A stretch of 64,000 bases of DNA, taken from the NCBI RefSeq assembly GCF_037893015.1, contig NC_133665.1, positions 40,376,537-40,440,536 of the forward strand, written 5' to 3'. The position numbers and the translations under genes are program-made. The notes below the pieces were generated by a model. That model had not been told where the DNA came from and did no database searches. It was given only the letters and a program-made list of their open reading frames with translations. Positions 1 to 64,000 of the stretch are shown here, piece after piece (the stretch's first letter is position 1; the number at the start of each line of letters is the position of its first letter). Origin of the DNA: Macrotis lagotis (lineage: Eukaryota; Chordata; Mammalia; Peramelemorphia; Peramelidae).

Positions 1-410
1 ATCTAGATTTAAATATTGACACTACTACTTTTAGTCCATGTCACCTTGGATAAATCACCAACCTCTTTGGATCGGAAAATTCTTATCTATAAAATGAAGT
101 AGGCTGAATTGGATGATCTTCAATGTCTCTTTCAATCTTAAAGATGTCATCTTTTTATCTTTTATTTTCCTAAGGACTTTTATTTTAATAAATCAATAAA
201 TAATAGAGCATATGGAAAAATTGTAACTGCTAAGGTTATTTTTCAGTTTATTTTGCAAAGAAAAATTTCTTTTGAAAGGAAGTGATATATAATAAGGAAA
301 ATAAAACTATTTAGAAAACTTTTTTTCAATTTTCTAAAATGTGATATCCTTTACATTAGAATTAGGTAATTTGCTCAGCTTCTTCTTGTTATTGTTCTTA
401 TTCTTATTAG
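1..410. other. GALNT12 intron 2 (3' part)
   Basis: AT-rich sequence upstream of the first recognisable exon. It ends in a pyrimidine-rich tract and the acceptor ttcttattag at 401-410. I see no repeat or second gene in it. Confidence 0.6.
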
Positions 411-600
411 AACATTTAAAGGAGCCTTTGGAAAACCATTTGTCTGGACTGCCTAAAGTGCGTTTAATCCGGGCAAATAAAAGGGAAGGACTTGTTCGAG
501 CTCGTCTTCTGGGAGCTTCTATAGCAACTGGGGAGATTTTGACATTTCTTGATTGTCACTGTGAATGTCACGATGGCTGGCTGGAGCCACTACTGGAAAG
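411..600 (+). CDS. GALNT12: GALNT12 exon 3 (expected numbering): catalytic domain with DxH motif
   Basis: This exon encodes part of the glycosyltransferase-A catalytic domain of a Golgi polypeptide GalNAc-transferase, which moves GalNAc from UDP-GalNAc to Ser/Thr of proteins and so starts mucin-type O-glycans. The acceptor is at 401-410 and the donor gtagga at 601. The 190 bases begin with the last two bases of a codon and end two bases into the next. The translation has [20 protein letters not shown] followed by [24 protein letters not shown] is the family DxH motif that binds Mn2+ and UDP. I identify the gene as GALNT12, not the close paralogue GALNT4, because the [18 protein letters not shown] wording fits T12 and because GALNT4 has an intronless coding region. 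Exon numbering assumes the ten-exon layout of human GALNT12. Confidence 0.95.
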
Positions 601-1364
601 GTAGGAGAATCTGCTGGAGCCAAATGACAAAAAATGAAGTGAATCAAGCAAGAGTAATTTTTAAGAAACTGTCATTTTTATTTCTTTCCTTCATGTTGCT
701 CATTCAAAGTAGTCGTTATCAGTAAATTGACTTAGTCGGTAGTGAGCTGCTGCTACCAACAAGGATTTAATTGGTCTTTAGATCTGCATTTGAGAGTAGT
801 TTGAGAAGCTTGGAATTCCTTGCTAACAGACATTTTGTTGCCTTCTTTACTTTAATACTTCCACCCTACCAATTCAGACCCTGTCTCCTTTTGTCCAGAT
901 TATTAAGACAGCTTTCTACTTGCTTGGTTTCCTTATGCTCTTCCCTCCCCTCCCATCCCCTTCCTTCCTCTCTCTGTCCTTCCCACCTCTTATCATTTTG
1001 TATTCTTATCTCTCCAATATATTTCATTTGTCTTGTTGTATTCTGCTAGTTTTTAATTCTTTAGAATTCATTATTATTTAAAACATGGTACAAAATAGAA
1101 GATAAGTAGAAAGGACCTTCTAAATACTAGAATCTGTGGGAGTTTTAGCCATGTTCCCATTTTCTAGTTTAAGTTTTAATGCTATAGACTTCAAGAAAGA
1201 TATGGTTATTGTTATTTGACATTTTTATTATTTAACAACTTACATATATGCATATTCTCAGTTTTATCATAAACTCATTGAAAACAAGTATCATGCTTTA
1301 TATACTTCCATACTTTATATACTGGCCTAGTATCATATATTTTTAAATTGTAAAATTCTTTAGA

Positions 1365-1470
1365 TATGTCCAAAGTGCTTTCACATATATGATTTTGTTT
1401 GATCTCAAAAACCATTTTTGTGGTTGAGTTAAGCAGATATTATTATCCCTGTTTAACAGAGGAACTTAAC
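1365..1470 (-). repeat. MIR/MON1-type SINE fragment
   Basis: In antisense orientation the segment keeps the MIR-like run from aaagtgctttcaca through tattattatccctgtttaacagagga. It is diverged and partial. Confidence 0.55.
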
Positions 1471-2059
1471 ACTGGTCCTTGAATGTCAAATGAACAAGTC
1501 TGGATATGATCCTGTACATAAGCATTAGTGGAGCTTTTATAAATTCTTAAAGAGGGTAGAGACATAATGAAGGTAGTATTTTGGAGGGTAGCATTATGCA
1601 GAAGGGGAGGATAGAGCCCAGGAGACCAGTTAAGAGACTATTTATTACATCAGTTTGAGCCTGAAGTGATGAAGAATTGGATGACTGCCTTATGAAATAT
1701 ATTCATATCTCAACAGAAATAGACTTTTATTAGAGTCCAGAACTAAACAAAAGGTATTTTTGTATTTTATGATATGTAATAAATCATATATTTACTTATC
1801 GTTATTCATCTACAGAAATATAAAGTACAGCCAGCTTAACAAGTTTTAAACAGGATGCAGGGAAGTCCTTGACCTCAATTTTCTGATACCCTTCTAAGAA
1901 GTTTTCAATTATGATTATTTGAAAAATCATCAGTAAGCTTTTATTTTGTTACTGTATCAAATGAGAGTATAATCAATAAAAATAGACTGATGAGCTTCAG
2001 AATATAAATAACAAAATCAAAGAATAAATATTAATTAGGAAGTCAAAGCAAGGCATTAT

Positions 2060-2350
2060 AATACTCCCTACAAATCTGGCTTCTGCCCTGATCCCTCCCT
2101 CCAATGAAGCTGCTTTCTCCAAAGTTCCATGTGATTTTTTTTAATGGCTAAAATTGATGACTTTTTCTCTGTCCTCAATTTTCTTTTTTTCCTTTGCAAC
2201 CTTTGACACTGTTGATCCCCTTCTCCTCCTATATACTTTCCCCAAACTGGATTTCTGTGACACTACTCATTGTTGGCATTATTCTTAACCTCTCTGACAG
2301 CTCCTGAGAAGAGACTTCCTAGCCAAGTCATCATCCATTATTTCCTCTCC
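2060..2350. repeat. Ancient LINE-like fragment (L2/CR1 group suspected)
   Basis: A pyrimidine-rich segment includes cctttgacactgttgatccc, reminiscent of the FDTVD reverse-transcriptase motif. Related wording resumes at 2640-2870 (ctcaaactcaacctggccag) beyond a younger SINE. I could not fix the family by eye. Confidence 0.35.
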
Positions 2351-2357
2351 TAATTAG

Positions 2358-2628
2358 AGGTATTTGTTGTTGTTTAGTTGTTTTCAGTTGTATCCAGTTC
2401 TTCATGATCTCGTTTGGGGTTTCTTTTTTGGGGGGGGGCAAAGATACTGGAATGCTTTGTTATTTCCTTCTCTGGCTCATTTTCCAGATTAAGAGACTGA
2501 GGCAAACAGGATGAAGTGAATTGCCTACGGTCACACAGTTAGAAAGTGTCAGAGGCTGGATTTGAACTCTGGTCTTCCTGGCTGAACTCTGGTCTTCCTA
2601 GCTCCAAAGCACCACCCACCTGCCCAGT
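2358..2628 (-). repeat. MAR1-like long SINE, antisense
   Basis: It reads ttgttgttgtttagttgt, then catgatctcgtttggggttt, caaagatactggaatgctt, gagactgaggcaaacagg and the tRNA-like end ctggatttgaactctggtc. This is the layout of the long marsupial SINE that recurs at 19.4, 37.1 and 59.2 kb. A run of G interrupts its middle, and a short segment (gaactctggtcttcc) is duplicated near the end. Confidence 0.75.
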
Positions 2629-2892
2629 CTATAGATATATCCTAAGCTTTATTTTGGACTTTCTTCCATCTCTATTTGCTTTGACTTTGTGACCTTGTCA
2701 GTTCCCCGGACTCAATTATCATTTCTCTGCAGAGCCCTCCTACATTTATATATCTTATTGTAGTGGAGCTAGTTATTTATCATGAAATGCTTTTTGGATT
2801 TCTCAAACTAAAATTTTAAAAGGTTTCTCTCAAACTCAACCTGGCCAGAACAGAACTCAATATATATATAATTTTCCTCAAAAGAGATGCAT

Positions 2893-2895
<3 letters not shown>

Positions 2896-2926
<31 letters not shown>
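2896..2926. repeat. (CA)n microsatellite
   Basis: Uninterrupted AC dinucleotides, followed by a short TA/CA-rich segment to about 2945. Confidence 0.95.
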
Positions 2927-2930
<4 letters not shown>

Positions 2931-2974
2931 ATATACACACACATAAATTGTGCATGTGTGCCTATTTTGTCTCT

Positions 2975-3095
2975 CCTTGTAAGACTGTAAACTCCTTGAG
3001 GGTAAAGACTTATTTTGCTTCTGCCTTTGCATCCCTACTCCTTAGAGCCTAACATATTAAAAAATACTTAAGGAATGCTTGTTGATACCTGATTT
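2975..3095 (+). repeat. L2/L3-type LINE 3' tail fragment
   Basis: It has the well-known tail wording actgtaaactccttgaggg, a central cttctgcctttgcatccc, and ends aggaatgcttgttgatac. Similar tails occur at 3.85, 18.8, 55.6 and 59.4 kb. Confidence 0.5.
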
Positions 3096-3348
3096 ACTAA
3101 TGAAAAAACTGAGATTCATAAAAGTTAATCAACTTGCCTGTTTCTCTAGTCAGGATTGGAGACAAGATTTGAACCTGATTCTAAATAATAGTTCTTCTGA
3201 TAATTCCTTTCATTTTTAGAAGATTTTTCCACTACTATTCAAAAACATTGCTTACAGAATCACCTCAAACTTTGTCCTTGGTATTCAGAATTTTGTAAAC
3301 TATGACTTGATCTATCTCTCCAATTTTATCTCTAACTAGTCATACCAT

Positions 3349-3561
3349 TAGGACAGCTAAGTTCTGGACCTTGATTCAGGAAGATTCTTCTTCCTGAGCT
3401 CAAGTCTGGCCTCAAGTACTTTACTAGCTGTATGGCCCTGTACAAGTCATTTCACCCTGATTGCCTCAGTTTTCCCAACTGTAGAAGAAAATAGGAAACC
3501 ACTTCAGTGTCTTTGCCTGAAAACCCCCGCAAATGAGGTCATGATGGGTCTGAACAACACT
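3349..3561 (+). repeat. MAR1-like long SINE, sense
   Basis: The order is gacagctaagttctggacc, gagctcaagtctggcctc, tagctgtatggccctgtac, ttgcctcagttttcccaac, then aaaccacttcagtgtctttg and aatgaggtcatgatgggtct. The copy is diverged. Confidence 0.7.
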
Positions 3562-4098
3562 ATTTTAGCCAAATGGATCTGCTTGCTGTTTCCCAAATAA
3601 ATTCAGCCCTCTCTTGCTTCAGCTAGGTTGTGCTTTCCTCATGCTTTTTTCTTCTGCGTTCTAGCCTGCCAAACTCCAATTTGTTTGTCAAGGTTTATCT
3701 CAGGCTCCACCTATAGGAAACTTCTATGTCTTCCAACAATATGTCAACTTTTCCTTCTCTGAAACCACAAGAACACCATATTCTTTTGCCAAGGCACTTA
3801 CCACATTTCACCCTGTATTAAAGTTATTTACTAATTTATCTTCCCTTTCAGATTTTAAACTCTTTAATGTAGAGGCTCTGCCTCACCTCTGTTTGTAGCC
3901 TTCATAGTTCTTTGTATAAAGTAGAAACTTAAATATTGATTGAATTGAGTTCTGTGTTTCCTTCAGGACCCATGAACTATTTCCAAGCTGCTTCCCTGGT
4001 TCTTGAGGGTCTTTTCCTTACTCAGAAATCTTAAGGCAGTTATCTTTTTATAGTTTGAATTCAACTTAGACATAGAATGAATTAATTTTTCTTGAATG

Positions 4099-4220
4099 AG
4101 GGCAGCTAGATGGCGCAGTGAATAGAGCACTAGCCCTGAGTTCAAATCTGGCCTCAGACACTTAATAATACCCTATGTGACCTTGGACAAGTCACTTAAC
4201 TCTACTGCCTTGTTAAAAAA
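4099..4220 (+). repeat. Short tRNA-derived marsupial SINE, sense
   Basis: It begins gggcagctagatggcgcag, has agttcaaatctggcctcag as the B-box region, and ends in the ttgggcaagccacttaac-like block and a short A/T tail. A small deletion removes the ctggagtcagga part. Confidence 0.85.
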
Positions 4221-4569
4221 ATTTTTTTCTCGAATGGTTTTATGTATGGACTAGCACCCTAACTTAATCATAAGTGCCTCAAAAACAGGGATATCTTTTG
4301 CTTCTTTTGAATATTTCCCAGTAGTGTATTTGTGGGACAAACAGTAGGTGCTTCATAAATGCTTGATGAGTGACTAATTGAATAGCTAAAGACTTAAGAC
4401 TTTTCCTGGCTATGGTAGCCAGGAAAAGCAGTGATAATAATCACTATTTGAAGTTTTGTTTACATTGTTTTTGTCATGGTTAATCATGTCAATTAATTAA
4501 ATACGGACCATTGATAAATGTGTTTAGCTTTCTTATGTTCTATAGGAAGGACCAAAGGTCAACCAATGT

Positions 4570-4725
4570 TCTCATAGGGTTTTAGTCTTGAAGGGGACAT
4601 TGGAGTTCATTTAGTTCAAACAACCACCCAGGGCCGGAATCCTATCTCCAACAGCCCAACATTGTCAACAAACATCTATGTTAACATTGACAATGATGGG
4701 AAGTTCATTGCCTCAAAGGGTAGGC
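4570..4725 (-). repeat. CR1/L3 LINE 3' fragment, antisense
   Basis: It contains ggggacattggagttcattt, an old form of the antisense CR1/L3 3' wording (ggga-cct-agagatcat-tagtccaa), followed by ccctcatt-like and aactcattgcctc-like segments. Divergence is high. Confidence 0.45.
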
Positions 4726-4873
4726 AGTTACATTTTTGGTCATGGTAGCATGACTAGTTTAATCCAATTGTAAATTCTTATTGAAAATTTTGGACAAATC
4801 TCTTTCAAAGTAGAAGTGCAGAGCTTTAATTTTCAAATTTACTAAGGGGCAAACATCTGATTGCTATTTTCAG

Positions 4874-5059
4874 GATTCATGAAGACGAATCAGCAGTTGT
4901 ATGTCCTGTAATTGATGTCATTGATTGGAATACATTTGAGTATTTGGGAAATTCAGGGGAGCCACAGATTGGAGGTTTTGATTGGAGATTGGTATTCACT
5001 TGGCATGTTATACCAGAGAAGGAGCAGAAACGAAGGCGTTCCAAGATTGATGTCATCAG
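4874..5059 (+). CDS. GALNT12: GALNT12 exon 4: catalytic domain
   Basis: The exon encodes the catalytic-domain segment IHEDESAVVCPVIDVIDWNT, then FEYLGNSGEPQIGGFDWRL and VFTWHVIPEKEQKRRRS, ending KIDVI plus two bases. The acceptor is tgctattttcag at 4873 and the donor gtcaga at 5060. The first base completes the Arg codon left open by exon 3, and the last two bases are completed by exon 5. VVCPVIDVID and GGFDWRL are family-wide landmarks of the catalytic pocket. WNTFEYLGNSGEPQ is T12-like, where GALNT4 has WNTFEFYMQIGEP. The donor lacks the common A at position +3 but keeps GT. Confidence 0.95.
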
Positions 5060-5312
5060 GTCAGATGATTTTTCGTGTTTATTATTTTTGCAAGTCAGTC
5101 ATAGCCATGACTCTTATTATGGATCTGCATCTTTCTTCTTGTCCTCTTGTAGCAAACCCTTGGAATTGAATAGTTGGATGACCAGGAAATTTCATGAAAA
5201 AATCTTCAGTTGGTTGCCATCTTGATGTCAATCCTTTCAGGACTAATATTTCCCATTGACTTTCTTGAGAAAAAAATATTGTTAGAGGCTCTCTAGCTGG
5301 TTGTTGTTTAGG

Positions 5313-5318
5313 GTGTGT

Positions 5319-5356
<38 letters not shown>
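5313..5356. repeat. (TG)n microsatellite
   Basis: TG dinucleotides with one C interruption near 5323. Confidence 0.95.
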
Positions 5357-5357
<1 letters not shown>

Positions 5358-6546
5358 GAATGACTTCAACAACAGTAAATCATGCCAAAAGGACATTTCA
5401 TTCTTTTTTGGTTCACTGGCACCTACTTCAAGAAATTGATTATTCCTCTCTGTTTTCCACAAGATCCCTTATTAAAGATCACTAGTTACTTTTTTGCCTA
5501 TACAGTGTTAGTGGAGTCCAAGATTACATTAACCATATTTTTAATAACCAGCTTTGTTACATTATTCATTGCTCATTTCTATTAAGGTTTTGCTGAATGT
5601 AACTCTCAGGCTTTTTGTTTGTTTTGTTTTTAATGAACTGACAAACTAAATCTGCGTTAGCCTGTAATTGTATAATTATACAAAACTAAATTTATACTTT
5701 TTAAATTTGATGGTCTTGACAGTTCAGACATCAGATTTGTTTTGTGACTTTTGAATTTTAACTCTATTATTTGTCTTATTACCTCTCCCTTCTAGTTTTG
5801 GGTCAATTGGAAATGTTATTCTTAACAAATTTGGTATGCTCTAGTCACTGAGAGCAAGATAGGACAGGATCAGCACTTTGGGAGAATCTGCTTCTTCTAA
5901 GGGACATTGGTGCATGAATCAACACTTGTGATATAATTGTTCATTTATACCCCAAAATTCAAATTATACCAAACAAAGGCCATTTTCCCCTCAAAATATG
6001 CCTTCTATGTAAATTGCTTGTAGCTGGTAGTTGATATTGTTTCTCATATGTATTTCCTTTATGGTCCTAGGCTTCTTAGGTTCTACTACACATCCTCCCT
6101 TTAATTTTTCATTGGCTATGCCAGTGGAGTACAGATGTTAACAGGTGATATGAGACTGAAAGGATTTCAGGTACAGGCTCAGTGGCAAACTATAAGTGTT
6201 AATCTGTAGACTAGTCTAACCAAGGCTGGAGAGACCCATCCTTGGGCTAGTATAGGGAGTTGGATTTTGTTTTTTAGCTACAATGATTCTCAGAGACTCC
6301 CTGCTGAATTATAGAAGGGTTGCACAGTTTGTGCCGGCACAAGGTGTACTCATGCTAACAATATTATAAATCCCTGAAGGATTAAATACTTATACATAAT
6401 TTTTTCTTCCATTTCAGAGAGATCTAATTTACCTATATCCAGGACAGCCTATATTTGGATTAAAATGTGGTAGCATAAAAAAAACCTAGTCATAATAGAA
6501 GCTAAGCGATAGCATTACAAAGACTCAGAAGCTGTTAAACTTGGCA

Positions 6547-6570
6547 GAGGGAGGGAGGGAGGGAGGGAGG

Positions 6571-6621
<51 letters not shown>
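6547..6621. repeat. (GGGA)n(GA)n polypurine tract
   Basis: About 30 bases of GGGA repeats are followed by about 44 bases of GA repeats. The GGGA part has runs of three G separated by single A, so it meets the simple G-quadruplex pattern on the transcribed-RNA-like strand. Confidence 0.95.
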
Positions 6622-6624
<3 letters not shown>

Positions 6625-6805
6625 CCTTGTATATAAGACAAAAAAAAGGTCAAATAAATGTAAACGTCTCCCTTCTGCTTCTAACCTAAATCTGCGTTTG
6701 AGTTTGTTGTGCTAACAAGTTTGAACATTAATCTATAATTTACCTTTTGGCATTGTCAGTAGCTTTTTCTGCTTATTTTAGAATCAATATGGAAATATTT
6801 TCTAG

Positions 6806-6923
6806 GTCCCCAACCATGGCTGGTGGACTCTTTGCTGTGAATAAGAGATATTTTGAGTATCTTGGATCCTATGATACAGGAATGGAAGTATGGGGAGGAG
6901 AAAACCTTGAGTTCTCATTTAGG
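6806..6923 (+). CDS. GALNT12: GALNT12 exon 5: Gal/GalNAc-T motif
   Basis: It encodes [20 protein letters not shown] followed by [19 protein letters not shown], the conserved Gal/GalNAc-transferase motif of the family. The Glu and Asn of WGGEN line the donor and acceptor site. The acceptor is attttctag at 6805 and the donor gtaagta at 6924. The first base completes the Arg of IRSPTMAGG and the exon ends on a codon boundary (118 bases). Confidence 0.97.
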
Positions 6924-7228
6924 GTAAGTATTATAATTAACTCTTTGAATTAAATTTTAGCAGAATATTCAACTGTCCTCTATTAAATGTAAGGATATGG
7001 TCTGTTTGTAAAGGAGAAGTGAGAATGCTCTCTATAACACCCATCTATATTAATGTATCCATTAAGCACATAACCTTTATTAGATTTATGTTTTAGCTCT
7101 TGTATGAGTGCCTAACTCAGGTTGCCCCATTTTACAGGTATAGCCATTCATCAATTTTACAAACTGATAACTTTACCAAAAATTTAAACTAAAATTATCT
7201 GTTCTATATTGATCATAAAGATACACCA

Positions 7229-7461
7229 ACTGCTAGGTGTTGCCATTGTGCATGGAGTGCCAGACCTGGAGTCAGGAAGACTCATCTTCCCCAGTTCAAG
7301 TCTGGCATTTCCTAACTGTGTAATTTTGGGCAAGTCACTTAATTCTGTTGGTCTCAGTTTCCTCAGCTATAAAATGAACAGGAGAAGGAAATGGTAAACC
7401 ATTCCCACATCTTTGCCAAGAAAACCCCAGAGTCTGAAATAGTGAACAACAAACAACAATA
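7229..7461 (+). repeat. MAR1-like long SINE, sense
   Basis: It reads ctaggtgttgccattgtgc, acctggagtcaggaagactc, ttgggcaagtcacttaattc, ctcagtttcctcagctataa, gagaaggaaatggtaaacc and tttgccaagaaaaccccag, then ends in an ACAAC-rich tail. Confidence 0.8.
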
Positions 7462-7639
7462 GAGATGGATCAGGGTCATAAGTGAATCGAGACTCATTCC
7501 AGAGTCAGAAAGACATGGCCTTGCTTCTAACACAGACTGTAGTACCTAGGCAAATTACTTAATCTCTTTGTGTTGAAGGAAATTGCATGAGACTAATTGT
7601 TCATTTGCATTTAAGGGGGAGTTACTAGCAATTCCCTGC

Positions 7640-7774
7640 CAGGGTTCAACAAACTACTGCTCCCAAATCCTGTTGTGGTTATGTAAAAACCATCTCTAGC
7701 TCTAGAGCCACTGACCATACAAAAACAAGTCTCTGCCAGATTTGGCTGGAGGACTGTAGTTTTTGCTGATCCTG
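7640..7774. mobile_element. Short hAT-type (Charlie/MER5-like) palindromic DNA element
   Basis: The left end cagggttcaacaaactac and the reverse complement of the right end, caggatcagcaaaaactac, are similar terminal inverted repeats. The sequences just inside (ccaaatcctg on the left, cagatttgg on the right, and tacaaaaacaagtctctgcc) match the wording of mammalian Charlie-type nonautonomous elements. No clear 8-bp target duplication remains, so it is old. It encodes nothing. Confidence 0.6.
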
Positions 7775-8699
7775 CTCTACACTCATAAAATCATAAGAAA
7801 TTTTGATATAAAAAACTCATTGTTTGTATTTATGATTAGTGACAAGAATCAATACTCATCAAGTGTTTATTAAATGCCTAATATGTTCCAAGGAGAGTAT
7901 GCAATGCTTAGGGAGGACTAGCATCTCTGGTGAGAGGACTTGAGGAGCCCTTTTCAGGGCTGCTCATCCACCTTTGGGGTCCACCTTTCACGCAACTCTA
8001 ACCTGAGGTTCCAAGTAGCTATAGCTCCTACAGTGGCTTCACCCTGGTAAACTGTCTTGGCAGACAGACAAAACTAGGCTGAGGGTGACTGACAGGCCTC
8101 AAACTCATCAATGTAAAGTTAGGGGATGGCTATTCCAAGCATGTGAAGGCTTCCTCTGGAAGAATGGGTAGATGGAGAACAGTTCCTTCCAGTGGTCATG
8201 GAGGCAGCTTGAAGTAGGTGTTGTGGAGACACAGACAATGTTAAGGTCATTCCCTGGACTTTGATTGTTCTGGAAGTGAGACTGATGACCTTACTTAACT
8301 GTGCTTCACTTAAGTCCAGTCAACATATCACCCTATGATGTCATTGGTCCTCTGAAAAAAGGAAGCACATACAACAACTGTGTGCCAGACAATGTTAGAA
8401 TAAATCTAATAACAGTACTAAGCAATAGTTCCTGGATTAGAGCATTGCATCTAATATGGAGAAATTGCAAGTCAACAGATTTCCTTAGTTACCTACCTGC
8501 CTGCCTATCTGAATAGTTTCTAATTTCACAGTCGGCATCTTCCAAAAATGAGGGACACTTAAGATAGTCTTCTAGATGATCCAGGAATGTATGGACCACT
8601 CTGCCTCTGAGGTAAACAGAAATCAAGTTACTTGCCCCAGGGTTTCCATATAGCTAGTAAGGTATCTGAGACTGGCTTTGACTTGGGTCTTCATGAGAT

Positions 8700-8895
8700 A
8701 AGATTCAAACCCAAGTCTTCCTGATTCCATTACTTACTAGCTGTGTGATCATAGACAAATCCCTTTGTCTGTCTTAGTTGCCTTGTCTATAAAATAGAAA
8801 TAATAACATCTGACTATTGGTTGTTGGCACCTAAAGGTTGTTGGGAGGATGAAATGAGATAACATATATAAACCTTAAAGCAACTATATAAATTA
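8700..8895 (+). repeat. MIR/MON1-type SINE, sense
   Basis: It contains ttcaaacccaagtcttcctg, tactagctgtgtgatcatag, ataaaatagaaataataac and gttgttgggaggatgaaatg, ending with ataaaccttaaagca. Confidence 0.7.
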
Positions 8896-9002
8896 TATAT
8901 TTATAGGCTTTCTGTTTCTGACCCCTATATACTATCCTGATCTCAGCCTGAAATTGTCCATAGAGAAAACAATCTCAAGATAAGTTTCATCAATCTAGTG
9001 GG

Positions 9003-9159
9003 GTTTTTTTTTTTGTTTTTTGTTTTTAGTTTTTGCAAGGCAATGGAGTTAAGTGGCTTGCCTAAAGCCACACAACTAGGTAATTATTAAGTGTCTGAGG
9101 CCGGAGTTGAACTCAGGTACTCCTGACTCCAGGGCTGGTGCTCTACCTAGCTGCCCCCA
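9003..9159 (-). repeat. Short tRNA-derived marsupial SINE, antisense
   Basis: A T-rich tail is followed by tttttgcaaggcaatggag, ttaagtggcttgcctaaag, tgaactcaggtactcctgac and ctctacctagctgccccc. Confidence 0.92.
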
Positions 9160-9795
9160 ATCTAGTTTTATAAGTGAAGAATATATGCATCTTGAATCTC
9201 TCTCCTCTCTCCTACTCTTCTATATCCAGGAACCATCTTGTTTCTACCTTCTCAAATGATTGAGTCATATTCTTATTCAGATCTTTGGAACTTCTTCCTA
9301 AATCTTAGTGATTTAAAAAGGACAGACTGGGTATCCCTTCCTCTAATAAATCTCAGTTTTACTGATAGTCCATATACCAACAGCCAGAATGGCTTAAGGA
9401 AAGTCATATGTGGTCTTTGAGTGGTATGGGCTGCACTGTAACTAATGTCCTTCAGAACCTTTTTCATTGAATTATATGATCTCAAGATCTAACATTTAAG
9501 GTACCTATTGTGTTCTACTTTCATATTCTACCTTTTCTAGGTAAAGGACCCCATCAAATGCTCTCTACCCAATGTGTAGTTCTTAAATTTATTACTCAAA
9601 GCAATTATTACTCTTGACCCACAGTAGGTCATGAATTTGGTTCTTGTTTTATCAAATCTTTTTTCTCCCCAGGATAAACACTTCCAGAAGACGTATTTAG
9701 GAGACCTCTGATCATATTGATCAGAAAGACTGGTGAATTTGAGACTCTTACATGAAATTCTCAAAACATTAGAAGTAAGAACAAAACCAACCAAC

Positions 9796-10019
9796 TTTCC
9801 TTCCTTCCTTCCTTCCTTCCTTCCTTCCTTCCTTCCTTCCTTCCTTCCTTCCTTCCTTCCTCCCTCCCTCCCTTCCTCCCTCCCTCCCTTCCTTCCTTCC
9901 TTTCTTCCTTCCTCCCTCCCTCCCTCTCTTTCTTCCTTCCCTTCCTTCCTTCTCTCTCTCTTTCTTTCCTTCTTCCTTTTTCCTTTCTTCCTTCTCTCCT
10001 TCTCTCTCTTCCTCCTTCA
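9796..10019. repeat. (TTCC)n polypyrimidine tract
   Basis: About 220 bases of TTCC/TCCC/TTTC units, purest at its start and degraded toward 10019. Open reading frames over it (proline/serine/leucine or arginine/glycine/lysine repeats) are artefacts of the repeat. Confidence 0.97.
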
Positions 10020-10296
10020 ACCCAATCTTCTTTCCTCTTTATTTTTAATATAAGGGATCTTAATCACATTTCCCCCTTTCAGGTTTTTGCCAGCAATATT
10101 AATGAGTAGAAAAATTTAACTTATTTCCATTTTCTTTCCCCTATTTGTCCATAACAGGAAAATAACAGAAAGTAGGCAGTATAGGGGGTCAGATAACATT
10201 ATTGGTAACATAGGTTCTTAAGCTAACAAATTTCTATAAACACAACCACATTTGGAGAATTTGTAATACATCAGGCAAAATGATGAAATTGCATTA

Positions 10297-10454
10297 TTTT
10301 TTTTTTTTTTAGTTTTTGCAAGGCAAATGAGGTTAAGTGGCTTGCCCAAGGCCACACAGCTAGGTAATTATTAAGTGTATGAGACCAGATTTGAACCCAG
10401 GTACTCCTGATTCCAAGGCTGCTGCTTTAATCATCTACACCACCTAGGTCACCC
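10297..10454 (-). repeat. Short marsupial SINE, antisense, with 16-bp target duplication
   Basis: Poly-T tail, then tttttgcaaggcaaatgag through accacctaggtcaccc. The direct repeat tgatgaaattgcatta flanks it at 10281-10296 and 10455-10470. Confidence 0.95.
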
Positions 10455-10862
10455 TGATGAAATTGCATTATAATGCTCTGGCTCAACAGGCTAAATAACA
10501 TGCTTCCCACTTCCCACATCCCTGTTATAGTTGGTTCATTCAGCTAAGGCTAGCATCTTCCAACTGAAGTTAATATTGCTTTTTGTTAAGCTGTCTTTCT
10601 GAATCATGCCTTCTATGGGACACAGGAAATGAAATCAAGTATTATGATGTTCAGCCCTTGCTCTACAGCTTGTCCATTGAGTAATGTCAAACAGATAACA
10701 TCAACAAAATAAATAATAAAGATAAATGTATCAAGAATCCAAAAGAAAAATTTCTTGCATCCAGTCTATCTGGATAGATAATCAGTTCACTTTAAACTGT
10801 AAATTCTCAATTACTTTTAATTTTATTTTTTTAAAGTACTAAGGAACAAATCCTTTAACACT

Positions 10863-10980
10863 GAACAATCAGTAAACATTTATTCTGTGCCTTCTATGTT
10901 CCCCACACTGTTATATACCATGATTACAAAGAAAGACAAAAGATAGTTCATTCTCTCAAGGAATTCTTAGTTTAATGGGG
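10863..10980 (+). repeat. L2-type LINE 3' fragment
   Basis: It has the sequence order agtaaacatttattctgtgc, cttctatgttccccacactg, tctctcaaggaattcttag, typical of the L2 3' end (cattta-ctgtgccaggcac-ctcaaggagcttac). Confidence 0.5.
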
Positions 10981-11937
10981 CAGACCACATGAAAACAACT
11001 ATAGAAAAAAGATTTATGCAGGCAATATTTATTGTGAGCTTTATTTTTGGTCTCTATTTACAAAATAAAGATCAATTGATGATCAATCAATAAGGGGTTT
11101 TCATCAGTAAGGACTTAACTATTTTGTGTATGTATTTATTTATTACAATTTTAGATAAGAAAACTACATATTCAGTTGTCTATATTTTTCACATATTATG
11201 TGTAACACTTCATTCCTTTGGATTGGAGAATAGTGCCATTTATTTCTTGGCAGGGATGGTGTAGAAAAGAGTCGGCTTTCTTCATTTCTAAGGGCCCTGA
11301 AGTACCTTTAAAGGTTAAGAAAGTATCGCTCTTTGATTGCTATTCATTACTACTTCCTGGACCCTCTAAAAATGTGATATAAATAGTTTTATTTTGCTTT
11401 CTTTTAAGGATCCAATATTTTTTATGCTTTTGCAAACTTTGAAACAATATGACCTCAAAGTGATTTCCTTAAAAGTAAAAGCATTTCTTTTTAGAATGTT
11501 TTCCTCTATTTTAAAAACAAATTTCATTTTCATTGATGCTTTTTGCTATTATTTGTTATTTATTTTGGAATCTATCCTTCTCTTTGACTTAGTGAGCCTT
11601 CCCTTAAAATAAATATTAAAAATCGGGGGGGAGAAATTTATGAAAAACCAAAAACACTGACCATATTTGATTGTATGTGCTGGACTTCATATTCATAGTC
11701 CTCTCCTTTAAGTTAGTGTACTCTATAAGTGAAGGGAAAGGAGGTACATTTTCTTTTAAATAGAAATTCCTTTAATTATTTTGAATCAACAAACATCAAG
11801 CAACAGAAATGAGCACTTTTCTAACTTACTTCCTAAAATTCATATGTATGTGTGTGTGTGTGTGTGTATGCATATGTATATGTATATACACTAAGTGAAT
11901 GAACTGTACCCAGTTCTGTATAATTATTTTCTAATTT

Positions 11938-12125
11938 GATCTTCATAATAATCCTGGGCAGGTGAATGCTATTTTTATTTCCATTTTACAGATGAGGAAA
12001 CTGAGGTAAATTGAGGTTAAATGATTTGCCCAGGATTCCACAGCTAGGAAGTACCTAAGGCTAAATTTGAACTCTTGTCTTTCTAACTCTGGTCCCACAT
12101 TTTATTCACAGCAGCACCTAGTAAC
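11938..12125 (-). repeat. MIR/MON1-type SINE, antisense
   Basis: It reads tgatcttcataataatcctg, ccattttacagatgaggaaa, gatttgcccaggattccac and aaatttgaactcttgtcttt. Confidence 0.75.
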
Positions 12126-12869
12126 CTATTTTTATATACAAGGAGGAACAGAAAAACAAAGTTGCCTTTGAGACCAATGAATCTCTTTTGTGTATGTCTG
12201 TGTGTGTATCTTTCTTAAAAATATTATATTGTAAATTTAACACTGCTTTACAAATACTGTCCTGGTTTCAGTGTACCTTTCTGAACTTTCTTTTTCTTTC
12301 TTCTGTACATTTTTAAATGTTTCATTGAAAGTCTTTTCTTTCTTTTCTTTTTCATTTTGGCATCATTCTTACTCTGCTCCCCCTTGCAATTCATCTCTTG
12401 TAACAAATTAGTATTATCAAAGTAAAACAGATCTACTCATTGACCCTACCTGAAAATACATTTCTCATTCTCCTTTGTTTCTCTACCAAGAGAATGGTAA
12501 ACCATCATCATTATCTTCTGGGATCATGGCATTAACTGTAATTCTGCAAGTATTTCAGAATTGTTTTCCTTGTTTCAGTTGTAGTCATTATTTAAATTGG
12601 TTTACTCTATAAGATATTCATTTACTTTTAATGTAATTTAATTTTTAAAAGTTTTATTGCTATCTTTTGTTTTAATGTCATTTTTTTGTTTCTGTACCTA
12701 GTGAACTATTCCTTGTAATAAAAAATGTAAAAAGAAAGAAGAAAAAACATTAAGCAGAAACAACCCATATTTTAACTATGTCTGATGGTAAATGAAGTAG
12801 TGCATAATCATAGCCCTCCTATCTGCAGAAAAAAAAGGACAGAGATAGTGGCAAGAGATACTTTTCTCA

Positions 12870-13360
12870 AGTTATCAAAGAGATACTTCTTTGGAGTTCA
12901 GTTTTCTTTTTTTTCCTACTTATGTTGTTATTGTCATTGTATTTATTGCCTGCTTCTTCACCCTGCAATAATTAATGTACATATGTCTTCCCATGTTTCT
13001 CTGACTTATTAATAGTCATTATTTGCTTTGGTATAGTAATAGTCTATTGTGTTCATGTACCATAGTTTGTTAGCCATTTTATGATCAGCAGGTACCTTTT
13101 TTGTTTCCAATTTTTGTTCTTTCCCCCCTCCCCAAAATGCTGCTGTGAATCTTTTGTAGTATATCTATCATTCTCCAATCTATGGAATATATTCCCAGCA
13201 AAGGGATTTCCAGCTCAAAGGATAGGAATGTTTTAGCTAAATTTTTTTTAAAAGAATAATTCCACATTGTTTTCCAAAATTATTCCACAGAGTTTCTGTC
13301 TTCCTGCATCCTATTCAACATTGACTTTCTTTTTTGGGAAGCCATTTTTCTGGGTGTAAA
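12870..13360 (-). mobile_element. L1 3' fragment, antisense
   Basis: The antisense wording includes agtctattgtgttcatgtac, gtttgttagccattttatga, tgctgctgtgaatcttttgt and ccacattgttttccaaaatt. These match the antisense of the L1 ORF2 end and 3' UTR seen in sense at 61.4 and 51.6 kb. The copy is diverged. Confidence 0.6.
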
Positions 13361-13534
13361 AACTGTTGTTTGTTTTTCTTGTTTAAATTAGGGTTTAGAG
13401 CGAAACTGTTGTTTCAAATATTTCTATTATGTTTTGTTTAAAGTAAAAATTCACATAATTATTTAATATAAAAATTTAATGAAGCTGTTGGTTCATTTTT
13501 CTTTTTTACTCTCATTTTTGTTTCAGTCTACACT

Positions 13535-13677
13535 TTTTTTTGTTTTTTTGCCTGGGGTTAAGTGACTTGCCCAAGGTCACATAGTTAGGCAATTTAAGTG
13601 TCTGAGGTCATATTTAAACTTTGGTCCTCCTGACTCCAAGGGGTGGTACTCTATCCACTGTGCCACCTAGCTGCCCC
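13535..13677 (-). repeat. Short marsupial SINE, antisense
   Basis: The block gcctggggttaagtgacttg and the end ctatccactgtgccacctag followed by ctgcccc identify it. It lies 1 kb from a sense copy at 14716, so the two could pair in the intron RNA. Confidence 0.9.
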
Positions 13678-14448
13678 TCATCTTCCTTTTCTTACATTTC
13701 CACTCTCTTTCTTCTATACATATATGTGTGTGTGTTGTGAGTGTATATGTTTCTTCTTTCTTATTATTCAGGATCTGTGGGGAAATAGTTCAAGTCATAT
13801 TGTAGGAAAGTGAAATAGCACAATCTTGGAGTCTTTAACTGTGGCTTTTTAGTAATTTGAGGGTAATTTTTAAGACAGAAGACAGAAAAAAACATTTAAA
13901 GTGTATAAAAAGCAAATGGAAAAACCCTCAGAGCACAGTGATTTAGGGTATTATTAGTTTAGAGATAAAGGTTATTCCCCCAAAAGACAGAAGGACATAG
14001 CATGGCAAAATAGCTAATGTTCAAAGTGATTGACTCTGAATCATAAAAATGTTATGTTTAATATATAACTCAGTATGTAATATAATGCATCAGACAGGAA
14101 AGGAGAGATTGTAATAGTTACAGAGATCCTAACTCATACTAGGGCTTGCAATTCTAAAGAATCTTTGTTGACTCTGAAGTAGTTTTAAATATTGTCACCA
14201 CCACACCCAATCTGTATAAATATGCTGCTTCCAATTTTCTGTATTGACCTAAGTGTAGGAAAAATCTTTTCCCTAGGTCAACTAAATTATACTTAGAATT
14301 TTTAAGAGAAAATTTACTAAGACATGAAGGAAAAATCAAGACAAATCATAAAAGCATAAACATGGACAAGTCTAAAGAATAAAGACTTCCAATTCAAACA
14401 GTAAAAACAAAAACAAAAACAACTAACCATATTTCTGACTACTGTATT

Positions 14449-14715
14449 TATAGGTAGCTAGGTGGAATGGTAGATAATGCACTGAACCTGGAGTCAGAAA
14501 GACCTGAGTTCAAATACATGTTCAAAGATATACTAGCTGAGTGACCTTTGGCAAATCACTTATTCTCTACCTCAGTTTCCTCATCTGCAAAATGGAGATA
14601 ACCACAGTACCAACTTCCCAACTTGTTGTGAAGGTCAAATGGGATAATATTTGTGAAGTGCTATATAAATTCTATCATCATTATTATTGTTATTGTTAAT
14701 AATAATAATAATAAA
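14449..14715 (+). repeat. MIR/MON1-type SINE, sense, with AAT tail
   Basis: It reads taggtagctaggtggaatgg, gagtcagaaagacctgagtt, cctcatctgcaaaatggaga and gtgaagtgctatataaattc, then ends in TTA/AAT units to 14713. Confidence 0.8.
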
Positions 14716-14861
14716 TGGGGGCAGCTAGGTGGCGCAGTGGATAGAGCACCTACCTTGGAGTCAAGAGTACCTCAGTTCAAATCTGTTCTCAGACACTTAA
14801 TAATTCCTAGCTGTGTGGCCTTGGGCAAGCCACTTAACCCTATTGCTTGCAATGATAATAA

Positions 14862-14892
<31 letters not shown>

Positions 14893-14897
14893 AATAG
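14716..14897 (+). repeat. Short marsupial SINE, sense, flanked by AAT microsatellite
   Basis: It starts gggggcagctaggtggcgca and ends gccacttaaccctattgc at about 14850. It is followed by ATA/AAT repeats to 14897. Its left flank is the AAT tail of the previous SINE, so it appears to have inserted into that tail and duplicated it. Confidence 0.9.
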
Positions 14898-15607
14898 AAG
14901 TACTCCCTATCCTTGGTTCTTTCTATAACCTCAGAGCTATTTGGCTGGCCCTTCTAAAAAGTCTATTTCACTTGTTGGGAATTTCCTCTTCTGGCTATCC
15001 TCACATTCCCAAGGAAGACTTGTTTTCCAGCTCTGACACTAGTCATGTGACCTTTTTGGACCCCAGTCAACACCATGAGTTGCAGAACACATCACTGAAA
15101 AGAATTCTCACACTGGGAGTCCTTCATGCTGGTGCCATCATGGGACTATCAAGTTTTCACATTACTGGGGATAGGTGACAGAGACTAGACCTGTAATTTC
15201 GTGGTAGGGATCTCCCAGATGTGGAAACTCCCTCTACCAAAGACTGAAAAAAAAAATCTGACCACATATGTGACAATGGTGAGTATTTTTAAGCAGTGAG
15301 GTGATATTCTTTCTACTATTTTTAAGTTCCTCATGCACAAAGGAGGAAAGATGTATTTAGAAATACAAGTGATGTTTAAAACAAAGATAGCAACAAAGTG
15401 TTTAAAAAATTAAATTTGTATTTGTAAGGAATGAACTGATGCAGAATAAAGTAAACAGATTGAGGAAAATCGTGACTACAACACTGTGTGCTTTTGTGTA
15501 TTGGAACATTTAGAAAAAGGTAAAAGTGAGGTGCTTACATATCACAATGTTCAGTGATCTTATGGCAACTTCTGACCTCTGATTCACCACCAATGTTGTA
15601 TGTTTAG

Positions 15608-15784
15608 ATCTGGCAGTGTGGAGGAAGTCTTGAGATCCACCCTTGTTCTCACGTAGGTCATGTCTTCCCTAAACAAGCTCCTTACTCACGGAGCAAGGCT
15701 TTGGCCAATAGTGTCCGTGCTGCTGAAGTCTGGATGGATGAATATAAAGAAATCTATTACCACCGAAACATGCATGCACGAAAG
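15608..15784 (+). CDS. GALNT12: GALNT12 exon 6: end of catalytic core
   Basis: The exon encodes [40 protein letters not shown] and [19 protein letters not shown]. The second His of SHVGH is at the position of the third Mn2+ ligand in the family, and Trp of IWQCGG belongs to the mobile catalytic loop. Acceptor tgtatgtttag (to 15607) and donor gtaagt (15785) are both good. Both ends fall on codon boundaries (59 codons). The last residues are ARK where human T12, as I remember it, has ARL. GALNT4 has ARK, so the change is compatible with function. Confidence 0.97.
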
Positions 15785-15965
15785 GTAAGTTTGTAAGGAA
15801 TTCCTTTGCCATTAACCTGAATGGGTTTCATTGTGACTTTTCCTCCATTCATTGTTGTGTTTAAGGATGATGTCTCCTCCTCATTCCTGCATTCTTTTTT
15901 ATGACTTCAGGCTACTTTGTTTCACAATGAGACTGAATTAGGGTTTCTTCCTGATCCTGACAAAG

Positions 15966-16206
15966 CAGGGTAGGTGGCACAGTGGATAGCGTGTCAGACC
16001 TAGAGTCAGAGAGACCTGAGTTCAAATATGACCTCAGAGACTTATTAGCTGTGACCCTTGGCAAATCACTTAATCATGTTTACCTCATTTTCCTTATTTG
16101 TAAAATGAACTGGAGAAGGAAACCACTTCAGGATGTTTGCCAAGAAAACCCCAAATGGGGTCATAGAGAGTTGGGCACAACTGACATAAATAAACAAAAA
16201 CAACAA
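15966..16206 (+). repeat. MAR1-like long SINE, sense, near full length
   Basis: It reads gcagggtaggtggcacagtg, gagagacctgagttcaaata, ttggcaaatcacttaatcat, gtaaaatgaactggagaagg, tttgccaagaaaaccccaaa and tcatagagagttgggcacaa, with an A/C-rich tail. Confidence 0.9.
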
Positions 16207-16429
16207 CCTCTATTTGGCTTTGGACTTTTCTGTTGAGTGGCCTTGATAATGGGATCAACAAAATCTAGTTCTTCTGCTTTAGCCTTCTTGTTATAAGTTG
16301 TTGCTCCGTATCATATTATTAGGTATGATATCTGACTCTACTTGTCTGTAGATCCTTCGACTTCATGCTAACCCCAGCTTCTCAGTGATTGATCAAGTTC
16401 TCCCTATACTTATTATACAAATAAGTCCT

Positions 16430-16545
16430 TCACGTACTCAGTATTTATTGAGTCTCTGTTATGTACACAGCATTTCATTAAACAGTATTAGAGATATAAC
16501 AAAAATGTAAGTGTCCTTTGTCTTCATAGAACTTAAAAATCCAAG
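16430..16545 (+). repeat. L2-type LINE 3' fragment
   Basis: The sequence runs cagtatttattgagtctctg, ttatgtacacagcatttc, then cttcatagaacttaaaaat. This is the L2 tail layout in diverged form. Confidence 0.45.
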
Positions 16546-16599
16546 TGAAAACATGACTTATGTGTAAATATGGTCAACGTGAACGTACATGTGTAACTT

Positions 16600-16745
16600 T
16601 TACCCGTCTATTGCCACCATGAGGAGGGAGGAGGGAAGGGAGGATAGTAGGAAAATGTGGAACTCATAAATTTGCAAATGAATGAATTATGAAAACTACC
16701 ATTGTATATAATTGGAAAAATAAAATAAAATTTCAATTAAATTAA
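16600..16745 (+). mobile_element. L1 3' UTR fragment, sense
   Basis: A G-rich stretch (gaggagggaggagggaaggg) is followed by aaaatgtggaactcataaat, accattgtatataattggaa and an AATAAAAT tail. The same ending closes the L1 at 52.0 kb. Confidence 0.65.
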
Positions 16746-17067
16746 TAAAATAAAAATTCAAGCAGAGATACAATATATGCATATGTGAAAAGTTGGTACA
16801 AATATAAGAGCTAAATAACAAGGCAATATAACTAGACCATGCTCAATAATATCTCCTAATATCTCCCTAATATCTTCAAAAACATTTTTTGTGTCTCATT
16901 TTAAAAAAATTTGTATTTTTTAATGTAAAATTTAGTTGTTTTAATTTCTTTAGTTTCCTTAAGTTTTTTTTTTTAATTCCTTGGATCTATAATGAAATGT
17001 ACTACAGAATACTATCATATATATCAGCACAAGAGATGGCCTAGGATTCATAAGATTGAATTCAATG

Positions 17068-17220
17068 GGGCGGCTAGGTGGTGCAGTGGATAAAGCACCA
17101 GCCCTGGAGTCAGTAGTACTTGGATTCAAATCTGGTCTCAGACACTTAATAATCACCTAGCTGAGTGGCCTTGGGCAAGCCACTTAACCCCATTTACCTT
17201 GCAAAAACCTTGAAAAAAAA
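17068..17220 (+). repeat. Short marsupial SINE, sense
   Basis: It starts ggggcggctaggtggtgcag and ends accttgcaaaaaccttgaa plus A. An imperfect flanking repeat, agattgaattcaatg on the left and agattgaattccatg on the right, is the probable target duplication. Confidence 0.95.
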
Positions 17221-17467
17221 GATTGAATTCCATGATGCCAAGTGCCAAAAGTTTTCTAGCCTCTAAGTGCTATGAGTTCAGAGAAAAGGGAAATTACTCT
17301 GGGCTGAGGTGTCAATGTGGGCTTCAGAGAAGAAATAGATTTAGCCTGAACTTTGAATGAGAGAGATGGGATCTGGATAGGTACAGCTGAATGTGGGAAT
17401 TTATTGTTGAGATCTGATGAGGCTAATATGAAAGGCTAAGTTCTAAAATTGATTGACTTTCCCCAAG

Positions 17468-17599
17468 GAACCATTTGGAGATGTAACAGAAAGGCGAGAA
17501 CTTCGTGCTAAACTTAAATGTAAGGATTTTGGATGGTTCCTACAGAATGTATATCCAGAGCTTCACATTCCTGAAGACAGACCAGGTTACTTTGGAATG
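17468..17599 (+). CDS. GALNT12: GALNT12 exon 7: catalytic-lectin junction
   Basis: It encodes EPFGDVTERRELRAKLKCKD followed by FGWFLQNVYPELHIPEDRPG and YFGM, 44 codons with both ends in phase 0. The GDVTER, CKDFxWFL and YPELHxPED segments form the helical end of the catalytic domain and the linker to the lectin domain in T12. The acceptor is ttgactttccccaag (to 17467) and the donor gtaagt at 17600. Confidence 0.97.
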
Positions 17600-17780
17600 G
17601 TAAGTAGAGGACTTAGTTCTTGCTTGAGAATGTCTCCTGCTGTTTAGCTCCTTTTTTTCTCTTAAAAATAATTATGATGATGATAGTAATTTGGGAATGT
17701 TAAAGATGATTGGTTGATTGCATGTGTGCAGACTAACATATCTATGTCTAAAATGATATTTCATATGTTCTTTTATTTAG
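17600..17780. other. GALNT12 intron 7, short (181 bases)
   Basis: The intron has GT and AG ends and a pyrimidine-rich acceptor (ttcttttatttag). I see no repeat in it. It is the shortest intron in the window. Confidence 0.9.
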
Positions 17781-17894
17781 TTGGTAAACAAAGGAATGGC
17801 AGATTACTGTTTTGACTATAATCCTCCCAGTGAAAATGAAATAACAGGAAGCCAAGTCATTCTTTATCTTTGTCATGGAATGGGACAGAACCAG
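17781..17894 (+). CDS. GALNT12: GALNT12 exon 8: lectin domain, alpha repeat
   Basis: It encodes LVNKGMADYCFDYNPPSENE and ITGSQVILYLCHGMGQNQ, 38 codons in phase 0. This is the first (alpha) trefoil of the C-terminal ricin-B-like lectin domain, which binds GalNAc already present on glycopeptides and guides follow-up glycosylation. The Cys of YCFDY and the Cys of LCHGMGQNQ are placed to form the trefoil disulphide. CFD takes the place of the family CLD motif. The donor is gtaagc at 17895. Confidence 0.97.
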
Positions 17895-18059
17895 GTAAGC
17901 ATTTTTCATCAGCATTATATTTGGGAGGGACAGTATTTGAATACTGATCACATTTCTTTAATTCAATTATAAAGGTGAGTACACCCCAGAATTGTTGTGG
18001 ATTGGCCACATGGCTGCAAAGTTAAACCATTTTCAATAATAACATTATTCCATTTGCAT

Positions 18060-18260
18060 AATGCTTCCTCATCTTCAAAATGTTTTTACATATTAACGTT
18101 ATGTTATTTAATCCTCACAATATTACTCTAGAGAAGCGGTACTGGTATTATCTTCCTCATTTTTGAAGATGATGAAATTGAAGCCCAGAGAAGCCCAATA
18201 ATTAGCTCAGGAATTCTCTGTCTAACATTTTACCTTGACTTTGAAATTTGTTGGACCAAA
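18060..18260 (-). repeat. MIR-type SINE, antisense
   Basis: The wording gttatttaatcctcacaata, tattatcttcctcatttttg and aagcccagagaagcccaata fits a diverged MIR. Confidence 0.6.
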
Positions 18261-18804
18261 TCCTATTCCTGTTGCCTAGGATAGAATTTAAGATATGCAT
18301 TTTACAAATCCCTTTCCTGCCCATTTAAAATTTTTTTTCTGTTGTCAGGACTGCTTCTAGAGGATACAATGACCACTGGTAACCAGTATTAATTAATCTT
18401 GATTCTGACCTAATTTGCTTCTTTTTTTGGTCTCACAGTTATAAATTATGATCCTTTATTTTTTGGAACAATAGAAAACGTGATTGAATTTCATTTAAAT
18501 AATCTTTTTTTTTTTTTTTTACAAATGAGGAAATTGAGTCTCAGGAAGGTTCCAACCTTGTTGTACATATCTCTTCTCTCCATACCTGTAATTCATTCCC
18601 TTTCTTAAAGGATATTTCACTCCAGCATCAACTCAGCATCAACTTCTGTATGAAAACTTTCTGATTCTTTCAGTTGCTAAAGTCCTCCTTTTCAAACCAA
18701 GTTGTATTCAACTACTTTGTATTTATTTATGTTAATTATTTTTGTCAGTAATTTTGTTTATGTAAATATGTTGTGAATGTTATTTTCACAACTACTTCTC
18801 CCCC

Positions 18805-18905
18805 ATTAGTGTGTAAATTTCTTGAAAGTAGAAGTTGTTTCTTTCATTGTATTTGTCTCCAGAGCTTCCGGTATGGTGCCCAGCATCTAGTAGATGCTTA
18901 ATAAA
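18805..18905 (+). repeat. L2/L3-type LINE tail
   Basis: It contains gtgtaaatttcttgaaagta, ggtatggtgcccagcatcta and gtagatgcttaataaat. Confidence 0.5.
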
Positions 18906-19424
18906 TCACCACTCTGTTAGTGAATTGATTGTCCAAAAGTCACACAGAGAATAAGCAGAGAGGGAATTCTGTATTGTGGTTGGTTTGGATGTCAAGAATC
19001 CTGATCAGTTCTGAATTCCTCTGTTGGAAGATCTGGTTCTTTGGATTCAGGTTTTTTTGTTTGTTTGTTTGTTTTTCACTTCTGAGAAATATGTGCAAAG
19101 TTTTGCTAGATGACCATTTTGGAAGTCAAGGCTTCCTTCCAACTTTGCCATTCATTCATTCATTTATTCATGTCTAGCAACTCCTCAAACCTTGGCGCCC
19201 CCTGCTGGAAGATTAGCTGGTATGGCAAGGATCGCTGATGTTACACCTGGAGAAAGCACCTTGTCTGTAGATGTGACAGTATGCTTATACCTTTCCCCTA
19301 GCAGGTACCCTTAGTTAGGAAAGTGCCAAATCTTCCTTGGAGATAGAGGACAGGAGATTTGAACCGGGAAAGAAACAGCTACAAGTTAAAAAAAAATTTT
19401 TAATAGATCTAGACTAATCTTTTT

Positions 19425-19665
19425 GTTCTTAAGTTGTCTTACTCTTCATGTCCTCATTTGGAATTGTCTTGGCGAAGCTACTGGAGTGGTTTGCCATTTC
19501 CTTCTCCAGCTCATTTTACAGATGAAGAAACTGAGGAAAAACAGGGTTAAGTGACCTGCCCAGGGACATAGAGCTATTAAGTGTCTGCGGCTAGATTTGA
19601 ATTCAGGAACATGAGTCTTTCTGATTCCAGATCTGGCATTCAATCCACTGAACCACCTTACTGGC
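19425..19665 (-). repeat. MAR1-like long SINE, antisense
   Basis: It reads cttactcttcatgtcctcat, actggagtggtttgccattt, acagatgaagaaactgagga, gtgtctgcggctagatttga and cattcaatccactgaaccac. Confidence 0.88.
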
Positions 19666-20264
19666 CTAGGTTCCTCAGTTAGGTACCCATAATTTAACTC
19701 AACCTGATTCACCTAAGTTCCAATATTTTTATTGTGGTAACTTGCTTGTCCATCTGGTCACAGGAAGGTCCCATTATGACTATTCCGGATATGACCATAA
19801 CCCTGAGACACATAGCTGGAATAAATAGCTTACTCATAATGGGGATGGGTAGGCAGACAATCTTGATTTGCAAGTGGCTCTGGATGTTAAAATTGGAGTG
19901 TTTATGTGGGAGAATAGAGGTGAATAAACATTAGGGAGACAAAATGTGACCAGATGGAAAAGATCTTAATGTCATATTGTGAAATGTGGAACCATCATTG
20001 GTTTTTTTGTGATATGATCCAAGAAAGATAGACACACTGGAGATGGGGAAATACCAATGATAAATGAGGAAGTGAATATGTAACCTTATATAGTATACAA
20101 TGTCATCATTGTTTCATTTTGTCTTTGTTTTCTCCTGTACAAATAATAGCCATTTAGTAAATGATCTTGACTGTTACTTGAAAGTCATATGACTGCAATG
20201 TTTTTTCTATGTTAATTTGTTTTTGGTTTCTCTTTTTAAAAAAATTCTATTTTACTTTTTTCTA

Positions 20265-21060
20265 ATTTCATGTAAAGATTGTTTTCAACATTCACTTTTC
20301 CTTTTTTTGATTGTTTTATTTTTCAAATACATGCAAAAGATGCTTTTCATCATTCATTTTTTGTAAGCTTTTGAGTTCCATATTTTTGTACTTCCCCTTT
20401 CTTACTTCCCTTCTCCCCATAATGAGTTAATCTAGTATAGGTTATACATGTATAGTCATGTATAGGCACATATTTTTTAGATTTTTATAAGGCAAATGGG
20501 GTTAAGTGGCTTGCCCAAGGTCACACAGCTATGTAATTATTAAGTGTCTGAGGCCGGAATTGAAGTCAGGTACTCCTGACTCCAGGAAAAATCCATGAAA
20601 GAAAAAATATAAAACCAATTTTTAGAAAAAGTACAAATAGTATGCCTGGTCTACATTCAGACTCCATAGCACTTTATCTGAATGTGAACAGCATTTTCCT
20701 TCAAATGTCTTTTAGAATTTTCTTTGATCATTGTATTGCTGAGAGAACTAAGACTATTATGGTTGATTATTATACAATGTTGCTCTTAAGGTGTTCTGCT
20801 TACTTCACTCAGTATCAGTTCATATAAGTCTTTCCCAGTTTTTCTGAAATACATACACCCTGCTCATGAATTCTTACAGAATACAAGTACTCCATCACAT
20901 CCATTAAGTCTAGCCATTCCTAATTGATGAGCATCCTCTCAAAAAGAGCTGCTATAAATATTTTTGTACATACATTTTGTACATACTTTTGCACAGCAAT
21001 TCTGTTGATCAGTTTGAACTCTTAGTGGTATTCAGCCCACTTTTTTTGGGGGGGGTAGTT
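20265..21060 (-). mobile_element. L1 3' end, antisense, interrupted by a SINE
   Basis: It begins with the antisense 3' UTR signature (tttcatgtaaagattgtttt, then a second similar block at 20325, and tttgagttccatatttttgt). It continues with the antisense of the ORF2 end (tgcttacttcactcagtatc, ccattcctaattgatgagca, gagctgctataaatattttt). The doubled 3' end suggests two tandem L1 tails. The SINE at 20472 splits it. Confidence 0.75.
20472..20587 (-). repeat. Short marsupial SINE, antisense, 5'-truncated
   Basis: It runs from ttttttagatttttataagg to caggtactcctgactccagg and lacks the last 40 or so bases of the SINE 5' end. It is nested in an antisense L1. Confidence 0.9.
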
Positions 21061-21253
21061 TCTTCCTAGAAGCATCCCTTTCCCCATATGAACCAGATTA
21101 GTCAGTCAATCAATAGGCATTTATTAAGTGTCTACTATAAAAAAGGAACAGAGAATATATTAATACTTATAGGGATGTTTTTATTGTTCAGAAGTATTTA
21201 TGTTCATATCTTGTGTCTGTATCATTTATTTGTTCCCTGTCTCATTTTCATAG

Positions 21254-21400
21254 TTTTTTGAATATACTTCAAAGAATGAACTACGTTATAATACCCGCCA
21301 ACCAGAAGCCTGTGTAGCAGTTGATGTAGGCACTGACCATCTGACCATGCATCTTTGTTATAAAAATGCCCCAGACAATCAGATATTTATTTTTAAAGAG
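21254..21400 (+). CDS. GALNT12: GALNT12 exon 9: lectin domain, beta repeat
   Basis: The exon encodes FFEYTSKNELRYNTRQPEAC, VAVDVGTDHLTMHLCYKNAP and DNQIFIFKE, 49 codons with both ends on codon boundaries. It completes the alpha-repeat QxW-like motif (QNQFFEY across the exon junction) and supplies the beta trefoil, with Cys in EACVAV and MHLCYK and a QxF motif in DNQIFIF. The acceptor is cattttcatag (to 21253) and the donor gtaggt at 21401. Confidence 0.97.
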
Positions 21401-21429
21401 GTAGGTATATCATTTTATGTCCTAATCTC

Positions 21430-21690
21430 TTCCAGTACCCTTGATTCCAAGTATTAACATAAAATGTCATTTATACTTTTGTCTTCAAAATTTATCTATC
21501 CATTCTCTAGTTGATGGGCACCACTGTAGCTTTCAGTTCCTTACTATTGTGAAAAGAGATACTATAGAATTTTGGGGGCATATGGGTAATTTTCCTCTTT
21601 CTTTGCTCTTCTTGAGGTATAGACCTAGCACTTGTATTATTGAGTCCAAATAGAACACATTATTCTTGATGAGCAATCCTTCTTCTCAGT
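21430..21690 (-). mobile_element. L1 3' fragment, antisense
   Basis: It contains ccattctctagttgatgggc, the antisense of the L1 gcccatcaattggggaatgg region, then aggtatagacctagcacttg, the antisense of the GLYP-coding stretch. Confidence 0.6.
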
Positions 21691-22071
21691 CTTTTCTTAT
21701 AGAAGTATCTCTGTTTCCTAGTTTCCCTCCTTTTGTCTCTTCTACCTTTTTAATCGTGGTCTTTCTGATTGCCTGAAATCTCAAGTCTGACCAGGTCACT
21801 CAAGAATTGTCAGTGGCTTTTATTATTTCTAAGTTAAAATATTCTTCTTTTGGGCATTTGTCCTTTCACAAATCTGGATCTAACATATCCTTTATTCTTA
21901 TTCCTCTATATTTAGACCAAACTGACTTATTTCTTGTTCCATCTCTTACACCTTTACTTTTTCATAGACCCCATGATTGAAATACTCTCCTCATCTCTTA
22001 CTAGTAGAATTCTTAACTTCCTTCAAAGTATAACTCAACTACTCACTTGTTCCTAGAGGAGGATTACTTGA

Positions 22072-22231
22072 ATTTTTTTTTTTTTAGGTTTTTGCAGGGC
22101 AAATGGGGTTAAGTGGCTTGCCCAAGGCCACACAGCTAGGTAATTATTAAGTGTTTGAGGCCGGATTTGAACTCAGGTACTCCTGACTCCAGGGCTGGTG
22201 CTCTATCCATTGTGCCACTTAGCTGCCCCCT
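22072..22231 (-). repeat. Short marsupial SINE, antisense
   Basis: A poly-T tail and aggtttttgcagggcaaatg lead to gccacttagctgcccc. The flanks share tacttga on both sides, a likely remnant of the target duplication. Confidence 0.95.
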
Positions 22232-22329
22232 ACTTGATTTCTTGAATAATGATTCAAGATATTCTCTCGACCTTGCAATAATTTGTATTTATTTTAAATA
22301 TACTTATCTTGGTACATGATGTTTCCCAT

Positions 22330-22830
22330 CACTGGGTGTAGGTATTGCCCAGGGTTCCAGGGTTTAAAGAGGATTTCTATAGTCTGTGGAGTGTTCAGAG
22401 AAGGGCAACTAGATTAGTGAAGGACTATTGTCCATATGTCCATGTACTATAAGGATGTGTTGAAGAAATTGGACGTGTTTGGCCTGAAGAAGAGCCTCAG
22501 GGGGATTTGATAGCTAACTTCAATTATTTAAAGGGCTTTCATGTTGAAGAGAGATTTGACTTGTTCTGTTTGACTCCAGAGGGCAAAAGAAGTCAAAATG
22601 AGTCAAATTTGGCTTGACATATTCCTAGTAATCTGAGTAGACTTAAAGGGAAATGGATTGTTTCAAGAGGTAATGGGTCCCCCTCCCTTAGGAGTTTTCA
22701 GGAGGATTGGCCGGTATGTTGCAGTGGGCATTCCTTCCATGTACAGCATATACTGGAGGCTACTGAGGTCCCTTTTGGCTCTCAAAATGATATTTCTAAT
22801 GTTGAGCATATTGTCTAGCACATTGTAAGC
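22330..22830 (+). mobile_element. CR1/L3 LINE 3' fragment, sense
   Basis: It shows the CR1-type series tcagagaagggcaactagat, tttggcctgaagaagagcct, gatagctaacttcaattatt, taaagggctttcatgttgaa and tgaggtcccttttggctctc. This is an ancient element shared across amniotes. Confidence 0.75.
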
Positions 22831-23916
22831 ACTCAAAAATTGCATGGAGGAATTGGGTTAAACTGAAATTATTCTTGTTTGCCCTTCAGTATGTTTTCCT
22901 ACATTCATCCTGTTCTGTTTCATCAAGTTTTTTCAAGTATACTAGAACTGCATCTCCTTAAAGGACAGATCCAACTAGAACTAGATAATCTTATATTTTG
23001 TCAATAGAAAGCTATTTCCCCATTCCACAAAGTCTGAGTAATTCCCTTCCTGAGACTTTTAATCCAGAAGCATCTGTAGCCTCTCTGTATGAATACATCC
23101 ATTGATCCCTTACTACTATTCCCAGTGTAATTCATACCATTTTTCAATCCACCATTATTGTTAGGAAATTATTTCATCTATTGAGTCAAATTTTTGTCTT
23201 CCTTAAATTCCACTTATTAGGTCTTAGTCTTGGAACTAAGTAGAGTAAATTTAACTTTATATAGCTGAGAAGCAAGCATATTTAGCTTATAACCATACTT
23301 AGATGTCCACCAGGCAGTTCCTTGGTTTGGAACCTCTACTACCGGTCTGCACATTAGTCTTTAAATTTTCCCTATTTCTATACATTCCCCTCCCTATCAC
23401 CAAAGTGAAATTCCTAGGAGGAATATGTACCTGGATCTGCCATAGTAACCTTAAGTATCATCAGTAAATAATTGATTGTTATTCCAGTTAGGAAGGCAGT
23501 ACAACAATTATTGTCTTTATCACTCCCCCTCAACATCTTGCTGTTTCATTAATACCTATCTGCAAGCAATTATAGGTTTCAAATCATTAAAAAGGAGCCC
23601 TCCCTTGAAAAAGATTTTTATGGTCATAGAGAAAGAGAGGACCCTCAGAATTATTTTGCCCTTTTTTATGATGGCTTCACATGCAAATATTCCTAGATTG
23701 TTATAGGTTCAAAAATTTTGATTAAGACATTTAGGATTTATATACACTTACACAGATCCTATTTTCTCATGAACTTACCATTAAAAATCATTTTTATACA
23801 AGTCTAGACCCTATCTTTAATTTCTAGTTTGTATAAAACCTAAAATTGTGGAAAAATCAAATGATCAAGAGGCCAGGGAAATGTTGGAGCTTAAAAGTCC
23901 AATTTATAAAAACAAA

Positions 23917-23917
23917 C

Positions 23918-23979
<62 letters not shown>

Positions 23980-23996
23980 ATATTATATATATGTAT
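23917..23996. repeat. (TA)n microsatellite
   Basis: TATA repeats with TG interruptions. Confidence 0.95.
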
Positions 23997-24229
23997 ACCT
24001 TGTGTAGTAAATTCATATTTGTAGTTTTACTTTTTTTTCTGAAATTTACTGATTTTCTGAAAAAAACTAATTTTTCCTTTCAAAAGATCTCTTACAAATC
24101 TGGTCTATATTTAAGGTGACCTATATTTGAATCAATGTACTTTATCACAAAAACCTTCTTTTGGGAAAATCTTTCATTAATAATGCATATTTTTAAAAAT
24201 GTTTATGTTTTGGCCCAACACTTTCCAAA

Positions 24230-24243
24230 CCCCCCCCCCCCCC
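24230..24243. repeat. Homopolymer C run
   Basis: Fourteen C in a row, just 22 bases before the 5' end of the half-L1. Confidence 0.9.
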
Positions 24244-24265
24244 AAATTTCTTTAAAATATGTCAC

Positions 24266-26872
24266 GGGGGTGGAACCAAGATGGCAATGTGAGGGCAAGA
24301 ATTCCCAGAAACTCATACCCAAAAAGCTACAAAAGCTGTAAAATTATGACTCTAGCCAAAATTTAGAGGGGGTAGAACCCACAGAAATTCTGAGTGATAC
24401 AATTTCCTAGGTCAAGACAACTTGAAAGATCCTTGGGAGAAGTCTATTTTACCACATTGGGGAGGTTGGAAAGAATTGTAGCACAGCTGGGCTGCAGCAA
24501 CACTGCATCAGAGCAAACCAGCTCCAACCTTCCAGGAACAGCCCTTGGGGCATCTTGGTTGGTGGCAATGGGGTGGTTTCCAGACCTTTTGGCCCAGGAA
24601 CTGCTGGGACGTCTTGAAGGTGAGAGAACTCTGCGCACCATAGTGCATGTGGAGCCTGGGCCAGTGCTGGCCTCTTGCAGCAGGAACCTGAACAGTCACC
24701 CAGCAGCTGCTTCCAGATGGTTCAGCCCATGGACAAGTAAGGGGGTGGGGAGAGACTACAGAGATCTCTCAGCTATTCCTGGGGCAGGACTCTGTTGTTT
24801 ACCCACTCAGATCCAGGGTCCAGTCTGAGCCCCCATACTACCAAAGTGGAGAGGCACCCTCCTTATAGCTCTAGGGCACAGGATAATGCTTGTGGTCATC
24901 CACAGACCAGAGCACAAGCCAGGATAGCAGCCAGACCCTCTCATAAGACCTTGAAGGAATTCAGGTCCAAAATCACCCAAAACTTTGGAAGTGTGGTAAA
25001 CCAGTTATAGGCTGAGGAAATGAATGAACAGAAATAGAAGAACCTGACCATAGAAAATTACTTTGGTCCCATGGAGGAGAGAAACACACACTCAGAAGAT
25101 GACAAAGTCCAAGCTTCTGTATCCAAAACCTCCAAGAAAATAGGAATTAGTTTCAGGCTATGGGAGTGCTCAAAAAAGACTTTGAAAATCAAGTTACAGG
25201 AGGTAGAGGAACAATTAGGGAGAGAAATGAGAATGATGAAGGAAAATCATGAAAACCAGACCAGCAGTTTGGTGAAGGAGATACAAAAATGTTGAAGAAA
25301 ATAATCATATTAAAAACCAGTTTAGGTCAAATGGAAAAAGCAGTCCAAAAGGTCAGTGAGGAGAAGAATGCTTTAAAAAGCAGAACTGGCCAGATGGAAA
25401 AGGAGATACAAAAGCTCTCTGAAGAAAACAACTCCTTCAAATGTAAATTGGAGCTAAAGGAAGCTGATGACTGCGAGAAATCAAGAAACAATAAAAAAAC
25501 TCAAAAGAATGAAAAACTGGAAGAAAATGTGAAATATCTCATTGAAAAAGCAACTGACTTAGAGAATAGATCCAGGGGAGATAATTTAAAATTTATTGGG
25601 CTACCTGAAAGTCATGACCAGGAGAAGAACCTAAACTTCATTTTTCAAGAAGTAATTCAGGAAAATTGCCTTGAGATCCTAGAAGCAGGGGGTAAAATAG
25701 AAATTGAGGGAATCCTCCAATCACCTCCTGAAAGAAATTCTCCCCCCCCCAAAAAAAACCTCCCAGGAATATTGTAGCCAAATTCCAAAACTGAAGTCAG
25801 AGAGAAATACTACAAGCTTCCAGAAAGAAACAATTCAACTACCATGGTACTACAGTCAGGATTATACAGGATCTGACAGCATCTACATTACAGGTTTGTA
25901 GGGCTTGGAATATGATATTCCAGAAGGCAAAAGAGCTTGGATTACAACTGAGAATCAACTGCTCAACAAAACTGAGCATCCTCTTGAAAGGGAAGAAATT
26001 GACATTCAATGAAACAGGGGACTTCATACTTTCCTGTTAAAACGACCAGAGCTGAATAGAAAGTTTGATCTCCAAGTATAGGACTCAGGTGAACCATAGA
26101 GAGGGTGAACAGGAAGGGCAAATTATAAGGGATTTAATGATATGGAACTGCATGTATTCCTGCATGAGAAGAAGATACTGATAGCTCATATGAATCTTCT
26201 CATTTATAAGAGCAGTTAGAAGGAACATATATAGACAAGGCATTAGGAGGGAATTGAATTTAATGGTATAATATAGTATAAAGATGGAGACAACAGGTGA
26301 TAAAGGATAGTACTGGGAGAAAGGGAAAGGAGAGGTAGAATAGGCTAAGACAGTTCATGTAAAAGAGTCAAGAAAAAGCTTTTGCAATGGAGTAGAAGGG
26401 GGGAAGGTGAGGAGGAATCCTCATCAGAAATGGCTCAGTGAAGAAATGACATGCACACAACACATTCCGTAACAATATGGTATAGAAATCTGTCTTATCC
26501 TAGAGAAAAATGAGAGAAAAGAGATGGGATAAGGGGGGATGGGGGGAGGGGAGGGGGAGATTGGTGATAGAAGAGAGGGAAGATCATGGGAGAGGGTAGT
26601 CAGATGCAACATACTTCTCAGGAGGGACAGGGTAAAAGGTGAAAGAGAATAAAATGGGAGTGGGGAGGACTAGTAATAAGCAACTGTAGGACTTATGATA
26701 AAGAAGGAAACTGATCCCAGAAACAGAGCTGATGGAATCTGAACACAGACTGAAGTATACATTTTTTTCTCTCCATTTCTCTTGAGGTTCCTCTATCATT
26801 TTGGGGGGAGGGGTTGTTGACATTGTTTACTTTCACAACATTATTGCAATAATATGAAAATAAATAAATAAA
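24266..26872 (+). mobile_element. Half-L1 (HAL1-like) retrotransposon, ORF1 only, nearly complete
   Basis: The element begins gggggtggaaccaagatggc, the typical first bases of an L1 promoter/5' UTR. After about 800 bases of 5' UTR comes ORF1. Its coiled coil (from Met at 25071, rich in E, K and Q heptads such as QMEKAVQKVSEEKNALKS) is followed by the L1 RRM signature ENRSRGDNLKFIGLPE at 25558-25607. The C-terminal domain follows (ending LQLRINCSTKLSILLKGKK, then LTFNETGDF, to about 26040). The frame shifts at about 25289 and again around 25700-25800, where a C8/A8 run lies, so ORF1 is broken. About 830 bases of 3' UTR follow, rich in GGGGA, ending in AAATAAATAAATAAA. No ORF2 sequence (endonuclease or reverse transcriptase) is present, which is the definition of a half-L1. 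Mobilisation would depend on an L1 ORF2 protein. A second copy lies at 49.8 kb. Confidence 0.8.
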
Positions 26873-26949
26873 CCATAAAATATAGATTTTTGGCAGTATG
26901 GTACTCACATGGACCATAGTAACAGACCAGAGGTTCATTGTCTTTCCAT

Positions 26950-27160
26950 GCTGACCAAATTTACATTATATAAGTTGTTCTGTTAGTTCCTCTTTCTTTA
27001 CTCTTATGTTTTTCATACATCTTTATTCATTTTCTGACTTCTTCATATTCATCATTCCCTACTATTTAATAGTATTCTATTCCATTCATTTATGATAATT
27101 TATTGATCACCTCCTTCATTGGTCTTTCTCTTGACCTTTTTTATTTCAAATGTTATGAGT
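26950..27160 (-). mobile_element. L1 3' fragment, antisense
   Basis: It contains tagtattctattccattcat, antisense of the L1 aatgtaatggaatactattg region, then gataatttattgatcacctc. Confidence 0.5.
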
Positions 27161-27303
27161 AACTTGGAAATTTAATTTAAACTCATACTTTAGAAAAGTT
27201 TATTGAGTTCTTTTAAGCAATTGTAATTTAAAGCAAAAATAGTAATCTTATAAAAGTGTTGATAATACTATTAAAAATTTAATTCCTTATCAATCCTTTC
27301 TAG

Positions 27304-27441
27304 GATGGATCTTTATTTCATGTACAGTCTAAGAAATGTCTACAAGCTGAGGCGAATGCTTCCAATGGCAATCCAGCACCACTGTTAAGAACATGTACAA
27401 ATTCAGACTATCAAAAATGGTTCTTCAAAGAAAGAAGTTAA
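27304..27441 (+). CDS. GALNT12: GALNT12 exon 10 (last): lectin domain, gamma repeat and stop
   Basis: It encodes DGSLFHVQSKKCLQAEANAS, NGNPAPLLRTCTNSDYQKWF and FKERS before the TAA at 27439-27441. The Cys of KKCLQA and of LRTCTN form the gamma trefoil disulphide, and YQKWFF is its QxW motif. The acceptor is atcctttctag (to 27303), in phase 0 with exon 9. The C-terminus is FKERS, one residue shorter than the FKERML end I remember for human T12. The eight exons total 1,202 bases, matching the C-terminal 400 residues of a protein near 580. Confidence 0.97.
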   Translation, partial: DGSLFHVQSKKCLQAEANASNGNPAPLLRTCTNSDYQKWFFKERS

Positions 27442-27479
27442 TGTTACTGTGCCAGTCAATCAGATGATGAACTAGAGAT

Positions 27480-27660
27480 CAGAAGGTCTACATCTAGTTC
27501 CAGTTCCACTGTTTACCAGTTATATGACCTTATGCAAGTCCCTTCATGTCTTAATTTCAGTTTAAGAAAATTTGTCCAACCTACCTCACAGGGTTGTTGT
27601 GAGGGTCAAAGGAAGTATGTGAAAGACTTTTTTAGAAGACACAATAGAAATGTAGAGTAG
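27480..27660 (+). repeat. MIR-type SINE, sense, within the 3' UTR
   Basis: It contains tctacatctagttccagttc, accagttatatgaccttatg, ctacctcacagggttgttgt and gagggtcaaaggaagtatgt, in the normal MIR order. Confidence 0.75.
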
Positions 27661-28229
27661 GATAATGATTATGCTCAGGAGAATTTTGTAGCTAGTAGCT
27701 ACTTAGTTCAGTGCAATGTGAGGATATCATGCAAAACTTGACAATAATATTTTCATAAGGAAATTATTTTACAAGGTGTGAATTTTTTTGGAGAATTAGT
27801 AGAAGAGTTTAAGTTTTGCACTATTTATTTAAAAAGCTTTACCGTTGTTTCAAGGTGGCCTATTTTCATAGAGAAGAGCACATAATTCTTTTTATTCAGT
27901 GAGTTTAAAACAATTATCTACCAAATACTTTTTTAGTATTGCCTATATTCTACAATAGTGCCTTTTTTTAGATATAAGGTAGAGTTTGAATCTTGATATT
28001 TTCCATATATTAAGCTGTTTGCACAGATTATAAAAAACAACACATTGTACTGTAGATTGCACAGATTGATAGTTTGACCAGAATTTTCTCAGTGCATGAA
28101 GTTGGAGAAAAGCTGCATATGTGGAAAGGGGTGATAGCTCTTTCATGTCATTGGGATACTCGAAGCTTGTTTTAAATAATACTATTTGTATGTTACAGAG
28201 CTGTCAACATCAACCAGAGAGTTCTTATC

Positions 28230-28700
28230 AAGGATACCTAGAATCATAGAATCATAAGGGAGATTAGGTACAAACCTCTACTGGATGGCCAAAATTCCTC
28301 TGTAACATGACTTAGATGCTTCCAGTTGTAGAGTTCACTACCTCATAAGCAATTCATTCCATTTTCAGACAGCTGTAATTGTTGAGATGTTCTTCCTTCT
28401 ATTGAGCTAAAAATCTGTCTCTTTGTTAGTTTAATTCTGTTTGATCCTAGTCATGACCTCTGGAGCCATATTAGATTTTTAAATATTTAAAAACAGCTAT
28501 CATGTCTCCCTTAAGTCTTTTCTTCTTTAGACTAGCCACCCTAATTTTTCTGAACTGTTCCATATAAATGGATCTGAGTCCTTGAAACAATCCTGTTACT
28601 CTAGTTTGTCAATGGAGCACCCCTAACTGAAGATAGTAAGTACTCTAAATGCAGTTTGACCAGAAATTAGGGTATTAGGATTGTCACTTACTCTTTCTGG
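28230..28700 (-). mobile_element. CR1/L3 LINE fragment, antisense, within the 3' UTR
   Basis: It begins agaatcatagaatcataagg and continues with gttcactacctcataagcaa, tgttgagatgttcttccttc, gctatcatgtctcccttaag, cttcttctttagactagcc and tctgaactgttccatataaa. This is the antisense 3' half of a CR1/L3 LINE. Confidence 0.75.
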
Positions 28701-29274
28701 ACACTGGTTCTATTTTACTTAAAACAGACCATTTGAAAGAATAACCTTACTATAAACTTTTATTTAAGATAAACTTTTAATAATACTTTAAATATAGCTT
28801 CACCATCATTACTATGACTAATTACTACTGTGACTTTTTTAAATGTACATATAATAAAAATTTTTAGTAAACAGTTAAAGAAATAAAATTAAATTTCAAT
28901 ATATAATTTATCACTTAAATCTGAACACTAAATTTAGTGCTTTGAAAACTCTAGCAAATGGTACTGAAATTATGTTCTAAATGTTTTTTATTTCTATAAC
29001 TTTTTGATTTTTCATATAATTTCTAGATATACTTCTGTGGTTTTGTTCAAAGTACAAAAATGAAATATGTAAATATGGGAGTGTACTATTTTGAATATTG
29101 AAAAGTCTTTCAAAGTAATTGCTGATTGTTATTTTTCATTAATCAGATATAAGATGATAGTGATACCAAATTTATTAAAATTTCTATGACTATGTTTCAA
29201 ACACTTTTTTTCTATCTGTACCTCTGTTTTATGTTTTTTGCTTTTTTTTTTTTTTTGGACACTATATGCTTCCT

Positions 29275-29508
29275 ATCTGGACAGTTAGGTGGTGCAATGA
29301 ATAGACAATGGACCTGGAATCAGGAAGATTTGAATTCAAATGTGGCTTCAGCTACTTACTACTGGACAAGTCATTTAATCTCTGTCTGCCTCAGTTTCCT
29401 CACATGTAGAATGGGAATAATAATAGCACTTATCTCACAGAAAATCAATAGAATAATATTTGTGAAGCACCTAGCACGATGTCTGCTACATAGTAGGTAC
29501 TTATTAAG
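29275..29508 (+). repeat. MIR/MON1-type SINE, sense
   Basis: It reads tggacagttaggtggtgcaa, atttgaattcaaatgtggct, cagtttcctcacatgtagaa, gggaataataatagcactta and tacatagtaggtacttatta. Confidence 0.8.
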
Positions 29509-29738
29509 TATTCTCCCCCCCTTTTACTTTCCCTTTCCCTCCCCTAGTTTCTGTCCTATGAATTCATTAGTTTATTCAGTCCTGGTATACTTTGCATTTG
29601 TTCTTCATTTTTATTTTTTTACTTGTTCATTTTTTTGCTTCATTTATTCTCCATCTTGCCACTTTCATTGATATCTTTGGTTTTCACTTCCCCGGTTACA
29701 CCTTCATACATTCAGAAAAATTATTTATTCATTTATTT

Positions 29739-29867
29739 AAGGCAATGGGGTTAAATGACTTGCCCAAAGTCACATGACTAGTCAATTATTAAGTGTCTGA
29801 GGTTGGATTTGAACTTGGGTCCTCCTGACTCCCAGGCCTCCTATTCACTATGCCACCTAGTTACCCT
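29739..29867 (-). repeat. Short marsupial SINE, antisense
   Basis: It contains aaggcaatggggttaaatga, ttggatttgaacttgggtcc and actatgccacctagttaccc. Confidence 0.88.
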
Positions 29868-29869
29868 TG

Positions 29870-30575
29870 TTTTTTAAAAATTTTAAATCTGAATTCTCTA
29901 ATTCTTTTATTTATGATCCCATTTAAGTCACACTTTGGCACTTTATATGATTTATTCATTGGTATTAACAGTTTGAACCTTTGAGGGGATTTCATCTCTT
30001 CACTCTTTAAACATTGCAGAATTTCTTTCATCAAAATTTTTGGTTGCTTATTCTGGGATTGGAATAGTTCTGCAATAATTCTTGGAGATTTAAATCTGGA
30101 CAGGAACTGGAGTTATTATTTCAGTAGGGTGATCTAGGTTGGAATCTTCAGTCAGGTTCAGGAATGAGATTGGAACAAAACATTTGCTGAGATCTTATAA
30201 TGGTTATAAAGTGTCAATCAGGGAGTCCCCTCACAAAGGCACCAGAGGATGTCTCAGGTTCAGGCTTCATTTTGAAGAATGGGGTCAGCTATGATGCCTA
30301 GGTTAGGAGAGAAGGACCTAGAACTGGGAAGGAGGGCTGGACAGGACAGAAGAGTCCTCAAGAGCAGGAGAGGAATTTTCCTCTGGAAGATTGGGAAGGT
30401 CTGGAAATATCTTTACTATAATTTTATTTTTTAAACCCAAGAAGAATGGAGTACACATAAGTACTCATTTAAGGCAAAGTGAATTTATAGCCAAAGATTC
30501 TCATGGAGGAGTAATGACTCTGGAATTGAAGGCTATTGAATGTTGGACACAGCAGTTTAAGAATTGACCACAAAA
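29870..30575. other. Intergenic stretch with no recognised element
   Basis: AT-rich, then mixed-composition sequence. I see neither an exon nor a repeat I can name. Confidence 0.5.
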
Positions 30576-30729
30576 GGGGGCAGCTAGTTGGCACAGTGGA
30601 TAGAGCACTGGCCCTGGAGTCAGGAGGACCTGAGTTCAAATTCAGCCTCAGACATATAATAATTACCTAGCTGTGTGACCTTGGGCAAGTCACTTAACCT
30701 CACTGCCTTGCATAAAAAAAAAGAAAAAA
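30576..30729 (+). repeat. Short marsupial SINE, sense, with perfect 17-bp target duplication
   Basis: It runs from gggggcagctagttggcaca to tcactgccttgcataaaaaa. The direct repeat aagaattgaccacaaaa flanks it at 30559-30575 and 30730-30746. Confidence 0.96.
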
Positions 30730-30842
30730 AAGAATTGACCACAAAATTCATTCTCGGGGGGAAAAAGCATCTGGGGAGCTTTGATTCATCAAGTAAGGAG
30801 AAAAGGGAGAATCTCTACAGTGACTAGCATCTATGCTCCAAG

Positions 30843-31429
<587 letters not shown>

Positions 31430-31892
31430 TCAAATGTAAAGGGGCTTGAAGAATTCCTTTCTAATGGGGAAAATGAAATGTTCCTTTAAGATGAAAGGGG
31501 AATTTGAAGATAAAAATGAAGAAAAAAGGATCTGGCAGAGAAAAATACTAGACTGGCAAGAATTTTGAAAGTGGAAGAATGTGAACGAGAAGAAAGTGAA
31601 GGACCACTGAATGAGCCAAGAAATAAATTGAGGGTCTTCCTATGGAAAGGAGAGTTGGACTTTCTGAGGATTGTTTTTTAAGGAATTATGTGCACCCATG
31701 GTACTATAAGGAGAAATCCAGTAAGAGGAAGAAGTGACAAGTAACAGTGGTTAGTCATGCTCTATTAGGGAGAGGGTACTGCTGTAGCTATTAGTTTGAC
31801 CTAACATTAAACATTAAATATACAGTCCTCTCATGCCAAGAATCTAAGAAACATAGCAAAGATAAACCTGTTCACAGTTTTTTTTTTCTTTT

Positions 31893-32092
31893 GAGATTGG
31901 ATCTTCTTTTCTTGCCCAAGTTGGTAGTACAGGGATCAATCATGACAGATTCCACTCTGGTTAGCAGAGTCTTTGACCTGTTTCCTACTCATGATGACTG
32001 GCTTCTCCTTACTCTCTTGGGATCATTTTATCAATGTTGAACCCAGTGGAGACATCCAATTAGCCTAACCCACTTCAGTTCAGGAGCAAGAA
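31893..32092 (-). pseudogene. RN7SL: 7SL RNA retropseudogene, degenerate, 5'-truncated
   Basis: Read on the minus strand this matches the 3' two thirds of the signal recognition particle RNA. On the plus strand the antisense order is ttgcccaagttggtagtaca, gtctttgacctgtttcctac, atcaatgttgaacccagtgg, agacatccaatt and cacttcagttcaggagc. These correspond to the antisense 7SL blocks ttgcccaggctggagtgcag, gttttgacctgctccgtttc, attgatgccgaacttagtgc and cagcccagaactcc. A T-run at 31878-31892 is the poly-A tail. The first 50 or so bases of 7SL are missing. It is too diverged to be a functional SRP RNA gene. Confidence 0.75.
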
Positions 32093-33075
32093 CCATAGAT
32101 ATGCGTTACTTTGCCCAGGTCTATTCTTTCCTTCCAGTAATCCACCTTAGGTCAAACAAACAAACCCTGTCAGAAGGAATTCAGATATACCATTAAGGAG
32201 AATGAAACCTGGGGAAAAATCTTGAGTTCTTAAGATCTGAAGCCCAGATGGTATTTTTATCAGTTTCCTATCAAAGGAAAGGAGTATCAAGGAGAAAGGA
32301 AGATTTGGGAATCTGATTTAAGAAGAGAATGTTTGAGAACAGGATTTCTGGGTCACAGCTTTAAAAAGATGATACAGACTGGTTAGATTGAGGCCCTTCC
32401 TACAGAGGTTGGAGGAGGGGTGACATGTTCATAATGGAGAAATAAAAGATTAGATCAAGGTTACAAACTGGGAGACTAGAAGAGTAGTGTTTCCTTTCAT
32501 AGATTTAGAAAAATTCAGAAGAAAAATGGGCTTGGGAGGAAATGGGCTTGTTGATTTTTTTTTATATAAGATCATATTATTAAAAGAAAATGTTCATTCT
32601 ATTATACAAGAGACCAAACCAAGCAAACTAATTGTTGAAAGTGTAGCAGAAGATAATTTATAACTTATCCAATTTTTGTTTTTTATCCTGGAAAACATAG
32701 TAACCCAGTAATTTAAAAGATTCTTGATTTAATCCATGTGGGTATTCCCCTCTACCACCAACACATATGAGAGAACCCTCCCATGCTTTAGTTGGATGGT
32801 CCCAATGAGTTTCTGAGGGTGAAAAAAAAATCATTCCTTGGTGGCCAATCTTCTGGTGATGAGTTTTTCCAAATTTAGCTTGGTTGGCTCTCAAACAGGA
32901 GATAGACAGTTTGTTACTGGGTAGGCACTGAAAGTTTTCATAGCTTAGGATCTGCCAAGATTTGTGGGACATAAGTGGAGTAAGCACATATTGATGTTAT
33001 ATAAATAATACTATGAAAAATGAAACTTGGCCTTGGTGTATTCTGTTCAAGCATGTGATGAGCGTGACAAATAAT
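32093..33075. other. Intergenic stretch without a recognised feature
   Basis: A minus-strand open frame of 109 codons (32658-32987) is present but matches no family I know and has no visible splice or promoter context. I do not annotate it as a gene. Confidence 0.45.
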
Positions 33076-33076
33076 A

Positions 33077-33077
33077 C

Positions 33078-33128
<51 letters not shown>
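33077..33128. repeat. (TA)n microsatellite
   Basis: Nearly pure TA dinucleotides. Confidence 0.95.
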
Positions 33129-33129
<1 letters not shown>

Positions 33130-33224
33130 CATCAGAATCAGGCAACATGTTATAATGGAAAGAACCCTATATTTGGAGTCAAATTTGGTATTCTTGGGAT
33201 TATTCCTAAATAAAGTGGTCAGAG

Positions 33225-33330
33225 GATATAGAATCATAGACATAGAATCTTAGAGGTCATCTAGTCCATTATCATTAAAACCATTATTATTAACAATTAG
33301 TCTCTATCTTGCTTATGCTGGAAGTACAGA
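33225..33330 (-). repeat. CR1/L3 LINE 3' end fragment, antisense
   Basis: It begins agaatcatagacatagaatc, then ttagaggtcatctagtccat, the antisense tail wording of CR1/L3 elements. Confidence 0.5.
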
Positions 33331-33741
33331 GATTACTTAGGAATGTGGTCCCACTTTGATCCACATAGAATTTTATCCTCTTTTTTTTTTTAACCTAGTC
33401 CAGTTTATCTTGCCTTAGGCAATCAGGTGACATTCCACCCCCCTTACTCCTGGGATCTCACAGTAGGAATGCTAAATTTAATTTTAATACTCAGTTGGTT
33501 TAGCCACTTCCAAGCCAATTCACAGCTTAGAACTGTGGAGCTTGAGATTAGCCTTACCATTAGCAGGTATTACAAAGCAGGCCACCTTGTTGACCAACTA
33601 CTACATTATATAAGTAAGAAAATCCAAATCTCTGAGAAATTAATTTGCCCAGTCACCCAGTTAGGATTCTAACCCCAAATCTTGGATACCAAATTCAGTA
33701 TACTTTTTTCCCACTTTACCTTACTTCTTCCTTTGGGAAGG

Positions 33742-33899
33742 GTTTTTTTTTTTTTTTTTTTTTTGCAAGGCAATGGGGTTAAGTGGCTTGCCCAAGGCCA
33801 CATAACTGGCTAATTATTATATGTCTGAGGCCAGATTTGAACTTAGGTACTCCTGACTCCAGGGCCTGTGCTCTATCCACTGTGCCACCTAACTGCCCC
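33742..33899 (-). repeat. Short marsupial SINE, antisense
   Basis: A long T-run precedes gcaaggcaatggggttaag, which leads to ccacctaactgcccct. The flanks share tgggaaggttt, the likely target duplication. Confidence 0.94.
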
Positions 33900-34129
33900 T
33901 CTCTGGGAAGGTTTTAAAAGGAAAAAAGATAAACTTTTGATAGCTCTCTGAAACTTGTTCAAAATTACTAATTTTAAAAATACAATTTAAAACAACCTTG
34001 TGATATTAAAATAAACTGAAATTTTACCCCATCAAATGAAATGACTTGTCCAAAGTCCCAGTCTTTATGTAAAAATAAGTTTATTGACAGATTGACTCTA
34101 TTCTTTAAATTAGTAAAGATAGTAAAAAG

Positions 34130-34660
34130 ATGAAAAAATTCATTGGAGGATCTGACAATGACACTAACTTGATGCTGGTAGAACTATGAATTGCTTCAAC
34201 TATTCCAGGAAACAATTCAGAATTATGTGAGAAAAGTTATAAAATTATTAGCCTTTGAACCAGAGTTCTTATTATACAAAGATTACTGATAGCATTATAT
34301 CCATAGCATTACTGATAGCATGTGATTACTGATAGCATTATGTCCAAAAATATTCATAGCAGGATTATTTGTTGAAATAAAAGGTTGGAATATGACTGAA
34401 CAAACTATAGTACTTGAATACAACGTAAAACTACTGCAATATAATGAAAGAAAAGACTTGTATGAAATGATATAGACTGAAGAAGACAGGGTGAAAAAAA
34501 CAACTAGAATGAGGTCAACAAAAACAACACAAAGGTAACAAATTCTGGTTGGTGCTATTCTCTCCAAGTTAGAATACACACCTCTCCTTTCAGGTAATAA
34601 TCAGAAACTAATGGAAGAGGAAAGTGATAGGTATTAGTTGAAATCAAACAGCAAGGGTGT
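34130..34660 (+). mobile_element. L1 3' end fragment, sense, diverged
   Basis: The order tagaactatgaattgcttca, aaaatattcatagcaggatt, aaaaggttggaatatgactg, gtatgaaatgatatagactg matches the L1 ORF2 3' end. A small local triplication of attactgatagcat lies at 34282-34345. Confidence 0.6.
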
Positions 34661-34790
34661 GAGAGTTTTGCTGAACTATACTTTGAAGAAGGATTGATTT
34701 ATGTTTTTTGGGGGGTCTCAATGTCACTTGTTTCAAAGTAAAATGTATCAGTGAACGAAGAGTCAAATGTCTCATAAAAAGCCTATAGCA

Positions 34791-34970
34791 GGGGCAGCTA
34801 TGTGGCGCAGTGGATAGAGCACAGGCCCTGGAGTCAGGAATATCTGATTTCAAATGTGGCCTCAGACACTTATTACCTAGCTGTATGGCCTTGGGCAAGC
34901 CACTTAACCCCATTGCCTTGCAAAAAACCAAACCAAAACAAAACAAAAAAAAACAAACCCTAAAAAAAAA
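34791..34970 (+). repeat. Short marsupial SINE, sense
   Basis: From ggggcagctatgtggcgcag to ccattgccttgcaaaaaacc, with an A/C-rich tail. The flanks aaaaagcctatagca and aaaaagctatagca are near-identical target duplications. Confidence 0.95.
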
Positions 34971-35007
34971 GCTATAGCAAAATAAAATGTTAAAATCTCC
35001 TTAATAA

Positions 35008-35231
35008 TGTTGTGGATAGAGCTCTAGCTTGGAGTCAGGAAGACTAATTTTCATGAGTTCAAATCTTGCCTCAGACTAGCTGTGTGACTCTACACAAGCC
35101 TCTTAACCCTCTTTACCCAGTTTCCTCATCTATAAAATAAATTAGAGAAGGAAATGGCAAACCACTCCAGTATCTTTGCCAAGAAAACACCCAACTGGAA
35201 TCACAAAGAGTTGGATGTGACTAACAATTAC
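35008..35231 (+). repeat. MAR1-like long SINE, sense
   Basis: It reads ttgtggatagagctctagct, gagttcaaatcttgcctcag, gagaaggaaatggcaaacca, ctccagtatctttgccaaga and tcacaaagagttggatgtga. Confidence 0.88.
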
Positions 35232-35599
35232 TCAATGCCTATCTTAGATCTATACTTAATGTGATATCATTAAGGTTTTGCATTTGTATTTTTTTGACTA
35301 GTTTGAGAGTCTTTCAAACTTCAATTTCTATTTCTAATTTCTATCACTTTCCCTCTGAATTCATCAGTTCATAATTATAAGTAGCTTCCAGTTGGGAGCT
35401 TATTTTACAAATGCAGATCTACATTTGCTCCAGTTGTTTTTAGGGCCCTGATAAATTAAGTTTCTTGTCCAAGAATATACATTCAGCATGTATCCAATAT
35501 GAAATTTGCATCCAAGTGTCAAGCCACTTAACCATTATGGACCTCAGTTTCTTAATCTGAAAAATAAGAAAATTGGATTATAAAGCAGTAACTGTAGTG

Positions 35600-35621
35600 A
35601 ATAATAATAGTAATAATAGTA

Positions 35622-35652
<31 letters not shown>

Positions 35653-35660
35653 AAATAAAT
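35600..35660. repeat. (AAT)n microsatellite
   Basis: AAT units with several TAG interruptions. Confidence 0.93.
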
Positions 35661-35895
35661 CAGGAAGATCTGAGTTCAAATCCAAATTCAGACTATTGCT
35701 AGCTTTGGGACACTGGGTAGGTCACTTAACATCTGCTTGCCTCACTTTTCCTTATGTGTAAAATGGGAATAGAAACCTCTCAGGGTGAGGATCAAATGCA
35801 ACAAGATTTGTTAATTGCTTTGTGATACTTAAATCTCCATATAAGGGAAACTATCATTGTCATTGTAGTAGTCGTAGTCATCATCATCATCATTA
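35657..35895 (+). repeat. MIR/MON1-type SINE, sense
   Basis: It contains tcaggaagatctgagttcaa, tttgggacactgggtaggtc, gtgtaaaatgggaatagaaa and aattgctttgtgatacttaa. The preceding AAT repeat replaces its 5' end. Confidence 0.75.
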
Positions 35896-36304
35896 GGGAT
35901 TTTTGGTTTCAGACCTAGATCTATGAAAATAAGCAGAGAGGCCTGGAATATCACCAGTAGGTGGCACTGCTATCCCAGAAAAACTACCTAGCTCTTCTCA
36001 GGCAGGTAGGTTTTGACATCCAAAAGTGGGGACATAATTTTTGCTTTACCAATATCTGATTTCATTTTAGTTCTTGATCTATAGATTGTGACTTGGTTTT
36101 AGGGTTGTGAAATTTTATCATTTGTGTTTATGACTGTGCTCTGCATTGAGTTTGATAAGATAATTATATAATCCCTTTTTTTTTGTGGTAAGATAAAGGG
36201 AGAAACTGTCCTAAAAGGTTTAAAGTATTAACATCACCATCATCATTATTTCTAATAGAAATTGACCTTGGCAATAAATAATGTTTAAAATAATCTGTCA
36301 AAGA

Positions 36305-36430
36305 GGAAATCCTGAATCTGATACCAATGAGATCTTAGATAAATCCCTTAACTTTATGACCATGATTTCCTCATTTCTAACTTGAGTTAGTTGAACATGA
36401 TGACCTCTAATGCTCTTTTCAGTTCTAAAG
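36305..36430 (+). repeat. MIR-type SINE, sense
   Basis: It contains atcttagataaatcccttaa, catgatttcctcatttctaa and gatgacctctaatgctcttt. Confidence 0.55.
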
Positions 36431-36464
36431 TTCAGAAATAATGCAAAGTATTGAGTTATTCTTT

Positions 36465-36621
36465 TTTTTTTTTTTTAGGTTTTTGCTAGGCAATGGGGTT
36501 AAGTGGCTTGCCCAAGGCGCCACACAGCTAGGTAATTATTAAGTGTCTGAGGTAGGATTTGAACTCAGGTACTCCTGACTCCAGGGCCGGTGCTCTATCC
36601 ACTGTGCCACCTAGTTGCCCC
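36465..36621 (-). repeat. Short marsupial SINE, antisense, with 14-bp target duplication
   Basis: It runs from the poly-T tail through aggtttttgctaggcaatgg to gccacctagttgcccc. The direct repeat ttgagttattcttt is at 36451-36464 and 36622-36635. Confidence 0.95.
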
Positions 36622-37072
36622 TTGAGTTATTCTTTAACTCAATCTTTAAGTATAACATTTATATAAGTATAAATATTATATATATATATATCACATATAT
36701 AATAAAGTACATAAAATTAAAAATTTTATACTTGAAATATCATCACAATTTATCACTGAGATTGAAATATTTGCCTTGTCTTGACAATCTCATTGCTAAT
36801 AATTTAGTTAATAGAAATGATTTAATTTACAATTGATTTATTACTGATAAAGCCCTTTTATATGCATGATTTAATTTATTCCTCTCAGTCAACCTTTGAA
36901 TTAGCACTTGAGGTACTTGTAACTCAGAGAAATTTAAGATTGCATATTGCATCTTCCAAATTCCTAGAGCTATAATTAGGTGGGTGGTAAGGTAGTTAGG
37001 ACCTTTGTTCAAGAGTAGGAAATTGCCTTAAGGTAGAAAATTCTTGAAGGGTGAGAAATTCAAAAGTTTAGT

Positions 37073-37284
37073 TTTCTTGTTGTTTAGTCATGTCTGACTC
37101 TTCCTAACTTCTTTTTGGGATTTTCTTGGCAAAGTTATGGAGAAGTTTGCCATTTTCTTCTGCAGTTCATTTTACAAGTAAGGAAACTGAAGCACACAAC
37201 CAGTAAGTGTCTGAGGTTGGATTTAAACTTGGTCTTCCTGTCTTCAGACCTGGTGCTCTATCTACTGCACCACCTAGCTGTCCC
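37073..37284 (-). repeat. MAR1-like long SINE, antisense
   Basis: It reads ttcttgttgtttagtcatgt, ttttcttggcaaagttatgg, aggttggatttaaacttggt and ctactgcaccacctagctg. Confidence 0.9.
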
Positions 37285-37589
37285 AAGGTTTAATTTATAA
37301 CTGTATTTAGATAAGGAAGAATGCATAGATGGAGCCTGGTGGTTGGTCTGACTTAGAACATAGGGTAGGCTAGAACTGGAGTCAAGTGGAATTAGTAATG
37401 AAATGGTGAGAATGTATTCACAGCAGACTCCCTCAGAAGGAGCACATTGACTATCTCATTGGTTTCCTTGAACAGTGGGACAACACTAGTGGGACCCGAG
37501 CTCTAACCCATTCTAAGGGGTGGGTAGAGAAGCCTAGTACTGGAATAGTGAAGTCATCAGCACCATGAGCATTCACTTATTCTTTCGTA

Positions 37590-37755
37590 TAGTATTCCAT
37601 GGTTTGCAAAGCAATTTACAAATCTTATCTCATCTATCTTCACAACAACCCTAGATGCTATTGCATTTTATAGATGAGGAGATTCAGGTAGATAAGTGAC
37701 TTCTCCAGGATAGCACATTTAAACTCGGGTCTCCTTCACTCCCACTAGCTGCCAT
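37590..37755 (-). repeat. MIR/MON1-type SINE, antisense
   Basis: It reads atggtttgcaaagcaattta, cttcacaacaaccctagatg, ttttatagatgaggagattc and acatttaaactcgggtctcc. Confidence 0.75.
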
Positions 37756-37789
37756 AACCTGATCTATTAAGTCAACATTTTGTCCAGAG

Positions 37790-38125
37790 ATGAACTAGGA
37801 AGAGTTGGGTCCTAGTCCCTTCTTGATATTAACTCTAGATCTCCATTCCCCCTCTGTAAAATGAGAAGGCTGGCAAGATCATCTCTAAGGTCCCTTTTCA
37901 TTCTAACAGTTTGTCAGGCTATGAGATCTGGGTTCCATTTGGCTCCCTCCCCAAACCACCCACCCCCAAGGTCAACCTCAATTTCATCCAAAGTGGAATG
38001 GGCTTTCCTTGGTGACTTTGGGCATGTAGCTTATCTTTCTCTATGGACTCAGTTTTTCCAACTGTAAAATAAAGAAATTGGGTTAGATGATCCCTAAAAG
38101 CTCTTACAGCTGTAATCTGGTAGAT
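37790..38125 (+). repeat. Two adjacent MIR-type SINE fragments, sense
   Basis: The first has ctctgtaaaatgagaaggct and tctaaggtcccttttcattc. The second has tttgggcatgtagcttatct, caactgtaaaataaagaaat and gatccctaaaagctcttaca. Confidence 0.55.
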
Positions 38126-38600
38126 TTCATGAGGTACTAGAAGAATTGGTTTTAAGTCCTCTTTCAGTCCCTTTCCCCAAATTATCTATTTATTATCACC
38201 CTCTCCCCTCATCAGATTTCTTGGGTGCAAAGGTGAAGAAACTGACTTTAGCACCTAATTTTCATGAATTTAAATTGGAAGCTACCAAATGACCTGATTC
38301 CTGCAGGTGATGGCTGCAGCATATTTCCTGATAGGAGATTTGAAATACATTACTGTCTTCTTCTCCTTCCAACTGAGAATACTTTCCTTGTCCCTTGCTA
38401 AAGGTGAAAATTTTCTTGTCCAGAGAAGACACTATATCCATCTGCTTGTGACAGTAAGAATCAGAAACATTTTCTGAAAGCAAACATTTCTTTATTTTTA
38501 CAGAGAAGAGAGAACAAGAAATATGTTAAATGATTATATTACCTTGCCTTGCATACTATGAATTTAAGCAAACAAAATGCCTAAGGAGATAATAGCAACG
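38126..38600. other. Intergenic stretch without a recognised feature
   Basis: I see no exon or nameable repeat here. Confidence 0.45.
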
Positions 38601-38607
38601 TTAACAG

Positions 38608-39710
38608 CAATCAATTAGGGAATAGCTGAACAAATTTTGGTATATGATTGTGATGGAATACTATTGTGCTAAAAGAAATAATGAGCCCAGTGATTTTAGG
38701 AAAACATGGAAAGACTTGCACAAAATACTGGTGCAAAATGAGCAGAGCCAAGAGAACATTGTATATAGTAAAAACTATTTTTTTGGTACAGTAGAGCCAT
38801 TAGCAAAAATGTTTCTTACATAAAAATACAGATTAAGAAAAGTAATTTATTAACAAAACTGATTTTGAACTATAGCAATTGCACAGAATGTAGCCCATGC
38901 TATATTACCTAAATATAGATATAATAAAGAAGGAAGAAGGGAATAAATTTATGACATAATTTGTAAGTAGTACAAATCTGTGGAATTCATGTATGGAATT
39001 AAACAAAACATTTGAGTCATACCTCAGGATTCTAGTGAATCTATAGAAATGCCAAATTCAGGATGTATTGGAAAGACTAGCTCAGAGACCCTGAGCTTGA
39101 ATCTCGGCTTTCCCCTTCTATTTTTCTTGTTTTATCTTAAAGTATTTTTAGTGTTTAAATTTAAAAAATTTTAAACATTTTAAAATTTAAATTTATTTAT
39201 TATTCCAACTAAATTCAAAGATAGCTTTTAACCTTCATTTTTTCTAGGATTTGAATTCCACATTTTTCTCCCTCCAGCAATATTGTTTTTTTTTTTAGGT
39301 TTTTTTGCAAGGCAAAATGGGGTTAAGTGGCTTGCTCAAGGCCACACAACTAGGTCATTCAGCAATATTGTTTTAAGAATAACTTTGAATGAATAAGTTA
39401 TATCTATTATACTCAAATTAATTATAAACTACATATGAAGAAAGACAAAGAAAGACACTACTTGTATCCAAAGAAAGAACTAATAAATAGAAATATGTAT
39501 AGAGTAATTATATATATATATATATATGTTTATTTGTGTCTAAGGGTCAGTGGAGGGGGAGGAAAGAAAATTATCAGCTAAATTTTGAAAGGAATAGCAA
39601 AATGCATATATTAGATTTACAGTTTGATGTACAATCATATTTTTCTAGTTGTGCTATTTATGGAAATGCTTGTTTTTTCCATAATTTAAAAATAAAATTT
39701 AAAAAATTAT
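38608..39710 (+). mobile_element. L1 3' end, sense, old and interrupted
   Basis: The left part has caatcaattagggaatagct, gaacaaattttggtatatga, ggaatactattgtgctaaaa and aatgagcagagccaagagaa. The L1 3' UTR resumes at about 39415 (ccaaagaaagaactaataaa) and ends with aataaaattt near 39695. The piece between includes a truncated SINE, a TA run and an antisense L1 tail remnant near 39170-39275. Confidence 0.6.
39290..39359 (-). repeat. Severely 5'-truncated short SINE, with 15-bp target duplication
   Basis: Only the last 70 bases of the SINE remain (aggtttttttgcaaggcaaa to ccacacaactaggtcatt). The perfect direct repeat cagcaatattgtttt at 39275-39289 and 39360-39374 shows that it inserted in this short form. 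Confidence 0.92.
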
Positions 39711-40099
39711 GAGTAGGGAAATTTTGCAAAGAATTGGACAAAATCCTTCAAAATATGTCTTTATTTACTTTAAGATTTATTGGATTTAATGGGAAAGTGG
39801 GCACAGGGCACAGCAAAAACTGCATTGGAAAATATGGATTGGAAATCAAGAATTGAAATACTTACAGGCTATCCCCAAGCCTCATTCCTATGTTAAATTA
39901 GTAATTTCTGTCAAAGAGGGATGGAAGGTCTTGGATATGCCAAATGCCAAATATCATCCTTTAAAAAATAAAAGCAAAATGGTTTCTCTTTTAAGTGGTC
40001 AAGAAACAACTGCTTGCTCACTTAGCATATATGCTTATCTTGTGTAGTCTGATTATTAGTGCAGGAGTCAAAACACCAAATTAATAGAATAAAAATGAG

Positions 40100-40262
40100 A
40101 TGGGGAGGCTAGGTGACACAGTGGATAGAGTACAGGCCCTGGAGTCAGGAGTACCTGAGTTCAAATCCAGCCTCAGACACTTAATAATTACCTCACTGTG
40201 AGGCCTTGGGCAAGCCACTCAATCCCATTGCCTTGCAAAAAGCTAAAAACAAAAAAGAAAAA
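40100..40262 (+). repeat. Short marsupial SINE, sense
   Basis: It reads gatggggaggctaggtgaca, ggccctggagtcaggagtac, gagttcaaatccagcctcag and cccattgccttgcaaaaagc, with an A/G-rich tail. The flanks share gatg and gag remnants of a target duplication. Confidence 0.93.
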
Positions 40263-41768
40263 GAAAAAAAGATGAGGAGATGACACTAAACTTGTTCAAG
40301 CAATCTCTTGTCTCCAAAAAAAATTAGAAAATGAAAAAAATAATGACTCTGGCTATCCACATTTCCTAAAAATGTTTGACAGCTACAAAACAACAACCAC
40401 AACAAGGAAGCCAAAAGAGCCCAGAAACCATCTTAACTATCAAACAAAATATTCTTGCCAAGCAGAGACATGGCAATCCAGAGCAAGGCTGTTATCGAGT
40501 GCTAGGTCATTTGATAAACAATGTCAGCACCATGGTTAGGGAAAGCATTGAAGTTGGCTGTGGATGAAGACTGTCAGCACCATACTTCAGAAAAGTAAGC
40601 CATGCTGACAGCAACTGGCAGCATAGGACCACCAGTGCAAACAGTTTAGGAGTGACATGGAGTGACTGTTGCCAATGGGGAAAGTAGAGCAGCTTGAACT
40701 TCATTCAATAATGGAAGTATATTTACTGTAGTTTCACCTTCCTGTATTTGAAGAAGGTCTTCACCTAAATGGGCAGAAGGAGGTATAGTGGGTAGAAGTT
40801 GCAGAAAAGCAAATTTTGGCCCAAAGAAAAGAAAATCTTAACTAGTAGAGCTATCCTAAAATGAAATAGTGTCTCTTGGGAGAGAGCAGATTCTCTCTCA
40901 TTTCTCCCTCTCAAATGAACCTGGCCTAGCCTTGTGTTATTCTCCTGTCTTGCAGACTTGAATAATGAATTCTGAGCAGTTTTTATAATCCCAGGGCTGT
41001 ATGTGAATTCTTTCACCAGTCAAGGTCTCTCAATCTTAAATTGGCAACAACAGTCTCCAGCAACATTTTGATGAACCCTGAAGGGACATTGAATTTGTCC
41101 CTGGATCTGGTCAGACTTCTAGGAGCAAGGGAAACTCTGAACTAGGCTATCTTTCCTATATCAGGCTAAATTGTATTCTTATGAAAAATCCTTCTATTTG
41201 ACCCCTCTCTTGCTCCCAGGAGTTCAAGGAGGAGAGTAACTGTGAGGGAAGTCAATGGAACCAGACTGCATGAGTTGGGTTTGACTAGCAGATAGGATGA
41301 TAGCATTGGGGTCCTTCTTGTCTGTGTTGGGCATGGCCCATAGGACCCTGCTATATACTGTATACCAGGCATGGCCAGTGAAGGCATGTTCTGAGGTTTA
41401 AGTTGTGGTCTTTTGAGACCCTTGAGACAGTGAAACATGTCTTGGGTGTCCTAAGAGTAAGTTGAGAAGGACTTCTTTTTGACTAAGAGTTTAACTGGCA
41501 TTTCTGAAAAGTAAACTGGCTAGTTTCAGACTCTCTCTCCCTCCACTCCTTGAGGACAGTAACTTATCTATAATGCAGTCTGTGTTTCTGCCTATCTCTT
41601 ACTATCACTGTCTCTCTGTAACACTCTCTGCCACTCTGTAGCATCCCCCTCCCCTTGGGGGGTGACTGAGGGGAGGAGGGAAGGGGAAGAGTTCTTACTT
41701 CCAGGACCCAGGAACCTGATCTCTATCCCAGCTGCAATACATTTCGTTTATAAAATTTATTTATTACT
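40263..41768. other. Intergenic stretch without a recognised gene
   Basis: The sequence is less AT-rich than its surroundings and has short open frames on both strands, none resembling a known protein. It is not made of the common SINEs or L1s. I cannot name it. Confidence 0.4.
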
Positions 41769-41901
41769 TTTTTTTTTAGGGTTTTTGCAAGGCAATGGGG
41801 TTAAGTGGCTTGCCCAAGGCCACACATCTAGGTAATTATTATTGTCTGAGGCTGGATTTGAACTCAGGTACTCCTGACTCCACTGTGCCACCTAGCTGCC
41901 C
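41769..41901 (-). repeat. Short marsupial SINE, antisense, internally shortened
   Basis: It runs from tttttttagggtttttgcaa to ctagctgcccc. It lacks about 18 bases of the usual ggctggtgctctatcc part and reads attattgtctgaggc where most copies have attattaagtgtctgaggc. The target duplication is ctgcaatacatttc at 41732-41745 and again from 41902. Confidence 0.9.
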
Positions 41902-42412
41902 CTGCAATACATTTCTACACTATGATTGGGTAAATTCCCAAAATTTGTTCTAGCCCCATGGCTAGTTTAGGGATTCCCCCCACCCCCTTCTCCCTGGGTT
42001 GGGGAGGAGGGGCTGGAGTGAACAACCTCTTCCCTAGGCTTGCATGTGATTGGTCAATCCCTTAAGGGTTTAACTCTAGACTGGGAGTCTGGGCTGAAGA
42101 GAACCCCACCCTTGGGAGGGGAGTGGAGGCAGTCAGATTGATCTTAATGTCTTGTGGTCAATTGACTAGAAGAAAATAAAAGTGAAGAGTTATACATGGA
42201 AACTGATAATCTGAAAGCTAATTTATGGACCCTTTCTGGGACTGGGAAATCCAGATTCTGTTTTAATTAAGTGCTGTGCTAATAAGCTAAAAATCTCTGC
42301 AGTGGGGTAACTAGGTTTGATCTGTGTAAGGTAATTTAAAAATGTTCCTTTATCAAGGATAAAATTCCTTTATCAAGGAATTTTAATTCTGATTGGGTAT
42401 TTTAAAATCTTT

Positions 42413-42529
42413 TTTTTTTAGTTTTTGCATGGCAATGGGGTTAAGTGACTTGCCCAAGGCCACACAGCTAGGTAATTATTGTCTGAGGTCACATTTGAAC
42501 TCAGGTCCTCCTGATTCCAGGGCTGCCTC
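42413..42529 (-). repeat. Short marsupial SINE, antisense, 5'-truncated
   Basis: It reads agtttttgcatggcaatggg to gattccagggctgcc. It has the same attattgtctgagg shortening as the copy 0.6 kb upstream. The flanks share taaaatcttt. Confidence 0.88.
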
Positions 42530-42535
42530 TAAAAT

Positions 42536-42538
<3 letters not shown>

Positions 42539-42614
<76 letters not shown>
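42539..42614. repeat. (TA)n(TG)n compound microsatellite
   Basis: About 44 bases of TA followed by 32 bases of TG, starting right after a SINE. Confidence 0.96.
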
Positions 42615-42615
<1 letters not shown>

Positions 42616-43239
42616 TTCCACATGAAATTCTGATTCTAAAATTATTTTTCTGATTGGTCTTAATTGGTTAGATTCAAAATTCAGAGTATAAATATATGTG
42701 TATATGTGTGCATATTTAAAAATATTTTTTAAATTAGAGATGTCTGTGTAGTTTTCAGTGAGTCTTTTCACATCTCTCCACTGTCAGGGAAGGCTGAGAA
42801 AAGATCCCTAGATGTCAGATTTAAATGAGCTGACCAGAGCTCCTAAAATCTCACTGGACAATTGGATCAATGTGTAATATTTGTTCAGAAAAAGAATTGT
42901 GTCCATGTGTGTCTGTGTGTATGTGTGTATACATGTGTCTAGTTCATATGTGTAATTCAGATCTGAAATGATTCCTGATTGTTAGACTGAGTTCATTTCT
43001 ATCCCAGTCGAAATGAAATGAAAGTTCTGTAACATTTATTTCTTTTGTTTGGGGTTTTGGATTTAATTGTTTTAAAAATATTAATTAAAATTAAGTAATC
43101 AATAGCCCAGCTGGATCTGAGTCTAACTCCTTACTAGGAAATTTTAGTATCATTTGACCTCAGTTAAAAATTGCAAAGACAATGTTTTCCTTTAAATCCA
43201 GTTAGTAAATCAGGTTTGAGATAAATATCTGTAGGAAAC
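42615..43239. other. Intergenic stretch without a recognised feature
   Basis: AT-rich, with a short TG-rich segment near 42910-42940. I see no gene or named repeat. Confidence 0.45.
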
Positions 43240-43386
43240 TTTTTTTTGTTTTTGCAAGGCAATGGGGTTAAGTGACTTGCCCAAGGTCACACAGCTAGGT
43301 AATTATTAAGTGTCTGAGATAGAATTTGAACTTAGGTCCTCCTGACTCCAGGGCTGGTGCTCTATCCACTGTGCCAACTAGCTGTC
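43240..43386 (-). repeat. Short marsupial SINE, antisense
   Basis: It reads gtttttgcaaggcaatgggg, agaatttgaacttaggtcct, ctatccactgtgccaactag. Confidence 0.93.
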
Positions 43387-43719
43387 TCAAGGAAGCATTT
43401 TTTTTAAGTTATTTATTTCAAGGAAACTTTTTAAGCAAAGCACATCTTGCTGGCAGTGAGACAAAAAGACAGAATGGTATCCTTTTATTTATCCTTTAAC
43501 TTAATTTAATGGGCTTCTTAAAAACTCAGTACAATCAACAGATGAGCTGCTCCTGGCTCTCACTGGCTTAGAAAAACCGAGTCCCCACTTATTGTTTACA
43601 TTTGTGAAAGTTTGTGTACTTGTGTGTAATTTAGAAGCTTTGTGATAAATATCTATGTGAAATGTTCTCACACCTGTGAGCTAATTTGTTTTTGTTAACC
43701 TAATATTGATTAACAATTG

Positions 43720-43801
43720 TATTCAGCCTATTTTAATTAATGAGTATTCACCTGGGTTTATATTCAGCCTATTTTAATTAATGAGTATTTACCTGGGTTT
43801 A
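43720..43801 (+). repeat. 41-bp tandem duplication
   Basis: The unit starting tattcagcctattttaatta occurs at 43720-43760 and 43761-43801. The two copies differ at one position (attcacc versus atttacc). Confidence 0.95.
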
Positions 43802-44968
43802 TAAAAGGAAAAATGTATTTATGTGAAATTTTTGTTAACTGGACTGAGTGATTTATAGTTTCATTTCTTTGTGATTGTAAAGTGCCTGGCATAAGTCAGT
43901 GAGTTGCTATTGTCTTGTTACAAGTAAAATGAACTTTCATGGTTCCTGGAAATAAGGGCTAATTTGTTATGGCCTCGCTTCTCCCAATGTAAATTGCAAA
44001 CTCAGAAAGACAATAGTCAGGATGTTGGGAGACTTATCCTGTGCTCAGGATGCTTTCAGAGTCCAGGAAGAGATAACAACTAACCAGAGTTTCTGAAAAT
44101 TAAATTGGACAATTCAATATTATGTAGTCCCTAGCAGTAATGTTGATGAGTAAGAGGTTGGGGAATTTTATCAATTATGTGATTTTTGGTTATTTGTTGT
44201 GAAAATATAAATTATTTGGAGTTACTGTAATAGTGTCAAAGTCTGGAATTAATAACTGTTTTTTTTGTAGGGATAATGAAGGGGAAATATCAAAATCATG
44301 ACCACCTCTAGAATTCCTGATATTACTAAATAATGTATGATATAATAATGGAAATATTATTTTGTAAAATCTAATCATTCTTGTGTTAATTGACTTGTTC
44401 TTACTACTGTTTTATTACATTGGAATTAATAACACATGTTGAAAATTTAAAGTCACCCAAGATGTTCTAAAAGGTTTTAAAGAATTCTGAAAGCAATGAT
44501 ATGTGTGTATCTATTTAAACATGGTTATTAACTAAATGGGTTCATTGTAAAAGTTGCTTTTATAAAAATCCAGTTTTAAATGTGATAATTAATCTAGATA
44601 ATTAGGATTATTGTATTTTTACATCCTAAATTATGCTTATTATATTTCATTTACAGCACTGTCTGTAGGTTCATGAGCAGTGATTGATAGAATTAGTTAT
44701 ATTTTTCTCTGGATCTCTTTACTGATACTCATCCTAATCATAGCTTGGCACACTCTGATTCCTTTAGTGTTCAAGCCACCTGAAGCTCTGATTATAGGTA
44801 ATTCCCATATTACAATATATTGATCATTGATCTGTCTGACATCAGGTATATTAAAACAGAAAGACAATATACCAATGAAGCCACTAGCCCTATGGGGCTT
44901 GACATTTAATACTGTAGGTAGAGTGGTCTTTGAAGGAACAACTGTCAGCATTGACTATGACAGGATTC
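43802..44968. other. Intergenic stretch without a recognised feature
   Basis: AT-rich sequence. A minus-strand open frame of 84 codons at 44697-44951 matches nothing I know. Confidence 0.4.
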
Positions 44969-45159
44969 CCTGAATTTCATTAGGATCAGGTGTTGGAAGC
45001 TTTGCTCATAGTAGAATCAGAAAAGCTTGTGGGGAGCTCCTTACAATATGATGGGAATTCCTCCAGCGTGAGTTTTTAGCTTCTTTCAGGTATCTATAAC
45101 AGATGTTTGATACAGCAATGACAGACAGTGTTGGGAATCTGAAGGGTGAGGAGGTAATA
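44969..45159 (+). repeat. Dispersed direct duplication, copy 1
   Basis: The 191 bases from cctgaatttcattaggatca to gaggaggtaata recur at 47455-47641. By my reading the copies differ by five substitutions and one 4-base indel (acagacag versus acag). The flanks of the two copies are unrelated. Confidence 0.95.
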
Positions 45160-47454
45160 TAATGGAGCCAGCAGACCTGGAGCCTGGCTTGTTGAAAAGG
45201 AATACCTGTATGTCCTCTGCCTATAATGGACATCTAATACATAAGGGAACATGTCCTTGTGTCCCTGTGTGCTCTTTTTAGCAAATTGCCATAATCATGT
45301 CAGTTGCTCAATAATTAAGTAAAAGAGTGAGCCATTGGAATTCTCTCTTCTAAAATCCTTAACAATTGGCAGATTTTTAGTTTCTCCTCAAGCTTTGTGC
45401 TATAGGTCAGAATCAGATTGGGGTCACAATGGATAGTGAGTAGGAGTCAGGGAGATCTGCCTCAGACAATTAGGAACTATATGAGCCTGAGTGATTCATT
45501 TATGAATTATTATTATTATTAGCCTCCAACCTGGTGATGACTTCATTCCTGAACCTTCTATTGTACTCTCTACTGAACTCAAGCACTATTTATTGATCAA
45601 TATAGGGGAGTTCTGGTATGAACCTTAAAACTGAAAAAAAAACCCTTAAAATACAGGATTAAACAAAACTGACAGAAAATATAGATTAGACATTTTAAGT
45701 TTTATTCTCTGGGATTTACCTCTAACCTATAGGTGGGGGCCATTAAAATAATGACCATCCTGAACTGGGAGAGAGGGGAAATATTTATGCAAAAACAAAT
45801 AGAGAAAATCAATAACTCCTTTGTGGCCCTGCAATGAAGTTTGCACAATATCAAGCTGTCTAGATCACTCCTCAAAGACTATAATCCTTGCACAATGCTA
45901 TCTGATGAATTGTTGTCTCTTCATGGCAGAACAAATTTTCCAGCATCCTGATTATCATCTTCCTGAGTTTGTAATTAACATCAGGAGAGATACCTAGGAG
46001 TCTTGGCTTTTTACATAATTGCAAGGTGACTCTCTAAAAATAAGTCTTTTTTTTTTTTTTTACCAGAAATATGGTTTTGAGAAACGTATACTTTTACACT
46101 GTTAAATGTTTATCAGAAGGATTGGGGGTAGGGGGAAGACAGACAAATGCCTTTATATACAAGTTTAAGCTTAATCGGCATCATTATCACTTTCTGAAAT
46201 CTAGACAAATAGCAAAACAATAAATCAAGTCCAGATTTATAATGGTTGATTACAGGTTTTTGTGATATTATGTTAACCATAAAAATTTAACAATGACTCT
46301 TGCAAGTTGGTTATGGCTGACTCCCTCCATACTCTAGCAAATAACCTTCTATGTCCTGGCTTCCTTAGATATATTAGAGATTTGAATTTATGCAAACTAT
46401 TTGGTTTTGGGAAAGATCTGCTTTATTTTTTGGACTCCCCAAGAATCTTCCTTCACAATGTCATGTCTATGTGTTTTTCCAGTACATTAATCCATAGGAT
46501 TAGGGTTGGGGACCCAGTCTTGTGTCTATGTTTTTTCCCCCATTCTTGGAGGGGGAAAACATATTCTGAAGTACTTCCCCTGTGGCAAGGTTAAATTTTT
46601 GTTTATGCTTTTACAAAACAGGCAAACCTAAGATGATCAGGCCCTTTTGGAACAAGGTCCTGGTTGCATCTCTGATAAGACTACTCCATTATATTAGAGA
46701 TATTTAAAGTCTGGATATAACAATTTTATATGATTCTTCTGGAGGACCTGGTATAGGCTGTTCACATTGTTAGGAAATAAGATGTGATCTTGAGAAAGAA
46801 TGGGGGGAGGGGGAATAAAAATAACCTAGATTTGGAATCAGAAAGCTTAGGTTCAAGGAATGGATTTATTCCCTCCTACCTCAATATATTCACATCTTTG
46901 GTCATCAGTTTGTTTACTTAGAAAACTAGAAGGTTTTACTGAATTACTATTAAAATTTCTTTGGGTAATAGGAAAAGGGGCTTGTTAATATTTCTATTGT
47001 GGACCCTCTGCTTGTGTGTCCAACCTGTGTGTGTGTATGAGGACCCATTCAAGCAGGGAGGTTTTTGTTGGGCGCTAATGGCCCAGAAGAGCTAAAAGGT
47101 TAGACATCCCTGTTCTAGGGTTACAAGTAATTGGCAGTTTCAACCTGTGCTTACACCTACTATATCATGTTGCTGCATCACCTCCAATTAAGGGTCTCAG
47201 AAGCAAACCAGACCTTCCTTGGCCTCAGTGAATTAGCATGATGTTTCCCAGGTGTGTGACCTTGGGTAGGCTCTGTGATCTTAGTATTCTTATTTACAAA
47301 AGAGGCTAATAATACCCAGCACATCTCTCCAAGAAATTATGATACTCAAAAGAGATGATGAATGGATATTTTGTTAAAAGTCAGAATTCAAACAAGTGGC
47401 TGTATATAGTCTTGACAAAATTCCAGGTGTTATTATTAAAAAATCTCACATGGT
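45160..47454. other. Intergenic stretch between the two duplication copies
   Basis: It contains a degenerate SINE trace near 45415-45530, an AT-rich middle and a MIR at 47.2 kb. A segment ending ggttagacatccctgttct near 47.1 kb recalls one end of a hAT element, but I find no partner end. No gene is recognisable. Confidence 0.45.
47220..47370 (+). repeat. MIR-type SINE, sense
   Basis: It reads gtgtgtgaccttgggtaggc, ttatttacaaaagaggctaa and ctcaaaagagatgatgaatg. Confidence 0.6.
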
Positions 47455-47641
47455 CCTGAATTTCATTAGGATCAGGTGTTGGAGGCTTTGCTCATAGTAG
47501 AATCAGAAAAGCTTGTGGGGAGCTCCTTACAATATGATGGGAATTCCTCTAGCGTGAGTTTTTAGCTTCTTTCAGGTATCTATAACAGATGTTTGATACA
47601 GCAATGACAGTGTTGGGAATGTGAAGGGCGAGGAGGTAATA
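47455..47641 (+). repeat. Dispersed direct duplication, copy 2
   Basis: Copy of 44969-45159 in the same orientation, 2,486 bases downstream. It has no poly-A tail, no terminal repeats and no target-site duplication that I can see. Confidence 0.95.
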
Positions 47642-47832
47642 GTAGTCTACATGAATAAATTTCAATATCTGTGAGTAATTTGGGTCTGAGAAAATGAAGT
47701 CTGGGTAGAAATATTTAGGAAAAAGACTAAGGAATAAAAATATATATTTGAGGAGCCTTGGGTTCCCTCAGTCTTACCTAGTAAAATAGGTTTCATTTTA
47801 GCCAGGGGAATTGATGTACTAGGGGCCTAGAG

Positions 47833-48021
47833 TAGAGGCATCAAACTCCCTGTGAGGTTTGCAAACCCCAGGCAAAACAGCCCTAACCAAATTAAAATGT
47901 AATTGGGAAATATTTAATGAAATAAATAAGAAGACAATACAATATAGTTTATATTAATTTCAGAATTTTGAAGTCAATATGTGCCTACAGGGATCTGTTT
48001 TATTTGAGTTTGACACCATTG
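47833..48021. mobile_element. Short hAT-like nonautonomous DNA element
   Basis: The left end tagaggcatcaaactc and the reverse complement of the right end, caatggtgtcaaactc, are imperfect inverted repeats. The interior (aaattaaaatgtaattggga, agtcaatatgtgcctacagg) matches the wording of a repeat common in marsupial and other vertebrate DNA. It has no coding capacity. The 8-bp target duplication has decayed. Confidence 0.6.
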
Positions 48022-48028
48022 GAATTAA

Positions 48029-48334
48029 GGACAGATTTGTGTTTGGGAATGTAAGAAGGAATAATTGGACAATTTGTGAGCCTCAATCCTCAGTGAATAA
48101 CAGTTTGTGATTTTTCTGGTCTCTGAGAAAGTCCTGGGTCAAACAGCATCTTTGCTTCTGTTGTGGTAACCGAAAATAATGAGGACAGTTTTGGGTTTTG
48201 GAATGTAAGAAGGAATAATTGGAGATATGTGAGCCTCAATTCTGAGTGAATAAGTTTGTTATTTTTCTGGGCTGTGAGAAAGTCCTGGGTCAATCAACAT
48301 CTTTGCTTCTGTTGTGGTTCCTGAAAACAATGGA
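48029..48334 (+). repeat. 153-bp tandem duplication
   Basis: Two head-to-tail copies contain gaatgtaagaaggaataatt, tgagcctcaat, gagaaagtcctgggtcaa and catctttgcttctgttgtgg. The gtaagaagga block lies at 48051 and 48204. The copies differ at scattered positions, so the duplication is not very recent. Confidence 0.9.
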
Positions 48335-48457
48335 TTCAGGATCTAGGTGGTGGCTTTTGTGAATAAGTGAGAGTCTTTTAAACTAGAAGATTCCTTTTGC
48401 AAGTGGTGGTTCCTTTACTCTGTAAGTTTGACCATTCCCCTCCCACAAACATCCCCC

Positions 48458-48459
<2 letters not shown>

Positions 48460-48503
<44 letters not shown>
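48460..48503. repeat. (CA)n microsatellite
   Basis: CA dinucleotides with one A interruption at about 48491. Confidence 0.95.
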
Positions 48504-49110
48504 CCTTTACCCTTACCTCCAGACAGTTGAAAAACAACAAGGTAGTTTTTCAAGAGGGAATCTGATAGAAAATAACTTTCCTATGTCCTCCTAGAAGACT
48601 AAGAAAATGAGTGCTGCTAGTACAGCTGCTAGTACAGCTAGGATGTTGGTTATATGTGAAAATCCATCCAAGGATAAGAATTCTAAAATCAGAGAAGCAT
48701 TGGGCCCTTTCAAGTGTTGTGACAGCTGTGGGGTGAGATAATTCACAAACTCCTGCTGCCTAGTTTCATGTAGAGATGGCATCAGAGGGCATGCATCCAT
48801 TACATTTTGGGGTGCATTACACTGGATCCAGTACAAATGAGTTAAATTGTGATACTCGTTTTCCCCCAGATATCCTCTGTTTCCCTGGAGTTGCTTTTCT
48901 TATTTTCAGTCATAGGTCATCAGGGTGAAATGATTCAACCCAGCAATCAGTTTCAAAATCCTTTCTTAATTTTCTTATTCTGTAATTATTGAATCAATTT
49001 GGTATCTGGATGGCACTCAAAAAATATCTATTGGAAACCCTGGTTTTGTAGATGAAAGAGATTCACAAAAGTTAACTGCAATTGCATAGTGTTCTACTTG
49101 TTCATCTCCT
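48504..49110. other. Intergenic stretch without a recognised feature
   Basis: A small tandem repeat of gctgctagtacagctgctag lies near 48612-48640. I see nothing else I can name. Confidence 0.45.
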
Positions 49111-49114
49111 CTTT

Positions 49115-49300
49115 AGAATTATATGAGAGCAGTGCAGGGTTGTGGAATGTATATTGGACTTGGAGTCTAGGGGTATGTGTTCAAATCGCATCTTTGGTTC
49201 TGAATACTTGTGTGACTTTGGGCAAACCACTTAGTGGAACTGTAAAATGATTGGGCTAGACCCCTGAAGTTCCTTTCAGCTCTATAACTACAATTCTTTG
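49115..49300 (+). repeat. MIR-type SINE, sense
   Basis: It reads ttggacttggagtctagggg, acttgtgtgactttgggcaa, actgtaaaatgattgggcta and gttcctttcagctctataac. Confidence 0.75.
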
Positions 49301-49837
49301 ATTCCATGATATGTTCTACCAGTGCAACATGACACAAATTACTTAAGCTCTCTGGGTCTCTATTTCTTCATTTGTAAAATGGGTGTGTGTATGTGTGTGT
49401 AGTGGTTAGCAGGGGAATGTGGTTTATATGAAATTCAGTATCTTTAACCTGGGATTAGGGTCTAAAGATAGATTGGGAAAAAAAATTATGCCTTTATTTT
49501 CAGTAACTTGTAACTAAAATGAGCATTTCCTTTATTTATGAATTTAAAAAAACAAAACTGTTGAAGAAAGTGGTCATAGGCTTATTTACCAAATTGCCAA
49601 AGGAATATGTGACAAAAAAAGGCAAAGAACCTTCACTTTTCAAAAAACTAGAAACTAAGATAGTGATCATCAAATGAGGAATAGTTGAACAAATGATTGT
49701 GTGTCTCCCCTAAATGAGGAGGGGTACTCACTTAGTTTTGATCTGTGAAAATAAATGTTTATCTTTTGTTTTTTTAATAAGAAAAAAGGTGGAGAAAAAG
49801 GCCAATGAAAGGGGGATTACCTCTTCATAGGGGGAAC

Positions 49838-51420
49838 CGATAAGGCCATGTAAAACTAGGAGGCTCCTGGAGCTTTTCTTGAAAGAATTTTAAATGAAGC
49901 CTTTAAACAGACCTCACCAAAAAAACAAACAAACAAAAAAAAAAAAAACGAACTCACAAAAAAACCAGAGTGAAACAACTTTTCACCTCAAGTTCTCTTG
50001 AAGGAACTTCAGGAAAGGTCTGCTTCTCATGGCTAAAAGGGTAGTGCAGCATAGGTGGGGGAACTGGGATTCCAGGGGTAGGCTATCACCATAGTGCAGC
50101 TCAGATCCCAGCTCTGTAGACCAGCAGTACTGCAAACCAGTAGTTAGGGTCCCGGTTCCCAGCTAAGAAGGCAAAGTCAGGGAACATTGGTGCAACAGGT
50201 GGAACTAGGTTGGACTACTTTTATGTGCAGAACAAACTATGAGCACTTGAGACATCATTTCAAAAAGCCTGAGACCAGATCCCTGGCCCCTGGTACAAAA
50301 AACTTGGAACTATGTCCCCAGGAACAGAACTCAACTTTCAAAATGAGAAAAAAAAAGTTCACTAACCATAGAAAGCTACTATTATGACAGGAAAGATCAA
50401 AATGCCATAGTAGTGACAAAATGCCTACCCAGGAAGACTCAAAGGAGATTATGAATTGATCCCAAATGCAAAAAGTTCTTTTGGAAGAGCTCAAAAGAGG
50501 ATTTAAAAAAAAAACAAAGAAGAGAAGAACAATTGAAGGGAAACAATGAGAACCATGTACAACTATGAAAAGTTGGAAAAGGTAACACAAAAATTCACTG
50601 GAAAAAATTTTTTTTTTAAGTATTGACCAAATGGAAAAAAGAAAATAACTCCTTTAACCAAATGGAAAAGGAAACACAAAAACTAACTGAAGAAAATAAA
50701 ACCCTAAAAATTAGAATTGGACAAGTGGAAACTAATGAATTTATGAGACACTAAGATTTCATGAAATAAAACCCCAAAATGGGAACAATAGAAGATAATG
50801 TAAAGTACCTCTTAGGAAAATTGACCTGGAATAGAGATCAAGAAAAAATAATTTATGAATTATTGATCCATGATCAGAAAAAGAGCCTGGACAATATCTT
50901 GAAGGAAATCATCAAGGAAAACTGTCCTAATATCCTAGAACAAGATAATAAAATAGTCCTTAACGAATCCATTGTTCACCTCTAGGAAAAAAAGATCCTC
51001 AAATTAAAAACTGTAAAGAATATTGTAGCCAAATTTCAGAATTCTAAGCTAAAGGAGAAAATACTGTAACCTTCCAAAAGGAAGCAATTTAAAAACCAGG
51101 GAGCCACAATCAGGATTACACAGGATTTATCAGCTTCAACATTAAGGGATCAGAGGACTTGGAATATCATTTCAGAGGGGCAAAGCAGCTTGGATTACAA
51201 TGAAGAATAAACCACCCTGAAAAATTTAGCATGTTCTTTTTTTTTAATTAATCTTTTTCAATTACATGCAAAGATAGTTTTCAACATTCCCTTTTTTAAG
51301 ATTTTGAGTTCCACATTTTTCTCCTTTTCTTCCACCCCCCCCTTTGACAGCAAGTAATCTATAGGTTATACAACTATGAAATCTGAATGCAGACCAAAAT
51401 GTACTACTTTCAAATTTTTT
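49838..51420 (+). mobile_element. Second half-L1 (HAL1-like) copy, broken
   Basis: ORF1 traces include coiled-coil sequence (caaatggaaaaggaaacaca and similar), EDNVKYLLGKL at about 50788 and DNILKEIIKENCPNILEQDN at about 50890-50950. The C-terminal-domain wording runs over 51000-51230 (cacaggatttatcagcttca, aggacttggaatatcatttc). The 3' UTR block aaatctgaatgcagaccaaa at 51378 matches gaatctgaacacagactgaa of the 24.3-kb copy. An antisense L1 tail (51236-51375) interrupts it. No ORF2 sequence follows within the unit. The 5' boundary is uncertain. Confidence 0.65.
51236..51375 (-). mobile_element. L1 3' UTR fragment, antisense, nested
   Basis: A T-run is followed by caattacatgcaaagatagt, tttcaacattccctttttta and gattttgagttccacatttt, the antisense of the L1 3' end. 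Confidence 0.75.
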
Positions 51421-51422
51421 TA

Positions 51423-51461
<39 letters not shown>
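51421..51461. repeat. (TA)n microsatellite
   Basis: TA dinucleotides with one CA interruption. Confidence 0.95.
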
Positions 51462-51519
51462 GAAACCTGTATCAGAAAAAGATTCTATATAAGAAAAAGA
51501 TTTCTTATATCAGAAAAAG

Positions 51520-52092
51520 AAATTGAGAGGATGCCCATCAATTGGGGAATGACTGAACAAGTCATCATATGAATGTTACAGAGAACTTGTTTTTCTGTAA
51601 GAAATCATGAGCAGCTGAACTTTAGAAAAGCCTGAAAACACTTGCATGAATGATACAGAGTGAAGTGAGCAGAACCAGGAGAACATTATGAGATGATTAA
51701 CTCTGATGGATTCAACTCCTATCAACAGTTCAGTGATCAAGGACAGTCCTAAAAGACTTGAGATGGCAAATGCCATCCACATCCAGAGAAAGAACTAAGG
51801 AGTCTGCATATAGAGCAAAGTATACTTTGTTCACTTTTTAAATACTTATTTTATGCTTTTTCTTTTTTTCTCATGTTTTTTCCCTTTAGTTCTAATCTTT
51901 TTTTTTTACAATATGACAAATATGGAATTATGTTAAACACAATTAAACATACACAACCTATATTAGATCATTTGCTGCCATGGCAAAGGGGGAGAGAAGG
52001 TGGTTAAAAAAATGTGGAACTCAAATGCTTACAACAAGATGAATGAAAATTATCTTTGCTTTTAATTGGAAAAAAATTAAAAAAAAAGACAA
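51520..52092 (+). mobile_element. L1 3' end, sense, 5'-truncated
   Basis: It begins in the ORF2 3' region (gatgcccatcaattggggaa, gaagtgagcagaaccaggag) and runs through the 3' UTR (ccatccacatccagagaaag, atgtggaactcaaatgctta, ctttgcttttaattggaaaa). It ends in an A-rich tail. Confidence 0.85.
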
Positions 52093-53122
52093 GCCTTTGC
52101 TCTATTTATAATTAAGGGAGTTTTCTCACTAAGAATACTTTTTAATTGTTAAATGGACATGATTAAATGTGGCCTCACCCAAACTCTGCTCACCCAACTC
52201 TATTCTAACAGACCCAGAAGAATAATTCGAATACATGCATACATAGATATATATTATCATAGAAACCTGGGAATCTTTGTATGAACTGAGGCAGAATAGA
52301 AGTGAGGAAAATTAGGAGAAACTTTTATATAAAACATTGTAAAGACAAATAACTTCGAACGATTTAAGAATTAGCATCCATCAATAACCATACCTGATTC
52401 CTAAAGAAATATGTTACCCAGGTCCAGACAGAGAAGTGATGAAGTCAGAGGACAGATGAGAAATTTTTTTTTTTGGACATGGACTAGACATTTCTTTTGC
52501 TTGATTATGCATATGTATTACAAATTTTCTGCTTTTCTTTCATTTTTTTAATGGGGTGAAAAGGTAAATGTGAAATGGAAGTGAAATAGAAGGGAAAAAG
52601 AGGTGAATTTTTGTCAGTTGAAATAAAAAAAAATCCTTCCCTAGGATCTCTTAAGGTCTTTTCAAATTTTAAATACTATGCAATATTCAATTTTCTCAGC
52701 GGCAAAATGGAAATAACAATTCTTGTGCTATCTTTCTAGTAGATTTGGTTTGGAGATCAAAGGAGAATGTAAAATATTCATAAAAGTGAATTGTTATTAT
52801 TTCTGGTTCTAAGAAGCAGGCAAGGCTTCTTTTGACAAGGAGTGATAGGCAAGGTACCTCAAGCCAAGACCATTGAGGTAAGTGCTTCTTAAGAGGTTAA
52901 CTTTGTTTTGCTTATAAATCCAAGTGGGAAATAAATACATACTAATCCAATAACTCATTATCTTTGTTGGTATGTCCTTTTTTACATAAGTCTTCTCCCT
53001 ATGATCCCTTCCCTAAATAAGATCCATCCTGGTCTCACTTAATTTCTACAGGAAATTGTAAATAGCAACATCTGTCTAAATCTCTCTTAATGACATCCAG
53101 ATTTCTTGGGTAAAGATGTGGA
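52093..53122. other. Intergenic stretch without a recognised gene
   Basis: AT-rich with a MIR-like trace near 52690-52800 (tcagcggcaaaatggaaata). Nothing else is recognised. Confidence 0.45.
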
Positions 53123-53252
53123 TCCCAGCAGTTAGGTCACAGCTGACAAGCCCTCATTTCACTGCAACAAACAGCATTCTTTGTTTTTTCGGATCATTGG
53201 CGGTGGCCCCCCAAATGTGCTGGCTTTAACTAATGAGTGATCACCGTGAGTT
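53123..53252 (-). repeat. LTR-like fragment, antisense (inverted partner of 55704-55834)
   Basis: The segment from tcccagcagttaggtcacag to tgatcaccgtgagtt is the reverse complement, with modest divergence, of 55704-55834. I read it as a fossil fragment of the same LTR family in opposite orientation. Confidence 0.65.
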
Positions 53253-54070
53253 TTGGGGTGGATTTAGAAGTCAAGGAGAGGGCTGTTTATTAGGCAGATG
53301 TTCACAAAGACTTTTCCTATTTAAAAAATGAGGGGCTGAAGACTTGCTTTTGGAGAGGGAGGCTGAGTTCCCATGGGCACCAACCCAATATTACTGAGTT
53401 TTATGTTCCTGGGAGAGGAGGCAGCCAATGATACTCCCACACAGATTACTCCCAGGAACAACGGCTTTTTCTTTACATGTCAGGCTGTTCTGTATCAAAT
53501 TTACATTCCCCCCCCTCCTAAAAATAAAACTAATAATTTAGAAAATGATTTTATAACTCCTATCTCCCCATCTTCTTCCATTTGAAACTAGGTTTCTTTA
53601 CCTATGCCTATCTGATAACTGCTTAGGAGGAAAGATCATGGGTATGAAGTTGGAAGGGAGCTGAAGGGCCAGAAAGTCCATCCAATCTCTCTCTTTTTTT
53701 TTTTAAACAGATGGAGAAACAGAGAATAAGAGAATACTTGGGGTCATTTAGCTGGTAAGTAGAACAAGGTGGTCTAACTAGAGGTGATGAACTTATAATA
53801 CAGAGAGAATTCTTTTCTGGCACAGCCAATATCAGAATTTGTTTGTACTTTGAGTGTTTATGATAAGACGTTATTATTTGTTTATTTTATTTTTTTTTTG
53901 TTCAGTGGAGATGGGGTAAAGTGAGAGCAGATTATAAACAGATTTATAAATGCATATTAAAATAAATAAAAATTTTAAAAGGTCATAGTTAAGGCATTTG
54001 AAGTCACATCTTCCTGACTTCAGCATTTTTACTCTACTATTCTATCTCCCTGTTTCTCATATTCAATGAG
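53253..54070. other. Intergenic stretch without a recognised gene
   Basis: A MIR-like trace with atggagaaacagagaataag lies near 53640-53790. I see no exon. Confidence 0.45.
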
Positions 54071-54074
54071 AATT

Positions 54075-54178
54075 TTTCTGTAGCTATGTTGTTTCAGGCA
54101 CTGGTCTACATTCTGGGGATTCAAAGTTAAACACAAAAATAGTCCTGCCCTCAAGGGACTTACATTCTATCTTATAGA
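54075..54178 (+). repeat. L2-type LINE 3' fragment
   Basis: It has tttcaggcactggtctacat, tctggggattcaaagttaaa and gccctcaagggacttacatt, a clear L2 tail. Confidence 0.7.
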
Positions 54179-54560
54179 AGCAATGTGGTGTGGAAATAAC
54201 ACTGGATTTTAATTTTACATTCAAGTACCAGTTCTGATACAAATGGCTATGAGATCATGGTTAAATTCTTTCTTTTCTTTTTTCCATGATAATGGGATTA
54301 AGTGACTTGCCCAAGTTTACACAGCCATGTAAGCATTAAGCGTCTGAGGTTGGATTTGAACTCAGGACCTCCAGACTCCAGGACCAGTGCACTATCTACT
54401 TTGCCACCTAGCTACCACTATGATTAAGTTCTTAAGCTTCTCTATGCTTCAGTTTGATCATGTGTAAAATGTGGATAAAGATATTTGTGCTACATAGTTT
54501 TGATAAGGAAAACATTTTGTAAACATTTCTGCAAAATTGACTGGAAAAATTCAGCACTTT
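54175..54560 (+). repeat. MIR-type SINE, sense, split by a younger SINE
   Basis: The left half has tagaagcaatgtggtgtgga and ggctatgagatcatggttaa. The right half has cttctctatgcttcagtttg and tgtaaaatgtggataaagat. The SINE at 54268-54418 separates them. Confidence 0.7.
54268..54418 (-). repeat. Short marsupial SINE, antisense, nested in a MIR
   Basis: It reads tgggattaagtgacttgccc, ggttggatttgaactcagga and tactttgccacctagctacc. The flanks atggttaaattctt and atgattaagttctt are a decayed target duplication. Confidence 0.9.
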
Positions 54561-55600
54561 GTGATAAAGATTGCTTTAACCAAGGCCTTCCTTGGGACAA
54601 GATGAATCGTAATTTTCATATTCAAGTGAAATTTAGTCACAGCGAACATTAAGGGGAGAAGGTATCATAAAACATGCAGGTGTGTGTGTATGTGTATGTA
54701 ATATGAAAGGGAAAGGATAGGGGACAATATTCTTTGAAGCCATGAAGGCTTCTTTTTGGGTTGATTATGTAAATGTCTGTCCCTTTAAAGGTACATATAT
54801 ACACATCTATGCCCTTTAATGTATATTCTCTCTCTTACAACTGCTTCCTTGAGTTCAGCTGCTATCAACTACAGAAATTCAGAACTTTCCAAAACTCAGG
54901 TCTTTGTTAGTAACCCTGATCTGAAGTACCCTGGGGGACTTCTCTGGTCAAAGCCAGCACATTCCTGGACATTTTGTTGATTTCTCTTGTAATTTATGAT
55001 CTCAGCAGGCTCAGTCTCATATATGTGACAATTTGTTCAAAGTATTTAGTGTAATTTTTATCTCGTATTTTCCAAGTCTTTGCAATCCAAAGTAGAGTAC
55101 ATAGGATAAGCAGACTTTCAAAATGGAAAATGGAAATTCAGTACCCAAAGATTGGGTTAGATGGTGTCTCATTGTCACAAAGAAGAGCAAAAATTGTGAT
55201 CCAGAAGTTCACAGATCAATGAGGGAGACAATATACAAATATAAATTATATATTTTCTCCAAAATAAGGAACCTTTGTTGGACTGCTGACCTACCAGAGA
55301 TAATAACAATTCATATTTGTATAGTGCTTTACATACAATAATGATTCTACAGAAGACCTCCTTTGTATCCCTGGGGCAATGCTAATGGAAGACAAGTTTA
55401 CTAAGTAGTAAAAGTCCTACAAATGGGATTGATGATGTGTCCTGGACTCCTCTTGTAGACTGGTAAAATCTATGAGTTCTTATTCAGATTAATGTTTTTA
55501 AATGCATAAAATAAAATGCATCAAATTACAAAGGAAATCAGTTATAATGAAATACAGTGAAGTTCATGAATACAATGTTAAGAATGCCAGACTAGAACAT
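54561..55600. other. Intergenic stretch without a recognised gene
   Basis: A short MON1-like trace (tttgtatagtgctttacata) lies at 55314-55335. Nothing else is recognised. Confidence 0.45.
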
Positions 55601-55700
55601 AACCTTGAAGGCAGGGACTGTTTTATTTTGCATTTTTATATCTTAGTATCTAGTTTAGTGCTATATTTTGAAGGCTTAATAAATGCTTGTTGACTGATTA
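55600..55700 (+). repeat. L2/L3-type LINE tail
   Basis: It has accttgaaggcagggactgt, tatctagtttagtgctatat and cttaataaatgcttgttgac. It ends where the LTR-like repeat begins. Confidence 0.6.
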
Positions 55701-55703
55701 ATT

Positions 55704-56330
55704 AACTCATAATGATTGCTCATTAGTTAAAGCCAGCATATTTGGGGGAACACCCCCAATGAGCCGAAAAAAGCAAAGAATGCTGTTTGTTCTCATGAAA
55801 TGAGGGCTTGTCAACTATGACCTAACTGCTGGGAAGTTTATCACTAGAGGATTGGCCACCGAGTTAAGAATGATTTTGGTCATAATAACTCATGAAGACT
55901 ATTACTGAAGAATCTGAGTGTACCCATAATCTCCACTCCTTTTAGAGATTAAATGATAGGAGACTACAGATGAAATTTGTCAATGCTTAGGTTGATTATG
56001 TGACAAGCGGCTACATAGGTCAATGTGAAAGCCCCCTTGTAGAGAAGATGATGAGGTTATTAGGCACATGTACCTTGTTTCCCCCTTAGTAATTAATGAC
56101 CTACCTGGATTGTAAACTCAACATTGATTTAAAATTTACCAATCTTCTTTTTTAATTTAACCTATCAGAATTATCTTCCTTTTCTATAAAAATTTGTCTT
56201 TTAAAAGGGCAAGTGCAGCCTGAGTTTGATGCCTTGTCTATGCAATAATAAACTCATTTTACTACACCTTTCCTGAGACTGCTTAATTTTTTTTAGATAA
56301 ACCTAAGGAAGAATTTTCTTTCTACACTAT
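55704..56330 (+). mobile_element. Putative solitary LTR (retrovirus-like fossil)
   Basis: The unit has a promoter-like tctataaaa at 56183-56191, a short R-like segment and an AATAAA at 56247-56252 about 60 bases downstream, in the order expected for U3-R-U5. No internal retroviral sequence adjoins it, so it looks like a lone LTR. Its first 131 bases recur inverted at 53123-53252. The family is unknown to me. The divergence suggests an old insertion. Both boundaries are approximate. Confidence 0.45.
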
Positions 56331-56379
56331 TTGATAGTCATATTCATGGTCATAGCCATTGCCGTAGCTATAGTCTTTA

Positions 56380-56468
56380 TTAATCACCTTCTGTGTATCA
56401 AACACTGTGTATAAAAAGAAAGATAAAAATAGTTCCTACTCTCAAGAAGATCATAGTCTAATGGGGGA
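56380..56468 (+). repeat. L2-type LINE 3' fragment
   Basis: It has aatcaccttctgtgtatcaa, cactgtgtataaaaagaaag and ctctcaagaagatcatagtc. Confidence 0.55.
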
Positions 56469-56485
56469 AACAATATGCAAATATC

Positions 56486-56726
56486 AGTAATAATAATAAT
56501 AATAATAATAGGCAACATTTATCTAGCACTGTGGCTAAGTGTTTTACAATTATTTTCTCCTTTGATCCTCATATCAACCCTAGGAGTCAGGAGATATTAT
56601 TATTCCCATATTACAGAAGAGGAACTTGAAGCAAACAGGGTTAAGTGTCTTGCTCAGTATTTCACAGCTAGTAAAATGGTTAAATTTGAACTCGTGTTGT
56701 ATCCACTGAGCACCCTAGCTACCTCT
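56486..56726 (-). repeat. MIR/MON1-type SINE, antisense, with AAT tail
   Basis: AAT repeats (56486-56511) precede caacatttatctagcactgt, gatcctcatatcaaccctag, aacagggttaagtgtcttgc and tgtatccactgagcacccta. Confidence 0.82.
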
Positions 56727-57067
56727 TCTGAATATATACAAGTAGTCTCAGGAGGAAGGCACAAAGGTGAAGGAAGTTATGGAAAGGTTTCCTGTAGAAG
56801 ATAGAACTTTAGCCATGACTTGAAGAAAAGCAGAGAAGTCAGAAGGTAGAGATGAGGCAGGAGGACAATCCAGGCATGGGGGGGCTTGAATTTAGAGCTA
56901 CAGTGGTATAAGAAAACTCAAGAGAATTCTGTAAATACAGGATACTTTTATTTGTAGACTCCAGATTCTTCTTCCTTTTTAAAAATTAGATCCAGTTATA
57001 GCTTGTATTTTTTATTCTCCAAGACCTTTCAAAAGTCACTGATAATAGCTCATTAATCTCTTTTACC

Positions 57068-57179
57068 AGGTCTAGAACAAGAAAAGGAAATGACAGACCA
57101 TTCCAATATCTTTGACAAGGAAAGTCCCAATGGGGTCATGAAGAGTTGGATACTGCTGAACAACACCAACAATAACAAG
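57068..57179 (+). repeat. MAR1-like long SINE, sense, 3' part only
   Basis: It has aaaaggaaatgacagaccat, tccaatatctttgacaagga and catgaagagttggatactgc, with a CAACAACA tail. Confidence 0.75.
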
Positions 57180-57576
57180 TCAAGGTATCATAGAAGGCCT
57201 TTCATCTAGACTTGGTGACTTGAACTCCATGATGTCAGGTATGGAATGACTCTTTACTTATTTAAATTTCTACTTCTTCTTAGTTTTGTTCTATTTTAAA
57301 CATTAAACTCCATGGAAGAAAAATGAGCTTTCTCACAATTGTCCTTTATAATTGTCCTAACTACCCAGTGCAGTAGTCTTATTTCTTCTTCAATATAATC
57401 CTTACAATGCTCTTTTTTGTTTTCATCCTCAGTTACTTACCCATGCTTCCAATTTCTGTACCTGTTTTTTTTTTAAATTGGTATTTGCTGATTACTTCCT
57501 TTTATATTTTTCTTAGGCAGCTCTTTTTTCTTCTCATCAGAATAATATTTGCTTGCCATCAAAATTTCATTTTTAG

Positions 57577-57700
57577 GGGGCAGCTAGGTGGCATAGTGGA
57601 TAGACCATTGGCCCTGGAGTCAGGAGGACCTGAATCCAAGTTTGACCTCAAACACAATAATTGCCTAGCTGTGAATAAAATTTTAAAAAAATTTAAAAAA
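57577..57700 (+). repeat. Short marsupial SINE, sense, lacking its 3' third
   Basis: It starts agggggcagctaggtggcat and reaches taattgcctagctgtg, then passes directly into an A/T-rich tail, without the usual gccttgggcaagccacttaa block. The flanks share tcatttttaggg (57568 and 57701), a target duplication. Confidence 0.9.
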
Positions 57701-57909
57701 TCATTTTTAGGGCCTTCAAAAACCTTTTTAGACTTGCTTCCCCTTTAAAATATTAGACTATGAAATTCTAATTATACTTTCAATGCTGAACCATCTGCCT
57801 CTCCATTGACCTTTGAGTGGTCTTCATTACTTCTTATTCTTGTCATATTTTTCTAACTCATTTTATCTTTCTTTATGCACTTTTGTATCAAAGTCACTAA
57901 AAATAAAAT

Positions 57910-58040
57910 AATATATTGATCAAATTTCAATGGACAAAAAAATTTTCATGTGCCAACTACTCTGCTAAGTTTTGGGGATGTGAAAAAAATGAAAAGGTTA
58001 CTGTCCTCAAGAAGCTTAAAGTCTAACAGGAGAAGAGAAT
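57910..58040 (+). repeat. L2-type LINE 3' fragment
   Basis: It has catgtgccaactactctgct, aagttttggggatgtgaaaa and gtcctcaagaagcttaaagt. Confidence 0.65.
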
Positions 58041-58779
58041 ACTTATAGGGAGTGATGACCATGAAAGGGAGTTATGGTTTGGGAAGCCTTAAACATAGTA
58101 AGTGGAGCAAAAGGATGGTCCATTGATATGCTCTCTCCAGAGGCAACAGCTGTGTTGTCTTGATTACAGTTTTCAGAATAAGAGCTGGAGTGGTGGTGAT
58201 AGAGGATGGTTCAAGTGGTTTTTGGTGATCTTGTTTAGTGGATAGAAAATGGCTGAAGTGGGATCAGGAATGCAAAGTCTGAGGGAGCCCAATTGACTTG
58301 GCTTCTCCTAGACATTTTCACTGGCAGTTGGATTTGGAGGGTGGATTAACAGTAGCAGAGAATTTTGGCAGGTTTTATCATGTTCTTTGTAGTATTTCTT
58401 TATCCTCTACAACAGATGTTGGCTCATGAGCTGAAATTATTTTTATAGTATACTATTTATAAATATTTATCCTGAGCATTACAATATGGAATGACCATGT
58501 GACCTGTGAAATGTTTTTTTTATATAACCAATAATGCCAAGTTCTTTGTTTGCCTTTTTAAAGGAGAACTCATGAGTCATTCTTCAATTTAACTGCAACT
58601 TTCTTTTATTCTCAGTCATCTCCTTGTCAATCTCCTTGCTACCTAGACCAGAAATGAAACTTAGGAGAACTTAACCATTTCATCCTCAGAATTCCCAACT
58701 TGGAGTGCAAACATTCTGACTAGTTGTTGTGTCACTCGTCTGCTACATCTAGCTATGGCTTCAGCTATGCTACACTTTA
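58041..58779. other. Intergenic stretch without a recognised feature
   Basis: I see no exon or named repeat in it. Confidence 0.45.
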
Positions 58780-58947
58780 TTTTTTTTTATTTTTTTATTT
58801 TTTTAGGTTTTTGCAAGGCAAATGGGGCCAAGTGGCCCGCCCAAGGCCACACAGCTAGGCAATCACCAAGTGTCTGAGACCAGATCCGAACCCAGGTACT
58901 CCCGACTCCAGGGCCAGCGCCCCATCCACCGCTCCACCCAGCCACCC
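58780..58947 (-). repeat. Short marsupial SINE, antisense, with A-to-G hypermutation on its sense strand
   Basis: A T-rich tail (58780-58804) leads to aggtttttgcaaggcaaatg and ends ccacccagccacccc. The perfect 15-bp direct repeat ctatgctacacttta lies at 58765-58779 and 58948-58962. Compared with the other copies here, about 17 plus-strand T are replaced by C (ggttaag to ggccaag, gcttgccc to gcccgccc, aattattaag to aatcaccaag, gatttgaa to gatccgaa). On the SINE sense strand these are A to G. Only about three other private differences remain, two of them at CpG. Confidence 0.93.
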
Positions 58948-59155
58948 CTATGCTACACTTTAGCCACTTCTCCAGTCACTATGACTTCTTACTGCCCATC
59001 ATCTTCTCCCTCCCTCTTTTTGGAACTATAATGAGATAAGTTCTGTCATTCCTCTTAAAAAGAGTATGTCAATATACTACCCTATAGCTTCATTTACCAT
59101 CCCTGTAACTTTCTAAATCAAAACTATCCTCCCAGGTTACTTCACCTTTGTATCT

Positions 59156-59406
59156 GCTGTTGTTGTTATGTTCTTTGGTCATTTCAATCATGTCTAATTC
59201 TTTGTGACCCTATTTGGAATTTTCTTGACAAAAAAATCTGCAGTGGTTTACCATTTCCTTCTCCAATTTATTTCATAAGATGAGGAAACTGAGGCAAAAA
59301 GGATTAAGTGTATTGCCTTGAGTCACACAGCTGGTAAATGTCTTTCTGATGTGTCTTCTTGACTTTAGCTTCTCTTGTCTATCTACTATAGTGTCACCTT
59401 CCTGCC
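59156..59406 (-). repeat. MAR1-like long SINE, antisense
   Basis: It reads gctgttgttgttatgttctt, cagtggtttaccatttcctt, gatgaggaaactgaggcaaa and ctactatagtgtcaccttcc. Confidence 0.88.
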
Positions 59407-59419
59407 CCTTGTACCAGTT

Positions 59420-59545
59420 GTTTTCCTTATTAGAATATAAGCTTCTTGAGGGAAGGGATTATTGTTCCTTTTGTATTTGTGCCCCTTGTGTTTAAGTAAG
59501 TGTTCGATATATAGTAAAAACTTACTGCTTTTTTATATTAATTCA
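59420..59545 (+). repeat. L2/L3-type LINE tail
   Basis: It has agaatataagcttcttgagg, gaagggattattgttccttt and tcgatatatagtaaaaactt. Confidence 0.55.
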
Positions 59546-59629
59546 CGTATTTTTCCTTCACATCCCACTTTAAAGCAGTCAAAACTGATGAGAGTAGTAT
59601 GACAATAATGCTAATACTAATAACATTAA

Positions 59630-59720
59630 TAAAGTAATACCTGATGTTTATATAGTGCCTTAAGGTTTCCACAGCACTTGGATTCCTTATATTTTGAACC
59701 TTAAAATGACCCTACTGATT
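59630..59720 (-). repeat. MIR/MON1-type SINE fragment, antisense
   Basis: It has tgatgtttatatagtgcctt, aaggtttccacagcacttgg and aaccttaaaatgaccctact. Confidence 0.6.
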
Positions 59721-61310
59721 GATGAGTAATGAAATTTAGAACACCAAACATTTAAATTGATGTTTACAGATGGTTTCAAAATAGTCTAATTGAAGAATCA
59801 CAAATTCATAGTGTTTTAAGGGTAAAACAAAAAAGAAAAAATCTAACGAGACAGAGGATAATTTTACCCCTGACAAGAATTTGATGACTGGAAGAATTTA
59901 AAGCAGTGAAGGAAGAATAGAAAAACCACTGAACTTTTAGAGTGAAGTAAGACAAAGATGGGGGTTAGATAGACTGTCTCAGGGGGAAGCAGCTTCTTGA
60001 GTCCCAAGATAGGATGATGTGGATCATAGATAGCATGGAGACTAAGACTCATATGAAGAACAAATAGATAGTTGTGCTTAATCTTTCCTACTTCAGGAGG
60101 GACAAAAACTATTTATTGACCTGATATTAGAGCTGTTTTTATCCAGGTTATATCAGAGAATCTTCTATGATTTGCTAATGATCTGATGATGACCGTCACC
60201 CATCCATGGTGACTCAAGTCAGAAAACAAATTCTAGAAGGAAGATTCTTGCTAAAATCTGTGAAGATCTTGGAAAAAAAATGAAACCTTTAGTGATGAAA
60301 GATGTTCTTTCTTCATGGTTGCCAAATAAAGATAAGGACTTCAGAAGGGAAAGGGGAAATATGAGGAGTTAACTGGATAAGAGGTTAAGAATGGGATTTA
60401 AAGTTTTGGTTTAGGGTTTAAAGTATAGAAATGATGGACTCTTGGCAAGGGGTGGAGTACCAATAACAAAGGTTAGTAAAAATACATTTGTCTATAGTCT
60501 TACAAATCTTATCAATTAAGTTTTAGAATGAAAATGGAGGAAGAAGGGGAAAAACTACTTATGATTCTCTGCCAAGCAAGAAAACATAGAGAACAAAGGA
60601 TATAACATATGGAGAAAAACACCAGAAGGGAGTGCCACAATTTCATAAAAGACAATATCCAAGAAGAGAGTGAGTGACAGAAACCATAGCTCCAAGTATA
60701 AGACCACTGATGCATGCAGCACATGAAAGGAGTTCAAGTGGTCATCTAGTGCAACCCCTTCATTTTGCAGATGAATTACTTGAGGGCTGAGAGGGGTTAT
60801 GCCTCAAACCACACAGGGTCTAAGTTGAGTCTATTTTGAGCCCAGTTCCTCTGATTTGAGATAGAGTTTTCATTGCATCTTGGACTACCTTTTCAATAAA
60901 CAGCTGAACTGGAGCTCTTAACAAAGAAGTTAATTTTATTTTAATAGATATCTTTGAGACTTGATGGGGATAAGACTTATGATTGCAACTTGGCTCTGGC
61001 AGAATATTCTTTATTACAAAGAAACAGAATAGATAAAAGGAGTAGAGGGGGAGGAATATGGTGTATTAGAAGTATATACTCAAAGAACTGGTGTTGGGGA
61101 AGCAGGATGGGGAACATTTAGATGAGGATCAATGGAAGCAAAAATAGAAGCATTGCTGTCATGGGAGAATAGTACAGACCATCTGGAAATAAGGAGAAAT
61201 AAGATGAAAGGTTTGAAGAAAGTTCGCAAACTTGGCCAAATATATATACATTTGCTGGAACTTTCTCTCTTTGCTAAGCAGAAAGACTGATAAATTTTTG
61301 ACTTATCTTA
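59721..61310. other. Intergenic stretch without a recognised gene
   Basis: It contains one MIR-like fragment (60735-60865: gtcatctagtgcaacccctt, cattttgcagatgaattact). The short open frames on both strands match nothing I know. Confidence 0.45.
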
Positions 61311-61327
61311 AAGATAATTTCATTCCT

Positions 61328-62111
61328 TGATCATTTTTGGAAGGGATGTGGGAAATCTGGGACACTATTACACTGTTGGTGGAGCTGTGAACTCACCCAA
61401 CCCTTCTGGAGAGCTATTTGGAACTATGCCCAAAGGGCAACAAAAATGTGCATACCCTTTGACCCAGCAATACCACTACTGGGTCTATACCCTGAAGAGA
61501 TGAGGAAAAAGGGTAAAAACATTACTTGTACAAAAATATTCATAGCAGCCCTGTTTGTGGTGGCAAAGAATTGGAAATCCAGTAAATGTCCTTCAATTGG
61601 GGAATGGCTTAGCAAACTGTGGTATATGTATGTCATGGAACACTATTGTTCTATTAGAAACCAGGAGGGATTTGCATGAACTGATGCTGAGTGAGATGAG
61701 CAGAACCAGAAAAACACTGTATACCCTAACAGCAACATGGGGGTGATGTTCAACCTTGAAGGACTTGCTCATTCCATCAGTGCAACAATTGGGAACAATT
61801 TTGGGCTGTCTGCAAAGGAGAGTACCATCTGTATCCAGATAAGGAGCTGTGGAGGTTGAACAAAGTGCAAGGACTATTCCCTTTAATTTAGAAAAAAAAC
61901 AGATATCTTATTGTCTGATCTTGTTACCTCTGATAATTCTCTTCTCTTTAAGGATATGATTTCTCTCTCATCACACCCAATTTGGATCAAGGTACAACAT
62001 GGAAACGAAGTAAAGACTGACAGAGTGCTATCTGTGTGTGTGTGGGGAAGCAAGATGGGGGGAAAATTGTAAAACTCAAATAATATCTTTAATAAAAATA
62101 AATTTAAAAAA
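61328..62111 (+). mobile_element. 5'-truncated L1 with 17-bp target duplication
   Basis: The 784-base insertion codes for the C-terminal end of L1 ORF2, including MCIPFDPAIPLLGLYPEEMR (61446-61505), CTKIFIAALFVVAKNWKSSK and CPSIGEWLSKLWYMYVMEHY. It then has a 3' UTR and ends AATAAAAATAAATTTAAAA. The direct repeat aagataatttcattcct lies at 61311-61327 and 62112-62128. The ORF2 remnant keeps a long open stretch, so the insertion is fairly young. Truncation removes endonuclease and reverse transcriptase. Confidence 0.95.
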
Positions 62112-62128
62112 AAGATAATTTCATTCCT

Positions 62129-63570
62129 CATAAGACCAAGGAAATGACAAGGGCAACAGTCATCATGATATTGGTTCTGAGTAAGGAGAAGCAACTGAAG
62201 AAGAAATGATAGGAAACTTGGGAACAAGAAATTGTTCCATGTTATACAAAAAGAGAAGAGAGCCCATTACTGTTGAATGTGTACTTTGATTTTTTTAAAT
62301 CAAAGGGTTTAGAGAAATATTAGGTATCATTCAGTGGTATGAATTTAGGAGAAGACAAAGAACCAAAAGGAGTCAATGATAAGACTGAAATGAAGAATAA
62401 TATATCTCAGCACTCTAGCATACAAAATAATGGTGGTCATAAATTTTGAAGAAGAGAAATTGATATCTGTTGACAAATGGAGCAGTAAGGACACAAAACA
62501 TGGAGACTGAGAAAAGACAAATTTGACCAGGAAGAAATAATCATGGGGAAAATGGGGGCATGGAAAAATGACATATTAGATATTAATCAAATTTGTCAGA
62601 TATCATATAGAGGTTGAGGGATAAGAACTGAATCTGTGATTACTTTGGTATCGAGAGAAAATTCATTCTAACAATGCAAATTGCCATCTCAGAACCTATA
62701 ATCTTACAGAGATTTACTTAGAATTCTGAGGAGTTAAGAAGCTTGTCTAGAGTCTCATAATCAATACTAGATATGTGTGCGATGAGACTCGAGCCCAGGT
62801 CTTCTAGTTCTAAGGCCAATTCTTTTTCCTCTGAGTTCTATTATTTCTCCATTACATGTATAAACTTTTGAATTCAATTATCCCCCAAAGTCTGAAAAAT
62901 TGGGGAAAAATCCACTGGAGGAACCTATTAGCTATCTTCACTTATCCTATACCTTCCCTGCCTCCCTAGCTTCCTGATCTCATTTGAGACTTTTGGAACA
63001 GATGAACACTCTAAAACTGTTTTTTTCCAGTTCTAAAGCTCATTATGTCACTAGTTGAAGTACTATCACATAGGAGGGAGATTTAGTTTCAGAGGGTGCA
63101 ATCAGGATCAGAGAAAGATGTGTGCTCAATACTAACCAAAACAATAAGAGCTACTTCAAAAAAAAGTAGAATTGGTTGCCTAGTTAGATAATAAAATCCC
63201 AGTTACTGAAAGTAATTTCAGACCATCTGGATAGCCTCTAATTGGCCTTGTAGAAGGGATTCTTACATTGAGTGAAATATTAGACTGAATGATTTTTAAG
63301 ATATTCTTTTCTAAATTCTATGATTTCCATAGGGTTAGCTCTGAAGAAAAAATTCTGAAACTATAAATGATTCCATTGATTATGAAAAAGAACTTTCTAA
63401 AGAGAAAGAGAAATCACTATACAGAGACCTCATCAACCAACAGAGAATTTGAACAAGAAGTATGTTATAGAAATAAGATTGAAGCAAGGGCAGATAACGG
63501 AGGATGAATACCAAAGTGGTTCTGTAACAATTGTAATAGAAATACCAGAATGATTGAAGCTGGCATTGCA
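62129..63570. other. Intergenic stretch without a recognised gene
   Basis: AT- and purine-rich. One antisense MIR-like fragment lies at 62690-62845 (gaggagttaagaagcttgtc, gactcgagcccaggtcttct). I see no exon. Confidence 0.45.
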
Positions 63571-63574
63571 TGCT

Positions 63575-63860
63575 AAGCATCATTCAATCAACATGCACTT
63601 AAGCATCTATTCTGAGTCAAGTACTAAGGATACAAATACAAAGAATGAAATAAAATTTATTTTCAAGAATATTATATCAAGATATAAAATAAAGATAAGG
63701 TAGTTATAGAGATAGACTCTAGCACCTGGAAGGATCCAGAAAGGGTTCTTGTAGGAGACAGGGTTTGATCTATGTCTAGAAAAAAAAGAGGGATTCTTTG
63801 AAGTGGAATTGAGGAAGGAATGCATTCTAAACATAAGGGGGAGGTAGTACAAAGGTATAG
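63575..63860 (+). repeat. L2-type LINE 3' fragment
   Basis: It has catcattcaatcaacatgca, cttaagcatctattctgagt and gtactaaggatacaaataca, then a degraded continuation (ggattctttgaagtggaatt). Confidence 0.5.
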
Positions 63861-64000
63861 AGAAAAGTGTTAAAAATCAAATAGAAGCGTTAGTATTTTA
63901 TCCTCAAGGTAATAGGTTATCAGTAGAATTTATCAAATAGACCATGTTATGGGAGAAATACCTCCTTTCTGAGTCCAAGTGGTAGGTAACTGCTGCCAAA

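Follow-up and report, generated by a model that had tools for sequence, protein, structure and literature searches.

Clustered A-to-G changes in a WSINE1-like copy and its sister copies suggest that edited SINE RNA was copied back into inherited DNA

Human Alu transcripts are ultra-edited by ADAR. According to the available text of the report (PMC3197674), the changes are dense, one-strand A-to-G changes within a SINE, with G depleted upstream of the edited sites and in excess downstream. These changes are in RNA, whereas those described here are in the genomic DNA of inserted copies with target duplications. The APOBEC-edited retrotransposons of PMC2873906 have their deaminase signature in retroelement DNA, in clusters of one type as at this locus, but the change is G-to-A there and A-to-G here. 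As far as the accessible part of that paper goes, G-to-A clusters outnumber A-to-G clusters in retroelement DNA and the A-to-G clusters are tied to RNA traces. WSINE1, in its available description (PMC3403934), shares with the present element a tRNA-related part, a short CORE, a poly(A) tail, target duplications and an expected propagation by L1; the same text divides it into 66 subfamilies by co-segregation and has no mention of A-to-G hyperediting. In its accessible text, PMC4982230 describes as undetermined what part ADAR editing plays in the evolution of Alu subfamilies. Among the literature matches listed, no report describes genomic SINE copies with fixed A-to-G clusters of the ADAR type; that search leaves out all bioRxiv preprints and most subscription papers.

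The copy studied here lies on the minus strand of a 64-kb window, the whole stretch of DNA analysed (G000:C8:40376537-40440536), in a genome of 3.66 Gb, and all counts below refer to this one genome. A sequence-only reading of the window had reported a SINE copy at 58765..58962 with perfect target duplications, and its sequence and coordinates are right. The body aligns without gaps to a family reference typed by hand (Table 1). Body positions run from 1 to 145, the window coordinate being 58949 minus the body position, and the first G of the body (58948) is common to the body and the 5' target duplication. The perfect duplication and the A-rich tail of the 58804-58948 copy are hallmarks of target-primed reverse transcription. 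We take the element to be WSINE1-like, WSINE1 being a marsupial CORE-SINE; this naming is ours and rests on the published description. By eye, the structure agrees with what the available text of PMC3403934 gives for WSINE1, that is, a tRNA part, a 41-nt CORE, poly(A) and propagation by L1.

Table 1. Parts of the SINE copy and its unusual A-to-G sites, in window coordinates
Feature	Coordinates	Strand	Remarks
5' target site duplication	58948..58962	-	15 bp, identical to 3' copy
SINE body	58804..58948	-	145 nt, gapless alignment to typed family reference
A-rich tail	58780..58803	-	without any G
3' target site duplication	58765..58779	-	15 bp
A-to-G at body 10, 19, 26, 28, 31	58939, 58930, 58923, 58921, 58918 (span 58918..58939)	-	baseline-filtered comparison
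A-to-G at body 46, 62, 63	58903, 58887, 58886 (span 58886..58903)	-	baseline-filtered comparison
A-to-G at body 82, 83, 85, 89	58867, 58866, 58864, 58860 (span 58860..58867)	-	baseline-filtered comparison
A-to-G at body 111, 112, 120, 121	58838, 58837, 58829, 58828 (span 58828..58838)	-	baseline-filtered comparison

Relative to the typed reference, the copy has G at 17 A positions. The earlier count of about 17 A-to-G among roughly 20 private differences thus stands for 16 of them; the seventeenth, at body position 57 (58892), is set aside as an ordinary subfamily variant, since 32 of 51 baseline and control copies also carry G there. The other differences from the reference are four C-to-T (5, 33, 67 and 70) and one C-to-A (16). 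With states at a frequency of 6% or more among 50 baseline and control copies removed, the changes that stay unusual are 16 A-to-G and the C-to-A (16/17 A-to-G), with 0 T-to-C and 0 G-to-A. An APOBEC-type signature was not found in the copy, which has no G-to-A and whose C-to-T changes are all at baseline-variable sites. Several of the A-to-G changes are in adjacent pairs, as had been read from the letters: TTAA to TTGG at 82-83 and at 120-121, GCAA to GCGG at 111-112 and TAGA to TGGG at 26-28. The A sites preceded by G (24, 28, 42, 49 and 76, with 57 set aside) are mostly unchanged, again as read, position 28 being the only one of the five that is altered. A hidden edit may lie at body position 27 (58922), where copies with 57G and 70T usually carry A; among such copies, 27G is found in 7 of 15 in the edited set defined below and in 1 of 27 in the baseline and control sets, which fits the expectation if A27 was also edited.

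The copy is extreme but not unique. Among 46 unselected copies from the window and the flanks of fetched loci, which remain once copies with more than 40 missing columns are dropped, its 16 A-to-G changes compare with 4 in the runner-up, and it ranked first in the best 40 of 2,449 candidates found with an A-to-G-converted query. The copy L098 (G000:C2:59849405-59849629), however, carries 17 A-to-G changes without counting position 57, with G's also in its tail region.

Since the nearest relatives share many of the G's, these were at first thought to be subfamily diagnostics. Those relatives were chosen by similarity to the copy, several of them being the same place fetched twice, and copies selected by pattern spoke against the idea. 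Selection by pattern uses only a 35-nt core, body positions 79-113, and all rates given for the genome as a whole are drawn from perfect matches to 35-mer cores. There are 136,926 cores with A or G at the eight A sites, and 121,417 of these are all-A. GG at 82-83 is present in 197 cores, 23 of which also have G at 85 and 89, forming a four-G haplotype. At about 1.4% A-to-G per core site, this haplotype would be expected about 0.005 times in 136,926 cores by our own arithmetic, which assumes equal rates. Both 89G and 93G are present in 143 copies. Single changes are common on both strands, at least one A-to-G being found in 15,509 cores (8 sites) and at least one T-to-C in 19,877 (11 sites), by subtraction, as ordinary decay or GC-biased gene conversion would produce. 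It is scarcely credible that such processes made the clusters, which are of one strand within each copy (40 A-to-G copies have 0-1 T-to-C, and 18 T-to-C copies have 0-2 A-to-G) and whose co-occurrence is far beyond independence.

For the comparison of whole copies, 69 of the 197 GG copies were fetched (L039-L098 and L150-L158), most in listing order and the last ten partly for extra core G's, together with 40 baseline copies (L099-L138) and 11 T-to-C control copies (L139-L149). Two GG copies and one baseline copy were dropped as near-duplicates (leaving n=39 in the baseline), and L154, a GG copy, was left out because a small insertion upset its alignment. The 67 remaining GG copies include, besides L154, 40 with at least three core A-to-G changes, which form the edited set, and 26 with GG only. 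Outside the core, baseline copies (n=39) average 0.26 A-to-G changes and those of the first T-to-C control (n=11) 0.27; the mean is 0.35 in copies with two core changes (n=26), 1.59 with three (n=17) and 3.43 with four or more (n=23), while T-to-C changes stay at 0.13-0.36 across the same groups with no rise. The A-to-G excess on the sense strand is strong, as the substitution table proposed with the earlier reading shows: A-to-G makes up 106 of 212 unusual outside-core changes in the 40 edited copies, versus 13 of 117 in the 50 baseline and control copies.

The 5' neighbour of the changed A is strongly biased, in agreement with the ADAR-like preference claimed from the single copy. Outside the core, A-to-G is found at 47 of 152 sites after T (31%) and 33 of 117 after A (28%), far above the 17 of 313 after C (5.4%) and 8 of 194 after G (4.1%); T or A versus C or G gives p=8e-21, or p=1.7e-4 by site (7 vs 13 sites). 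A 5' C is nearly as low as a 5' G. As to the 3' neighbour, the frequencies at TAG, TAC and TAA sites overlap, by comparison without formal statistics. DNA polymerase eta also prefers A after T or A, with a leaning to A-to-G, and error-prone synthesis of this type during second-strand synthesis would reproduce both features. The changes look too pure for such an enzyme, however, since unusual outside-core changes at A in the edited set are 106 to G, 5 to C and 7 to T (106/118 to G), and with up to 17 changes in 145 nt they also look too dense, so this origin is very improbable. Editing shows no correlation with pairing in the predicted self-fold (rho -0.18, p=0.34), and intramolecular structure, considered as the editing substrate, thus gained no support. 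In the last A run, at body 137-141, 1 of 181 cells is changed in the 40 edited copies, versus about 28% for A after A elsewhere.

The edited copies are separate insertions. Of the 88 copies inspected, a target duplication can be recognised in 69: 30 of 40 in the edited set, 15 of 19 converted-query hits and 23 of 28 similarity hits (these two sets being chosen by likeness) and the 58804-58948 copy itself. Of these, 65 have at least four A-to-G changes apart from position 57. Only 34 of the 993 duplication bases compared are mismatched, and 11 of the mismatches are A/G in either direction; the A-to-G clusters therefore stop at the edge of the element, and the restriction of the bias to the element, claimed earlier for one copy, holds for the 69 taken together. 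Deamination of the locus in place should have reached the duplications, whose 5' copies hold 90 TA and 158 AA. Two of the GG copies, L093 and L094 (G000:C1:920413194 and 920453386), are apparently one insertion duplicated about 40 kb apart; the sites at which they differ could serve to date changes later than the duplication.

A populous subfamily already bearing these G's had been named as the finding that would speak against editing. In the sampled copies, neither a subfamily with a fixed, linked G haplotype nor a single G-bearing source haplotype was found. The G sites vary in combination, with all four gametes in 102 of 105 A-to-G site pairs of the 40 edited copies and 23 haplotypes among the 28 that are complete, and linkage in the edited set is flat with distance (Spearman -0.08, p=0.48). 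The bases at 27, 57 and 70 are gac in 15 of the 40, agt in 8, ggt in 7 and others in 10, so that two or more subfamily backgrounds are represented. Mosaics of G sites could also arise if a small, G-richer SINE lineage had mixed with the main family through gene conversion or template switching, and many of the G's are indeed common to the closest relatives. Such a lineage is nevertheless an improbable source: only 23 cores have the full haplotype against 121,417 that are all-A, the combinations and the flat linkage are as just described, and the edits flank the background markers on both sides.

The sequence-only reading had proposed a genome-wide search for further copies, sense against antisense. 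This reveals a recurrent A-to-G class, but also a smaller T-to-C mirror class that was unforeseen. The first control, TT to CC at 87-88, has extra T-to-C in only one of its 11 copies and gave an early impression of pure sense bias; that impression was overturned by a better mirrored control, CC at 80-81 (135 occurrences), and by a T-to-C-converted query, which found relatives at up to 90%. The 20 copies fetched with this query have 9-19 T-to-C changes each, and all ten T sites that are changed in 17 or more of the 20 precede A or T, as if the founder of a T-to-C-rich lineage had been edited on the opposite strand. Among 100 of the 135 cores with CC at 80-81, about 60 also have 88C and 92C and belong to the lineage, about 17 have no further change and about 23 are others, tallies that were retyped by hand and may be off by one or two. 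Eight lineage members with flanks (L219-L226) all carry SINE pairs. L219 and at least six others share more than 1 kb that is about 78-88% alike, so that a larger repeat is the usual carrier of this lineage, while L221 shares only the SINE region with L219. At about 850-1860 in each of these loci, SINE pairs and AAT repeats lie within a larger interspersed repeat in at least 7 of the 8, and a further diverged SINE is found near about 1600-1860 in 5 of the 8.

Outside the lineage, 20 of the 23 other copies were fetched. Six have lineage-like AAT or C-run flanks (L201, L205, L207, L210, L213 and L214), L209, L216 and L218 share one flank, and L212 is misaligned. The 11 left after these exclusions, with L209 kept, and L164 form a strict set of 12; the 18 T-to-C copies of the one-strand comparison above include the six with lineage-like flanks, and the strict 12 gave the same outcome. 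Outside the core, T-to-C in the strict set is found at 18 of 45 TA, 15 of 58 TT, 3 of 70 TG and 1 of 48 TC sites (p=9e-9), the antisense version of the ADAR context. L208 shares most of its changes with L209, and since four gametes are present in only 18 of 66 pairs of this small set, shared ancestry may be stronger here than in the A-to-G class. Because a class that is in part a true lineage shows the same T/A context, which lends some weight to a G-richer lineage, context alone cannot exclude descent, and for the A-to-G class the variety of haplotypes and the separate insertions carry as much of the argument as context does.

Even so, L164, L200 and L202 are single insertions, each flanked by a target duplication and ending in a sense A-tail, and have 7-11 T-to-C changes with no A-to-G beyond position 57. 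Since editing of sense RNA cannot make such copies, a second route is needed, which may be editing of first-strand cDNA, gene conversion from antisense sequence that had been edited, or inheritance from a founder copy that had been edited. By a rough estimate scaled from the listed fractions, some 106 A-to-G clusters have one or more extra core changes, against perhaps 17-31 T-to-C clusters outside the lineage. Adenine deamination at the DNA stage, acting on either strand, whether on cDNA in an RNA:cDNA hybrid or on the locus itself, would account for both kinds of copy and their mirrored contexts. According to the available text of PMC7955049, the catalytic fragment of ADAR1 edits DNA strands of hybrids in vitro, but ADAR1p110 gives no significant editing of fully matched hybrids. 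Such an origin is unlikely, as editing of the first strand yields T-to-C and not the commoner A-to-G, and the in-place form meets the duplications with their few A/G mismatches.

The sense class is probably best explained by ADAR-type editing of SINE RNA before reverse transcription, and the capture of a hyper-edited SINE RNA proposed by the earlier reading is thereby supported for this class, the editing being read from DNA. WSINE1-like sense RNA would have paired into double-stranded RNA, in which an ADAR enzyme would have hyper-edited A to I; the edited RNA would then have been reverse transcribed, with I read as G, and the cDNA inserted by target-primed reverse transcription. We infer ADAR as the enzyme, the RNA stage and a duplex partner, probably an antisense SINE given that the edited sites do not follow the predicted self-fold. 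As for the scarcity of changes in the last A's, the 3' end may have been single-stranded or protected, or it may have had to remain A-rich for priming. The available text of PMC10877575 states that inosine preferentially pairs with cytosine and that inosine clusters can affect reverse transcriptases. Duplex formation is a difficulty for the RNA-editing reading, because retrotransposition-competent Pol III Alu RNA is unpaired according to the accessible part of a review (PMC5974252). The T-to-C mirror class also counts against the simple story, as does position 86, an A after A that is changed in 0 of 40 edited copies, though it is G in 3 of 19 converted-query hits. A broader account, in which adenosine deamination was recurrently written into the genome on either strand of SINE duplexes and a multi-copy lineage later grew from one or more antisense-edited (T-to-C) copies, is tentative and somewhat doubtful.

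Dozens of sister copies across the genome carry dense changes of the edit type, which suggests a flow of sequence from edited RNA back into inherited DNA. Since they are at separate insertion sites, edited copies would constitute a fossil record of germline SINE RNA editing that can be dated and counted. With them one could test if edited RNA passes to descendants as DNA, and if editing holds retroposons in check or makes them more diverse. If the reading of an antisense-edited founder is true, RNA editing would have created new repeat lineages besides scarring single copies.
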